Positions 1-52,549 of a DNA stretch of 52,549 bases are shown here, in pieces. The stretch lies in assembly GCA_013003715.1 (NCBI GenBank), contig JABDIN010000054.1, positions 1 to 52,549 of the forward strand, read 5' to 3'. The DNA comes from Desulfobacteraceae bacterium. GTDB taxonomy: Bacteria > Desulfobacterota > Desulfobacteria > Desulfobacterales > Desulfosarcinaceae. Position 1 is the first letter of the stretch, and each line of letters starts with the position of its first letter. The notes beneath the pieces are model-generated. The model worked only from the letters and a program-made list of their open reading frames with translations, searched no databases and was not told where the DNA came from. The translations under genes were made by a program, and so were the position numbers.

Positions 1-300
1 GACATATGACGCCTGATGATCCCCCGAGCAAACACATGTAGATATATCATGGCATCGGATACTTTAAAATTTTGCTCTGCTTTGATACACGATACGGTTC
101 TAATGTCAAATGACAAAATCCTGTCGTTAGATCATCACTTTATCGTCAAAGCGACGTTTTAAAAAAGGATAGAATACCTTCATTTGAAATTTGAGCTTTG
201 TCATTTGACACTGTCTGCCCGTCATCTGTTTAGATATAAATTACTTGCCAGAAAATCCTGAAACGATTACTATCCGTCATCCTTCCCAAACGAGGCGCTC
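1..300. other. Intergenic region with two inverted GTCA-WW-TGAC sites
   Basis: No gene is visible upstream of the response regulator. The stretch is AT-rich and carries the sequence GTCAAATGACAAA at 105-117 and its exact reverse complement at 197-209. Each copy is itself a small dyad (GTCA-AA-TGAC). The second copy overlaps a TTGACA hexamer at 205-210 that could be a -35 box, but the best -10 candidate (TAGATA, 231-236) has a long 20-base spacer, so the promoter is only tentative. The arrangement looks like a pair of operator sites or the two arms of a large stem. Confidence 0.45.
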
Positions 301-957
301 ATGTCTGAATACAGGATAATACTTGCGGATGACCACGTCATCCTGCGGCACGGTATAAAAAATATAATAGATGGTGTTGACGATCTCAGGGTGGTTGGCG
401 AAGCCGGTGATGGTGCCGAATTATTGAAAATGCTCCACCACATTTCACCGGATTTGATCATCATGGATATTTCCATGCCCAGGATCCGGGGAATAGAAGC
501 CGCCATCGAGATCAAGATGATTTATCCCGAGATAAAGATACTGATGCTTACCATGCATGGCAGTACCCAATACCTCCATCACGCGCTTTCAGCCGGTGTG
601 GACGGGTATCTGCTCAAGGAAGACGCTCCCAGGGAGATCTTTAACGCCATCAAGAATATCCGTACCGGGCGTGTGTTTATTTCGCCCCTTCTGTCGGCCG
701 AACTCACCGACGAAATGGCGCATGCTTACCGCACCGGAAAATACAATGTACTTTTCGAACCCCTTACGGTCAGGGAACGGGAGGTTCTGAAACTCATTGC
801 CGAAGAAAAAAGCAATCAGGAAATTGCCGATCTTTTTTCCATCTCCCTGCGCACAGTTCAGCACCACCGGGCCGCCATCAAGAAGAAGCTTAAAATCCGC
901 AAAACCGCGGGGTTGGTCAAGTATGCGATAAGGAAGGGATATACATCTGCATCATAA
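301..957 (+). CDS. NarL/FixJ-type response regulator (REC + LuxR HTH)
   Basis: A 218-residue two-component response regulator that should act as a DNA-binding transcription factor after phosphorylation. The receiver domain spans about residues 4-120, with the acidic pocket at D10/D11, the likely phospho-acceptor D56 in the motif IIMDISMP, and the conserved lysine in GYLLKED. A LuxR/GerE helix-turn-helix follows at about 153-212 (LTVREREVLKLIAEEKSNQE). The length and order are normal for the NarL family. No histidine kinase lies next to it; the next gene starts 16 bases downstream and encodes an NYN protein, so the partner kinase is unknown. The recognition helix carries RTVQHHR where VKTHR is common, so its target site cannot be guessed. 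Confidence 0.93.
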   Translation: MSEYRIILADDHVILRHGIKNIIDGVDDLRVVGEAGDGAELLKMLHHISPDLIIMDISMPRIRGIEAAIEIKMIYPEIKILMLTMHGSTQYLHHALSAGVDGYLLKEDAPREIFNAIKNIRTGRVFISPLLSAELTDEMAHAYRTGKYNVLFEPLTVREREVLKLIAEEKSNQEIADLFSISLRTVQHHRAAIKKKLKIRKTAGLVKYAIRKGYTSAS

Positions 958-973
958 TAAAGGAAAGGATTAT

Positions 974-1801
974 ATGAGTAAATCACCCGACACGTTAAAT
1001 CTGGCTGTATTTTGTGATTTTGAAAACATCGCCCTTGGCGTTCGGGATTCCCGTTACGCTCAGTTCGACATCAACAAGGTCCTTGAGCGCCTTTTGCTCA
1101 AAGGGAGTATTGTTGTTAAAAAGGCTTATTGTGACTGGGACCGTTACAAAGAGTTCAAGGCAGCCATGCACGAGGCGGCGTTTGAACTCATCGAAATCCC
1201 CCATGTCCGCCAGTCCGGGAAAAATTCCGCAGATATCCGGATGGTGGTGGATGCCCTTGACTTGTGCTATACCAAGTCCCACGTGGACACGTTTGTTATC
1301 GTCAGCGGCGATTCGGACTTTTCCCCCCTGGTCAGCAAGCTGCGTGAAAACAATAAAAATGTGATCGGTGTCGGGGTAAAGAATTCCACGGCCGATCTTT
1401 TGACGGCCAATTGTGATGAATTCATCTATTATGACAATCTGGTCACCGTGAAAAAAAAGGCCAGGAAATCACCCCGCAAACCGTCGGGAAAGGGTGTGAA
1501 ACCGTCCGATGCATCAGCAAAAAAGGACAAGGATGCGGAAACGCTCATCCAGGAGGCTTTGGACCTGGTGATGGAAACCCTGGAAGCCCTGGCTGAAGAA
1601 CGCGGTTCCGAAGACAAGATATGGGGCTCCATGGTTAAGCAGACGTTGAAGCGTCGCCGTCCGGGCTTCAACGAATCCTATTACGGATTTCGATCCTTTA
1701 AACGATTGCTGGACGAGGCCGCCGGCCGCGGTCTTATGGAGCTTGAACCGGATGAAAAGTCAGGCGGTTACATCATCCGCAGTTTCCATTCGGAAGACTG
1801 A
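974..1801 (+). CDS. NYN-domain protein with C-terminal OST-HTH/LOTUS-like domain
   Basis: A 275-residue protein of the LabA/DUF88 type. The N-terminal NYN domain (about 8-155) has the PIN-like acidic residues expected for a metal-dependent RNase: D15 in FCDFEN, D87 and D93, and D113/D115 in VSGDSDF. A basic, low-complexity linker (about 158-185) leads to a C-terminal winged-helix region (about 188-272) that fits OST-HTH/LOTUS, including the typical KIWGSMVKQTLKRR and FKRLLDEAAGRGL segments. In this family the LOTUS part binds RNA and the NYN part cleaves or binds RNA; the substrate here is unknown. SD AAAGGA precedes the ATG. It sits 16 bases after the response regulator and may be co-transcribed with it. 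Confidence 0.88.
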   Translation: MSKSPDTLNLAVFCDFENIALGVRDSRYAQFDINKVLERLLLKGSIVVKKAYCDWDRYKEFKAAMHEAAFELIEIPHVRQSGKNSADIRMVVDALDLCYTKSHVDTFVIVSGDSDFSPLVSKLRENNKNVIGVGVKNSTADLLTANCDEFIYYDNLVTVKKKARKSPRKPSGKGVKPSDASAKKDKDAETLIQEALDLVMETLEALAEERGSEDKIWGSMVKQTLKRRRPGFNESYYGFRSFKRLLDEAAGRGLMELEPDEKSGGYIIRSFHSED

Positions 1802-1856
1802 AAATGTGCTTAGGTTCGTGAGCCCTTAGCCGATAAATGAAGAAAAAGGAGAGCGA

Positions 1857-2717
1857 ATGCGTGCATTCATCATCATAACATCCGTGATCACATTGTTGTT
1901 GCCGATTGTTTCACCGGGAACGATTTTCGCCGGCGTTGAATGGGAAGTGAGCCGAACCTTATCCCTTACGGAAAAGCCCATCGATCTGAAAACCTCAACC
2001 AATGGTCAATGGATATTTGTATTGACCGCCGCCGGCGATATTCTGGTGTATGACAAAGAGAATCGACTCAATGGAAAGATCCATGTCGGGAAGAATATCG
2101 ATCAGATGGCGGTCGGTCCTGAAGAAGAGACTCTGTATCTGAGGAATACAAAAGAGAAGACTGTCCAAACCTTGTCATTGACCTATATCCGCGATATCGA
2201 TATCACCGGTTCGCCGTTTAAAGGCACTGAAAATGCTCCGGTGGTGATTGTTGATTTTTCGGATTTTCAATGTCCGTACTGCGCAAAACTGACCACTGTT
2301 TTTGATCAGTTACTTTCGCTTTATCCGGAGAAAATTAAAATCGTGTTCAAGAATTATCCCTTGCGCAGTCACCGGTTCGCCTATAAAGCGGCAACCCTTG
2401 CTATGGCCGCCCACACCAAAGATATGTTCTGGCCGGTGCATGACCGCATGATGGAGAATTACAATCGGATCAACGATGAGGTAATCAGCGATATCCGAAA
2501 GGAATTCGGTTTAGATACACCTGAAATCGATCAACTGATGAATTCAAACCAAATACAGATGCAAGTCCGCAAAGACGCCATTGACGGTCAAAATGCCGGT
2601 GTTCGGGGAACGCCCACCATATTTATAAACGGCAGGCGTCTGGATGACCGGCGCCTGGAAGCCTTCAAGGCGATTATTGACCGGACATTGGCCGAACTTG
2701 CGGCTTCGGTGGAATGA
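1857..2717 (+). CDS. Exported DsbA-like thioredoxin-fold protein
   Basis: A 286-residue protein with an N-terminal signal peptide (about 1-25, hydrophobic core LLLPIVSPG). A DsbA/Thioredoxin_4 domain (about 115-280) has the redox motif CPYC (C139/C142) in SDFQCPYCAKL and the cis-proline segment GTPTIFINGR. This family forms or isomerises disulfides in the periplasm. Residues about 27-110 precede the thioredoxin domain and resemble beta-propeller blades (TNGQWIFVLTAAGDILVYD and similar), a less common addition that may be a docking module. A good SD (AAGGAGAGCG) precedes the ATG at 1857. The gene converges on the minus-strand lipoprotein gene. Confidence 0.87.
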   Translation: MRAFIIITSVITLLLPIVSPGTIFAGVEWEVSRTLSLTEKPIDLKTSTNGQWIFVLTAAGDILVYDKENRLNGKIHVGKNIDQMAVGPEEETLYLRNTKEKTVQTLSLTYIRDIDITGSPFKGTENAPVVIVDFSDFQCPYCAKLTTVFDQLLSLYPEKIKIVFKNYPLRSHRFAYKAATLAMAAHTKDMFWPVHDRMMENYNRINDEVISDIRKEFGLDTPEIDQLMNSNQIQMQVRKDAIDGQNAGVRGTPTIFINGRRLDDRRLEAFKAIIDRTLAELAASVE

Positions 2718-2824
2718 TTACCTCCCCATCGACATCAACGAAGTCATTGAAACATCGGCATTGATAAAAGTCCTGATGACAAAATGGACGGCCGGTGTCG
2801 TATAAATATGTCAATAACTGACGG

Positions 2825-3109
2825 TCAATGTGAGCGTACCGGTCCGATGATCTCATACGCCACCGGGTAACCTGATAGCATATCGTCTATTGCCGTCCGG
2901 GTACTTTGATTTGATTTCTCCAATCCGATAATTATCACCGGCTTGTCTGCCGAATTTAGACCGATTCCCACTGAAACCACATCCGGCAATGATAGAATCT
3001 TGACTTCGTGTTGTTTTTTTATTTGTTTGATATCTGTATCCATCACATTTTTATCACACGCAAACAGGGTTGATAATACGAAAATTATCACTATTGTCCG
3101 TCGCTTCAC
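2825..3109 (-). CDS. Small lipoprotein resembling the protease's N-terminal domain
   Basis: A 94-residue protein starting with GTG; the start overlaps the stop of the upstream protease gene (GTGA), so the two are translationally coupled. Residues 1-18 form a lipoprotein signal with the lipobox LFAC (C18). After lipidation only about 75 residues remain. They include PDVVSVGIGLNSADKPVIII, which resembles IVATGIGYKV and LSIVCSV in the N-terminal domain of the protease, and end with YPVAYEIIGPV, similar to LPTDVVQTG there. I infer that it is a stand-alone copy of that domain, possibly an inhibitor, chaperone or propeptide-like partner. I know no named family for it. Confidence 0.75.
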   Translation of the reverse strand: MKRRTIVIIFVLSTLFACDKNVMDTDIKQIKKQHEVKILSLPDVVSVGIGLNSADKPVIIIGLEKSNQSTRTAIDDMLSGYPVAYEIIGPVRSH

Positions 3110-4104
3110 AGCGAAACACCCAGGGTGGAAAATACATTCTGAATGCGATTGACGATTGTACTCTGATCGCTTCCGGCAAACAGGAGGCCCACCAGCCTGT
3201 TCTGGTCGTCAAGTACGGCGGAGCCGCTATCACCGCCCTGGCTCATGGCGCCGGCCATCAGTTGGTCCCTGAATGTGGCTATTTTCCCTGCGCCATATTG
3301 GACGTTTACGGTGACATCGACCTGCAGGATTTCTCCGGTGGTGAATCCTGTGGTTCGGCCGCTTTTTTTGATCGCCATACCCAATTCGGCCTCAGCGGAA
3401 CCATTGACTGCGCCGATGTTGAGAATCTCGTTTTTCACATCATCGGGGTTCAGCGGGCGTGCAATGGCTGCGTCCACGAGGTTCTCCTCCGCCATGGTAG
3501 TGACGGCATGTAAACGTGTGTTGCTGCCGAAAATATCGGCTATGCCGTTTAAAATACCGGCAATTCCATTTGCCGTCGGGCATTCACTTGGTATACCGGT
3601 GAAATTAATGGTCACAAATTCAGTGAGTTCTGCGATTTTATCCGCCGGATTGCTGCCATTGTCATGGGGACCGGGTTGAAGGATGGCATCTCCGATAGTG
3701 GCGTCATTGCTATTGGCCAACACATGGTTGTTGGAAAGTATGTGCAACACTCCGTTTTTCTTTACTAAACAACCTAAGGTGCCGGCGGTGATCTCAAAGT
3801 GGCCGATGCTGACCCCGCCGGGGGCAGGCCGGTGTCTATCCGTGGGCAATTGCAGCGCACGTATCCTGCCGGTTTGAACCACATCCGTTGGTAACCCGTC
3901 AATACTCTTTGGCACCATGTCCGTTCCGGATATGCCAGACGGTGCCAATTTTTCCGTCACCGAGCAAACAATGCTGAGATCTTCGGTTTTCTGACCGCCG
4001 CTCACTTTGTATCCGATACCGGTGGCCACAATATTCTTCTTTTCCAACAATGAATGTCTGGAACGACCGAGGACATTTTTAATTTCATGTAATTCAGTTG
4101 CCAT
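3106..4104 (-). CDS. Trypsin-like serine protease (chymotrypsin fold, cytoplasmic or leaderless)
   Basis: A 332-residue S1-type peptidase with a visible catalytic triad: H127 in LSNNHVLAN, D211 in ENLVDAAIARP, and S293 in QGGDSGSAV. Residues 1-80 form an extra N-terminal domain (IVATGIGYKV, then LSIVCSV, then LPTDVV) seen in a group of bacterial trypsin-like proteins. The ATG at 4104 was chosen because TAAGGGGG lies 6 bases upstream. The frame stays open for 38 more codons and would add a hydrophobic stretch (VFSIFQFYYLVY), but that start has no clear SD. With the chosen start there is no signal peptide, which is odd beside a lipoprotein gene. The downstream lipoprotein overlaps its stop codon. 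Confidence 0.85.
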   Translation of the reverse strand: MATELHEIKNVLGRSRHSLLEKKNIVATGIGYKVSGGQKTEDLSIVCSVTEKLAPSGISGTDMVPKSIDGLPTDVVQTGRIRALQLPTDRHRPAPGGVSIGHFEITAGTLGCLVKKNGVLHILSNNHVLANSNDATIGDAILQPGPHDNGSNPADKIAELTEFVTINFTGIPSECPTANGIAGILNGIADIFGSNTRLHAVTTMAEENLVDAAIARPLNPDDVKNEILNIGAVNGSAEAELGMAIKKSGRTTGFTTGEILQVDVTVNVQYGAGKIATFRDQLMAGAMSQGGDSGSAVLDDQNRLVGLLFAGSDQSTIVNRIQNVFSTLGVSL

Positions 4105-4667
4105 CTTATCCCCCTTAATTTTGTCTATTTTGTAACGATCTGAATATACAAGGTAATAAAATTGAAAAATGGAGAAAACGATATTAACAACTTGGTATAA
4201 ATTCGCCCTGAACTGCAACTATGAACATTCTGGGGCCGCTTGAGTTAAATGAGTGGAAATCGACAATCTGGAGATGCAGTGAAGTGTGCTTTGACTTTTT
4301 ACCTGAGACTAAATGTATCCCATGAAAAGGGGGTTGTCAATCTGTAATATTATAAATCTCACTACGATGAAATTGAGTTCTTCTCTTCTAAGAAACGGAG
4401 GAGTATTTCGAAATCTATAGTAGTACAGGGATATGACGAACCTCATACGGATCGCTTCAACTTTTCTTTATCATTAGGCGTGATTGTAATGCCTGTTTAA
4501 TCTGACGCGGATAGGCACAAATGCCTATGTCGTATTGGGCACTTGTGTATAGTACAAGTTGGCTATTTGTACGGATTTACAAATAATTGCGGCTATGGAA
4601 TCTTTTAGCGGCTACGATGTGGTATCAGTTTAAAATTTATATGATGAAGGTTTATATAGTTATTTAA
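4105..4667. other. Divergent intergenic region with three short inverted repeats
   Basis: There is no convincing gene in these 563 bases between the divergent protease and amidohydrolase genes. It must hold promoters for both. The part next to the amidohydrolase has three dyads in a row: ATAGGCA-caaa-TGCCTAT (4511-4528), ACTTGT-N7-ACAAGT (4541-4559) and TATTTGTA-cggatt-TACAAATA (4564-4585). They look like operator sites or RNA hairpins of a 5' leader. I could not fix -35/-10 boxes with confidence. Confidence 0.5.
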
Positions 4668-5858
4668 ATGACCGTTTTAATAGAAAAGCATCCCATTAGG
4701 GATTGGCTCATCAAGGTACGGCGGGACTTGCACAAGCATCCGGAATTAGGACATGAAGAGACGCGTACCACCGGGAAGGTGAAAGCGATATTGATGGAAC
4801 TCGGTATTGAAATACGAGAGATGAATGGACTTGAGACCGGTGCTGTGGGACTTCTGGGCAGTGGTAATGGGCCGGTGATCGGGCTTCGGGCCGATATGGA
4901 TGCACTACCCATCACCCAACTCAACGATGTCCCTTACAAATCCACAGTACCCGGGGTGATGCACGCGTGTGGACATGACTGCCATACAGCGATCATGCTG
5001 GGGGTGGCCAAATCGCTGGTGGAAACCGGACTCGCCAAAAAACTCAAAGGCCGGGTCAAGTTTATCTTCCAACCGGCGGAAGAAAAAATGACCGGCGCCA
5101 GGGCAATGATCGATGCCGGTGTTCTCGAAAAACCATCCATGGACCGCATTATTGCCGGGCATATGTTCATTGATTTACCGGTGGGGCAGGTCGGGTTTTT
5201 TAAAAGGGTAAGTCATGCAAGTGCAGATACGTTTCATCTGACCATCCATGGAAAAAGCATCCACGGCGCCCGACCGCATATGGGAATCGACCCGATCATT
5301 GCCGGCAGTCAGTTTTTAAATTCAATTCAGACGATTATCAGCCGAAACACCGACCCTGCGGACCAGGCTGTTATTTCCGTGGGGTCGTTCAATGCGGGTA
5401 CTGCTCCCAATATCATTCCGGATTCGGCCACCCTGTCCGGCACCGTACGGACATTTGATGAAAATGTCCGCAAACGGATTGTTGAACGCTTATCGGATAT
5501 CACGCTGGGTCTGGAAAAGAGTATGGGCGTGAAGGTTGACTTCCGCTACATCGACGGTGTACCTGTAGCCCCGGTGGATGACATCGTAACAACCGATGTG
5601 AAAAGGGCCGCGGAATCCGTATTGGGGGCGGATAATGTGCACTATCTGGATACAAAAATGGGCGCGGAGGATTTCTCTTTTTTCAGTAGAACAATACCGG
5701 CTACTTTTATGCGTGTCGGCTGCGGTAATCCTGATAAGGGAATCGTTCACCTCCCCCATTCGTCCAGGTTCGATGTCGATGAGGATGCACTCGTCGTTGG
5801 TGTAGACGTTTTAGTAGAAACGGTCAAGCGGTTTCTTGTGGATGGAACATCCGGCTGA
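4668..5858 (+). CDS. M20 family amidohydrolase (HipO/IAA-amino acid hydrolase type)
   Basis: A 396-residue metallopeptidase-family hydrolase that cleaves N-acyl amino acids or similar amides in the cytoplasm. The metal site is visible: HACGHDCH with C101 and H103, the general-base region FQPAEEKMTGA, the ligand in IIAGHMF, and the late MGAEDFSFF motif that supplies the last histidine/glutamate region. The lid (dimerisation) domain lies at about 185-300, including GKSIHGARPHMGIDP. The length is normal for the family and there is no signal peptide. The start lacks a strong SD, so the N-terminus is less certain than the rest. The two UxaA-type subunit genes follow 50 bases later on the same strand and are probably co-transcribed. 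The natural substrate cannot be read from the sequence. Confidence 0.9.
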   Translation: MTVLIEKHPIRDWLIKVRRDLHKHPELGHEETRTTGKVKAILMELGIEIREMNGLETGAVGLLGSGNGPVIGLRADMDALPITQLNDVPYKSTVPGVMHACGHDCHTAIMLGVAKSLVETGLAKKLKGRVKFIFQPAEEKMTGARAMIDAGVLEKPSMDRIIAGHMFIDLPVGQVGFFKRVSHASADTFHLTIHGKSIHGARPHMGIDPIIAGSQFLNSIQTIISRNTDPADQAVISVGSFNAGTAPNIIPDSATLSGTVRTFDENVRKRIVERLSDITLGLEKSMGVKVDFRYIDGVPVAPVDDIVTTDVKRAAESVLGADNVHYLDTKMGAEDFSFFSRTIPATFMRVGCGNPDKGIVHLPHSSRFDVDEDALVVGVDVLVETVKRFLVDGTSG

Positions 5859-5908
5859 TGGGCATCGCCAAACGGAGTTAAATACGATCTTTTAATGGAG
5901 AATGACTT

Positions 5909-6193
5909 ATGACAAAACATCGACGATACATCATCATTGATGAGAGAGACAACGTGGCAACCACCATTGAGGATATTGACGATAATGAGATCGTGACTAC
6001 AGATCGTGGAGATATCAGGATCGTCCAGCATATCCCTTTTGGTCATAAATTTGCACTCGAAGACATGGAAGCGGGGGACTACGTCATCAAATACGGCGAG
6101 CGTATCGGAAGGGTTACCGCCACCCTGACAAAAGGCAGTCATGTGCATGTGCACAATGTGGAGGATATCGTGGATGAGGTCAGAAAAAATTAA
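5909..6193 (+). CDS. UxaA-type dehydratase/lyase, small (SAF-domain) subunit
   Basis: A 94-residue protein that is a single SAF domain, as found at the N-terminus of altronate dehydratase UxaA and in stand-alone form as the alpha subunit of sulfolactate sulfo-lyase (SuyA). Diagnostic segments are IPFGHKFALEDMEAGDYVIKYG and GRVTATLTKGSHVHVHNVE; the His-rich HVHVHN end is typical. GGAG lies 8 bases before the ATG. The large subunit starts 55 bases downstream. Which hydroxy-acid or sulfonate is used cannot be decided by eye: UxaA, GarD and SuyAB all share this architecture. Confidence 0.86.
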   Translation: MTKHRRYIIIDERDNVATTIEDIDDNEIVTTDRGDIRIVQHIPFGHKFALEDMEAGDYVIKYGERIGRVTATLTKGSHVHVHNVEDIVDEVRKN

Positions 6194-6248
6194 ATCACAA
6201 CCACGAATGTACACAACTGAGAATATTTGATTCCGTTTGGAGAGAACT

Positions 6249-7397
6249 ATGAAATTCATGGGGTATAGAAGAAATGATGGTCGCGTCGGAGTACGAAACT
6301 ACGTACTGGTAGTATCCACCGTGTTTTGCGGTTCTTCTGTCGCTCAGAAAATAGCTGCGTTGACGGATACCGCATTGGTAACTCACCAGGGGGGGTGTGG
6401 GCAACTTGGTCCGGATAAGGAGCACACATTGGAGATATTGACCGGGGTCGTGACGCATCCGAATGTGGGTGGTGTTTTAGTGGTGGGCCTTGGTTGCGAG
6501 CAAGTGGATGCGAAAGAGTTGATGGCCGCCGCCGATGGCAAACCGGCACGGTATTTGAGCATACATGATGTAGGCGGGAACCAAAATGCCGAAAAATCCG
6601 GCGTTCAACTGGTAAACGAGCTGAAACTGGAGGTAGAAAAAGCGAAAAGAGTTCCTGTGGGGATCGATGAACTGATCATCGCCACCCAATGCGGGTCTTC
6701 TGACACCGGCAGCGGTCTGGCGTCCAATCCGGTAGTGGGTGAACTGGCCGATTTGATGGTGGGCGCCGGTGGAACGGTTATACTGGGAGAAACCGGATCG
6801 CTGTATGGTGCCGCCGGTTTGATGGCCCGCCGTGCAGTTACACCGGAGCTGGGGCAACGGATTATCGAGATCACGAATGTCCGGGAGCGTCACTATAAAA
6901 GGATGGGAAAGAGCATCAAGGAAGCCAATCCCACACCGGGTAATATTGAAGGCGGATTGACTACCCTCGTCGAAAAGTCGCTTGGAGGCGTTCGAAAAGG
7001 CGGCACCACACCGATTCAGGGGTTGTTGAAACCCGGAGAGAAAATTATGGGTAAAGGCCTCTGGGTGATGGACACCAGTCTCGGGCTGGGTGCCTGTGCG
7101 TCCGCCGACATGCTGGCCGGTGGTGCCCAGATCATGGCATATACCACGGGCAAGGGGAATCCCGTGGGATCTCCCATCGCACCGGTGATCAAGATCACGG
7201 CTACACGTGAGACGGTCACCACATTGGATGATATCATCGATTTCGATGCGAGTCCGGTTCTGTTGGGCAACGAAACGCTTAAGGATTGCGGCCGCAGGTT
7301 GCTCGAAGAGGTCAGAAGGGTTGCGGATGGAGATATTACGAAATCGGAGAAGTTCGGCAGCAATATTTTTGCCATCGGCAGCATTGCTGTTGGATAA
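6249..7397 (+). CDS. UxaA-type dehydratase/lyase, large subunit
   Basis: A 382-residue protein of the UxaA C-terminal family, the catalytic, iron-dependent part of altronate/galactarate dehydratases and of sulfolactate sulfo-lyase (SuyB). It opens with the family signature GYRRNDGRVGVRNYVLV, and has conserved cysteines in HQGGCGQLGPD, VVGLGCEQ, ATQCGSSD and LGLGACAS. ILGETGSLYGAAGL and GNPVGSPIAPVIKI are also typical. I chose the ATG at 6249 because GGAGAG sits just upstream; an in-frame TTG at 6237 is less likely. It follows the SAF subunit gene, so the enzyme is split into two chains. The neighbouring M20 amidohydrolase suggests a catabolic pathway that first releases an acid from an amide. 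Confidence 0.88.
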   Translation: MKFMGYRRNDGRVGVRNYVLVVSTVFCGSSVAQKIAALTDTALVTHQGGCGQLGPDKEHTLEILTGVVTHPNVGGVLVVGLGCEQVDAKELMAAADGKPARYLSIHDVGGNQNAEKSGVQLVNELKLEVEKAKRVPVGIDELIIATQCGSSDTGSGLASNPVVGELADLMVGAGGTVILGETGSLYGAAGLMARRAVTPELGQRIIEITNVRERHYKRMGKSIKEANPTPGNIEGGLTTLVEKSLGGVRKGGTTPIQGLLKPGEKIMGKGLWVMDTSLGLGACASADMLAGGAQIMAYTTGKGNPVGSPIAPVIKITATRETVTTLDDIIDFDASPVLLGNETLKDCGRRLLEEVRRVADGDITKSEKFGSNIFAIGSIAVG

Positions 7398-7672
7398 TCA
7401 ACACCTGTTTGGATTAAAGATTCCTCTCAGCAAGCTGCGGGGAATCTTCGACCACAAATAGTTACAAATCTCGAAAAACCCGCCAAACTACTTCCGTTAT
7501 ACTTCCCGATGATCTTCATTTCAGCTGTAACCTTTTATAGAACAAAGTGAAGTTTTATATACAGTTTGGCGCTGAATAAATGCCGAAAGGGTGATGACGT
7601 GATTCTCAGATCAGTCAATATTTCATTGGTTTAAGTGCAAACAACACTATATATAGCGTTTTTTATAATAAT

Positions 7673-7687
7673 TGGCACTATAGTTGC
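7673..7687 (+). promoter_or_regulatory. Sigma-54-type (-24/-12) promoter
   Basis: TGGCAC followed by TATAG and TTGC gives GG-N10-GC, the exact spacing required for RpoN promoters (consensus TGGCACG-N4-TTGC). A transcription start about 12 bases past the GC would fall near 7699, about 25 bases before the riboswitch and 180 bases before the gene. An enhancer-binding activator would be required; none is encoded in this window. Confidence 0.65.
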
Positions 7688-7725
7688 GATAACAAGCGCC
7701 GATACTATATCATAATAAATTGCTC

Positions 7726-7825
7726 GATAAAGGTAAACTACACCGAAAGGGTAGGACACAAAGCCACTGGCCTAATTCTTCTGGAAGTAAAAAGAGATGG
7801 CAGCAGGGCTACCGAAGGCAAACGG
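7726..7825 (+). ncRNA. GEMM-I cyclic dinucleotide riboswitch
   Basis: The core matches the GEMM-I (c-di-GMP-I) aptamer block by block: AAGGTAAAC, a stem CTACACC/GGGTAG capped by the GAAA tetraloop (about 7744-7747), then GACACAAAGCCAC (GACGCAAAGCC in the V. cholerae Vc2 aptamer), the tetraloop-receptor strand TGGCCTAA, and the 3' block GGCAGCAGGGCTACCGAAGG. This family senses c-di-GMP; a subset in Geobacter-like bacteria senses 3',3'-cGAMP. The ligand-selecting position is in the AAGGTAAAC block, but I cannot number it safely, so the ligand is left open. It sits between a sigma-54 promoter and a secreted surface-type protein gene, a usual target for this switch. Confidence 0.88.
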
Positions 7826-7878
7826 TTGCTACTTTCGTGGATGCACCGCTTGTCCATTAAAACACGGAGGATAGCAAC

Positions 7879-9624
7879 ATGGTGGTACTATTATACAAGC
7901 AGGTTAAACCTTTACTCTTTTTTGCACTTGCACTATGCATTTTTATCTTCAGCCATGGTCTGGCGTATGCCAGCCAGGTGACGCTTGCATGGGATGAGAG
8001 CAATACTCCCCTCGATGGTTATCAGGTCTTTCAGCGCGTTGAAGGGCAGGCATATGATTACAGCCGGCCGAAGTGGACCGGCAATGACAACACCTGTACC
8101 ATTGATAATCTGATCGATGATACAACATACTACTTCGTCGTGCGTGCCTGCAAAGGTGAGATTGTCAGTGACAATTCAAATGAGGTTGAGCATTTTTATT
8201 CGTCTCCCAACAAGGACAGTGACGGAGATGGTATCATCGACACCGAGGATGACTTCCCTTTTGATAGCAGGGAATGGGTTGATACCGATGGTGATGGAAC
8301 AGGTAACAACTCCGATGCGGATGATGACAATGACGGGATGGACGACATCTGGGAAAACACTCATGGATTGAATCCGCTGGTGAATGATGCAAACCATGAT
8401 CTGGATGGCGACGGTCTGCTGAACATTGAAGAATATGAGTTAGGTTCCAATCCAACCCGGCCGGACGATAATTGGTCCACGGTCATCGATGATGGAGACG
8501 CGGGCACCTCAACCACAGGTCAATGGATAAGATCCGGTGGACTGAACCCATATGGTTCGCAATCACTTTATAGCAAGGAAGTTGGAGCAAATTACATTTA
8601 TGAGATGAAACTCTCCGGCCGTCATGAGATAGCGCTGTGGTGGTCCGAGCATTCATCGCGCTGCACGAATGTTCCAGTAAAGATCTTTGACGGCGACACC
8701 TTGTTGGACACTATCTATGTCAATCAGCAAGAAAACGCCGGTCAGTGGAACAGCCTGGGTAAATTCCGTTTCACCGGAAATGCCAAGGTTGTCATCGTGT
8801 CTGAGGACAGCGGTTGCAGTACAAGTGCGGATGCCGTTGAGATCAATGAGCTCAGCGACGAGCCCATGATCATCGATGATGGAGAACCCGGTACCTTCTC
8901 CACAGGTCAATGGATAAGATCCGGTGGGTTACATCCATATGGTTCGCAATCGGTATACAGCAAGGAAGTAGGCGCCAATTACCGCTATGAGACGAAGGTT
9001 TCCGGCCGACACGAGATAGCGCTGTGGTGGTCCAAATTTTCCTCTCGATGCTCGAATGTACCGGTGATGATATATGACGGTGACACCCTATTGGACACTG
9101 TTTACGTCAATCAGCAAGAAAATGCCGGGCAATGGAACCGTCTGGGTTCGTATCGCTTTACCGGCGATGCGAAAGTTGTTGTCGTATCTGAAGACAGCAG
9201 TTGCTCTACCAGTGCGGATGCCGTGGAAATCAAGGCGGCCAGTGATGAGCCCATGGTCATCGACGATGGAGATCCCGGTACGGCATCAACTGGTGGATGG
9301 TCGATTTCAGGCGGTCTTAATCCATATGGCTCCCAATCGGTATACAGCAAGGGAGCGGGGGCGAACTACAGTTATGAATCTGCTCTTTCCGGCCGACATG
9401 AACTATTGGTATGGTGGTCAGCGTATTCCACCCGCTGTACTAATGTACCGGTGCAAATATATGACGGGGATGCCTTGATTGGCACAAAATACGTGAACCA
9501 GCAGGAAAACGCCGGACAATGGAACAGCCTGGGTTATTTTAACTTCACCGATCATGCCAGCGTAGTGGTTGTCTCGGAAGATAGCAGTTGCAGCACAAGT
9601 GCGGATGCCATAGGTTTGTTTTAA
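7879..9624 (+). CDS. Secreted FnIII / Ca-binding / triple Golvesin-like domain protein
   Basis: A 581-residue exported protein. Residues 1-31 are a signal peptide. A fibronectin type III domain follows (about 33-108, ASQVTLAWDESNTPLDGYQV). Residues about 112-196 are rich in Asp and contain thrombospondin-3/EF-hand-like calcium loops (DSDGDG, DTDGDG, DLDGDG). The rest is three copies of a domain of about 121 residues (202-322, 331-451, 460-581) resembling the Golvesin/Xly CBD-like family: each has IDDG..GT.STG.W, GRHE..LWWS, two cysteines, YVNQQENAGQW and CSTSADA. This suggests extracellular binding to polysaccharide or matrix, not catalysis. GGAGG lies 8 bases before the ATG. A related protein lies at 32689-34089. 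Confidence 0.9.
   Translation: MVVLLYKQVKPLLFFALALCIFIFSHGLAYASQVTLAWDESNTPLDGYQVFQRVEGQAYDYSRPKWTGNDNTCTIDNLIDDTTYYFVVRACKGEIVSDNSNEVEHFYSSPNKDSDGDGIIDTEDDFPFDSREWVDTDGDGTGNNSDADDDNDGMDDIWENTHGLNPLVNDANHDLDGDGLLNIEEYELGSNPTRPDDNWSTVIDDGDAGTSTTGQWIRSGGLNPYGSQSLYSKEVGANYIYEMKLSGRHEIALWWSEHSSRCTNVPVKIFDGDTLLDTIYVNQQENAGQWNSLGKFRFTGNAKVVIVSEDSGCSTSADAVEINELSDEPMIIDDGEPGTFSTGQWIRSGGLHPYGSQSVYSKEVGANYRYETKVSGRHEIALWWSKFSSRCSNVPVMIYDGDTLLDTVYVNQQENAGQWNRLGSYRFTGDAKVVVVSEDSSCSTSADAVEIKAASDEPMVIDDGDPGTASTGGWSISGGLNPYGSQSVYSKGAGANYSYESALSGRHELLVWWSAYSTRCTNVPVQIYDGDALIGTKYVNQQENAGQWNSLGYFNFTDHASVVVVSEDSSCSTSADAIGLF
8482..9624 (+). repeat. Three tandem coding repeats of the Golvesin-like domain
   Basis: Units lie at about 8482-8844, 8869-9231 and 9256-9621, with a period of 387 bases (129 codons). 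Long nucleotide stretches are conserved between units, for example around the AATCAGCAAGAAAA segments. Units 1 and 2 are the closest pair and unit 3 is the most diverged. Such repeats allow domain number to change by recombination. Confidence 0.85.
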
Positions 9625-9990
9625 CCGGTTGTGCATCGAGTGCCTCGAGTGATCACGTGGGAACTAAAATAGTGTGTTGATATTGTACGATCACGGGTTC
9701 GATTGTGGTGATATGAAGGTAGTTAATGGCCAGGCGGGCTTGACTTCAAGCCTGCCTGGCCATTATTGCGAACCCGGACAACAGATTCAACTTGGTATAT
9801 AGTTGATTTGCTTTGATCCATTTTTTTCAGACCAGAGTTGAAAATTGACATGAATATTGTTAGGTATGGTTCAATGTTCGGCACGTCGCTTGATCATGTT
9901 TTACATGATATCCGATTTTTCATTCTTTTCGTGCATTTTTCTCAATAATCCTCACAGCGATGATGTCCGGCGTTACAATTGTCTCGATCA
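9625..9990. other. Intergenic region with one long hairpin
   Basis: A 366-base gap with no gene seen. It holds the 20-bp hairpin at 9724-9765 and otherwise AT-rich sequence. No clear promoter for the downstream methyltransferase gene could be fixed. Confidence 0.5.
9724..9765. terminator. Long near-perfect hairpin, probable terminator
   Basis: TAATGGCCAGGCGGGCTTGA and its reverse complement (with one G-T mismatch) are separated by only two bases, a 20-bp dyad. It lies 100 bases past the Golvesin-protein stop. It lacks a clear T-run on either side, so it may work as an RNA-stabilising end or as part of a dispersed repeat, not necessarily as a classical Rho-independent terminator. Confidence 0.5.
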
Positions 9991-11088
9991 ATGGGGCTGA
10001 AAGAGTTTTTTATGGATGCCTGCTCACCGAACTGCCGGGTAATTTTAATCGGGAGCCTACCGTTTGACAGCCATGCGGAGGCTGTAAAAACCATTTTTGA
10101 ATTTGCACCGGATTTTCCGGTATGGCCGCAACTGCCAATGCGATCGAAAGAAGGGATGGTGAGGCAGTTTTTATCCGGTATGCCGGGTCTCGTGGATCGG
10201 GAAGACCGTTTTTTCATTGACAGTGGGGCAGATGGTTTTGAAACACAAATGGCCGGCTTCTATGAATCCTATTTTAAAGCATCCGATGATGATCTTTTTC
10301 TGAAGGATTCAAGATTCGCACTGGAGATGGACACCGCCGCCGGCTTTTTTGACATGGTGAATTCCTTGGAACATCGTAACCCCAAACCCGTTGGGATCAA
10401 AGGTCAGGTTACCGGGCCGGTGACCACAGGGATAGGGGTAACAGACCAGCGGGGACGAAATATTTTTTTTGATGATAATCTGCTGGATGTGATGGTGAAA
10501 CTGCTTGCACTCAAGGCGAAATGGCAGGTGCTGCAGTTAAAACCGCTGGGTTGTGAACAAGCGCCCATGATTTTTATCGACGAACCCGGGATTGTGAGCT
10601 TCGGTTCTTCGGCATATATCAGTATATCACGCGAAATGGTCATGGCGGCACTCCAGGAAATCATCGATACAATACACCAGGCCGGCGGTCTTGCAGGCAT
10701 TCATATCTGTGCCAATGGAGATTTTTCCCTGGTTCTGGAATCCGATACCGACGCCATCAGTTTCGATGCCTATTCGTATTTTGACAACCTGGTATTGTAC
10801 AAACAACAATTGCTCGGATTTTTGGAAAAAGGCGGTATGTTGGCCTGGGGTATTGTACCGACATTGGATCCTGAGGCCGTAGACATGGAAAGCACGGAAA
10901 CGCTGATGGAAAGATTTGAAATGCAGTTGGACACATTGATCGGATTCGGTGTCGCCGGACAGGCGCTTTTGCATCAGACCTTTGTTGCACCGGCCTGTGG
11001 CGCCGGAGCGCTGACGACGGATCGGGCGCTTAAAGTATTGGAAATGACCCGCAATATATCACAAAAAATACAATACCGCATTCGTTGA
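9991..11088 (+). CDS. MetE/UroD-superfamily methyltransferase
   Basis: A protein of about 365 residues in the uroporphyrinogen decarboxylase/methionine synthase superfamily. The barrel opens with VILIGSLPFDSHAEAV and WPQLP, and the zinc-site pattern of MetE-type enzymes is visible: HICANGD (His and Cys) in the middle and the last cysteine in VAPACGAGAL near the C-terminus. GQVTGPVTTG and FIDEPG are also shared with short methionine synthases of anaerobes. It probably moves a methyl group from a corrinoid or folate donor to homocysteine or another thiol; a UroD-type role is unlikely because of the zinc motif. The start is uncertain: ATG at 9991 or 10012, or TTG at 9979; none has a strong SD. 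It stands alone. Confidence 0.72.
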   Translation: MGLKEFFMDACSPNCRVILIGSLPFDSHAEAVKTIFEFAPDFPVWPQLPMRSKEGMVRQFLSGMPGLVDREDRFFIDSGADGFETQMAGFYESYFKASDDDLFLKDSRFALEMDTAAGFFDMVNSLEHRNPKPVGIKGQVTGPVTTGIGVTDQRGRNIFFDDNLLDVMVKLLALKAKWQVLQLKPLGCEQAPMIFIDEPGIVSFGSSAYISISREMVMAALQEIIDTIHQAGGLAGIHICANGDFSLVLESDTDAISFDAYSYFDNLVLYKQQLLGFLEKGGMLAWGIVPTLDPEAVDMESTETLMERFEMQLDTLIGFGVAGQALLHQTFVAPACGAGALTTDRALKVLEMTRNISQKIQYRIR

Positions 11089-11133
11089 TGTAAATGGAGG
11101 ATATCGGCATGCAACATACCCTTCTGTTTTTTA

Positions 11134-11751
11134 CTATAACTTCCCCTGAATGAGTCGTTTCCAGATCAGGTCCGGATTGTGGTAGGTGATATCGTCGGGG
11201 ATTATGACAATGGTATGCGCCTCGGGCATATATTGCTCCATGACCAATTCGATTTGGGACACCAGCGCTTCAATTTTCATGTCATTTATGGTCTGCGCGA
11301 TCCTTATTTCATCCTCTGCCTGTTGGAGCAGATAACCCAATTTATCGTTACCAATCTGGTAGTAGCGTATCTTATCATTGAAGATGGAGATATACCCGAG
11401 AATTTCACGGATGAGTTCCAGATTATACCTGACCCGGGAATTTTTATGGGCGGTCTGATAGGTTTCTATCCGGTTTTTTCCCCTTTCTGCCGCTACCTCA
11501 TCGATCAAAGATTGCTTATTCATGTACAGTTTTTCACGCAATAGAATTGCATTGAGTTTTTGCGCACTCAGTTGATTGTTGAGCAGGGTCATTTCAGCCA
11601 TTTTTTGTTCCAGGTCCACTGACGATCCCGCCACTGCACTCGATACACAGGGGCCGATCACCATCAACCATCCGCCAATCATCAGGCCGGTAAGTACTCT
11701 GAAAAAAATATGGTTTTGTATTTTATCGGGTATAATCATATGAGGACTCAT
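11134..11751 (-). CDS. Exported or membrane-anchored coiled-coil protein, unknown function
   Basis: A 205-residue protein I do not recognise. A hydrophobic N-terminal segment (about 17-42, GLMIGGWLMVIGPCVSSAVAG) looks like a signal peptide or anchor. The rest is mostly helical with coiled-coil character (LEQKMAEMTLLNNQLSAQKL; LLQQAEDEIRIAQTINDMKI). The C-terminus has VVIIPDD-like hydrophobic strands (TIVIIPDDITYHN). It begins 24 bases after the stop of the 748-residue membrane protein gene and is most likely in its operon. The shared context and coiled coils suggest a common envelope complex, but that is only inference. Confidence 0.7.
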   Translation of the reverse strand: MSPHMIIPDKIQNHIFFRVLTGLMIGGWLMVIGPCVSSAVAGSSVDLEQKMAEMTLLNNQLSAQKLNAILLREKLYMNKQSLIDEVAAERGKNRIETYQTAHKNSRVRYNLELIREILGYISIFNDKIRYYQIGNDKLGYLLQQAEDEIRIAQTINDMKIEALVSQIELVMEQYMPEAHTIVIIPDDITYHNPDLIWKRLIQGKL

Positions 11752-11775
11752 TTTAATCCGTCTATTTATCAGCCC

Positions 11776-14022
11776 TTATTTTTTTTTAGGCGCCAGGCTT
11801 TTTTTCAAGGTGTCCGGTAAATATAGCGTTATGTCAGGGTTTTCCCAGTTACCGATGCGTTCGAGTCCGATCAATTCAAGTTGTTCACCTTTCCAATTAG
11901 AGAGCATGGCCGTGGTTTTGGGGGTAAGCTCTTTCAACCCATTGAGTGAAAGACGGCGGCCCTCCCATTGTGCGAGGTGCGCGGCTGTTTTGGACGATAG
12001 CTTTTCAATGCCGTTCAGACTCAACCAGCTCCCCGGCCACTTTGACAGGATTTTGGCCGATTCCGGAGAAAGACGGGTCAATCCGTTGAGGTAAAGGTCC
12101 TTTCCCTGAAAGTTTACAAGACACCTGGCGGCTTCCGGTGTTATATCGGTCATTTCGGTTTTTCGCGAGAAATCCCCTTCACAGAATTCCCGCCAGATCA
12201 GTAGGTTGAGCTTTTCCAGGGCTGTCAATTGCTGATGGTTCTTTTGCTGGGCCACCATTTTACCGATGGTACTATTCCAAATTGCATTCAGGGATGGGGG
12301 ATTGCTTTTCACCTGATCTATGGATAACTCATCCTCCGAGGCCCGGATAAGGTTGAGGGTGTCATCCACTTCCCGTTTAAAGGGATCCAATACGATACCG
12401 CTGGTTTTAGCCATTAGCATTTCGTACATTTCGGTTTTTCGCTGCAAGAACAATAATTGCTCGCTCCGGCGATGCAATAGCCGGGTGGGTTGATCCAGTT
12501 TTTCAATATATGCGAGACGGCGTTGAATCGTTCTCAGATTCAATTCTATTCGTTTATTGGTAATTGCCTGCTGGAAGGATTCATATTTCGCATTGACGGT
12601 TTCCTCTTTGATGTCATCTTCAATTTCCGTGATGGCATTGCGATAATAATCCTGGAGAGTTGCGATCTCATTTTCTTTCTCAAGCAATCTTTCCCGCAAG
12701 GCAAGTATATCTTGTTTGATGAGTTCAAGGGTTTCATTAAAAAAGACCGGCGGCGGATCCGTGGGTAATGAATTTGCCGGTTCATCCGGACTCAGCGTAG
12801 TGAGGTTTTCCTCCACGGAGATGGATGGATTTGCGCCGGTGAGTTCGATGGCCGGATCCGCAGGAAAATTTTCGGTCAAATATGGCTTGCCGCCAATCAG
12901 ATGAACTATCGGTGTTCTGAATAGGTACAAGGCCGAGACGGCAGACAGTAGAAAAACCACCAGCACAGAGATGGTCACCGGTTTTTTCCACTTTTTTTTC
13001 CGGTCTGCATCGATCGTTTTCAGCGGAGTGACACGGGATGTTCTTGGTCGCGGTGATCGCTGTGGGGGTTGTTTTAATTCCGGTGTCGATTCGGCAACAA
13101 CCGGCTCCGGTTTTTCAACCGATGCAGCAATTTCTTTGGATTCAGTGAGATCGGCCTGATCGTCCATCCCCACCGGTTCGCTATCTTCCGACACCTGTTC
13201 AGGTGCTTCGGCCGAGTCCGGTTTACCGGATACCGCTTTCGGGTCGGCGATTGCCGTATCATCGACATTGGGGGTCACGGGTGAGGTGTCTTCCGATTGT
13301 TCCCCGGTACCACTTGAATTGTCAGCTCTTTCAACCGTAACAGCCGGTTCGGCTGATGAATCGTCTTTTTCCGACGCCTCGGATGATGCGTCATCCGGAT
13401 CGGAAGGATCCGTTTCATCCTCGTCATTGCCGGTGATTTCAGCCATTATGGCGTTAAATGCATCAAGCTCATCATCGTTCAAATCCTGGGTTTTCGGATC
13501 ATCATCATCGGCTTCATCCTCTTCACCATCATCCTCTTCACCATCATCCTCTTCTTCAGCTTTCTCTTCTTCGGAGATGGATCCATCCATTTCAGATGAC
13601 ACACGATTACCTGCGGCTTCATCAACGTTCCCATCGTCGGATTTGGTCGCGTCATCCGTTTCGTCGTCGGCAGGGTTCGTGGTCAAGGCCTCAGCTTCTT
13701 CGGCAACCTTTGCCAGTTGCGCTGCAAAGTCATCAGAAGCGTCACCGGATACACTAACTTTCCCCCCGGCCTTGTCACCGGACCCTTCATCGGTATTGAT
13801 CTCAGCCATGATGGAGTTGAATGCCTCAAGCTCATCGTCACTGAGTTCTTCCTCGACATCCGGTGAATCCGCTGCATCTTTTGATTCCGGCTCGACATTT
13901 TCGTCCGTCCCGTCTATTTCAGACATGATCTTAGCGAAAGCTTCCCGTTCCTCAGGGTTGAGATCCGGATCCTTGTCCCCGTCGTTCGGTACAGCTTCAT
14001 TTTTAGGTTCGGAATCAGCCAT
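11776..14022 (-). CDS. Acidic single-pass membrane protein with LRR-like C-terminus, unknown function
   Basis: A 748-residue protein of unrecognised family. Residues 1-340 are very acidic, predicted disordered and cytoplasmic, and contain three copies of an 18-residue helix motif (21-38, 60-77 and 181-198; core ELDAFNAIMAEI). A single membrane helix follows basic residues at about 349-368 (VTISVLVVFLLSAVSALYL). Next come a coiled coil (about 430-545) and, at about 640-735, four leucine-rich-like units of about 22 residues (LNGLTRLSPESAKIL, LNGIEKLSSKTAAHL, LNGLKELTPKTTAML). The topology puts the coiled coil and repeats outside the cytoplasm. It is followed by the 205-residue exported protein gene. 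Confidence 0.8.
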   Translation of the reverse strand: MADSEPKNEAVPNDGDKDPDLNPEEREAFAKIMSEIDGTDENVEPESKDAADSPDVEEELSDDELEAFNSIMAEINTDEGSGDKAGGKVSVSGDASDDFAAQLAKVAEEAEALTTNPADDETDDATKSDDGNVDEAAGNRVSSEMDGSISEEEKAEEEDDGEEDDGEEDEADDDDPKTQDLNDDELDAFNAIMAEITGNDEDETDPSDPDDASSEASEKDDSSAEPAVTVERADNSSGTGEQSEDTSPVTPNVDDTAIADPKAVSGKPDSAEAPEQVSEDSEPVGMDDQADLTESKEIAASVEKPEPVVAESTPELKQPPQRSPRPRTSRVTPLKTIDADRKKKWKKPVTISVLVVFLLSAVSALYLFRTPIVHLIGGKPYLTENFPADPAIELTGANPSISVEENLTTLSPDEPANSLPTDPPPVFFNETLELIKQDILALRERLLEKENEIATLQDYYRNAITEIEDDIKEETVNAKYESFQQAITNKRIELNLRTIQRRLAYIEKLDQPTRLLHRRSEQLLFLQRKTEMYEMLMAKTSGIVLDPFKREVDDTLNLIRASEDELSIDQVKSNPPSLNAIWNSTIGKMVAQQKNHQQLTALEKLNLLIWREFCEGDFSRKTEMTDITPEAARCLVNFQGKDLYLNGLTRLSPESAKILSKWPGSWLSLNGIEKLSSKTAAHLAQWEGRRLSLNGLKELTPKTTAMLSNWKGEQLELIGLERIGNWENPDITLYLPDTLKKSLAPKKK

Positions 14023-14362
14023 GGTGTAAGATTTTAGATAAAGCTCTTTTTATTTACAAATCAAAAGATGTTGGTTTTCAGGCGGATTTATCCATCTGAT
14101 ATAAAAACCATATCGGCTGTTTTTGAATCCACTTAAGCAAAAACCGGGTGTATTTAAGTACCGCAATCGATTTGAGAAAAATATTCAAGGTTCAGGTAAA
14201 TGCATGATCCATATCGGGTTTACATGGGGTGTGGGGTCTAAAGCCTTTTTAAAAAAATGCCATGGGACCTTGCTTTACAACCCGTAACATATTAAGACGT
14301 TAACGAAACAGTGGTGCAATGGCTGATATCATGGTCCCCAAGAGTATACGTCGGACATAAAA
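14023..14362. other. Divergent intergenic region
   Basis: A 340-base region between the minus-strand membrane-protein operon and the hybrid kinase gene. It is AT-rich and must contain promoters for both directions. I see no gene, no clear hairpin and no promoter good enough to annotate. Confidence 0.4.
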
Positions 14363-16429
14363 ATGGCAGATATTATGCGTGACAAGAATGAGCTGAAAGC
14401 ACTTCAACAACAGTTGTCGACCGAAATCACTAAACGGGAACAATCAGAGAAGGAAATAGCCCGTATCCGGAGGCTCTTGAATCAGAAGACGAAACACGCT
14501 TCCACGCAGAACACCGCAGGAGAGTATACAGTGGACGATTTCGATCCGGTAGCCACCCGTGAAACACTCGAAGGGAAAGCACGCCTTTTTGAAACCATCT
14601 TCAATGCAATTCCCGATATACTGGGGGTGTTGGATCTAGCTCATAATATCATTCGGTACAACCAAGCCGGCTACGATTTTTTTTCCACTGATCATGGGGG
14701 TATTGCAGGGAAAAAATGCTATCACATGATTGGACGGACCACACCGTGTGGGAATTGTGCGGTCACCGAGTCCCTTGAAACCGGCATGCCCGCAAGGGTC
14801 GAAAAATATCTCGAAAACACGGGCGTCTGGCTTGATGCAAGAGCCTACCCGATCTTTGACCATCAGGGGAATGTGGTTAAAGTTGTGGAGCATTTGCGGG
14901 ATATTTCTGAAATGAAAACCACCGTCAGCGCGCTTCGGGAATCCGAAGACAAATACCGCGGCCTGGTTGATAATGCCAACGATGCCATATTCATTCTTCA
15001 GGATGATAGAATCAAATTTCCCAATCCTAAAGCCAGACAAATGGCCCGGGAACTGAATTTTAAAACGGATCAAACACATTTTTCAGAATACATTCACCCG
15101 GATGACAGGGAAAAGGTGGCCAAACTTCACCAACAAAGAATTTCCGGGAAAAATGTTCCCCCATCCTATTCCTTTAAATTGATGAAATATGACGGCTCTG
15201 TCATATGGGTTGAATTGAACTCAGCACGCATCAATTGGGACGGCAAGCCGGCAACATTGAATTTTCTCCGGGACATTACCCGCCAAAAGAAACTCGAAGC
15301 ACAATTCCACGAAGCCCAGCGGTTGGATTCACTGGGAACGCTTGGTGGAGGTATAGCTCATGATTTCAACAACTTGCTTATGGGAATACAAGGGAATCTG
15401 TCTCTTTTGTTTTTGGATTTTACTGAAGAACACGAGCACTATGACAAGCTCAAACGGATTGAGCAATGCGTGGCCAGCGGGTCACACCTTACAAAACAGC
15501 TGCTTGGTTTTGCCCGGGGCGGGAAATATATGGTTCGCCCCACAAATTTAAATGAAGTGGTTCAAAAGTCCACCTATATGTTTGGCCGAACTAAAAAAGA
15601 TATTAAGATACATGGGAACTATCAGAAAGATATATGGACAGCCGAGGTGGATAAAGGCCAGATCGATCAGGTTTTGATGAATCTATTGCTCAATGCCGCC
15701 CAAGCCATGGAAACAAACGGTGATATCTATTTGAAAACCGATAATTTCATAGTTGACGAGACCCTCGCACGTGAACATGATTTAAAACCCGGCAAATATG
15801 TGAAGATATCCGTTGCGGATACCGGTCCCGGCATCGCGCCAAAAAACATATCCCGGATATTCGAACCGTTTTTCAGCACGAAGGAGATCGGGATGGGCAC
15901 CGGGTTGGGACTGGCGTCCAGCTTCGGTATCATCAAAAATCACTACGGCGCCATAAAAGTCCACAGCCAAAACGGAAATGGCGCTGTCTTCGAAATATTT
16001 ATACCGGCTTCCGAAAAAACACCTGTGGAACAAGAGGAAGTTTCGGACACGATGCTCACCGGGACCGAAACCATCCTATTGGTCGATGACGAGGAATTTA
16101 TCCTGGATGTTGGACGCTTGATGCTCGAGGGGTTGGGGTATAAAATTTTAACGGCCGATTGCGGCCGTGCCGCCCTGAACATCTTCACCAACAAGAAAAA
16201 TAAGATAGATCTAATTATTCTGGATATGATCATGCCGGATATGGGTGGCTCCGAAGTTTTCAGGCGGGTCAAGGAAATGGACGATTCCATCAGCGTGCTG
16301 CTCTCATCGGGATATAATGTCGATTACCAGGCGTCTGCATTGCTGGAACAGGGTTGCAACGGCTTTCTGCAAAAACCGTTCAATATGAAAAAGCTTTCCC
16401 ATGAGGTCCGGCGAATTCTGGACTGCTGA
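14363..16429 (+). CDS. PAS-containing hybrid histidine kinase
   Basis: A 688-residue cytoplasmic sensor kinase. A short N-terminal coiled coil (about 5-40) leads to two PAS domains (about 70-190 and 197-312), the first with a C-rich stretch (KKCYHMIGRTTPCGNC) that could bind a cofactor or simply be structural. The HisKA domain has H333 in GGGIAHDFNN. The ATPase domain shows the N box (LMNLLLNAAQAM), DTGPGI and GTGLGLASSFG. A C-terminal receiver domain has D621 in LIILDMIMPD. No transmembrane segment is seen, so it senses a cytoplasmic signal. No output regulator is adjacent, so downstream phosphotransfer is unknown. Confidence 0.93.
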   Translation: MADIMRDKNELKALQQQLSTEITKREQSEKEIARIRRLLNQKTKHASTQNTAGEYTVDDFDPVATRETLEGKARLFETIFNAIPDILGVLDLAHNIIRYNQAGYDFFSTDHGGIAGKKCYHMIGRTTPCGNCAVTESLETGMPARVEKYLENTGVWLDARAYPIFDHQGNVVKVVEHLRDISEMKTTVSALRESEDKYRGLVDNANDAIFILQDDRIKFPNPKARQMARELNFKTDQTHFSEYIHPDDREKVAKLHQQRISGKNVPPSYSFKLMKYDGSVIWVELNSARINWDGKPATLNFLRDITRQKKLEAQFHEAQRLDSLGTLGGGIAHDFNNLLMGIQGNLSLLFLDFTEEHEHYDKLKRIEQCVASGSHLTKQLLGFARGGKYMVRPTNLNEVVQKSTYMFGRTKKDIKIHGNYQKDIWTAEVDKGQIDQVLMNLLLNAAQAMETNGDIYLKTDNFIVDETLAREHDLKPGKYVKISVADTGPGIAPKNISRIFEPFFSTKEIGMGTGLGLASSFGIIKNHYGAIKVHSQNGNGAVFEIFIPASEKTPVEQEEVSDTMLTGTETILLVDDEEFILDVGRLMLEGLGYKILTADCGRAALNIFTNKKNKIDLIILDMIMPDMGGSEVFRRVKEMDDSISVLLSSGYNVDYQASALLEQGCNGFLQKPFNMKKLSHEVRRILDC

Positions 16430-16470
16430 TCCCTTCGCACCATCCCATCAGCCTGCCGATGTTCCTTTCA

Positions 16471-17625
16471 TTAAAACATCTTCAATTGTACAGGATCCGG
16501 TCCAACGGTCCGGGCCTTGGTCTTTTTGCCTTTCTTTGGTGTTTCGTCCACCCCCGCCATGTCGTCGGAAAAAACACAATGCGGTTGCAGCTCGTATGAG
16601 ACCTCATATTCGGTCTCCGCACATTTTTGACTCGATGCCAGCAGATTGAACAACAACCAACGCTCCTGGCCTGTGATAACCGGAAAGCCATAGTGAACGT
16701 TCCGATGTTTGAATACTTTCTTGTCCGCCAGCCGTTGTTTCACGAATGCCACATGGTTATTGATTCTTGTTGAAATTTCATGATTGGCATAACCGGTCAA
16801 TGCCGTCATCTGTGAATCGATATGGGGCGCCAGTTCGTCGGCGATCTCATATCCCACACTGTTTCTTCCCGACGCTGCGGCGGCAAGCATGGTGGTTCCG
16901 AGCCCAAGGAACGGATCCAACACGGTGTCACCCTTAATGGAGAACATGTTTATGAGCCGGTAGGGGATACTGAACCGAAACGCACCGCTTCTTTTTCTGA
17001 GATTCGGATCGGAGAGCGTCTGCCGGTCCCCTTTGATGTCCATCCAGATATCGGAAAACCAATGATTCCGTTCTTCCCAGAAATAGGCACTCTCCCGTCG
17101 ACGTCCAATGGATTCGTCCGACTTGAATGCGCGGATATTGCCTTTCCGGAGAACGAGAATATACTCATGCTCTAGAGTAACGTACGCATTGGGCGGCAGC
17201 ATACCGGAGCCCATAAATTTATTCGGTGCGTTGGTTTGTTTCCGCCACAAGATGGTTGGAAGATCATATAAACCCAACGTTTTAAGATAGTGTAAAATTC
17301 TGGCATGGTTGGGGTAGAGTTGAAAATTATTGTCTAGTTTTCTCGTGGCGTCTCCAATGTTGACGCATATTATCCCACCTGGTTTCAGCACCCGGAAAAC
17401 CTCCGACCAGACCATGTCCAGCTGCCGGTGCATGAGTTCACAGGCGAGTTTGCCGTCTTCATGCCGGAGTGCCTGGCCGATGCCCGGATCCAGTTCAGAA
17501 AAGATTCTGTCCCACATTTCAATCATGGGATAGGGGGGAGAGGTGACCATCAGGTCAATGCTCTCATCGCCGATAAGATCCATTTGTGTTGATGACTGGA
17601 AAAAAATACGATGCCGGGTTTGCAT
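16471..17625 (-). CDS. Solitary DNA methyltransferase (N6-adenine or N4-cytosine, beta type)
   Basis: A 384-residue SAM-dependent DNA methyltransferase. The catalytic motif IV, SPPY, comes first (VTSPPYPMIEMWD, about residue 28) and the SAM motif I comes later (GDTVLDPFLGLGTTMLAA, about 235), the beta-class order. The dipeptide pair SPP-Y fits both N4-cytosine and N6-adenine enzymes. The ATG at 17625 is chosen because AAGGAG lies 9 bases upstream; the frame is open for 15 more codons. No restriction endonuclease gene lies on either side, so it is probably an orphan regulatory or anti-restriction enzyme. Its promoter seems to overlap a 17-base palindrome. Confidence 0.88.
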   Translation of the reverse strand: MQTRHRIFFQSSTQMDLIGDESIDLMVTSPPYPMIEMWDRIFSELDPGIGQALRHEDGKLACELMHRQLDMVWSEVFRVLKPGGIICVNIGDATRKLDNNFQLYPNHARILHYLKTLGLYDLPTILWRKQTNAPNKFMGSGMLPPNAYVTLEHEYILVLRKGNIRAFKSDESIGRRRESAYFWEERNHWFSDIWMDIKGDRQTLSDPNLRKRSGAFRFSIPYRLINMFSIKGDTVLDPFLGLGTTMLAAAASGRNSVGYEIADELAPHIDSQMTALTGYANHEISTRINNHVAFVKQRLADKKVFKHRNVHYGFPVITGQERWLLFNLLASSQKCAETEYEVSYELQPHCVFSDDMAGVDETPKKGKKTKARTVGPDPVQLKMF

Positions 17626-17931
17626 TGTTGACAGCTCCTTGATAAAAAAATGATTGACCTGATATTTCACAGTGCCTGTGAATAGTCAAATATTAGTCCG
17701 GCAACTTAATAGGTAAAGTGACGTATCGCTAGTTCGCGTAATGAGTTTCCGGCGGAACGTACTGGGGACAAGCCTTTTTGCAGCCACCGCCTCCCATAAA
17801 CCAGAAATACGAGTTTTGCGTATTTATCCGCCGGAGCAATAAAAGACAACGGTATCGACGGCCGGCCGGAAGCCATCCGATCCGAAATATCAGGAATTTT
17901 GCATGATAACAGAAAAGGGCTTAGAGGGCGG
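17626..17931. other. Divergent intergenic region, methyltransferase/asparaginase
   Basis: A 306-base region. The first 65 bases hold the methyltransferase promoter and palindrome. The rest has no gene or clear promoter; GAGGGCGG just before 17932 is the asparaginase SD. Confidence 0.45.
17661..17689 (-). promoter_or_regulatory. Possible promoter with palindromic operator for the methyltransferase
   Basis: On the minus strand TTGACT (17684-17689) and AATATC (17661-17666) are 17 bases apart. The spacer is almost filled by the perfect dyad TTCACAG-TGC-CTGTGAA (17666-17682). The -10 is weak, but the position suggests that a repressor bound to the dyad would block transcription. Confidence 0.4.
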
Positions 17932-18972
17932 ATGAAAAAGAAAATTTATATTGCGTACACCGGCGGTACCATTGGTATGGGCCGGACCGAAACCGGTTAC
18001 CAACCGGTCAGCGGGTATCTGGCCAAACTGTTTGATCGAATGCCCGAGCTGCAAAATCCGGAAATGCCTGAATTTGATATCCACGAGTACCGGCCGCTCA
18101 TCGATTCATCGAATATCTCTCCCCGTCATTGGTGGACGATCGCCAGTGACATTCACACCCACTACCGCAAATATGACGGTTTCGTAATCCTGCACGGTAC
18201 GGATACCATGGCGTACACGGCATCAGCCCTGTCTTATATGCTGAGGGGACTTGAAAAACCGGTGATATTGACCGGCGGCCAGATTCCGCTCTGCGAGCTT
18301 CGCAATGATTCCCGGGAAAATTTGATCACCTCCATGATGATCGCCGCGAACTACAAGATACCTGAAGTCTGCTTGTTTTTCGGCGGCCGGTTGATGCGGG
18401 GAAACCGGACGGTCAAAGTCAATGCGAATGCGTTTGAGGCCTTTGATTCTCCGAACTTTTCCTTATTGGGCGTTGCGGGGATTAGCATCGATATCAACTG
18501 GAATCTGATACTTCCGCCGGTGAAAGCCGATGCGGGCATGAAAATTCAGGATTTGGGCGAATCGCCGGTGGCCGCCCTCAGACTGTTTCCGGGAATTTCC
18601 AGTGCTGTCGTCAAAAATATCCTGAATCCGCCCATCAAAGGGATCGTCCTGGAGACCTACGGTGTGGGAAATGGTCCCAGCAACGACAAGGCCTTGCTGA
18701 AGGTGCTCAAAGATGCCACCGACCGGGAAGTTGTCATCGTCAACTGCACCCAGTGCCTGAAAGGCAAAGTGTCCATGGATGCTTACGCCACCGGCACGGC
18801 CCTTGGCGAAGCGGGTGTGATCAGTGGCCTTGATATGACGGCGGAAGCTGCGCTGACCAAAATGTTCTATCTGTTCAGCCGTGATTTGTCGGGCAATAGG
18901 ATCAGAACGACGATGCAACTCAATTTGCGTGGAGAGCTCAGCGGAGAACTGCATACCCGGTCTTCAAAATAG
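17932..18972 (+). CDS. ansA: L-asparaginase, type I-like
   Basis: A 346-residue cytoplasmic asparaginase, which hydrolyses L-asparagine to aspartate and ammonia. The first catalytic threonine is in YTGGTIGMG, and the second motif is HGTDTMAYTASAL. GGQIPLCELRNDSRENL and LETYGVGNGPSND are typical of the type I (AnsA) group, and the length matches. No signal peptide is present. The ATG at 17932 follows GAGGGCGG; an in-frame TTG at 17899 is less likely. It converges on mtaB. Confidence 0.92.
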   Translation: MKKKIYIAYTGGTIGMGRTETGYQPVSGYLAKLFDRMPELQNPEMPEFDIHEYRPLIDSSNISPRHWWTIASDIHTHYRKYDGFVILHGTDTMAYTASALSYMLRGLEKPVILTGGQIPLCELRNDSRENLITSMMIAANYKIPEVCLFFGGRLMRGNRTVKVNANAFEAFDSPNFSLLGVAGISIDINWNLILPPVKADAGMKIQDLGESPVAALRLFPGISSAVVKNILNPPIKGIVLETYGVGNGPSNDKALLKVLKDATDREVVIVNCTQCLKGKVSMDAYATGTALGEAGVISGLDMTAEAALTKMFYLFSRDLSGNRIRTTMQLNLRGELSGELHTRSSK

Positions 18973-19007
18973 CATTTTGCATCGACCCGAAAGATCGGAA
19001 TCAGGCG

Positions 19008-20354
19008 CTACCGTCCGGGTGGTGTGTCGATTTCGAGGACACCGCGCATCCGGTTGGATTCGGCGGATGTCTGTATCCGCACCCGGACGAAGGTGTTTTG
19101 CAGTTCATTTCGGCCTTCGAATATGACGGGAATATAATTACTCGTCAATCCCTTCAACAAACCGGTATTTCTATCCCGGGTTCCTTCAACCAGGACGGTA
19201 TGAACCATGTCGCGCTGCTGTCTGAAAAAAGTCTCTTTTTTTTCAAGGCCCAGCCGGCGCAACCGGTTTGCCCGTTCCTTGATAACTGCTGATTTTACCT
19301 GGTCCGGATAGGTAAAAGCCGGTGTTCCTTTCCGGGGGGAAAACGGAAAGACGTGCAGATAGGTCAAGGGGAGGCTTTCAATCAGTTTGACGGTGTTTTC
19401 AAATGCCGCCTCAGTCTCTCCGGGAAATCCGGTGAGTATATCGGTGCCGATACCGGCGTCGGGGATCTCCCTGTTTATATCCGACACGAGCGAACGAAAC
19501 AGGGCGCAGTCATAGGGCCGGCCCATCCGTTCGAGTACCTGGTCATCACCACTTTGCAGGGGGATGTGGAAATGACGGCACAAGGTGGATTGCCCGTGGT
19601 CTTCAGCGGCGGCCAATTGTATCATCCGTCCGGTGATTTCCTTCGGTTCAATGGAACTCAGTCGCACACGCCGTACGATGTTTATGCGGATCATTTCCTC
19701 CAGAAGATTTGTCAGGTTTGTCTTCGGGTGCAAATCGACGCCGTAGTTGCCTACGTGAATACCGGTCAATACGATTTCACGGTATCCGAAAGCAGATAAT
19801 TGCCTGGCGGCATCGATAACCTCGTTCACCGGTAAGCTGCGACTGCGACCCCGGGCGTGGGGAACGATACAATAGGTACAAAAGGAATTGCAGCCATCCT
19901 GAATTTTTAAAAACGGCCGTGTCCGGTTGCTTTTAGGCAAGGAGAACCGCCAATCGCTTCCGCCGCGTAGGGGTGATGAAATGTCCTTCATGTTGCCGCC
20001 AATTACAGCCCGGGCGTCTTCCCCGACCATGAGATCGGCAATCCGCGTTTTATCGGCTTGGCCGATTACCCGGCTTACGCCGGGTATGGATCGGATTATC
20101 TCCGGCTCTATCTCAGCATAGCATCCCGTGACGATCACCTTTCCACCGGGATTGTCGCGAATGAACTGGCGGGTCATTTGCCGGGACTGCATCGATGCCT
20201 TCCGGGTTACCGTACATGTATTGACAATGCAAAGATCCGCCGGTTCACCTTGGGGTACCGGTGTGTATCCTGCAGCTTCAAGCCGGCCGGCAAGGGTCTC
20301 GGCTTCAAATTGATTGACCTTGCAACCCAGCGTTGTGATTTTATATGTCGGCAT
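19008..20354 (-). CDS. mtaB: tRNA t6A37 methylthiotransferase
   Basis: A 448-residue radical-SAM enzyme that converts t6A37 to ms2t6A37 in tRNAs reading ANN codons. The N-terminal UPF0004 domain has the three cysteines of the auxiliary cluster in TTLGCKVNQ, VNTCTVT and VTGCYAE. The radical-SAM cluster motif is CNSFCTYC. A TRAM-like domain ends the protein. The LGCKVNQFE start and the length favour MtaB over MiaB or RimO. It is the last gene of the minus-strand cluster with NIL-ferredoxin and mnmA, 78 bases after mnmA. Confidence 0.92.
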   Translation of the reverse strand: MPTYKITTLGCKVNQFEAETLAGRLEAAGYTPVPQGEPADLCIVNTCTVTRKASMQSRQMTRQFIRDNPGGKVIVTGCYAEIEPEIIRSIPGVSRVIGQADKTRIADLMVGEDARAVIGGNMKDISSPLRGGSDWRFSLPKSNRTRPFLKIQDGCNSFCTYCIVPHARGRSRSLPVNEVIDAARQLSAFGYREIVLTGIHVGNYGVDLHPKTNLTNLLEEMIRINIVRRVRLSSIEPKEITGRMIQLAAAEDHGQSTLCRHFHIPLQSGDDQVLERMGRPYDCALFRSLVSDINREIPDAGIGTDILTGFPGETEAAFENTVKLIESLPLTYLHVFPFSPRKGTPAFTYPDQVKSAVIKERANRLRRLGLEKKETFFRQQRDMVHTVLVEGTRDRNTGLLKGLTSNYIPVIFEGRNELQNTFVRVRIQTSAESNRMRGVLEIDTPPGR

Positions 20355-20432
20355 GCTGAGCGTTCTCTCTGTTAATATCCAAGGGTCTCTTCATTGCTGA
20401 AATGCCTCTCTCTGCCGTCAGGAATATTGATG

Positions 20433-21557
20433 TCAGCCGGTATGGGGCTGTTGCTCATCCGATCGTACGATCCAACCTGCGCCCAGTAATTGTTCACCAC
20501 GATAGAATACTGCCCCTTGCCCGGGCGTGATCGCAGCTTGGGGGTGGGTGAAGACAATATGCGCCATGTCTGATGATACCGGTTTCAACCGGGCCGGCAC
20601 CGGGAGATGCCGGTATCTTACCCGCACCATGATATCCGTAGTGCTCTGCGGAGGCGGTATTATCCAATTGATTTCCGATACATCGCAGTTATCGATGAAT
20701 AAATCCGCTTTAAATCCCACCACCAGCCGGTTCCGTTCATGGTCAATCCGGATGACATAGTAGGGTGCCGGACCGGGGCAGTTTATGCCCCTGCGCTGTC
20801 CTATGGTGAACCGGTGGAGTCCGCTGTGACGACCGATGTGATTGCCCCGGGTATCAAAAATGGGGCCGGGTAAGGGCGCGGTGCCCAACTGCTGTGCCAA
20901 AAATTCATGGTATGATAAACCGCTGATAAAACAAATATCCTGACTTTCCCGGTTAACGACCGGTGACAAGCCGGCTTCACGTGCCAAAGCGATGGTGTCC
21001 GTTTTTTTAAATTCACCCAATGGAAAAACGGCGTGCTCGAGTTGGCGAGGGGTGAGACGTCCCAGAAAATAGCTCTGATCTTTTACCGGGTCCGCACCTT
21101 TGTAAAGCATTATCCGGCCGGATTCGGCTGTTTTCAGCCGGGCATAGTGGCCGGTGGCCAGGTGCGACGCACCCGCGGAGAGTGCGTATTCCAGGAGCCG
21201 GCCGAATTTTATGGCGGGGTTGCACACCAGGCAGGGATTGGGTGTCAACCCATGTGCATAGGACCAGGTGAAATAGGCGATGACATTCTCGTAAAAATCC
21301 CGGTGAAGGTCGATAACTTCAATGGGGATATCGATTTGTCCGGTGATGGTTGACAACTGCCGGTGTGTTGAACTTGCAACAGCCTCAATTTGTTCGGGAT
21401 CAGGTGCGTCATAAGGTTTCGGGCCGTGATGAAACGATGGTTCGTATCCGGTCAGAAAATGCAGGCCAAGAACTTTATACCCTTGCTTTTTCAACAGGTA
21501 GGCAGACACCAGGGAGTCGATACCGCCACTTAAGGCAATGGCGATGGTGCGAGTCAT
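20433..21557 (-). CDS. mnmA: tRNA 2-thiouridine(34) synthase with CxxC active-site loop
   Basis: A 374-residue enzyme that thiolates U34 of tRNAs for Lys, Glu and Gln using ATP. The PP-loop motif is SGGIDS (usually SGGVDS). The catalytic cysteine C112 is in CLVCNPAIKFG and the second cysteine C209 is in SQDICFIS. The residue three before C112, Asp in E. coli (NPDVLC), is here Cys (C109), giving a C109/C112/C209 triad that could hold an iron-sulfur cluster. The GQRRGI segment and C-terminal beta-barrel are present. Its ATG follows the stop of the NIL-ferredoxin gene with no gap (TAAATG), a sign of tight coupling. Confidence 0.93.
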   Translation of the reverse strand: MTRTIAIALSGGIDSLVSAYLLKKQGYKVLGLHFLTGYEPSFHHGPKPYDAPDPEQIEAVASSTHRQLSTITGQIDIPIEVIDLHRDFYENVIAYFTWSYAHGLTPNPCLVCNPAIKFGRLLEYALSAGASHLATGHYARLKTAESGRIMLYKGADPVKDQSYFLGRLTPRQLEHAVFPLGEFKKTDTIALAREAGLSPVVNRESQDICFISGLSYHEFLAQQLGTAPLPGPIFDTRGNHIGRHSGLHRFTIGQRRGINCPGPAPYYVIRIDHERNRLVVGFKADLFIDNCDVSEINWIIPPPQSTTDIMVRVRYRHLPVPARLKPVSSDMAHIVFTHPQAAITPGQGAVFYRGEQLLGAGWIVRSDEQQPHTG

Positions 21558-21983
21558 TTAGAAGAAAGCCTGGGATGTGGGACGAACATTTATCACCCGC
21601 GGTGGACATGCATTGATGCACAAACCGCAGACACTGCACCGTTGCTGGTCGAACTCCACGATCATCTCCGGGTGTATCACATGCAGGGCATTGGTGGGGC
21701 AAACCGCCGTGCATGACCCGCAATGGGTGCACTTATCGATATCTCTTTCCATCTCCGAAGAAGCATTCTGAACATCAACACCTTGATCGGAAAGATACCG
21801 GAGGCCTTCCCTGAACTGTTTCTTCGTTCCCGACAGCTCCAAAACCATGAGTCCCTCTTTGCGGGGGAGTATTTTTGCTTGCAGAATGTTGAAAGTCAGG
21901 TCAAACTCCTTCGCAAGATTACATACAGTCGGTTTTTGAACCTGTGTTCTTGGAAACCTGAGAATTAGAATTCTCGAGTACAT
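21558..21983 (-). CDS. NIL-domain 2x[4Fe-4S] ferredoxin
   Basis: A 141-residue protein with an N-terminal NIL domain (about 3-72), a small ligand-binding fold also found in methionine transporters, and two ferredoxin clusters at the C-terminus: CTHCGSCTAVCP and CSVCGLCINACP. In anaerobes such proteins often neighbour thiolation or sulfur-transfer genes. The ATG at 21983 has GGAGG 6 bases upstream; an in-frame TTG at 21989 is less likely. It is the first gene of the operon with mnmA and mtaB, so an electron- or sulfur-supply role for MnmA is a reasonable inference. Confidence 0.9.
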   Translation of the reverse strand: MYSRILILRFPRTQVQKPTVCNLAKEFDLTFNILQAKILPRKEGLMVLELSGTKKQFREGLRYLSDQGVDVQNASSEMERDIDKCTHCGSCTAVCPTNALHVIHPEMIVEFDQQRCSVCGLCINACPPRVINVRPTSQAFF

Positions 21984-22028
21984 ATACAACCTCCGGGAAT
22001 TGTTTTTACATTCGGAAAATAAACCGAT

Positions 22029-22057
22029 ATCATATGTAGGAATAATTAATTAGTCAA
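22029..22057 (-). promoter_or_regulatory. Sigma-70 promoter of the NIL-ferredoxin/mnmA/mtaB operon
   Basis: Reading the minus strand, TTGACT (22052-22057) and TATGAT (22029-22034) are separated by exactly 17 bases. Both boxes are close to consensus and lie about 45-75 bases before the first gene of the operon. Confidence 0.65.
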
Positions 22058-22124
22058 TACTTCAACCGGATACTGAATATTGAATACTTAACAAGCACGT
22101 TATCCATGGTAACACGCTTTTATC

Positions 22125-24275
22125 ATGAATCTATTTGCCTTTAAAACAACCGGCTTTGCCATAAAGACATTATCCAATCTTTCCCGGGCGCGGATCGATA
22201 TCCAGTGTGCTGAAAACATTCCCGACGGGCCCAATATTTTTGTTATCAATCACTTTACCCGCATTGAAACTTTTTTACTGCCGTATCACATTTTCAAACT
22301 CACGCAGATTCCGGTATGGTCCCTTGCGGCTGCCGAACTTTTTACCGGTGCCTTTGGATCATACCTGGAAAGGGTCGGCGCAGTTTCCCTGAAAAATCCG
22401 GATCGTGATAAGCTAATTGTCAAAACCCTTCTTACCGGTGAAGCATCCTGGATTATCTTTCCGGAAGGACGGATGGTCAAAAACAAGAAAATAGTTGAGA
22501 AGGGTAAGTTCATGATATCCTATGCCGGCGGAAAGCGACCACCTCACACGGGTGCCGCCTCGTTGGGGATACGATCCGAATTTTACCGCCAGCGGTTGAA
22601 AACCTTGAGTGACACCGACCCGGAGATGGTTGCGCAACTGGCATCCCAGTTCGGCATCCGGGATCTTGGATCCGTGTCCGACAACGCCATCCACATTGTC
22701 CCGGTGAATCTTACATATTACCCATTGCGGACGAAAGAAAATATCCTGGCAAAAATTGCCTCGTGGATGGTGGAAGATCTGCCTGAACGACTTGTGGAAG
22801 AGATTATGACCGAGGGCGAAATGCTGCTCTCCGGAGTGGACATACACATTCGCTTTGGTGAACCGATTCCCATGGGACCTTGTCTGGATGCTGATTCGAT
22901 TCAAAGGGATATCCAATATCACGGCAGGTACAACCTTCAAGACAAGCTACCTTCCGCCGGCCGGATGCGAAAGGCATCGCTGAAGATTATGCAACGATAC
23001 ATGCGTGATATCTACAGTATGACCACGGTCAACTACGACCACATATTTGCGTCTCTCCTGAAATACTCTCCGGTAAATCAGATTGACCGGGAAGCGTTGA
23101 AACGGCGGGCGTTCCTGGCGATCACGCGCAAGAGAAAATTGAAAGGTGTGAATTTTCATCCGGATCTCTATGAGGATCAATTGCCTTTACTTACGGATGA
23201 GAATTTCAGTAAATTTGAGGATTTTGTGGGGCTGGCCGAAGACAAGGGTGTCATCAGCGTCAATGGGGATAAGCTCATACGCGATAAGTCCCTGTTGTCG
23301 GGAGTGTTTGATTTTCATCGTGCACGCATCGACAACCCTGTCGCGGTGATCGCCAATGAGGTGGAGCCGATGAAGAAACTGCTGAGGCGCATTTCCCGGC
23401 TTTCCTTGCAGCCGCAATTCTGGATTAAACGCAAAATAGTCCGCCAATTAAAACAGGATGCATTGGCGGAATTCAGCACCGATTATGACCACTTCTTTGT
23501 CCAGGGCGAAACCAAACCCAGAAGAATCGGACAACCGCGGTTGATCCGGGGAAGGAGCCGCAAGCTCGGCATACTGCTCTCCCATGGTTATATGGCCGCT
23601 CCGATGGAGGTGTTGACCTTGGCCGGATATCTGGGCAGGTTGGGGTATTGGGTGTATATCCCCCGGTTAAGGGGGCACGGCACTTCACCTGAGGACTTGG
23701 CCTCCCGGTCCTACCTGGACTGGATGACTTCCATGGAGAAAGGATACGCCCTGATGCGAAATCTTTGCCGGAAAATAGTGGTGGGCGGTTTTTCCACCGG
23801 AGCAGCACTGGCCTTGAAACTGGCAGCCGATATTAAGGATATTCAGGGGGTATTCGCCATTTCCACCCCCATCAGGCTTCAATACCTGTCGTCCCGTTTT
23901 GCACCGGCGGTGGATGTATGGAACCAATTGATGGATAAGGTGAGGTTGGAGGATGGAAAAATGGAGTTTGTGGAAAACAAGCCTGAAAACCCGCATATCA
24001 ACTATCATCGCAATCCCGTAGCCGGCATTCGAGAACTCGAACGATTGATGGATAGACTTGAGGAAAAATTACCCGATGTTAAAATACCGGCACTGGTGGT
24101 ACAGTCGCAACAGGATCCCGTGGTGGATCCAAGGGGCTCGGAACGTCTGTTCAAGAAGCTGGGATCGGAGGATAAAAAATATGTGGTGTTTAATTATCAA
24201 CGGCACGGAATTCTGCTTGGAGATGGCGCCGAGCAGGTCTACCGCACCATTGGCCAATTTGTCCAGTCACTGTGA
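22125..24275 (+). CDS. Acyltransferase (PlsC-like) fused to alpha/beta hydrolase
   Basis: A 716-residue two-enzyme fusion. Residues about 5-290 are a PlsC/LPLAT-type acyltransferase with an NH-X4-E motif (H43, E48; Asp is usual in this place) and the IIFPEGRMVK block. Residues about 300-460 form a helical linker. Residues about 475-716 are an alpha/beta hydrolase of the monoacylglycerol lipase/carboxylesterase type: LLSHGYMAAP (oxyanion region), nucleophile S557 in GFSTG, D664 in SQQDPVVD, and H694 in QRHGIL. There is no signal peptide. It may hydrolyse and re-acylate the same lipid class, but the substrate is unknown. The M48 protease gene starts 37 bases later. Confidence 0.88.
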   Translation: MNLFAFKTTGFAIKTLSNLSRARIDIQCAENIPDGPNIFVINHFTRIETFLLPYHIFKLTQIPVWSLAAAELFTGAFGSYLERVGAVSLKNPDRDKLIVKTLLTGEASWIIFPEGRMVKNKKIVEKGKFMISYAGGKRPPHTGAASLGIRSEFYRQRLKTLSDTDPEMVAQLASQFGIRDLGSVSDNAIHIVPVNLTYYPLRTKENILAKIASWMVEDLPERLVEEIMTEGEMLLSGVDIHIRFGEPIPMGPCLDADSIQRDIQYHGRYNLQDKLPSAGRMRKASLKIMQRYMRDIYSMTTVNYDHIFASLLKYSPVNQIDREALKRRAFLAITRKRKLKGVNFHPDLYEDQLPLLTDENFSKFEDFVGLAEDKGVISVNGDKLIRDKSLLSGVFDFHRARIDNPVAVIANEVEPMKKLLRRISRLSLQPQFWIKRKIVRQLKQDALAEFSTDYDHFFVQGETKPRRIGQPRLIRGRSRKLGILLSHGYMAAPMEVLTLAGYLGRLGYWVYIPRLRGHGTSPEDLASRSYLDWMTSMEKGYALMRNLCRKIVVGGFSTGAALALKLAADIKDIQGVFAISTPIRLQYLSSRFAPAVDVWNQLMDKVRLEDGKMEFVENKPENPHINYHRNPVAGIRELERLMDRLEEKLPDVKIPALVVQSQQDPVVDPRGSERLFKKLGSEDKKYVVFNYQRHGILLGDGAEQVYRTIGQFVQSL

Positions 24276-24312
24276 ATCAAAAGATGGTATTGAAAGGATT
24301 TTTTAGGGAGAT

Positions 24313-25578
24313 ATGAATTACCTCGCAGTCGTCATACTCGTTTTCATCACAGCGGATCTTTTGCTGAACATCACGGCGGATTATCTGAATCTCAGGGATT
24401 TGACGGATAAAATTCCGTACCATTTCAAGGGAATTTACAACACTGAAAAATATTTGCAGTCCCAGGCATATCTTCGTGTAAACACGCGCTTCGGCTGGAT
24501 AACTTCGGGTATTGATCTTCTGGTGCTGTTGACCTTCTGGTTCGCCGCCGGATTCGATATTGTCGATCAATGGATTCGGGCATTCGGCTTCGGCCCCATA
24601 CTCAATGGACTGTTCTTTATTGGGATCCTACTGCTTTTCAAATCCGTGATATCGTTACCACTCAGCATATATTCGACCTTTGTGATCGAAGAGCGATTCG
24701 GATTCAACCGTACCGGTCTGAAAACGTTTATTGGGGACCGGCTGAAAGGATTGGGCCTTGCATTGCTGCTGGGCGTGCCCGTGTTGTCGTTGGTGCTGTT
24801 CTTTTTTGAAACTGCGGGTAATAGTGCGTGGTGGTTTTGCTGGGTAGCGGTAACCCTTTTCTCCCTGTGTATTCAATTCGTAGCACCGACCTGGATTATG
24901 CCGATATTCAATAAATTCGAGCCGCTTGAAGACGTCGAACTGAAATCGACAATTCTCTCCTATGCACAATCCATAGGTTTCCCCTTCAGCAATGTGTTTG
25001 TCATGGACGGCTCAAAACGGTCATCAAAATCCAATGCCTTTTTTGCCGGATTTGGCAGGCATAAGCGCATTGTTCTGTTTGATACATTGATCACAAACCA
25101 TACAAAAGGAGAACTCCTGGCTGTCCTCGCTCACGAGATGGGGCACTATAGAAAACGGCATATAATCAAGATGGTAATCTATGGCATTCTGCAGACCGGA
25201 CTGATGTTTTATCTCTTGTCACTGGCGATTACTCACCCGGCGCTTTTCGACGCTTTTTTCATGACTGAGAATTCCATCTACGCCGGTTTTATATTTTTCG
25301 GGATGCTCTACGCGCCATTGGATTTCTTTTTTGGCATTTTGTCCGGAAAGCTGTCACGGCGTCATGAATATGAAGCTGATCGTTTCGCTGTGAGCACAAC
25401 CGGCGTGAAACAGGATATGATAGACGCCTTGAAAAAAATATCCGTTGATAATCTGACAAATTTATTGCCGCATCCGTTTTATGTTTCCTTACACCATTCA
25501 CATCCGCCTGTGCTGGATAGAATTCGTGCCATAGAATCCCTGAATACAGCTATACCAACGGTAGAGCGGGGCGTTTAA
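24313..25578 (+). CDS. M48 family membrane metalloprotease (Ste24/CAAX protease-like)
   Basis: A 421-residue integral membrane zinc protease with the motif HEMGH (H274, E275, H278) and the third ligand in SRRHEYEADRFA. Several membrane helices precede the active site and two more lie between the zinc motifs, the arrangement of Ste24p/CAAX protease 1. The segment DGSKRSSKSNAFFAGFG is also highly conserved in Ste24. In bacteria the role is likely membrane protein quality control, since prenylated substrates are not expected. GGGAGAT precedes the ATG. Probably co-transcribed with the upstream acyltransferase-hydrolase. Confidence 0.9.
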   Translation: MNYLAVVILVFITADLLLNITADYLNLRDLTDKIPYHFKGIYNTEKYLQSQAYLRVNTRFGWITSGIDLLVLLTFWFAAGFDIVDQWIRAFGFGPILNGLFFIGILLLFKSVISLPLSIYSTFVIEERFGFNRTGLKTFIGDRLKGLGLALLLGVPVLSLVLFFFETAGNSAWWFCWVAVTLFSLCIQFVAPTWIMPIFNKFEPLEDVELKSTILSYAQSIGFPFSNVFVMDGSKRSSKSNAFFAGFGRHKRIVLFDTLITNHTKGELLAVLAHEMGHYRKRHIIKMVIYGILQTGLMFYLLSLAITHPALFDAFFMTENSIYAGFIFFGMLYAPLDFFFGILSGKLSRRHEYEADRFAVSTTGVKQDMIDALKKISVDNLTNLLPHPFYVSLHHSHPPVLDRIRAIESLNTAIPTVERGV

Positions 25579-25662
25579 TGCGGAATGAACAATTCTATTG
25601 CTTGATATGGCGGTGAAGACCGCACACCTGCTTTTTCCGGTGCCTTTACCGAAGACTTTTGG

Positions 25663-26361
25663 TTATCCGATATCCTTTACAAGCATCGTCGATGGATCCA
25701 GCAGGAGGGTGTGGGCGTCTTTTGAGGGGCCGCCTTTTAATGCGTCAATATGTATCTGATCCCCCTCGGGGCGGAGTTGCACGATGAACTCGAAAAAGTC
25801 TGAAACACCGGTCATCTGAACCGGTAATCCATCCGGTCCGGGTGCTTCGTGACGATGCGTGGTCACGGTCAGCCAGATATGAATATTGTGTTTTTGGGCC
25901 AGCCCGGTCAACTCTCTCAATTGCGAAACCGCGGAATCATCAAACGGCAGACCGTCAATTATCATCATCGTCGGTACGAATATTTGCTGCTCGACGATAT
26001 CCGACAGCCGCTCCTGCAGTTTAGGCACACTGAAACCGCCCACCTTGAAGGTCATAATGAATCGGTGTGGAAACAATGATTCCCAGAGTTGGTCCATCCG
26101 GGTGACATTATATTCATCCGCCAGCAGGTTGAAGACTTCCCGGTACCACAGGGTGACTTTGTCAACCGGTTCGTTGAGGCTGATGTGGAGCACGTTTTTC
26201 CCGCGAAGCAGCGAATGGAGGGCGATCTGTACGATCATGGCTGTTTTGCCGACACCTGCCCGTGCCAGGATGGCACCACACTTGCCCGCCGGAATGATAT
26301 CATCTGTCTGATTTCCCAGAAGGCTTAAGGGGTTTCGCAGACTAAGATCTTTTTTTAGCAT
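25663..26361 (-). CDS. RecA-fold ATPase (KaiC/RAD55-like, single domain)
   Basis: A 232-residue cytoplasmic ATPase with Walker A at 36-41 (GVGKTA, in ARAGVGKTAM) and a Walker B-like strand TMMIIDGLP at about 131-139. The rest is a compact RecA core with no extra DNA-binding domain. The ATG at 26361 is favoured by GAGAGGAA upstream, although the frame is open for 37 more codons. It is 117 bases downstream of the EF-G gene on the same strand. I do not recognise a specific family or role. Confidence 0.75.
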   Translation of the reverse strand: MLKKDLSLRNPLSLLGNQTDDIIPAGKCGAILARAGVGKTAMIVQIALHSLLRGKNVLHISLNEPVDKVTLWYREVFNLLADEYNVTRMDQLWESLFPHRFIMTFKVGGFSVPKLQERLSDIVEQQIFVPTMMIIDGLPFDDSAVSQLRELTGLAQKHNIHIWLTVTTHRHEAPGPDGLPVQMTGVSDFFEFIVQLRPEGDQIHIDALKGGPSKDAHTLLLDPSTMLVKDIG

Positions 26362-26478
26362 GATTAGGTTCCTCTCTTTCAAGTGGATGAGCCGGGCCGG
26401 TGGTTCCTTAATTGCCGGCTTGAAAATGCAATTGGTGCCGCCAGAATTGAGACTTCGGACGTTTATTTTCAAAATGGG

Positions 26479-28566
26479 TTATGCCGCCCCCTTTTTGGCA
26501 GACGCTGCATTTTTTTCAATTTCCTCGGCCACCGATTCCGGTACCTTGCGGTAGATAAGAAACTCCATGGTAAATTGTGCTTTCCCTTGGGTTAATGACC
26601 GCAATATGGTTGAATAACCGAACATTTCTGACAGGGGCACCTGGGCTTCTATGCTGCACATGACACCCTCATCCTGGGTGCCGACGATCATTCCGCGGCG
26701 TTGATTAAGCGACCCCATGACCGACCCCTGGTATTCAGTCGGGCTCTCCACAACGACCTTCATGATCGGTTCCAGGATTACCGGCCTGGCTTTTGAATAA
26801 ACCTCCATGAAAGCTCCCCGGGCGGCGGCCTGAAATGCCATTTCAGATGAATCCACGTTGTGGGAAGCACCATCGTTGATGGTCACTTTGATGCCGGTTA
26901 CCGGAAATTCCATCTTAGGACCTTTTGCCAGACATGTCCGAAACCCTTTCTCACAGGCAGGGATATATTGCGTGGGAATAGAGCCGCCGGTGATCTTGTT
27001 TTCGAATACAAAGTCTTCCTCAATTGCAGGTTCGATGAAGCCGGCAATTCGTCCGTATTGACCGGCGCCACCGGTTTGCTTTTTATGCGTATAATCAAAC
27101 TCGGCCATGCGGGTAATGGTTTCCCGGTAAGCGACCCGCGGCATGCCGGTGGTGACATTCGCCTTATATTCGCGTTTTATACGTTCAATATATACTTCAA
27201 GATGAAGTTCGCCCATGCCGGATATGATGGTTTCGCTGGTTTCTTCACTGACATGGACCTTAAATGTGGGATCTTCCTTGGTGAACCGGTTCAGTGCCTT
27301 GGACATGTTAATTTCGGATTTATTGTCATCCGGTACAATGGCCAATGAAATAACCGGGTCCGGTACAAACATGGAGGTCAGCGCAATGTTCAGGCCGGGT
27401 GCGACAAATGTGTCTCCGGACGCGCAGTCCACTCCGAACAGCGCACCAATAAAACCCGCTGGAATCCTTTCGATATCTTCCATCTGGTCGGCGTGCATTC
27501 GGATGACCCGCCCGATTTTGATTTTTTTACCGGTTCGGACGTTTATTACCGTGTCCCCCTTTGAGAGTGTTCCCTGGTAGACGCGTATATAGGTCAACTG
27601 GCCGTACTGCCCGTCTTCGAGTTTAAATGCAAGTGCCACGAGTGGTTTGCTCGTATCAGAACTCAAGACAACCGGGCGCTCGTCATCATCCAGATCAAGT
27701 GCCTGATTTTCCACTTCGGAAGGGCAGGGCAATAAATTGCTGACCGCATCCAACAGCGGCTGAACACCCTGATTCTTATAGGCGGATCCAATGAAGACCG
27801 GGGTCAACTGACGGCTTAAGGTTCCTGCGCGGATGGCCGACAACAGAAGCGTTTCATCCACCGGTTCCTCTTCAAGCACGGTCTCTGTCAATTCATCCGA
27901 GAACAAGGTGGCGGCATCAATGAGTGCATCCCTGTTTTCCAGTGCCGCATCCTTCAGATGTCCCGGAATTTCTTCTTCTCTCACAGTCTCGCCGTTTGCC
28001 CCATCAAAATAGATCGCTTTCATTGATACCAGATCCACGACACCTTCGAATTTGTCTTCCAGTCCGATGGGTATTTGCATGGGGATGGCGTTGTGGCCCA
28101 ATTTTTCCCGTAGCTGAGTGATCACACGCAATGGATTCGCTCCGCTGCGGTCACATTTATTGACAAACGCAATACAGGGGACGTGGTATCGCTTCATTTG
28201 CTGATCTACGGTGATGGACTGGGATTGCACGCCTCCAACGGCACACAACACCAGAACCGCGCCGTCCAGTACCCTCAGTGATCGTTCCACCTCAATGGTA
28301 AAATCAACATGTCCGGGTGTGTCGATGATGTTGATTTCATCATCTTTCCATTTACAAAAGGTGGCTGCCGAGGCAATCGTGATGCCGCGCTCCTTTTCCA
28401 ATTCCATGGAATCCATGGTGGCGCCGACGCCATCTTTTCCTTTCACGTCATGGATTGAATGGATTCGCTGGGTATAAAAAAGAATTCTTTCGGTCAAGGT
28501 CGTTTTGCCGGAGTCGATATGCGCACTGATACCGATATTCCGGACTTTTTGAATGTCATATTCCAT
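26479..28566 (-). CDS. Elongation factor G, mitochondrial/spirochaete-like (spdEFG1 type)
   Basis: A 695-residue translational GTPase that moves tRNAs and mRNA through the ribosome. G motifs are AHIDSGKTT (G1), DTPGHVD (G3) and NKCD (G4); switch I reads [11 protein letters not shown]. All five EF-G domains are present. Residues such as SGKTT instead of the usual AGKTT, and [21 protein letters not shown], match mitochondrial EF-G1 and spirochaete spdEFG1 much better than the str-operon FusA. No rps12, rps7 or tuf genes are adjacent. The ATG at 28566 has AAGGA 8 bases upstream; a start six codons earlier is less likely. Confidence 0.93.
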
Positions 28567-28594
28567 TTCTGCTATCCTTCTCAAGAATACAAAA

Positions 28595-28623
28595 CCCTCA
28601 TGTGGTAAAGTGCCAGATGAGGG
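28595..28623 (-). other. Hairpin in the EF-G leader
   Basis: CCCTCAT and ATGAGGG form a 7-bp stem with a 15-base loop, between the promoter and the start codon of the EF-G gene. It may affect mRNA stability or translation. Confidence 0.4.
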
Positions 28624-28658
28624 ATCGATAATGCCACTTAGATTTTAAAACGTGGCGG

Positions 28659-28687
28659 AAAATAGTGGCCCCGTAAATGTTTGTCAA
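28659..28687 (-). promoter_or_regulatory. Sigma-70 promoter of the EF-G gene
   Basis: On the minus strand TTGACA (28682-28687) is a perfect -35 box and TATTTT (28659-28664) is 17 bases away. Transcription would start near 28652, giving a leader of about 85 bases. Confidence 0.6.
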
Positions 28688-28767
28688 GCGATATTTCAGT
28701 TTTAACCTAATTTCAATGCTTCTCCGTCGGTACATGAACGGAATTCCCGTGGTGGATGCCCCTGGAT

Positions 28768-29205
28768 TCAATTATAGGTGAAGATATCCTTTTTTAACGC
28801 TCCTGATCGATATCGTAGATAATCGGATATAATGCGATGATGATCAAATACAATGGGACGGGGCAGCTCTTCGGCGGTGAAAAGCGCTGCCCGGGCCGCG
28901 TCGTCTGCGCCTTTGGGGCTTCCGCTGGCATTGGCGATGAACACGATGGACACCGTATGGTGTCGCGGGTCTCTTTGCGGGTCCGAATACGTATGAAATT
29001 GTTCGACCAGGGAAACAGGTAAAGTGGTTTCTTCCCTGGCTTCCCGAATTGCCGCTGCTTCGATACTTTCGCCATAATCCACGAAACCGCCGGGCAAGGC
29101 CCATCCCAATGGCGGGTTCCTGCGTTCGATCAATACAAATCGCGTGTTGATTTCAATGATGATATCCACGGTCAGCAGTGGGTTCTTGTATTTTCGTGTG
29201 TTCAT
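28768..29205 (-). CDS. Nudix hydrolase
   Basis: A 145-residue pyrophosphohydrolase with a complete Nudix box, [21 protein letters not shown], followed by the usual beta strands. The segment [17 protein letters not shown] downstream is typical of the ADP-ribose pyrophosphatase/NrtR-like group, but no DNA-binding wing is present, so a plain housecleaning or ADP-ribose enzyme is most likely. The substrate cannot be set from the sequence. It stands alone upstream of EF-G on the same strand, with its own gap of 180 bases. Confidence 0.9.
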
Positions 29206-29352
29206 ATGTCCAGCCTATAAAAAAATTGGTCGCGTGACGGTATAGGGAATTTAACGCGCCAATGAGCAATGTTGTCAATGGTTATATGGAAATTCAAATT
29301 TCGTCATCGGTCGTTTTCACACAGCAGATTCCTGAAAGAATGTCTGAATGGC

Positions 29353-29381
29353 TTGACTAACCGCAGGATTTGGGATGAAAT
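29353..29381 (+). promoter_or_regulatory. Possible sigma-70 promoter for the CoA-transferase gene
   Basis: TTGACT (29353-29358) and TGAAAT (29376-29381) are 17 bases apart, about 105 bases before the start codon. The -10 box is a moderate match. Confidence 0.35.
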
Positions 29382-29486
29382 AGGCATCCAAAAAACAGGC
29401 TAAGCCGCTATCATTCTTAATGGTTTTTGTCTTTGTACCATTTCCCGGGTATTCTGGTGAACAATCCTGATGAGGGAGGAACCCCA

Positions 29487-31385
29487 ATGGACCTTGCTAA
29501 ACATTGTCCGGCTAAGATTCATAGTGCCGAAGACGCCATATCAAAGATCAAGAATGGTTCCCGTGTTTTCATCGGCACCGGTTGCGGAGAGCCTCAACAT
29601 CTGATCCGAAAGATGGTGGATAATTACAATCTGCAGGATGTCATGGTTTACCAGATGCTCTCGTCAACCTTGTCCGACTTTGTTGATGACAAGGACTTTA
29701 ACCGCAGATTTTCGCTGAAGCTGTTTTTTATCAGCGCCAGCATGCGAAAGGCGGCATTTGAAGGCCGCATCGATTATATCCCCGTATATTTATCGCAGAT
29801 CCCGCAACTTTTTAAGGATCAACGGATCGGTCTGGATGTGGCGCTGGTCCAGGTAAGCCCGCCGGATCGCTTTGGCTTTTGCAGCCTGGGGGTGTCAGTG
29901 GATATCACCCGATCAGCCATGGAAAACGCACGGATTGTAATTGCACAGGTAAATTCAAAAATGCCGAGAACATGGGGCGATTCTTTTGTACACATTGATG
30001 AGGTCGATTTTTTTGTCCCCCACGACGAAGCGCTGGTGGAAGCCCTACCCACTGAGAAAGACGATGAAATTTCATTGAGAATCGGTTTTTATGTCAATCA
30101 GCTGGTGGATGACGGTTCGACACTGCAGATCGGATTCGGCCATCTGCCTTATTCAATCCTGCAATACCTGGACAACAAAAAAGATTTGGGAATTCATACA
30201 CAATTAATCACGGATGCGTTTTTACCCCTGTTCGAGAAAAAGGTCATTACCAATAAAAAGAAAACCCTTTTGCCCGGACGTACTGTGGCGTCCCTGTGTA
30301 TGGGATCGGAAAAACTGTATCGCTATGTGGATAATAATCCCATGTTTTATTTCAGATCCTCCGAGTTTGTAAATGATCCGACGGTTATCGCCCGCAACGA
30401 CAATCTGGTGTCCATCAGCTCGGCGCTGGAGGTTGATCTGACCGGCCAGGTCTGTTCGGATTCCATTGGGTATTTGTTTTACAGCGGTATCGGTGACCAG
30501 GTGGATTATCTGAGAGGATCCACCATGTCCAAAGGTGGATTCTCCATCATCGCGTTGCCGTCAACCGCCCAAAATGGGAAGATCTCCCGCATTGTTCCCC
30601 ATCTGAGTGAGGGTGCCGGTGTGGCCACCACCCGGGGTGATGTTAATTTTGTGGTGACGGAATACGGTATTGCCGAGCTTCACGGCAAAGGTATTTACCA
30701 GCGGGTGGTGGAACTCGCCCAGATCGCCCATCCCAAATTTCGTGAAGAGATCATCGATGCGGCAAAAAGCCGGCATTATATTTTTGCCGACCAGCTGCCG
30801 CCGTCTCAGGAAGACCTGTTGTTCCTGGAAGGATACAAAACCCGGCTGCAATTAAAAAATGGCAGAACCATTGAATTCCGACCATTGCTCCCATCCGATG
30901 AATTTGCATACCGGAATTTTTTCTATTCGCTTCAGGAGGAAACCATATTTTTCCGGTTTTTTTATAAAATGAAAATATTTTCCCACGAGGTCGCCCAGGA
31001 GCAATGGGCCAGTATCGATTACCGGAAAAATATGTCGATGATCGGCTTGACCCAGAAACGCGGGCACCAGGAAATAATGGCCATTGGTACTTATGCGGAT
31101 GCGGATGACGGGTGTGCTGAAGTCGCTTTTGTGGTCCGTGAAGATTTCCAGGGGATGGGGGTGGCGTCCCATTTACTGAAGGTGCTCGAGAAGATCGCCA
31201 TAGAAAATAAATACACCTCATTTTGTGCTACCGTGCTCAGGGAGAATACGGCCATGATAAGGGTTTTTCAGAAGATTTATCCAAACGCCGTTATCAAAAT
31301 GGCCGGTGGCGGCGAAGTGATGGTCCGAATGGATTTTTCGGCAGACCGGTCCGTGAAAAAGCCGGCACCCGCGCGAAAGGCATGA
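29487..31385 (+). CDS. Acetyl-CoA hydrolase/transferase fused to a GNAT domain
   Basis: A 632-residue protein. Residues about 10-435 are a family I CoA-transferase/acetyl-CoA hydrolase (4-hydroxybutyrate CoA-transferase-like), with GTGCGEPQHL, LQIGFGHLPYSIL and the C-terminal block EGAGVATTRGDVNFVVTEYG. Residues about 450-615 are a GNAT acetyltransferase with an acetyl-CoA loop in REDFQGMGVASHLL. The fused form is known in anaerobes; the GNAT part may acetylate the enzyme or sense acetyl-CoA. The ATG at 29487 has a strong SD (GAGGGAGG); an earlier start at 29427 is less likely. rsmG begins 7 bases after the stop. Confidence 0.88.
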   Translation: MDLAKHCPAKIHSAEDAISKIKNGSRVFIGTGCGEPQHLIRKMVDNYNLQDVMVYQMLSSTLSDFVDDKDFNRRFSLKLFFISASMRKAAFEGRIDYIPVYLSQIPQLFKDQRIGLDVALVQVSPPDRFGFCSLGVSVDITRSAMENARIVIAQVNSKMPRTWGDSFVHIDEVDFFVPHDEALVEALPTEKDDEISLRIGFYVNQLVDDGSTLQIGFGHLPYSILQYLDNKKDLGIHTQLITDAFLPLFEKKVITNKKKTLLPGRTVASLCMGSEKLYRYVDNNPMFYFRSSEFVNDPTVIARNDNLVSISSALEVDLTGQVCSDSIGYLFYSGIGDQVDYLRGSTMSKGGFSIIALPSTAQNGKISRIVPHLSEGAGVATTRGDVNFVVTEYGIAELHGKGIYQRVVELAQIAHPKFREEIIDAAKSRHYIFADQLPPSQEDLLFLEGYKTRLQLKNGRTIEFRPLLPSDEFAYRNFFYSLQEETIFFRFFYKMKIFSHEVAQEQWASIDYRKNMSMIGLTQKRGHQEIMAIGTYADADDGCAEVAFVVREDFQGMGVASHLLKVLEKIAIENKYTSFCATVLRENTAMIRVFQKIYPNAVIKMAGGGEVMVRMDFSADRSVKKPAPARKA

Positions 31386-31392
31386 TTCAACC

Positions 31393-32079
31393 ATGAAAAT
31401 CGGATCGCCGGCCTGGTGTCAAATGATTTCCGATGGTATCTCGGCTTTTGACCTCAAACTGGATATCGATCAGATGATACAATTGGCCACCCATGCCGAA
31501 ACCCTGGTGCAATGGAACACAAAAGTCAATTTGACGTCAATTACCCGCCCGGTGGATATTGCCGTGAAACATATGATTGATTCCCTGATCCCGGCTTCAT
31601 ATCTCCATCAATCGTGTACTTTGCTCGATATCGGCTCCGGTGGCGGTTTTCCCGGTATTCCCATAAAGGTCATCCGGCCGGATATCAAGATTACGCTCAT
31701 CGATGCATCCCGCAAGAGAACCTCTTTTTTAAACCATGTCATCCGTTTGTTAAAACTGGATCATGCGCGTGCAATTCACATCAGAGCGGAAGAACTGATC
31801 AAGGACGACGGTTTTAAGAACGCGTTTGACGTCGTTGTCTGCCGTGCGTTGACCTCCATTGACAAGTTCGTGCAAATGGCAGTGCCCTTTTTAAAGAAAG
31901 GCGGGATGATGATCGCCCTGAAGGGAAAACGTGCTGAAATCCAAGAGGAGATAAACCTCATGGCCGGCCCGGAGGACAATCCCGCATCCACTGGCCTCGT
32001 CCGGAACCACACCTGTTCGATCAAACACTACAGCCTGCCGTTTATCAATTCCGAACGCTCCCTGCTCATATTGAAATGA
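31393..32079 (+). CDS. rsmG: 16S rRNA m7G527 methyltransferase
   Basis: A 228-residue SAM-dependent methyltransferase (RsmG/GidB) that methylates G527 of 16S rRNA. Conserved blocks are WNTKVNLTSI, DSLIPASYL, the SAM site LDIGSGGGFPGIPIK, and VVCRALTSIDKF. It has the normal length. It usually sits with parA/parB; here it follows the CoA-transferase gene directly and only a short degenerate frame follows. Confidence 0.93.
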   Translation: MKIGSPAWCQMISDGISAFDLKLDIDQMIQLATHAETLVQWNTKVNLTSITRPVDIAVKHMIDSLIPASYLHQSCTLLDIGSGGGFPGIPIKVIRPDIKITLIDASRKRTSFLNHVIRLLKLDHARAIHIRAEELIKDDGFKNAFDVVVCRALTSIDKFVQMAVPFLKKGGMMIALKGKRAEIQEEINLMAGPEDNPASTGLVRNHTCSIKHYSLPFINSERSLLILK

Positions 32080-32096
32080 GAATTAAGGAGGTTTTA

Positions 32097-32144
32097 TGGG
32101 AAAGCAATTCGTAGCCAATAGAAAAATCATCCCCGGCACCTGAT
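32097..32144 (+). pseudogene. 15-codon open frame with strong SD, possible parA stub
   Basis: AAGGAGG lies just before an ATG that opens a frame of 15 codons (MGKQFVANRKIIPGT, then TGA). The peptide resembles the N-terminus of ParA/Soj (pattern GK..IANQKGGVGKT), and parA normally follows rsmG. No further ParA sequence is recognisable after the stop. It could equally be a leader peptide or chance. Confidence 0.25.
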
Positions 32145-32374
32145 CTAAATAAGGCAAACCTTGATTTTTCGGTTGAAATGCAAAAGGAAAGTGGGTACAA
32201 GAGCGAGCACTGCTTCCGGTAGTATCAAAATTGCACACCGCCGGTTACAAAATCGTATTTTTACCAGCCGGCCATCAGACACGATGATCGATTGATAAAA
32301 AAAGCGTTCGATTATCTTCCCATTATACCAAGTTATTGCTGAATCCTTGGGTTATTTATAGAAAATAGAATAAT

Positions 32375-32389
32375 TGGCATTCACATTGC
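32375..32389 (+). promoter_or_regulatory. Sigma-54-type (-24/-12) promoter
   Basis: TGGCAT, then TCACA, then TTGC gives GG-N10-GC, the same spacing and nearly the same sequence as the promoter at 7673-7687. Transcription would start near 32401, about 290 bases before the chosen start codon. Confidence 0.55.
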
Positions 32390-32688
32390 TATACATTTTC
32401 AATGTGTCAGTACATACTCACTTCCGGCGTAGTACGTCCACATGCGCCCGAAGAAAATACAATTCACTTCGAAAGGGCGGGAAACAAAACCTCCTGTCCG
32501 CGTTTGTCAGGTAATACAATTAAAACAATGAAAGGCCGAACGCAAAGTCGGCACCATCGGATATTCAACAGGCGCATGGTACGGTTTCATGTCGGGACAA
32601 ATCTTGATTACCGGCGGTTATCGTTTGACGGATGAACCCGTGTTCACCCATAGGCATATGGATGGACACCTACCAGGAAAGGGGCCCA

Positions 32689-34089
32689 ATGTTTCGGTGC
32701 ATCACTACGATATCTATTGGTTTACGGCGATGTCATGTAGTTAACTTTTTTGTATTGTTTATTGTTTGCGTGTTGAGCATGGGTAACGTATCTGCGCAAG
32801 CCGCTGATGTCACATTGGCCTGGGATGCTAATCAGGCGAAAAATCTGGCAGGGTACAAGATCTATTATACAATCGATGGTGCCGGTTCCGGATTTACCGG
32901 CCAAGGTGCCGATCAGGGAGATTCGGGATTTGAAATTTTTCTATCCGATCTACCGGATCCACGGCACCCGCAGTTTACACTCACGGGATTGAAAGATGCC
33001 ACTGAATATGTTTTTGTCGTCACCGCTTTTGACCGTCTGAACAATGAAAGTGATTTTTCCAACGAATTGTCCTTTTACACCGGTAAAAAGACCAAACTGA
33101 TAACGAACAATACGAATATTGCAAAAGATCAAAATGGCGTACAGGACACCGATGCTGATGGTATGCCCGATAATTGGGAAGTGCTGTATGGATTAAACCC
33201 GCGATCAGATGACGCAAAACTGGACTTGGATGGTGACGGCATCCCGAATATCCAGGAATATGATAATGGTTCGGATCCGGCCCTGCCGGATAACAATTGG
33301 TCCATCGTCATTGATGATGGTCAGCCGGGTACGTCATCGACGGGCCAATGGTTTAAATCAGGCGGACTGAATCCATACGGATCTTCATCGCGATACGCCA
33401 AGGCCGACGGTGCGACCTATCTGTTCGAGTCCGCACTTTCTGGCCGACATGAAATCGCATTATGGTGGTCGGAATATGCCTCGAGGTGTACCGAGGTGCC
33501 GGTAGCGCTTTATGACGGGAAGGTCTTGTTGGACACCATTTATGTCAATCAACGAAAGAGTGCCGGTCAGTGGAATAGTCTGGGCACTTTCGATTTTAGC
33601 GACCGTGCTAAAATTTTGGTGATTTCGGACAACAGCGGTTGCAGCACCAGTGCCGATGCCGTTGAGATCACCGCTGTCGGTTCGACGCCGGCGATCGATA
33701 AGAAGCGCAAACAGATCATTATGGATAATGGAGATGACGGCACTTCATTCACGGGTAAATGGAAAAAATCGGGGGGCAAAAATCCGTTCGGCGCTTCATC
33801 GGTATACAGCAAAACCATAGGCGCCACCTATCTCTTCGAGTCCTCGCTATCCGGCCCTTATAAAGTCGAATTGTGGTGGTCAGCACATTCCTCGAGGTGC
33901 ACAAATGTGCCCATAGAAATATATGACGGCGAGCGCTTATTGGATACAATCCAAGTCAATCAGCGACAAAATGCGGGACAGTGGCATCGTGTGGGCACAT
34001 ACAACTTTACCCGCAATGTAAAAGTAGTGGTGGTATCGGAGGACAGCAATTGCAGCACAAGTGCTGATGCCTTGAGATTGTCCAACTAA
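32689..34089 (+). CDS. Secreted FnIII / Ca-binding / double Golvesin-like domain protein
   Basis: A 466-residue paralogue of the protein at 7879-9624. It has a signal peptide (hydrophobic core VVNFFVLFIVCVLSMG, cleavage near SAQA), an FnIII domain starting DVTLAWDANQ, a shorter Asp-rich calcium-binding region (DTDADG, DLDGDG), and two Golvesin/Xly CBD-like domains (nucleotides about 33307-33672 and 33718-34083), each with LWWS, VNQR..AGQW and CSTSADA. The ATG at 32689 is chosen because GGAAAGGGG lies upstream; the frame is open back to an ATG at 32632. It probably binds matrix or polysaccharide outside the cell. It converges on the CarB-like gene. Confidence 0.86.
   Translation: MFRCITTISIGLRRCHVVNFFVLFIVCVLSMGNVSAQAADVTLAWDANQAKNLAGYKIYYTIDGAGSGFTGQGADQGDSGFEIFLSDLPDPRHPQFTLTGLKDATEYVFVVTAFDRLNNESDFSNELSFYTGKKTKLITNNTNIAKDQNGVQDTDADGMPDNWEVLYGLNPRSDDAKLDLDGDGIPNIQEYDNGSDPALPDNNWSIVIDDGQPGTSSTGQWFKSGGLNPYGSSSRYAKADGATYLFESALSGRHEIALWWSEYASRCTEVPVALYDGKVLLDTIYVNQRKSAGQWNSLGTFDFSDRAKILVISDNSGCSTSADAVEITAVGSTPAIDKKRKQIIMDNGDDGTSFTGKWKKSGGKNPFGASSVYSKTIGATYLFESSLSGPYKVELWWSAHSSRCTNVPIEIYDGERLLDTIQVNQRQNAGQWHRVGTYNFTRNVKVVVVSEDSNCSTSADALRLSN
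33307..34083 (+). repeat. Two tandem coding repeats of the Golvesin-like domain
   Basis: Units at about 33307-33672 and 33718-34083 repeat with a period of about 411 bases. They are clearly related to the three units at 8482-9624 but more diverged from each other. Confidence 0.8.
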
Positions 34090-34231
34090 ATTAGAAATTA
34101 GGTACAGGGGGAGCTAATCCGGCCGGGGGTGGATTGGAAATTCTTACATCCTGGTTGAAACGCCCGGATCTATCAAATAAACAGCCTGGAATTTCGGATG
34201 TTTCACCTGAGAACAGGTCAGCTGATATTTA

Positions 34232-37200
34232 TTATCTCAGCATCTGATAATACGTCTGAAGTGGTTTCGGTGGTGTATCGGCTTTTTTTCCGGCTTCCAA
34301 TGCTTTTACGACAGCCAGTGCTGCAGCGGGTGTCGTCATATTGGGTGTTTTATATTGTATGGCGGCCTTGCGGATATAAGAATCATCCACCTGGCTGTTT
34401 TCACCGCTGGGGGAGTTGATGATGATATCCACCTTTCCGGTTTTGATATCATCCACCAGGTTGGGACGGCCGAAACCGATTTTCTTCACGGATGATGCCT
34501 TTATACCGTTTTTATTTAGAAAGTCACATGTACCGCGAGTGGCCTTTATGGTGAATCCCAATTCCAAAAAACGTCGTGCCGGTTCGAGAATGCTGGGTTT
34601 GTCTTCGTCCGTCACGGTAATCAGAACGGTTCCCTCAAGAGGCATGCCGGACGACACTGCTTCCAGTGATTTGAAATACGCCATCCCGTAATTGTCCGAA
34701 ATGCCATGGGCCTGTCCTGTTGACTGCATCACGGGACCGGGTATGGGATCGACTTCCGGGAAAATAGTGAACGGGAATACGGAGGCTTTGACACAAAAGT
34801 AGGGCAGCACCTGTTTTTTAAGCTGAAAATCGGCCAAATTAGAACCCATCAATATTCTGGTGGCCAGCTCCGGCATGGGAATATTGCAGGTTTTGGACAC
34901 CAAGGGCAGGGTTCTGACCGCCCGGCATCTTACTTCCAGAAGGTAGACGGTGTCCTTGTAAATGGCAAACCTGCAATTGAGTAATCCTTTCACACCCAAT
35001 TCGGCACCGATTTTTTTCATACACTCTTCGATGGTGTCCACATGCCGGAGCGGTGTGCTGTAAGGTGGCATGACGCACGCCGAATCTCCCGCATGGACGC
35101 CGGCCAATTCGACATGTTCCACCACTGCGGGTACGAAGATATCCGAACCATCGGCCAGTGCATCCGCCTCTGTTTCGATGGCATATTCAAGAAATTGTTC
35201 GATTAACAGCGGGTAACCCTTATCATTATCTGTTGAGGTTTCAAATTTTTCAGCGAGCATACCCTCATTGTGTACGATAATATCTCCGGCGGATTCCACC
35301 GCATCAGACGATCGCAGAATAACAGGGTAACCGACTTCCGAGGCTTTTTGTTTTGCCTGGTACAGGTCCGCTGCGAGGGCAAACGCGGGTTGGGGTATAC
35401 CCAATGTGCGCATGCGCTGCCGGAGAGCGAAGGTGTCGACAACCAACGACATGACGTCAGCGGGTGTTCCCAGTACGGGAATACCTTTTTTCTGTAATTC
35501 CATACTCAATGCTTCAGTGCTATCACCGGCAAACTGTACGACAACCCCCATGGGATTTTCCAAGCGGCAGATGTTTACGATGTCTTCCAGGGTTCGTGGC
35601 GCAATATATTGAACATGCTGCCCGCCATGACCGATGTGCCCTGACAATGGGCTGCAATTGACAACAATGGTGCGTAAACCGATTTCCTGAAGCGTTCGGA
35701 CCGCATGGTACACACCATAATCCAATTCTCCGGATTGTCCGATTCGATCCGGTCCGCCGCCAATAACCAGTACGCTCGGCTCAGCCTTTTTTGAAATCCG
35801 TGTCTTCTGCTTGACGGTGGAATAGGCCAAAATCCTTATGGATGGGTCAGCGTCGGTTACCGGCTCATATCCGCAATATAGTTTAGCGGCGTCTCGATAT
35901 ACCTGGAACTGAGACGCATTCATACCCAGTAGTTCAGCTATTGATTGATCGCTGAAACCCGAGGTTTTTGCCTGTTTGTATAGATCTGCATCTGGTTGTT
36001 GGCCGTTAAATGCGGATATCTGTTTTTCTAGATCAAAGAGTTCCCTGAATTCGCGGATAAAATGGTGTGAGATACCCGTGATCCGAACCAGTTCATGGTC
36101 GTCCGGGTTTTTAGCAAATGCCGCATAAAGCCTGAATAATCGATCAGTCGTCGGCACCCCCAGCTCGTTATAGATATCAGCTATGGTTTTACCGGCGTCG
36201 CCATTGGGTATCCCTATCGCGGGTGTACCCAGATCCAGTGATCGTATGGATCGGAGCAAGGCATTTTTCAAATTGTTTCCGATGCCGATGACCTCGCCCA
36301 CGGATTTCATCCGGGTGTCGAGGATGTTGTCGGCACCGGTATAATTCCCTATCGACCACCGTGGTATTTTCACCGCTGTTTTGGTGGCGCCAGTCTTAAA
36401 TGCCTCCCCATATTTTTGGTGTTCCGATGAAATTTCCGCTAAAGTAAATCCGCATGACAGGCGCGTGATGTCTTTGCATAAGGGGATGCCACCGGCAAAG
36501 GCAATAAGGTTCGACGTCCGTGTATATCGGCAGTTTATACCGATGATCACGATCTCCCCGGTCTCCGGACTTCGGGCAAACCGCAGATTGGCAACCCCGG
36601 TAACAGACAATTTTTGCATAACACGTACACATAAATCATGCAGTTGCCGAACCGTGTCACCGGCCACACTCGTGACGGGGGTGACGGAGATAGAATCGCC
36701 GCAGTGGATGCCCAGCGGATCGATGTTTTCAAGTCCGCCGATCACCTCAACCCCATTGTTGTCATCCCTCAGGCAGACAAACTCATATTCCTGCCAATGG
36801 GTTTTTGCTTCCTGAATCGTTATTTTACCCCGGTAGCTGTCCGCCAGACACCTTTCCGCTGCATTTCTGAATTCCTCCACGTTGTAAACCAGCCAGGGGT
36901 GCATGCCCGTCCGGGAGTAGGATGGCCGGACGAGAAGCGGAAATTTAAGCTCACCGGCATATTGTATGGCGGCCTCGATATTATCCGCAATTTGACTGTC
37001 CAGAACCGGTATCTCCAGTTCAATCATTCGCCGGATAAACTGCACACGGTCTTCGCAGGTCTCGACGGTCACCGGATCGACTCCCAGTACCCTTACGCCG
37101 CTGTTGTTCAGGGCACCGGATTGGGACAGCCGGCAAACCATATTCATTTCGGTTTTGCCACCAAACCCGGTCAATATACCCTCCGGCTTTTCCAGTTGGA

Positions 37201-37432
37201 TGATATCCAGGAGAGTTGCCCGGGTGAGGGGCTCGATATAGGTGCGATCGGCTGTTCCGATATCGGACATCGTTGTGGAGAGATTGGAATTAACGGCCAC
37301 AACCTTATAGCCTAAAATCCCTAGTGTTATGCAAGCCTCGGTTTCGGCATGATGACCGCCATGGTCCAGGCCGATCATTGAAGGTCCCGAACCAATTAAT
37401 AGTATGGTCCGGATATCCGTACGTTTTGGCAT
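34232..37432 (-). CDS. CarB-like protein (carbamoyl-phosphate synthase large subunit) with altered metal sites
   Basis: A 1066-residue protein with the full CarB plan: two ATP-grasp halves (about 1-400 and 550-930), the oligomerisation region between them, and an MGS-like allosteric domain (about 935-1066). The start MPKRTDIRTILLIGSGP, both GIHCGDS/GVHAGDS motifs and MKSVGEV are kept. However, residues equivalent to E. coli metal ligands are changed in both halves: Q285 is R284 and E299 is G298 in the first; Q829 is R821 and N843 is R835 in the second. EFDYSGAQAC is replaced by HGGHHAETEAC and GGSGGG by RTGMHPW. No carA is adjacent. It is either inactive, or a CarB relative with a new role. 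AAGGATAC lies before the ATG. Confidence 0.85.
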   Translation of the reverse strand: MPKRTDIRTILLIGSGPSMIGLDHGGHHAETEACITLGILGYKVVAVNSNLSTTMSDIGTADRTYIEPLTRATLLDIIQLEKPEGILTGFGGKTEMNMVCRLSQSGALNNSGVRVLGVDPVTVETCEDRVQFIRRMIELEIPVLDSQIADNIEAAIQYAGELKFPLLVRPSYSRTGMHPWLVYNVEEFRNAAERCLADSYRGKITIQEAKTHWQEYEFVCLRDDNNGVEVIGGLENIDPLGIHCGDSISVTPVTSVAGDTVRQLHDLCVRVMQKLSVTGVANLRFARSPETGEIVIIGINCRYTRTSNLIAFAGGIPLCKDITRLSCGFTLAEISSEHQKYGEAFKTGATKTAVKIPRWSIGNYTGADNILDTRMKSVGEVIGIGNNLKNALLRSIRSLDLGTPAIGIPNGDAGKTIADIYNELGVPTTDRLFRLYAAFAKNPDDHELVRITGISHHFIREFRELFDLEKQISAFNGQQPDADLYKQAKTSGFSDQSIAELLGMNASQFQVYRDAAKLYCGYEPVTDADPSIRILAYSTVKQKTRISKKAEPSVLVIGGGPDRIGQSGELDYGVYHAVRTLQEIGLRTIVVNCSPLSGHIGHGGQHVQYIAPRTLEDIVNICRLENPMGVVVQFAGDSTEALSMELQKKGIPVLGTPADVMSLVVDTFALRQRMRTLGIPQPAFALAADLYQAKQKASEVGYPVILRSSDAVESAGDIIVHNEGMLAEKFETSTDNDKGYPLLIEQFLEYAIETEADALADGSDIFVPAVVEHVELAGVHAGDSACVMPPYSTPLRHVDTIEECMKKIGAELGVKGLLNCRFAIYKDTVYLLEVRCRAVRTLPLVSKTCNIPMPELATRILMGSNLADFQLKKQVLPYFCVKASVFPFTIFPEVDPIPGPVMQSTGQAHGISDNYGMAYFKSLEAVSSGMPLEGTVLITVTDEDKPSILEPARRFLELGFTIKATRGTCDFLNKNGIKASSVKKIGFGRPNLVDDIKTGKVDIIINSPSGENSQVDDSYIRKAAIQYKTPNMTTPAAALAVVKALEAGKKADTPPKPLQTYYQMLR

Positions 37433-37720
37433 ATATGTATCCTTAATATTTCGTGAGTATCCACTGCGAAAAACTAGTTTTCTAACCTCTGATCATATTA
37501 AAATCAAGATAAAACCATGATATTCATGGCCATTTTGCCTTCTTTACTGAAATTGAGGGTTGATTTTCATTGAATTACAGGGGTATAAAGTTCACGAAAA
37601 TTGCATTCGGTTGTCTGCTTCATCAGCGCTTCCGGGAAACTATGACTTCAATGGTGCCTGATGCTGGTGAATTATACAACCGAACACCCATCACCACAAA
37701 AAAACAGATAGAGGATGATC

Positions 37721-39112
37721 ATGAAAATAATCGTTGTTGGAACCGGATATGTGGGGTTGGTTCACGCAGCCGTTTGTTCGGAGTACGGCCATGAGGTATA
37801 CGCCTACGACAATGACCAGACAAAAATCGATGCGTTTTCCAGTGGCCAGGCCGATCAAATCGAGCGCTATGTGAATGAGCCGGGATTGGTCAATATCATT
37901 CGTGAAACAATTGGCCGGTACTTGTTTTTTTCATCGGACCTCAAGACGATTATCGAGGGTACCGATGCCATATTCCTGTGTTTACCGACGCCTCCCAATC
38001 TGGATGGGTCCACAAACCTGACCTTTTATGACGCGGCCACCGAACATCTGGGAGAACTGGTTGCCCAACGGGAAGACCAGCGGCGGGTCACCTTCATCAA
38101 TAAAAGCACGGTACCCATTGGAACGGTCAGACATCTGGAAGCGGTAATGGACAGTCATCAGGTTCCGAATTTCGGTGTGGCCTCCAATCCGGAGTTCCTG
38201 GCCGAAGGCACCGCTGTTTCCCAGGCCCGGCGTCCCGACCGGGTGGTCGTCGGATGCGATCATGCCGAAGATTTCAAAATCTTGCGTCGTGTCTACTCCC
38301 AGTTCGTGAACCATGTCCGGATTAAATATATCGAAACCACCCCTGAGACAGCTGAATCCATAAAATATGTCGCCAACACCATGCTGCTGACCTATATCTC
38401 GTTCTGGAACGGTGTCGGTGCCAAAATCGGTGAAAAAATTGAGAATGTCAAAATTGATGATCTGCGGCTGGGTGTAACCGCCGATGACCGCATCAGCACA
38501 TGGGGATCCTTTGTCAGCAATGGGGCCGGGGGGAGTTGTTTCGGTAAGGATATCGCTTCGTTGATCAACCAGTTGCGGCGCACCAATGTGAGCACTAAAA
38601 TGCTGGAAGCCTCATACGAGGTGAACGAGTATCAGAAGGTTTACCTTGTGGATCGTGCCATCACTGAAGCCGGTTTTAAGTTCAACAATAAAACGGTCGC
38701 CGTTCTGGGACTTGCCTTTAAAAAACACACCAATGACATGAGGGACGCATCTTCGATCAAGGTCATCGAATCCCTGCTGGGTAAGGGTGTCGCCAGAATA
38801 AACGCATATGATCCACTGGCCAATGAAGCGGCACAAACCGTTTTTGCCCCGTCGACCAATAACTTGTTTGAAAAAATCGAGTATTTCGACACCGCCAAAG
38901 ACGCCATCAAAGGCTCGGATGCATTGTTCGTCTCATCGGATTGTGAAGAATTTCGCGGTTTGTCCCGAACCATCGAAGAAATGGTGACGCCGCCTTACCT
39001 GGTCATTGACGGTAGACGGATGATTCCGGATTTTGAAGATCTGGTCGCCAGGGGGTACGCCTATCTTTCCGTGGGATCCACCGCATTGATACCAAAGGTA
39101 TCAGAAGAATAA
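37721..39112 (+). CDS. UDP-glucose/GDP-mannose dehydrogenase family protein
   Basis: A 464-residue NAD-dependent sugar-nucleotide dehydrogenase, which oxidises a UDP- or GDP-sugar to its uronic acid for surface polysaccharide. The Rossmann motif is VVGTGYVGLVHAAV; STVPIGT, ASNPEFLAEGTA and the catalytic cysteine C273 in GGSCFGKD are present, as is AFKKHTNDMRDA near the C-terminal domain. The ATG at 37721 is favoured by AGAGGA upstream. No glycosyltransferase genes are adjacent, so the sugar cannot be named. Confidence 0.9.
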   Translation: MKIIVVGTGYVGLVHAAVCSEYGHEVYAYDNDQTKIDAFSSGQADQIERYVNEPGLVNIIRETIGRYLFFSSDLKTIIEGTDAIFLCLPTPPNLDGSTNLTFYDAATEHLGELVAQREDQRRVTFINKSTVPIGTVRHLEAVMDSHQVPNFGVASNPEFLAEGTAVSQARRPDRVVVGCDHAEDFKILRRVYSQFVNHVRIKYIETTPETAESIKYVANTMLLTYISFWNGVGAKIGEKIENVKIDDLRLGVTADDRISTWGSFVSNGAGGSCFGKDIASLINQLRRTNVSTKMLEASYEVNEYQKVYLVDRAITEAGFKFNNKTVAVLGLAFKKHTNDMRDASSIKVIESLLGKGVARINAYDPLANEAAQTVFAPSTNNLFEKIEYFDTAKDAIKGSDALFVSSDCEEFRGLSRTIEEMVTPPYLVIDGRRMIPDFEDLVARGYAYLSVGSTALIPKVSEE

Positions 39113-39222
39113 ATTCCACACCATGTTACCGGTTTGGTTATGCTGCAGTGATTCGGCGATCTGCTTGACTTGGTTGTGAATCATATCTAATTTTAGTTTT
39201 TTACATGTTCTTGGAGGATTTA

Positions 39223-42027
39223 ATGGAATACAAGAAGACGCTTAATCTGCCGAAGACCAAATTCCCTATGAAAGCGAGCCTGGCCAATCGTGAACCGGTT
39301 CAATTAAAGAAGTGGGAGGAAAACCGGTTGCACGACCATATTCGCGAAGCCTCCAAGGGAAAACCGCAATTTATTTTGCACGACGGACCTCCCTACGCAA
39401 ATGGAAATATTCACATCGGTACGGCGCTAAATAAAATTCTCAAGGACATAATTGTTCGTTCACGTCAGATGATGGGCTTCGATTCCGTATACGTGCCGGG
39501 TTGGGATTGCCACGGCCTGCCCATTGAACATAATGTGGATAAAGAACTCGGCAGCAAAAAGAAATCTTTGTCACAAGCACAGGTTCGGAAGTTGTGCAGG
39601 GCTTACGCCGAGAAATTTATAGATATCCAGCGGGAGGAATTCAAGCGTCTGGGTGTCATGGGGGAATGGGAAGATCCATACCTGACCATGAATTACGAGT
39701 ACGAGGCGGTGATTGCCAGGGAATGTAATAAATTCGCCCTGGATGGCGGACTGTTTCGAAGCAAAAAACCCATTCACTGGTGTTGCAGCTGCCGGACAGC
39801 GCTGGCGGAAGCGGAAATAGAGTACTATGATGAAACCTCTCCGTCAATTTACGTGAAGTTCTCCCTTTTGGATGATGTCAGCAATATCATCGAAGGGGCA
39901 GCCGGGAAAGAGGTATCCATTGTCATCTGGACAACCACGCCGTGGACATTGCCGGCAAACCGTGCTGTTGCGCTTCATCCTGATTTTTCATATGCAGCGG
40001 TGGATGTGGGAAATAATCAAGTTCTGATATTGGCACGGGAACTTGTGGATTCCTGCATGGCGGCCTTCGGCATCACGGATTATACCATATTGTCCGAATT
40101 CAACGCCGGGAAACTGGAAAAGAAAAAATGCACACATCCGTTATATGATCGTGATTCATTGATCATCCTCGGAGACCACGTGACATTGGAAGCCGGCACC
40201 GGATGTGTCCATACCGCCCCCGGCCATGGCCGTGAAGACTATGATGTCGGGCTTGCCTACGGTATTGACGCCTATTCACCTGTGGATGACAATGGGCGTT
40301 TTACCGATGATGTCCTCTATTTTGACGGCCGGTTCGTATTCGAGGCCAATGCGGATATCAATAAAAAACTGCTGGAGAAGGGGGGATTACTGGCCGAGGA
40401 AAAGCTGTCTCACTCATACCCCCATTGCTGGCGGTGCAAAAAACCGGTGATTTTCCGGGCCACGCCGCAATGGTTCATTTCCATGGAAAAAACATCCCTC
40501 AGGGAGAAAGCCCTGACTGAGATAGACCGTGTCCAATGGATTCCGAATTGGGGCAGGGACCGTATATTCGGTATGATCGAAAACCGTCCGGACTGGTGTG
40601 TTTCCCGGCAACGCGCCTGGGGTGTGCCCATTGCTGTTTTTATCTGTGACAAGTGTGACGAATTATATATCAATGACAAGGTGATTGACCATGTTTACAA
40701 TTTGTTTGCTGAACATGGCGCGGATATCTGGTTCGAAAAAGATACCGCGCAATTGCTTCCGGACGGTGCGGTATGCCCTAAATGCGGCGGTAATCATTTC
40801 GTGAAGGAAACGGACATTCTGGATGTCTGGTTTGACTCAGGGGTCAGTCATGCTGCGGTATTGGAGCAGCGGGATAATCTGACATGGCCTGCGGACCTGT
40901 ATCTCGAAGGCAGTGATCAACACCGGGGGTGGTTCCACAGTTCCTTGCTGACCGCTGTCGGGACCCGGGGGAAAGCGCCGTATAAGGCCGTACTCACCCA
41001 TGGATTCACCGTGGATGCCGCCGGGAAAAAGATGTCCAAGTCCGTCGGAAATGTCGTCGCCCCCAAAGAGGTTATCCAGAAATACGGCGCTGAAATTTTG
41101 CGGTTGTGGGTTTCCGCCTCCGACTACCGTGACGATATACGGATATCGGATAATATCCTGAAACAACTCAGCGACGCCTATCGTCGTATCCGAAATACTT
41201 CGCGGTATATGCTGGGAAACCTGTCGGATTTCGATCCGGAGAAGGATTTCGTCTTCTATGAATCCATGATGGAACTTGACCGGTTTGCGCTGCATACGCT
41301 CCAGCGTATTGTCCGCAAGTCAATAGAGGCATATGAATCCTATAATTTTCATGTGATTTATCACTCATTGTACAACTATTGTACACTTGATTTGTCCGCC
41401 TTTTATCTCGATGTGCTTAAAGACCGGTTGTACACTTCGCCCGCCGCATCGGTTGAACGCCGCAGTGCCCAGAGCGCCATGTATATTATAATGGAAACCC
41501 TTGCCAGGCTGATGGCACCGGTCCTGATTTTCACTTCGGAAGAAATCTGGCGGCATATGCCGGAATCAAAGAAAAAGGCATCCAGTATTCATATGTCCTC
41601 ATTTCCTGAAGTTAATAAAGCGTATATCGATGATGACCTCGCCGAAAGATGGAAACGCATTCTTGAAGTACGCGCCGAGGTCACCAAAGCGCTCGAAAAT
41701 GCCAGAGAAAAGAAACAAATCGGGCATTCACTGGATGCAGTGGTCACACTGGTTGCGGATGGACAACTCAAAAAACTATTGGAATCATATAAGGATCAAC
41801 TCAGATCCGTCCTGATCGTCTCGAAGGTTACGCTCGCCGACAAGGTGCCGGCGGATGCCATAACGAGTGAGGAAATCGATGGGTTTTCAATATTGATTTC
41901 TTCTTCAACCGGAGAAAAATGCCAGCGGTGTTGGGTATATGATGACAGTGTCGGGTCCATCGAAGCGCACCCGGGTATTTGCAATCGTTGCCATCAGTCC
42001 ATGAAATCCATGGCATTGGTGGGATAG
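39223..42027 (+). CDS. ileS: Isoleucyl-tRNA synthetase
   Basis: A 934-residue class I aminoacyl-tRNA synthetase. The HIGH motif is [10 protein letters not shown] in [12 protein letters not shown], and KMSKS is in [11 protein letters not shown]. The editing (CP1) domain includes [15 protein letters not shown], the tryptophan-rich WDCHGLPIE block is present, and the C-terminal zinc finger reads KCQRCW...CNRCHQ. The length is normal. The ATG at 39223 follows GGAGGATTTA. lspA follows closely, a common pairing. Confidence 0.96.
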
Positions 42028-42089
42028 CGGTATGTCAGGAGTCGTCGTGCTGGCAAATTCAATCAAATCTTAGCAATGGGGCCCACAAG

Positions 42090-42572
42090 TTGAACAATAA
42101 ATATACAAGACTGATCCTCATCTCCGGCATCGTGGTGCTACTCGATCAGATCACCAAAATCGCTATTCTTGACGCTGTTCCCATGTATCAGACCATCAGC
42201 GTTATTCCCGGTTTTTTTAACTTGTCTCATATTCACAATCCCGGTGGCGCCTTCGGTTTTCTATCCGCCTCCAATTCATCATGGTTAAACACCGGGTTCC
42301 TGGTGGTCACGCTACTGGCTCTCGGGCTGATTTTTTATTTTTATAAAACCACCCCGGAAACCCACAAGATGCTCGCAGCGGGATTTGCCTTGATATGCGG
42401 CGGCGCCATCGGTAATTTCATTGACCGGATTCGATTCGGCGAGGTGGTCGATTTTCTCGATTTTTATATTGGTCAATGGCACTGGCCGTCCTTCAATGTG
42501 GCCGACAGCGCTATTACCATCGGGATCCTGGTGTTCCTTTACCATATTGTTTTCCGAAAGCTTCCCGAATAG
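42090..42572 (+). CDS. lspA: Signal peptidase II (prolipoprotein signal peptidase)
   Basis: A 161-residue inner-membrane aspartyl protease that removes lipoprotein signal peptides. Four hydrophobic helices are visible; the catalytic aspartates are in the two family motifs IGNFIDRIRFGEVVDF and FNVADSAITIG. The start is probably the TTG at 42090 (LNNKYTRLILI), because upstream residues do not fit the family and overlap ileS; the SD is weak. It is 63 bases downstream of ileS and would process the lipoprotein at 2825-3109 among others. Confidence 0.9.
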   Translation: MNNKYTRLILISGIVVLLDQITKIAILDAVPMYQTISVIPGFFNLSHIHNPGGAFGFLSASNSSWLNTGFLVVTLLALGLIFYFYKTTPETHKMLAAGFALICGGAIGNFIDRIRFGEVVDFLDFYIGQWHWPSFNVADSAITIGILVFLYHIVFRKLPE

Positions 42573-42631
42573 GCACGGTGACGATATCAACAAGACTTCG
42601 ACTTCGATAATCTTCGAAAACGATCCGTATA

Positions 42632-44068
42632 ATGCCTGAAACCGATTACAAGCAGTTCAAGTCCAGCCTCGGCAATGGTTCGACATCCGTGGAGCCACCG
42701 GTTTACCTGTTGTTCGGTGAAGAAGCACTTTACAAGAAGGTGCTCGAGGACCTGCTATCTGTCTTACTTCCCCAAACTTCACGTGAATTTTCCTACCATC
42801 CGTATGACGGCACGAATGATAACCTTGCATTGGCACTGGAGCGATTGAACACCTTCTCCCTGCTGCCCGGAAAAACCATCGTGGGATTTCTGGATGCAAA
42901 GGTTTTTCATTCTGTGAAGAACGAGAAAGCCATCCTTGAAAAAGTGCAGGATGCGATCGTCCGTGACGATAAGGTCAAAGCATCCCGGCTAATGGCGAGT
43001 CTTTTGTCCATGAAAGGCTTACGATATGAAGATCCGAATACTATCGACAGATTGAAGACGCATACGGAGTCCCCTGATGATGATAAGTGGCTTCGCGAGG
43101 TGATATCATATTGTATCGAAAAAGGTGTGCCCATTCCTGAATTCAAGGATCAATCTCAAGTGTTAATGGAGGCTATCAAGAGCGGCTTTCCCAAAGACCA
43201 TCATTTGATCCTCACCACAGAACTCATTGATAAACGGCGGAAGTTGTATAAGGCCATCGGCGAAGCAGGCCTGATTGTCGATTGTTCGGTACCCAAAGGT
43301 GACAGACGGGCGGACAAGCTTGAACAGGAAGCGGCTTTGAAGGGAAAAATGGCTGAGATTCTCGCCGGATCAGGGAAATCCATGGATTCCCGGGCCTTCC
43401 AGAAAGCGTGTGAGATGACCGGATTCAATCTCCGGGCTTTTTCTGCAAACATCGAAAAATTGGTGAATTTCGTCGGCAGCCGTGATCGTATTACTGTTGA
43501 TGATGTTGAATCGGTGCTGCGGAGAACCAAACAGGATCCCATCTTTGATTTTACGAACGCCCTGACCGAGAAGAAACTCGATCAGGCACTTTTTTATATG
43601 GCATCGTTGCTGTCCCAACAAATGCACCCGCTGCAGATAATGGCTGCGATGATCAATCAGATCCGGAAACTGCTGATGGTCAAGCATTTCATTCTGGATC
43701 GAAAAGATTCCCATTGGAAACCGGGACTGGATTATAACCGATTCAGATCCCAGGTGATGCCGGCCATCGAGGCCTTTGACCGGGAAATTGCTGAAAAACT
43801 GTCACAAACCGATCGTCCGGAAAGCAGAGAACCCACGGGCAAGAAGAAAAAGAAGGCCAAGGCCAACACGGATTTGCTGATCGCTAAAAATCCACGGAAT
43901 CCGTATCCGATATATAAACTCTTCCTGAAATCTGATATGTTTACCCTTGCCGGGCTCCTCGAAGCGATGGAAAATCTTAGTGAAGCGGACCTGCGGCTCA
44001 AGTCCAGCGCTCAGCCACCTGTATTGGTGCTGGAAAACATTCTCTTCTCGATTTGTGGAAGTACGTAA
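42632..44068 (+). CDS. holA: DNA polymerase III delta subunit-like protein
   Basis: A 478-residue HolA-like clamp-loader subunit, longer than the usual 340 or so. The N-terminal VYLLFGEEALYKK, the RKLYKAIGEAGLIVDC strand and the FNLRAFSANIEKLVNF and ITVDDVESVLRRT blocks fit the family, as does the C-terminal helical region (QQMHPLQIMAAMINQIRKLL). Residues about 95-180 appear to be an extra insertion, and a lysine-rich loop (KKKKKAKA) occurs near 410. No SD is evident. It follows lspA by 60 bases. Confidence 0.75.
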   Translation: MPETDYKQFKSSLGNGSTSVEPPVYLLFGEEALYKKVLEDLLSVLLPQTSREFSYHPYDGTNDNLALALERLNTFSLLPGKTIVGFLDAKVFHSVKNEKAILEKVQDAIVRDDKVKASRLMASLLSMKGLRYEDPNTIDRLKTHTESPDDDKWLREVISYCIEKGVPIPEFKDQSQVLMEAIKSGFPKDHHLILTTELIDKRRKLYKAIGEAGLIVDCSVPKGDRRADKLEQEAALKGKMAEILAGSGKSMDSRAFQKACEMTGFNLRAFSANIEKLVNFVGSRDRITVDDVESVLRRTKQDPIFDFTNALTEKKLDQALFYMASLLSQQMHPLQIMAAMINQIRKLLMVKHFILDRKDSHWKPGLDYNRFRSQVMPAIEAFDREIAEKLSQTDRPESREPTGKKKKKAKANTDLLIAKNPRNPYPIYKLFLKSDMFTLAGLLEAMENLSEADLRLKSSAQPPVLVLENILFSICGST

Positions 44069-44164
44069 TCAACGGGATCGTCATTGAGTGTCCCGATTAC
44101 CCTGAGATTTCAGCCTGACGGTTGAATCTGATACCTGAGATACATAAATAATAAGGAATTCCTA

Positions 44165-45568
44165 ATGTCTCGAACAAAAATAGTGTGCACCATTGGTCCC
44201 ACCAGCGATTCACCGGAAATCATATCAAAACTCATATCAGAAGGTATGAATGTCGCCCGGCTTAATTTTTCCCACGGTAGTCACGAGGATCATAGACACA
44301 AGATTGAGTTGATAAGGGAGTTATCGGAAAAGCTGGGCAAGCCCATCGCCATATTGCAGGATTTGTGTGGTCCGAAAATCAGGGTCGGAGAGATCAAGGA
44401 GCCGGGGATTCGGCTTGAACCCGGTCAGACATTTACCCTGACCAATGAAAAAATTGTGGGCAGCGGCACACGGGTATTCGTGAGTTATGAGAATTTGCCG
44501 GAAGAAGTCTCGAAGAATGATCGAATTCTTCTCGCGGACGGTTTGATGGAAGTCGAGGTGGAGAGCACCACGTCAACCGATATTACCTGCCGGGTGATCA
44601 CCGGCGGTGTGCTGACCTCGCATAAAGGCATCAACCTCCCGACGGGAACGATAAAAACCTCCGCCCTTACGGAAAAAGACGCCACGGATCTGGTATTTGG
44701 TCTCGCCCATGACGTTGATTTTGTCGCGTTGTCCTTCGTCAGGTCAGCCGATGATATTGCGGCCGTAAAAAAGATCATCACCGAAAAAAAGAAAAGCACT
44801 CCGGTGATTGCCAAGATAGAAAAACACGAAGCCATCGATCATATGGATGAGATCCTCGATGCCGCCGACGGCATTATGGTGGCACGGGGTGATCTGGGTG
44901 TCGAGATTCCCTTGGAAAAAGTGCCGGGTATCCAGAAAATGCTGGTACGAAGAGCGAACATGCTGGGCAAACCGGTTATTATCGCCACTCAAATGTTGCG
45001 GTCAATGGTGAATTCCCCTCGTCCCACACGGGCGGAAGCCACTGATGTGGCCAACGCGGTGTTAGACGGGACCGATGCGGTGATGCTCTCCGAGGAAACA
45101 GCCAGTGGTGACTATCCGGTCGAAGCGGTTCAATTCATGACCCGTATTATCAATACGGCTGAAGAGAATTATCCCCATGCGAAATATTTATCCCTGTTTC
45201 ATACCGAAGGCGTATCGGAAACCGTGGCATACGCGTCCTGCATCCTGGCTGGGAATTTACATGCCGCGGCCATTGTCGCCACGACCCGGTCGGGTTCCAC
45301 GGCCGTGCATATCGCCCGATTTCGCCCGATTTGTAAAATTATTGCCCTCACCCCGGATAGAATCGCAGCCAGGCGGCTTTGCCTGAACTGGGGGTGCATG
45401 CCCTGTTACCTTGAATTGAAGCAGGATACGGACGAAATGATTGAAGATGCGGCCCAATCAGCGCTTCAAACGGGTTTGGTCGAAAAGGGCGATCAAGTGG
45501 TTATCACCGCCGGCCGGCCGGTCTGGGCGCAAGGCACCACGAACATGCTATGGGTGAAAAGTCTCTGA
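44165..45568 (+). CDS. pyk: Pyruvate kinase
   Basis: A 467-residue glycolytic enzyme converting phosphoenolpyruvate and ADP to pyruvate and ATP. TKIVCTIGPTSDSPE, MNVARLNFSHG, the active-site lysine region VIAKIEKHEAID, MVARGDLGVEIP and RAEATDVANAVLDGTDAVML are all present. The length is normal. AAGGAA is near the ATG. Confidence 0.96.
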   Translation: MSRTKIVCTIGPTSDSPEIISKLISEGMNVARLNFSHGSHEDHRHKIELIRELSEKLGKPIAILQDLCGPKIRVGEIKEPGIRLEPGQTFTLTNEKIVGSGTRVFVSYENLPEEVSKNDRILLADGLMEVEVESTTSTDITCRVITGGVLTSHKGINLPTGTIKTSALTEKDATDLVFGLAHDVDFVALSFVRSADDIAAVKKIITEKKKSTPVIAKIEKHEAIDHMDEILDAADGIMVARGDLGVEIPLEKVPGIQKMLVRRANMLGKPVIIATQMLRSMVNSPRPTRAEATDVANAVLDGTDAVMLSEETASGDYPVEAVQFMTRIINTAEENYPHAKYLSLFHTEGVSETVAYASCILAGNLHAAAIVATTRSGSTAVHIARFRPICKIIALTPDRIAARRLCLNWGCMPCYLELKQDTDEMIEDAAQSALQTGLVEKGDQVVITAGRPVWAQGTTNMLWVKSL

Positions 45569-45949
45569 GATTTAAAGGAGAGGGAATGCACAAGCGAATT
45601 GAATAATCACCCAACCCGCTTCTTTTGTTTTCTTTTCCAGAAATTCCCCGGTTCTTCATAGTTATATTGCGATGGTCAAAAAAAGATCATTGAAATGATG
45701 TAATGGCTATGCTAACAGAATGGCATTCATTTTTTGCTATTTTTTATATTTCTTAAATTATCCATTGCCAAATTGATGGATAGCTACATTTTTTTCTGAT
45801 TTTTGGCGCATTTTTTAAAAACACAATAGCACGCAGTCTTTCAATATCAGTACCTATACCTTTGTTTCAAAATGATCTTGCAAGACCCCTTTCGCGGGAC
45901 CGGCACGTGGAGATCGTACAGAAAAACAATCAACAAGGAGGAGGACAAC
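45569..45949. other. AT-rich leader of the liv cluster
   Basis: A 381-base gap between pyk and the importer genes. It is strongly AT-rich and should hold the liv promoter, but I could not fix boxes. A seven-codon frame (45586-45606, MHKRIE) sits behind AAGGAGAGGG just after pyk; it is probably meaningless. The strong SD AAGGAGGAGG lies just before 45950. Confidence 0.4.
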
Positions 45950-47122
45950 ATGCGAAAAGGCGCCGTTTTAATTTTATTGGCGGTAGCGGTGTGTATGGTT
46001 TTCACACCATCTGCCTGGGGCAAAAATGATGCTATAAAGATCGGCATCAATGCACCGATCACCGGTGACAATCCGAAGGTTGGAGAAGGGTCGAAATATG
46101 CTGCGGAGATGTGGCTTGAAGACATCAAAGCCGCTGGTGGAATAAGTGTTGGCGGCAAGAAGTACGATGTCGAGGTGATCATTGAGGACAATGAATACAA
46201 GGCGGAATCCGCGGTAAGGGCCAACACCAAAATGATCACCGAAGACGAGGTGATGGTGATTGTGGGCCCGCAATCGTCCAGCCAAGCCATTCCTGCAGGT
46301 GATGTGGCGAACAACTATGAAACGCCCATGATCAGCCCCTGGTCCACAAACCCGGATACCACCAACGACAGACCCTTTGTTTTCCGTGGTTGTTTTCTGG
46401 ATCCTTTCCAGGGACCGGTGATTGCCAATTTTGTTTCCGATCAATTCGGTTTTACAAAGGCTGCCGTGCTCTATGATGTGGCTGCAGACTATCCCAAGGG
46501 ACTCGCTGAGGAATTTAAAAAAGCATGGGAAAAGAAAAATGGCAAGGGATCCGTTGTGGCTTATGAGAGTTTCACCACCAAGGATGCGGATTTCAGCTCA
46601 CAGTTGACGAATATCAAACGGTCCGGAGCTGAGTTCTTCTTTGCTCCCCAATATTACAGCGAAGTGGCCCTAATCGTTCAACAGGCGAAAGAACTCGGCT
46701 GGGATAAACCCATTGTTGGTAGTGATGCCTGGGCTTCGGCCGATCTGCTGAAGCTCTGCGGGAAGGGTTGCGTCGGGCTGTATTTCTCTACCCATTATGC
46801 AGCCAAGGGGGCCAAAGGCGCCACAAAGGCGTTTATTGACAGATACAACAGTAAATACGGATACGTTCCGGATGATGTCGGTGCACTGACCTGGGATTCC
46901 CTCCGAATCGTTCAGGCAGCCATCGAGTCCTTACCGAAATTGACAGGTAAGATAAAGAAAGATCGAAAGGCTGTCCGGGACGCCATGGCGAGTATTCGTG
47001 AATTTGATGGCATTACCGGGAAAATGACATTTACCGAAAACGGTGACCCTATCAAATGCGCCGTTATCGTTAAAATTACGGAAGAGGGAGAATTCGAATT
47101 CCATCAATCCGTCTGCCCGTAA
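45950..47122 (+). CDS. Branched-chain amino acid ABC transporter, substrate-binding protein
   Basis: A 390-residue periplasmic binding protein (Peripla_BP_6, LivJ/LivK-like). A signal peptide (about 1-24, VLILLAVAVCMVFTPSAWG) precedes the two-lobe domain, with KIGINAPITGDNPKVGEGSK at the start, VIVGPQSSSQAIPAGDVA and the late VPDDVGALTWDSL motif. The ATG at 45950 has a very strong SD. First gene of the importer cluster; the ligand may be a branched-chain amino acid or another amide or acid. Confidence 0.92.
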   Translation: MRKGAVLILLAVAVCMVFTPSAWGKNDAIKIGINAPITGDNPKVGEGSKYAAEMWLEDIKAAGGISVGGKKYDVEVIIEDNEYKAESAVRANTKMITEDEVMVIVGPQSSSQAIPAGDVANNYETPMISPWSTNPDTTNDRPFVFRGCFLDPFQGPVIANFVSDQFGFTKAAVLYDVAADYPKGLAEEFKKAWEKKNGKGSVVAYESFTTKDADFSSQLTNIKRSGAEFFFAPQYYSEVALIVQQAKELGWDKPIVGSDAWASADLLKLCGKGCVGLYFSTHYAAKGAKGATKAFIDRYNSKYGYVPDDVGALTWDSLRIVQAAIESLPKLTGKIKKDRKAVRDAMASIREFDGITGKMTFTENGDPIKCAVIVKITEEGEFEFHQSVCP

Positions 47123-47147
47123 GCCCGGATTGACAACCATGAGATCG

Positions 47148-47201
47148 CGTCCGGATTTCGGTTCACCGGCCGGCTGTTTCCCGCAAAGCCGATTCCGGAC
47201 G
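47148..47201 (+). other. Intercistronic hairpin after the binding-protein gene
   Basis: CGTCCGGA and TCCGGACG (8 bp) enclose TCGG/CCGA and an inner CCGGCCGG palindrome, 25 bases after the binding-protein stop. Such stems commonly stabilise the abundant binding-protein mRNA or reduce readthrough into the permease genes. Confidence 0.45.
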
Positions 47202-47331
47202 ATGAATAATCCACTAAGAATCATTGTTTTTTACATATCGACTAACACTTGTGTATCAACAAGCTGCGCAAGGTCTCTGGACCTAATCGACCTATGCGCC
47301 ACATGATTGAAGACACTAGGAGTGTTTCAGT

Positions 47332-48255
47332 ATGACCTATTTTCTCCAGAATGTGGTTAACGCCCTGCAGTGGGGAAGTTTCTACGCACTTATCGCGTTA
47401 GGATATTCCATGGTTTACAGCATTCTCATGCTGTTCAATTTTGCCCACGGCGATATATTTATGGTTGGATCTTACATTGGATTCGGTGTAGCTGCTGCGC
47501 TGGTAGCCCTATCCGCCGCCGGTGTCGTAGTACTGCCAAGCTGGCTGATTTTCACCCTGACTATCCTTGTAACGATGATACTCACCGCGATGTTGGGGAT
47601 GGCAGTGGAAAGAGTCGGTTATCGTCCCTTGCGTGATGCACCCAGGGCTTCAGCCGCCATTACCGGCCTGATGATCGGTATTATACTCGAAACCGGCAAC
47701 CTGGCCATTTTGGGGGCACGGCGTGTGAGGTTTCCGGATCTTATCGAATCGGTAACCTATGAGATCGGGGGCGTCTATGTGACCAACAAAAAAATAATGA
47801 TCGTTGTGGTTTCGCTTCTTTTTATGGTGGCCATGCAGTATTTTGTCAGTAAAACCAAATGGGGCATGGCCATGCGGGCAATGGCTTATGATTACCTGGT
47901 TGTGCCGTTGATGGGTGTATCCATAAATTCCATTGCCAGGTTAACCTTCGCCATCGGATCCGCACTGGCAGCGGTTGCCGGAATTCTATATGGTATCGCT
48001 TATCCGGTCCTGGACCCTTATATGGGTGTCCTGTTCGGATGGAAAGCCTTTGTCGCGGCCATCTTAGGCGGCCGGGGTTCCATTATGGGAGCGACACTGG
48101 CGGGATTTCTGCTCGGTTTTATTGAAATTTTCGTTGCCATGGTGTTTCCATCCACCCTTCGAGATCTGATCGCCTATTCAATTATCTTGTTAATTCTGGT
48201 TTTTCGGCCCCATGGATTTTTTGGTGAACCCTATAGTGCCAAACTTAGACTGTAA
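47332..48255 (+). CDS. livH: Branched-chain amino acid ABC transporter permease (LivH type)
   Basis: A 307-residue inner-membrane permease with about eight hydrophobic helices. Family hallmarks are the N-terminal ALGYSMVYSILMLFNFAHGD and the cytoplasmic loop ending GWKAFVAAILGGRGS, which contacts the ATPases. AGGAG lies 9 bases before the ATG. It is followed by livM. Confidence 0.93.
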   Translation: MTYFLQNVVNALQWGSFYALIALGYSMVYSILMLFNFAHGDIFMVGSYIGFGVAAALVALSAAGVVVLPSWLIFTLTILVTMILTAMLGMAVERVGYRPLRDAPRASAAITGLMIGIILETGNLAILGARRVRFPDLIESVTYEIGGVYVTNKKIMIVVVSLLFMVAMQYFVSKTKWGMAMRAMAYDYLVVPLMGVSINSIARLTFAIGSALAAVAGILYGIAYPVLDPYMGVLFGWKAFVAAILGGRGSIMGATLAGFLLGFIEIFVAMVFPSTLRDLIAYSIILLILVFRPHGFFGEPYSAKLRL

Positions 48256-48348
48256 CCCAAGGGGCCATATTTGTTTATGACGTCTGACGGTGTCGGCCAC
48301 ATTACACCCTGTTTGACACAATATTCCGTAAAGGATGGTAGATAATCC

Positions 48349-49614
48349 ATGATGAGAAATATGTTAAATCGATTTGCGGAAGTACCCTTGGCAGCCTGGT
48401 TGATCGGAGCGCTCTGCGCTGTTTATCTGGAGCAGTGGGTCGGCGATCCGCTCACGGAGTTGTTGCTGCTTCCAAAAATACCGGTCCTGTTCGGCTGCCT
48501 GATCGTTCTCAAAACACCAAAGCTGATTCCGAGTACGGTAGTTTTCCTCATTTTAATCTATGCTGTGCCGATTTGTGTAATTGCATACGCGGTTCGAAAG
48601 CCCGCCAACATGATTGCGGCCAAATTATTTTCGGGACCCATTTGGATTTCAGCTATCCTGCATCTGGGTCTTCTTTACCTCATCCTGCACATATGGTCGG
48701 ACATAAGCGCCTACCGAGAACTCACCTTGAAGTTTACATTGATCGCCATAATAGTAACCTTGAGCCTGAACCTGATAAATGGATACATGGGAGAATTCTC
48801 GTGCTCTCATCCGGGATTCATGGCATTGGGTGCATATGGCGCTTCGGTGTTTTCATTGGTGCTGTTCGCCGACGACAAAAACTTTGGAGAAGCGCTTCTG
48901 CCGGGTATATTGGGACCCTTTATGTTCCCCCTGGGGTTGATTTTCGGCGGGTTCATTTCAGCCATCGGCGCCCTTGTTGTGGCCATCCCGTCATTCCGGA
49001 CGCGTGGTGACTACCTGGCCATCATTTCCCTGGCATTCACCTTCATCGTCAAAAGCCTGATCGAAAATCTGGAATTCATCGGCGGTCCACGCGGACTTGG
49101 CAGTCAGCCCGATTTTTCAAACCTGCTGGTTGTGTTCATCTGGACGGTATTGTGTGTCTGGATCATCAACAATTACGTGCAATCCGTATATGGCAAAGCA
49201 ACCAATGCGGTTCGGGATGATGAGATTGCGGCGGACGCGATGACGGTGGACACCCGAAAGACCAAGATGGTGACCTTCATGTTTGCGGCGTTTTGGGCCG
49301 GGGTCGCCGGCGGGCTCTTCGCGCACGTGCTTCGGTTTGTCAACCCCAGCACATTCGGTATTCAGAAACTCGCCGAAGTGTTGGCCATGGTCTATTTCGG
49401 TGGGTTGAATTCAGTCTATGGCTCCATTGTTGGAGCGGTCAGCCTGAGCCTGTTGGGGGAAGCCCTCAGGCCGTTGGAACTCTTTAAGTGGATTATCATT
49501 CCGCTCCTGTTGATTCTGGTGATGATCTATCGTCCCACCGGACTCATCGCATTTAAAGAGTTTAACATTCGAAATCTGATTCAGCCAAAGCATATTCCGG
49601 AAGATGAGGTTTGA
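48349..49614 (+). CDS. livM: Branched-chain amino acid ABC transporter permease (LivM type)
   Basis: A 421-residue permease, longer than many LivM proteins because of an N-terminal hydrophobic extension (about 1-120). The conserved core includes LNLINGYMGEFSCSHPGFMALGAYGA, FRTRGDYLAIISLAF, GPRGLGSQ and the EAA-like loop FGGLNSVYGSIVG. LivG starts two bases after its stop. Confidence 0.93.
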   Translation: MMRNMLNRFAEVPLAAWLIGALCAVYLEQWVGDPLTELLLLPKIPVLFGCLIVLKTPKLIPSTVVFLILIYAVPICVIAYAVRKPANMIAAKLFSGPIWISAILHLGLLYLILHIWSDISAYRELTLKFTLIAIIVTLSLNLINGYMGEFSCSHPGFMALGAYGASVFSLVLFADDKNFGEALLPGILGPFMFPLGLIFGGFISAIGALVVAIPSFRTRGDYLAIISLAFTFIVKSLIENLEFIGGPRGLGSQPDFSNLLVVFIWTVLCVWIINNYVQSVYGKATNAVRDDEIAADAMTVDTRKTKMVTFMFAAFWAGVAGGLFAHVLRFVNPSTFGIQKLAEVLAMVYFGGLNSVYGSIVGAVSLSLLGEALRPLELFKWIIIPLLLILVMIYRPTGLIAFKEFNIRNLIQPKHIPEDEV

Positions 49615-49615
49615 C

Positions 49616-50386
49616 ATGCCTTTACTCGAAGTAAAAAAAATGACTCACTATTTTGGCGGCCTCAGGGCTGTCAATGATTATAGCCTTAAAATCGATGCAG
49701 GTGAAGTGCGGGGCTTGATCGGCCCCAACGGTGCCGGAAAGACCACCATTTTCAATTTAATCACCGGTATTTACACACCCACCGAAGGAAACGTGATTCT
49801 CGACGGTGAGAGCACCATTGGATTAAGACCTCATCAAGTGGCTGCACGGGGATTAGGGCGAACCTTCCAGGAACTCAGACTTTGGCGACATATGTCCGTG
49901 CTCGAGCATGTGATGATGGCACGTTATTCAAAGCTGTCCTATGGGCTCATCGGCGCTTTTCTGGGAACATCCAAACGATTGAAAGAGGAAGAGGAGAGCC
50001 GGCAAATCGCCATGAAGATGCTTGATATGCTGGAGATCAAGCATCTTGCCGGTGATTCCATCGCGAACCTTCCATATGGTGCACAGCGCCGGGTTGAGAT
50101 GGCCCGGGCGTTGGCAACGGAACCCAAGGTCCTGTTTCTGGATGAGCCCACCGTTGGTATGACACCCGAGGAACTGAACCAGATGATGGACATATTCAGG
50201 CGTGTCAGGGATGAGCTTGGACTGGCAATTTTCCTGATTGAACATCGGTTGAAGATGGTCATGGAACTGTGTGATCGTATTCAGACCTTGGTTTTCGGTG
50301 AGGTCATCGCTGAAGGTGTTCCGGAAGAGATACAAAACAATCCGAAAGTGATTGAAGCATATCTGGGTAAGGAGGCAGTGACCTAA
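49616..50386 (+). CDS. livG: Branched-chain amino acid ABC transporter ATPase (LivG type)
   Basis: A 256-residue ABC ATPase. Walker A is GPNGAGKTT, the signature is replaced by NLPYGAQRRVEMARAL as usual for LivG, Walker B is KVLFLDEPTVGM, and the switch histidine is in LIEHRLKMV. The ATG at 49616 is preceded by GAGG; an earlier in-frame ATG at 49604 overlaps livM. Its stop overlaps the livF start by one base (TAATG). Confidence 0.94.
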   Translation: MPLLEVKKMTHYFGGLRAVNDYSLKIDAGEVRGLIGPNGAGKTTIFNLITGIYTPTEGNVILDGESTIGLRPHQVAARGLGRTFQELRLWRHMSVLEHVMMARYSKLSYGLIGAFLGTSKRLKEEEESRQIAMKMLDMLEIKHLAGDSIANLPYGAQRRVEMARALATEPKVLFLDEPTVGMTPEELNQMMDIFRRVRDELGLAIFLIEHRLKMVMELCDRIQTLVFGEVIAEGVPEEIQNNPKVIEAYLGKEAVT

Positions 50387-51099
50387 TGTTGTTCAAAGTT
50401 GAGAATTTAAAGGTATCATACGGCAAAATCCGGGCATTGCACGGCATCAATTTCCAGGTTGACGAGGGCGAGATTATCTGTATCATCGGCGCGAACGGTG
50501 CCGGCAAAAGCACGACGCTACGGGCTATTTCCCGGCTTGTTCCTGTGGAAGGCGACACCAGAATGACCTTTATGGGAAAGAACCTTCTGGATTACGAGGC
50601 GGACCAGGTGGTCAGTCGATTGGGGATTTCACATGTGCCGGAAGGACGAAGACTTTTTGGCAATCTTACCGTAACGGAAAATCTCAAGCTTGCCACATTC
50701 GCGAGAAAAGATACCGCCCAAATCGCCAACGATCTCGAGCGGGTTTTTACCATTTTTACGCGGCTTCATGAACGGTCTGATCAAAAAGCCGGAACACTCA
50801 GTGGTGGTGAACAACAAATGCTTGCCATCGGACGAGCCTTTATGAGTGGCCGGAAAATCATGCTGCTGGATGAACCCAGCATGGGGTTGGCACCACTGTT
50901 GATGATGAGTGTATTTGAAGCTCTGAAACAGATAAACGAAGAAGGAACGACCATATTACTGGTGGAACAAAATGCCCGGTTGGCACTTCAGTTTGCCAGC
51001 CGCGGGTATGTACTTGAAAATGGGAATCTCGCCCTTGAAGGTACATCCGAGGATTTGCTGGCCAATCCGGAAGTCAAGAAAGCCTATCTCGGCGGATAA
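50386..51099 (+). CDS. livF: Branched-chain amino acid ABC transporter ATPase (LivF type)
   Basis: A 237-residue ABC ATPase. Walker A is GANGAGKSTT, the signature LSGGEQQM, Walker B KIMLLDEPSMGL, and the switch region LVEQNARLA. VPEGRRLFGNLTVTENL is typical of LivF. It is translationally coupled to livG and ends the importer cluster. Confidence 0.94.
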   Translation: MLFKVENLKVSYGKIRALHGINFQVDEGEIICIIGANGAGKSTTLRAISRLVPVEGDTRMTFMGKNLLDYEADQVVSRLGISHVPEGRRLFGNLTVTENLKLATFARKDTAQIANDLERVFTIFTRLHERSDQKAGTLSGGEQQMLAIGRAFMSGRKIMLLDEPSMGLAPLLMMSVFEALKQINEEGTTILLVEQNARLALQFASRGYVLENGNLALEGTSEDLLANPEVKKAYLGG

Positions 51100-51100
51100 T

Positions 51101-51129
51101 CAATCGATTTGTTGGACGATTGCCTTTTT
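51101..51129 (+). terminator. Weak possible terminator after livF
   Basis: CAATCG and CGATTG (6 bp, 10-base loop) are followed by CCTTTTTC directly after the livF stop. The stem is short and AT-rich. A second imperfect stem (GCCCGATAC/GTATCCGGGC) lies at 51141-51168. Confidence 0.35.
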
Positions 51130-51347
51130 CATAGAAAGAAGCCCGATACGACCCAATTGTATCCGGGCAACTGATGTCGTTCCTCCTTTCAGATCAAACT
51201 GCAGGCAGCCCACCTTATTTTTAATTCTGAACACATTGATCCCGGACCGTCCGTGACCTCGATCTTGAAAAAACCGATATCCAGTGATACGTTCACAGCG
51301 GATTATCTTTTCATACGAGTTTTGTGGGTTCAACGCCGGGAGGTTTT

Positions 51348-52385
51348 ATGGTTAAAGTCGCAATTGTCGGGGCAACGGGGTATGCAGGGGCGGAACTGGT
51401 AAGGATTTTATCCGGGCACCCCCTGGTGAATCTGACCCTACTGACATCACGCCGATACGCAGGGCGAAAATTTCATGACATTTACCCGTCCATGACCGGG
51501 TTTGTCGATTTAACCTTGAAGGAATACGCGGCTCAGGACATGTGTGACAGCGCGGAGGTCGTCTTTATGGCGCTGCCACACAAGCTGCCGATGAAGCTGG
51601 TTCCGGAATTGATAGACAAAGGCAAAAAGGTTATAGATCTGTCCGCCGATTTTCGGTTTGAGAACATAGAAACCTATGAGCAACACTATCAACCACACAC
51701 AGCACCTGCCACCGTTGGGAAGGCGGTATATGGTCTCAGCGAGATATTCGCTGATAAAATACGAAAATCCGTGCTGGTCGGAAATCCGGGTTGTTATCCC
51801 ACCAGCGTGCTGTTGCCGGTTATTCCCGTTATTGCCGGAAACCTTGTTAAGGTCGATAGTATTATTGCCGATTCCAAATCAGGTGTCAGCGGAGCCGGAC
51901 GAGCCGCGTCTCTTACCTCCCACTATTGCCAAGTGAATGAATCATTCAAGGCATATAAAATAACTTCTCACCGGCACAATCCGGAAATGGAAGAGGTGCT
52001 GGCTAAAACCACCGGTCACACGTGCACGGTTACTTTTGTGCCGCATCTGGTTCCAATGAGCCGTGGAATGCTATCAACAATATATTGTGAACTCAGCACC
52101 GGTGTCGGTGATGCGGCTATCCGGACATGTCTCGAAAACACCTATGCGGATCACCCCTTTGTGCGGATATGTCCGGATGGAATGGTACCGGATACCTTGA
52201 ATGTCAAGGGAACAAATTTTTGTGACATCGGTTTTTCTGTTGATAAGAGGGCTAATCGACTTGTCCTGATCGCCGCCATCGACAATCTTGTAAAAGGCGC
52301 CGCCGGACAGGCTGTTCAAAACATGAATCTGATGTGCGGATTTGACGTGACAGCCGGACTGTTGACAACACCGTATCCATTGTAA
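51348..52385 (+). CDS. argC: N-acetyl-gamma-glutamyl-phosphate reductase
   Basis: A 345-residue NADPH-dependent enzyme of arginine synthesis that reduces N-acetylglutamyl phosphate to the semialdehyde. The Rossmann motif GATGYAGAELVR, the catalytic cysteine C149 in VGNPGCYPTS, SGVSGAGR and HRHNPEM are all present. GGGAGG lies 4 bases before the ATG at 51348; the frame is open for eight codons upstream. It ends 164 bases before the window edge; no other arg gene is visible. Confidence 0.95.
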   Translation: MVKVAIVGATGYAGAELVRILSGHPLVNLTLLTSRRYAGRKFHDIYPSMTGFVDLTLKEYAAQDMCDSAEVVFMALPHKLPMKLVPELIDKGKKVIDLSADFRFENIETYEQHYQPHTAPATVGKAVYGLSEIFADKIRKSVLVGNPGCYPTSVLLPVIPVIAGNLVKVDSIIADSKSGVSGAGRAASLTSHYCQVNESFKAYKITSHRHNPEMEEVLAKTTGHTCTVTFVPHLVPMSRGMLSTIYCELSTGVGDAAIRTCLENTYADHPFVRICPDGMVPDTLNVKGTNFCDIGFSVDKRANRLVLIAAIDNLVKGAAGQAVQNMNLMCGFDVTAGLLTTPYPL

Positions 52386-52549
52386 CCTGGGGTGTGGGCG
52401 GGGGCATACGTTTTTTCAGGCAAACGCCAGGGTAACCGCATTTGGAATTATGAGTTCAAAACCTTTAGCAGGTAATCATTATCCCATCCGGCCCTGAGTC
52501 GTTTGGCTTTGATACTCTTTTTCTCTGTATTTTCCCTTTTTATCATGTT

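Follow-up and report, generated by a model that had tools for sequence, protein, structure and literature searches.

The DNA analysed here (the window, 52,549 nt from a Desulfobacteraceae bacterium) carries on its minus strand, at 34232–37432, a CarB-like gene that we interpret as a pseudo-carbamoyl-phosphate synthetase, which would be the full-length descendant of a second, intact CarB (CarB2), with catalysis gone from both ATP-grasp halves and selection maintaining it as a nucleotide-responsive regulator (probability about 0.6). The reading frame, which the first-pass annotation described as intact over 1066 codons, is unbroken in the ORF list from the ATG at 37432 to the stop codon ending at 34232 (1066 aa), and a ribosome-binding-site-like AAGGA was read 7 nt ahead of the ATG (37440–37444, minus strand). 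The Pfam search found all CarB domains in the right order, that is, two preATP-grasp/ATP-grasp halves together with the oligomerisation and MGS domains. The predicted model matches chain 1bxr_A with a TM of 0.95, while sequence identity to Escherichia coli CarB is 34.5%. Promoter and terminator scans gave hits at chance level (7 vs. 5.8 expected and 4 vs. 4.1 expected, respectively), and the single Rfam match above gathering thresholds in the window lies away from the CarB-like gene.

In E. coli CarB, we take Q285, E299, N301, Q829, E841 and N843 to be the metal ligands. Alignment to this protein located R284 (codon at 36581–36583) at the position of Q285 and G298 (36539–36541) at that of E299, both in the first ATP-grasp domain (residues 128–333; 36434–37051, minus strand as are all features below). 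In the second domain (residues 673–837; 34922–35416), whose C-lobe is conserved, R821 (34970–34972) replaces Q829 and R835 (34928–34930) replaces N843. These are the substitutions, with the same numbering, that had been proposed by eye. The accompanying claim that the ligands are replaced in both halves stood for two of the three ligands per half, but the third is retained in each (N301 as N300 and E841 as E833). Both glycine-rich loops are altered as well (RPSFTMGGSGGG to RPSYSRTGMHPW and RPSYVLGGRAME to RSSDAVESAGDI), as had also been stated, and E892 of E. coli CarB is lost. Since the alignment is gap-free within both ligand stretches, intact ligands at shifted positions were ruled out, and an artefact of sequence or frame was ruled out by the same changes in relatives from independent assemblies. 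At the level of sequence, it is established that the gene derives from CarB and that residues invariant in active CarBs have been replaced in both catalytic sites, which appear dismantled. Both ATP-grasp halves would then be catalytically dead, and the Arg or Lys residues standing in for the Gln ligands may fill the former metal/phosphate site and lock the half in a metal-free state.

The same genome contains one canonical CarB, beside carA and purF on contig 82, which is not the window contig, so the CarB-like copy is not needed for catalysis and cannot be the only carB of the genome. The genome search suggested in the first-pass annotation thus detected both canonical genes. As was noted there, no carA is adjacent: none was recognized by eye among the neighbouring ORFs, and the sole carA detected in the genome is that on contig 82. 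The lack of an adjacent carA is not discriminating, because one carA is likewise the norm in relatives that carry an intact second CarB; of 55 genomes with a carA match, 54 have exactly one.

Relatives were collected by a scan seeded with two peptide patterns and by a wider search of 147 genomes (E ≤ 1e-299), which gave at least the matches listed; outside the window's family, typing by residue covered 13 rows, which represent 12 different genes, as well as the family of G154. The intact second CarBs (CarB2) are referred to as group B and the degenerate CarB clade of the window's family as group C. Among 96 aligned rows, 67 were identical to E. coli CarB at all 22 checked positions (E. coli itself and fragments counted), and the complete rows that deviated were the query, ten other degenerate members and L070, the last with the single-site change R848G. 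The 40 group B rows retain the E. coli residue at the tabulated catalytic sites, whereas the degenerate clade does not. Group B, found in Desulfobacterota and others (e.g., L061, L101 and L102), is the parent group of C, and L061 shares its rsmG neighbourhood.

A degenerate CarB was present, in some cases as fragments, in 15 of the 30 genomes of the window's family (Desulfosarcina and kin), and of 13 loci inspected, 12 had rsmG and/or ileS close by. All 15 group C members with data have Arg at position 829, position 285 is Lys or Arg in 13/14, E299 is changed to Ala, Gly or Ser in 13/14 and position 843 is Arg in 11/16 (one misaligned row left out); since one genus is over-represented in group C, these counts are not independent. 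One member, L108, deviates in having Thr at 285 and Asp at 299 and retaining Glu at 892. Of the columns in the two ATP-grasp halves with 95% or higher invariance in the 40 group B rows, 78 are lost in all 11 full-length group C members, and only five of these 78, Q829R included, are fixed to one new residue. The parallel Gln-to-Arg change claimed for the two halves needs refinement: position 285 is Lys in most relatives, so the common theme is rather "Gln to a basic residue".

The first-pass annotation had also considered a CarB relative with another substrate; on this reading, the protein would be an ATP-grasp enzyme whose metal site was re-engineered with Arg/Lys. Some residues of what is presumed to be the nucleotide pocket are indeed retained in group C (E761 in 15/15, R169 in 13/13 and E215 in 11/13 members), and the entire fold is predicted to be intact. 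ATP-grasp ligases need metal, however, and we do not favour this reading: two of the three ligands have changed at each metal site, and so have both glycine loops. The loop columns drift to many different residues within group C, which is unlike a new active site. We consider a change of substrate improbable.

Group C formed one clade in three trees (support 100, 96 and 100/100), so the distinct clade sharing such substitutions that the first-pass annotation had proposed to look for does exist. The two full-length trees put it next to group B as a whole (support for B as one side, 90 and 60), whereas the C-terminal tree placed it inside B, close to four copies from Desulfobacterales (89/97); long branches are flagged in these trees. 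As judged from these sequence comparisons, the degenerate clade is derived from the intact second CarB that is common in the order. Two copies from another bacterial family (L153 and L154, f11) have only the second half dismantled and carry the same Q829R; they joined group C in the full-length quick tree (99) but not in the C-terminal careful tree, and the AU test left their union with group C unrejected (p = 0.287).

The distribution of constraint along the protein argues for a retained function. Mean identity of the MGS domain versus ATP-grasp domain 1 was 67% versus 36% in the group C panel (eight rows), 61% versus 82% in group B (10 rows) and 48% versus 73% in group A (six rows); since the B panels span phyla and C comes from one family, the argument rests on the ratios between domains, not on absolute identities. 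In sequence terms, constraint is inverted: in intact CarBs the MGS domain ranks with the least conserved regions, yet in group C it is the best conserved one (residues 948–1033 in the window protein; 34334–34591). The best-retained unit consists of this domain and the C-lobe of the second ATP-grasp domain. A conserved segment (residues 773–792; 35057–35116), corresponding to the E. coli window 776–800 with a mean identity of 71% within the degenerate-clade panel, is presumed to match the K′-loop region in the carbamate half. Conservation within group C is lowest in the oligomerisation domain (25%). CarA contacts CarB through the oligomerisation domain and the first half; these contact regions are poorly conserved in group C, an observation that counts against the regulatory-protein reading.

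The dN/dS ratio over the gene was 0.17–0.29 in six group C pairs (0.17–0.23 in five of them), and that of the MGS domain was 0.03–0.08 in five pairs, with dS above 1 in some pairs or domains. For the same genome pair, the ratio of dN in positions 1–400 to dN in the MGS domain was 0.39 in group A, 0.45 in B and 2.2 in C. In this control (dS of 1.01 for C vs. 0.73 and 0.57 for the other groups), the MGS domain of C was about as constrained as those of A and B, not more (w of 0.159 vs. 0.126 and 0.173). Substitution rates were several-fold increased in the ATP-grasp parts of C. These raised rates would suit a duplicate that lost catalysis after redundancy and whose remainder is slowly on its way out, and some copies may in fact be decaying, as that of D. 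cetonica (L109/L059) is split over three overlapping frames. The degenerate gene is also missing from some family genomes; six of the 30 have neither CarB2 nor degenerate CarB, only two of these six being at least 90% complete. Against decay, an unbroken full-length frame is found in 10 of the 15 genomes carrying the degenerate gene, spread over four genera, and the low dN/dS, the strongly conserved MGS domain and the invariant Arg at 829 point the same way. Plain decay is thus unlikely, and the earlier suggestion of selection and not decay is supported by dN/dS, MGS conservation and the clade with shared substitutions. As far as sequences can tell, the clade extends over several genera, its locus is conserved and purifying selection acts on it.

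Six MGS residues (K954, T974, T977, K993, N1015 and T1042 in E. coli numbering) are kept in all eight group C members examined, query included; K954, T974 and N1015 presumably belong to the effector site. Passages of PMC6245113 name T977 and K993 as effector residues for UMP and T1042 as one for ornithine. The MGS domain may still bind UMP, IMP or another nucleotide, and the effector-driven conformational change of CarB would now be relayed to a partner. The idea of a pseudoenzyme that possibly senses nucleotides through its MGS-like domain has survived the tests provided by the canonical CarB and carA elsewhere in the genome, the clade, dN/dS and MGS conservation. Conversion of the MGS domain into a methylglyoxal synthase was set aside by eye, and conservation around E. 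coli N987 taught nothing on interfaces.

As the most probable partner we regard the cell's own canonical CarB, because E. coli CarB dimers form through their regulatory domains (passages of PMC6245113). The dead CarB might thus be a dedicated regulatory subunit that joins canonical CarB via these domains and sets its UMP/IMP response, the second active site having been lost first (the state of L153 and L154) and the first later. We put this forward tentatively and regard it as doubtful; according to the same passages, oligomerisation per se leaves CPS regulation unaffected and the heterodimer is favoured by UMP, which weakens the idea of co-assembly (PMC6245113).

Alternatively, the target of a nucleotide sensor might be the purine branch instead of CarAB, reached by way of PurF2, a PurF-like protein that goes along with intact CarB2. 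PurF2 was found in 11/11 family genomes with intact CarB2, in 4/13 with only the degenerate CarB (the window genome included) and in 0/6 with neither form, and PurF2 and CarB2 adjoin in many genomes. Nevertheless, no PurF2 was found in nine of the 13 degenerate-only genomes, and the window genome has PurF2 and the degenerate CarB on different contigs, making this route distinctly improbable.

Regulation by a dead paralog is known from HisZ, which is a paralog of HisRS and acts as the regulatory subunit of HisG, although it is unrelated to CarB and has no sequence link to it. Pseudomonas aeruginosa likewise retains a pseudo-dihydroorotase, a catalytically dead paralog from the pyrimidine pathway that a partner enzyme requires for its activity (abstract of PMC7053772); enzyme and fold are different, and PMC7053772 argues against allosteric nucleotide control. 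In human CPS1 (PDB 5DOU), the MGS-type L4 domain signals via the carbamate half, from T′-loop to K′-loop (sections of PMC4655335), and the carbamate half and the MGS domain are the best-kept parts of degenerate CarB; human CPS1 differs in being active and N-acetylglutamate-activated (same sections). E. coli CarB (PDB 1BXR, 1CE8) resembles the window protein in full-length architecture, predicted fold and MGS effector-site residues, but not in the two altered ligands per half, the glycine loops, the loss of E892, the missing adjacent carA and the inverted conservation. Among the best matches in the open-licence literature, judged by titles and abstract openings, no description of such a protein was found.

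The mechanism by which UMP inhibits carbamoyl-phosphate synthetase was called obscure in a review (excerpt of PMC6022934). As this is a textbook allosteric enzyme, a natural lineage that keeps the sensor and the half-domain next to it without the two catalytic sites would show which parts are needed for signalling alone, and degenerate CarB would be a new addition to the known metabolic pseudoenzymes. There is a warning for annotation, too: the NCBIfam model NF003671 scores the degenerate protein above cut-off as CarB (892.5 bits, cut-off 599), while its TIGR01369 score is 817.9 (cut-off 1027).

ORF reading of the window revealed an uninterrupted frame of 1066 codons on the minus strand (34232-37432), preceded by AAGGA at normal spacing. 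CarB domains were found in its product by domain profile search, and the alignment with E. coli CarB spanned residues 1-1048, nearly the full length, with 34.5% identity. The protein would be named CarB by NCBIfam NF003671 (892.5 vs cut-off 599) and not by TIGR01369 (817.9, under the cut-off of 1027). An AlphaFold2 model built from an alignment of the protein with 23 homologs (mean pLDDT 83, pTM 0.85) had E. coli CarB as its top Foldseek match (TM 0.95, rmsd 2.7). As the model was steered by the homologous alignment, it shows compatibility of the sequence with the CarB fold, not the state of the active sites.

R284, G298, R821 and R835 of the protein align with Q285, E299, Q829 and N843 of E. 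coli CarB, which, together with the counterparts of N300 and E833, we take from E. coli structures to be metal ligands. The first-pass annotation had thus placed all four substitutions correctly; its claim that the metal ligands are replaced in both halves holds for two per half, while the third (N300 and E833) is retained in each. CarB proteins typed from 60 genomes fell into three groups: canonical (A; mostly 57-60% identity to E. coli, with the outlier L055 at 50%), an intact second CarB (B or CarB2; about 49-52% identity to E. coli and 39-42% to the window protein) and the degenerate group including the window protein (C; full-length members 28-35% and 33-39%, respectively). Among 96 aligned rows, E. 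coli included, 67 carried the E. coli residue at every one of the 22 positions checked. The 21 tabulated catalytic sites were invariant in A (20 rows) and B (40 rows) except for R848G in one A row, and so were E892, N283 and N827. In C, counted with broken or partial copies but without the first frame of locus L111, which is misaligned at 843-845, position 829 was always Arg (15/15), 285 was Arg or Lys in 13/14 (Thr in L108), and 299 was Ala, Gly or Ser in 13/14 (Asp in L108). Position 843 was Arg in 11/16 and Lys in 1/16, 845 was Trp in 12/16 (Arg retained in the window protein), Glu892 was gone in 15/16 rows (retained in L108), and the glycine-loop columns each held many different residues. 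Catalysis is very probably dead in both halves of the window protein. A half-way form of CarB2 occurs in another family, f11: in L153 (G154; the same gene as L150) and L154 (G178) the first half retains Q285, E299 and N301, while the second half carries Q829R, R845G and, at N843, either Arg or Lys. Both have His in place of R169, and G178 additionally holds an intact B (L159). These two proteins could either branch with C or have converged on it.

The window lies on contig 53 of a 5.5 Mb genome (115 contigs, 97% complete). The canonical carA and carB sought elsewhere in this genome were both found on contig 82, where the single other full CarB (58% identity to E. coli, canonical at all 22 checked sites) adjoins the sole detected carA and a purF. 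Consequently, the organism has a normal enzyme and would not have to rely on the window copy for catalysis. A carA match was present in 55 of the 60 genomes (G000-G059), single in 54 and double in G009, and a single carA is the rule even in genomes with an intact second CarB. In L057 (G056:C1), the canonical carB consists of two adjoining genes, each encoding one half and each retaining the catalytic residues that were checked.

Pairwise dN/dS (Nei-Gojobori, own script) was 0.17-0.23 over the whole gene in five C pairs vs 0.055-0.110 in six A and B pairs. By domain, C gave 0.03-0.08 in the C-terminal regulatory (MGS) domain, about 0.2 in ATP-grasp 1 plus pre-domain, and up to 0.58 in the oligomerisation domain. 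For G029 and G017, a same-genome control pair in which both hold A, B and C, dN over positions 1-400 was 0.038, 0.045 and 0.337, respectively, and 0.097, 0.099 and 0.153 in MGS. Neutral decay of C is incompatible with these values, in line with the first-pass view that the changes are not decay, and relaxed constraint on the catalytic halves is evident. Conservation in C is inverted relative to A and B: mean within-panel identity of ATP-grasp 1 and MGS was 36% and 67% in C (8 rows), 73% and 48% in A (6 rows), and 82% and 61% in B (10 rows). MGS is the lowest-conserved part of B and the second-lowest of A, after the oligomerisation domain (46%).

The C panel peaked (25-residue windows) at 751-800, 826-850 and 926-1050, corresponding to the second-half C-lobe, the stretch with Q829 and N843, and the MGS domain. 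Human CPS1 relays effector signals from the L4 domain via the T'-loop to the K'-loop (PMC4655335), a route compared here with the C peaks at the level of regions. Passages of PMC6245113 give Thr977 and Lys993 as UMP residues, Ser948 as governing UMP/IMP sensitivity and Thr1042 as serving ornithine, and describe dimers via the regulatory domains and tetramers via the oligomerisation domain, regulation being unaffected by oligomerisation per se. K954, T974, T977, K993, N1015 and T1042 were retained in all eight C members examined, and both the B and the C panel carried Thr at position 948. Since these residues are kept while E892, presumably an ornithine contact, is lost in 15/16, the pattern points to a nucleotide, not ornithine, as the putative retained ligand.

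C was present in 15/30 family genomes (G000, G001, G003, G005, G007, G008, G010, G013, G015, G017, G019, G021, G025, G028 and G029) and B in 11/30 (G002, G006, G009, G012, G017, G018, G020, G022, G023, G026 and G029), two of which (G017, G029) also hold C. Six had neither (G004, G011, G014, G016, G024 and G027), only G004 and G014 of these reaching 90% completeness. Of the 15 C copies, ten were full length and uninterrupted; those of G005, G007 and G015 are truncated by contig ends, that of G010 (L111) shows undetermined residues, and that of G025 (D. cetonica) is spread over three overlapping frames. Carriers include Desulfosarcina widdelii, D. alkanivorans and D. cetonica, the others being MAGs titled Desulfosarcina, Desulfatitalea, Desulfosarcinaceae, Desulfobacteraceae or Deltaproteobacteria. 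In the scan that supplied these names, degenerate matches came only from records titled in this way, and intact relatives additionally from records of Thermodesulfovibrionales, Planctomycetota/Phycisphaerae/Sedimentisphaerales, Solirubrobacterales and Bacillales. Across 147 genomes of the class, among the matches listed, loci above 1300 bits occurred only in the window's family, the three such loci being themselves part of the search model.

Thirteen C loci were inspected (the window, L042, L043, L088, L089, L096, L099, L100, L104, L105, L108, L109 and L111), and rsmG and/or ileS lay in the flanking stretch of 12, gene names being confirmed on members of the window, L099 and L061. One of 15 B loci of the same panel was near rsmG, namely L061 from another family, which shares further genes with the window; the EF-G gene and its neighbour, which border the C locus in the window, also occur within a few kb of another B copy, L155 (stretch L166). 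C formed a single clade in three trees (support 100, 96 and 100/100), as expected of a separate lineage with the same kind of substitutions; it was nested within Desulfobacterales B copies in the C-terminal tree (89/97) and stood beside B in the full-length trees. The shared locus and the clade position support a putative origin of C by conversion, in place, of an intact ancestral CarB2. Its direct parents are not the intact B copies L062 (G029) and L025 (G017), as these belong to another well-supported B subclade. In two inspected loci, a small HD-domain-like protein (L104:7160-7831, L043:4287-4964) with a weak 5'-deoxynucleotidase match (25 bits vs cut-off 122) is encoded just upstream of, and co-directionally with, the degenerate CarB.

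With catalytic sites changed, MGS conserved and effector residues retained, the best inference, at a probability of roughly 60%, is one raised in the first-pass annotation, a pseudoenzyme that has kept a regulatory function based on the MGS domain. As a first and rather doubtful guess, its partner would be the canonical CarB, contacted through a regulatory-domain dimer; a partner on the purine side, such as PurF2, the PurF-like protein accompanying intact CarB2, is possible. A precedent for the retention of a dead pyrimidine-pathway paralog as a required subunit is the P. aeruginosa pseudo-dihydroorotase (PMC7053772). The PurF-like paralog (about 470 aa; L063:6542-7945, minus strand, and G000:C25:53958-55367, locus L127) often adjoins the intact second CarB, and its purF score, 184, falls below the cut-off of 350. 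It starts MGG.FG in 7/7 sequences compared, so that Gly replaces the N-terminal Cys of PurF, which we take to be the nucleophile; a PRPP-loop-like motif is retained by eye.

Elsewhere in the window, a c-di-GMP-I riboswitch (74.9 bits, 7722-7816, plus strand) lies directly 5' of the gene for a secreted-looking repeat protein (7879-9624, plus strand), which by eye resembles the protein encoded at 32632-34089 beside the CarB-like gene.
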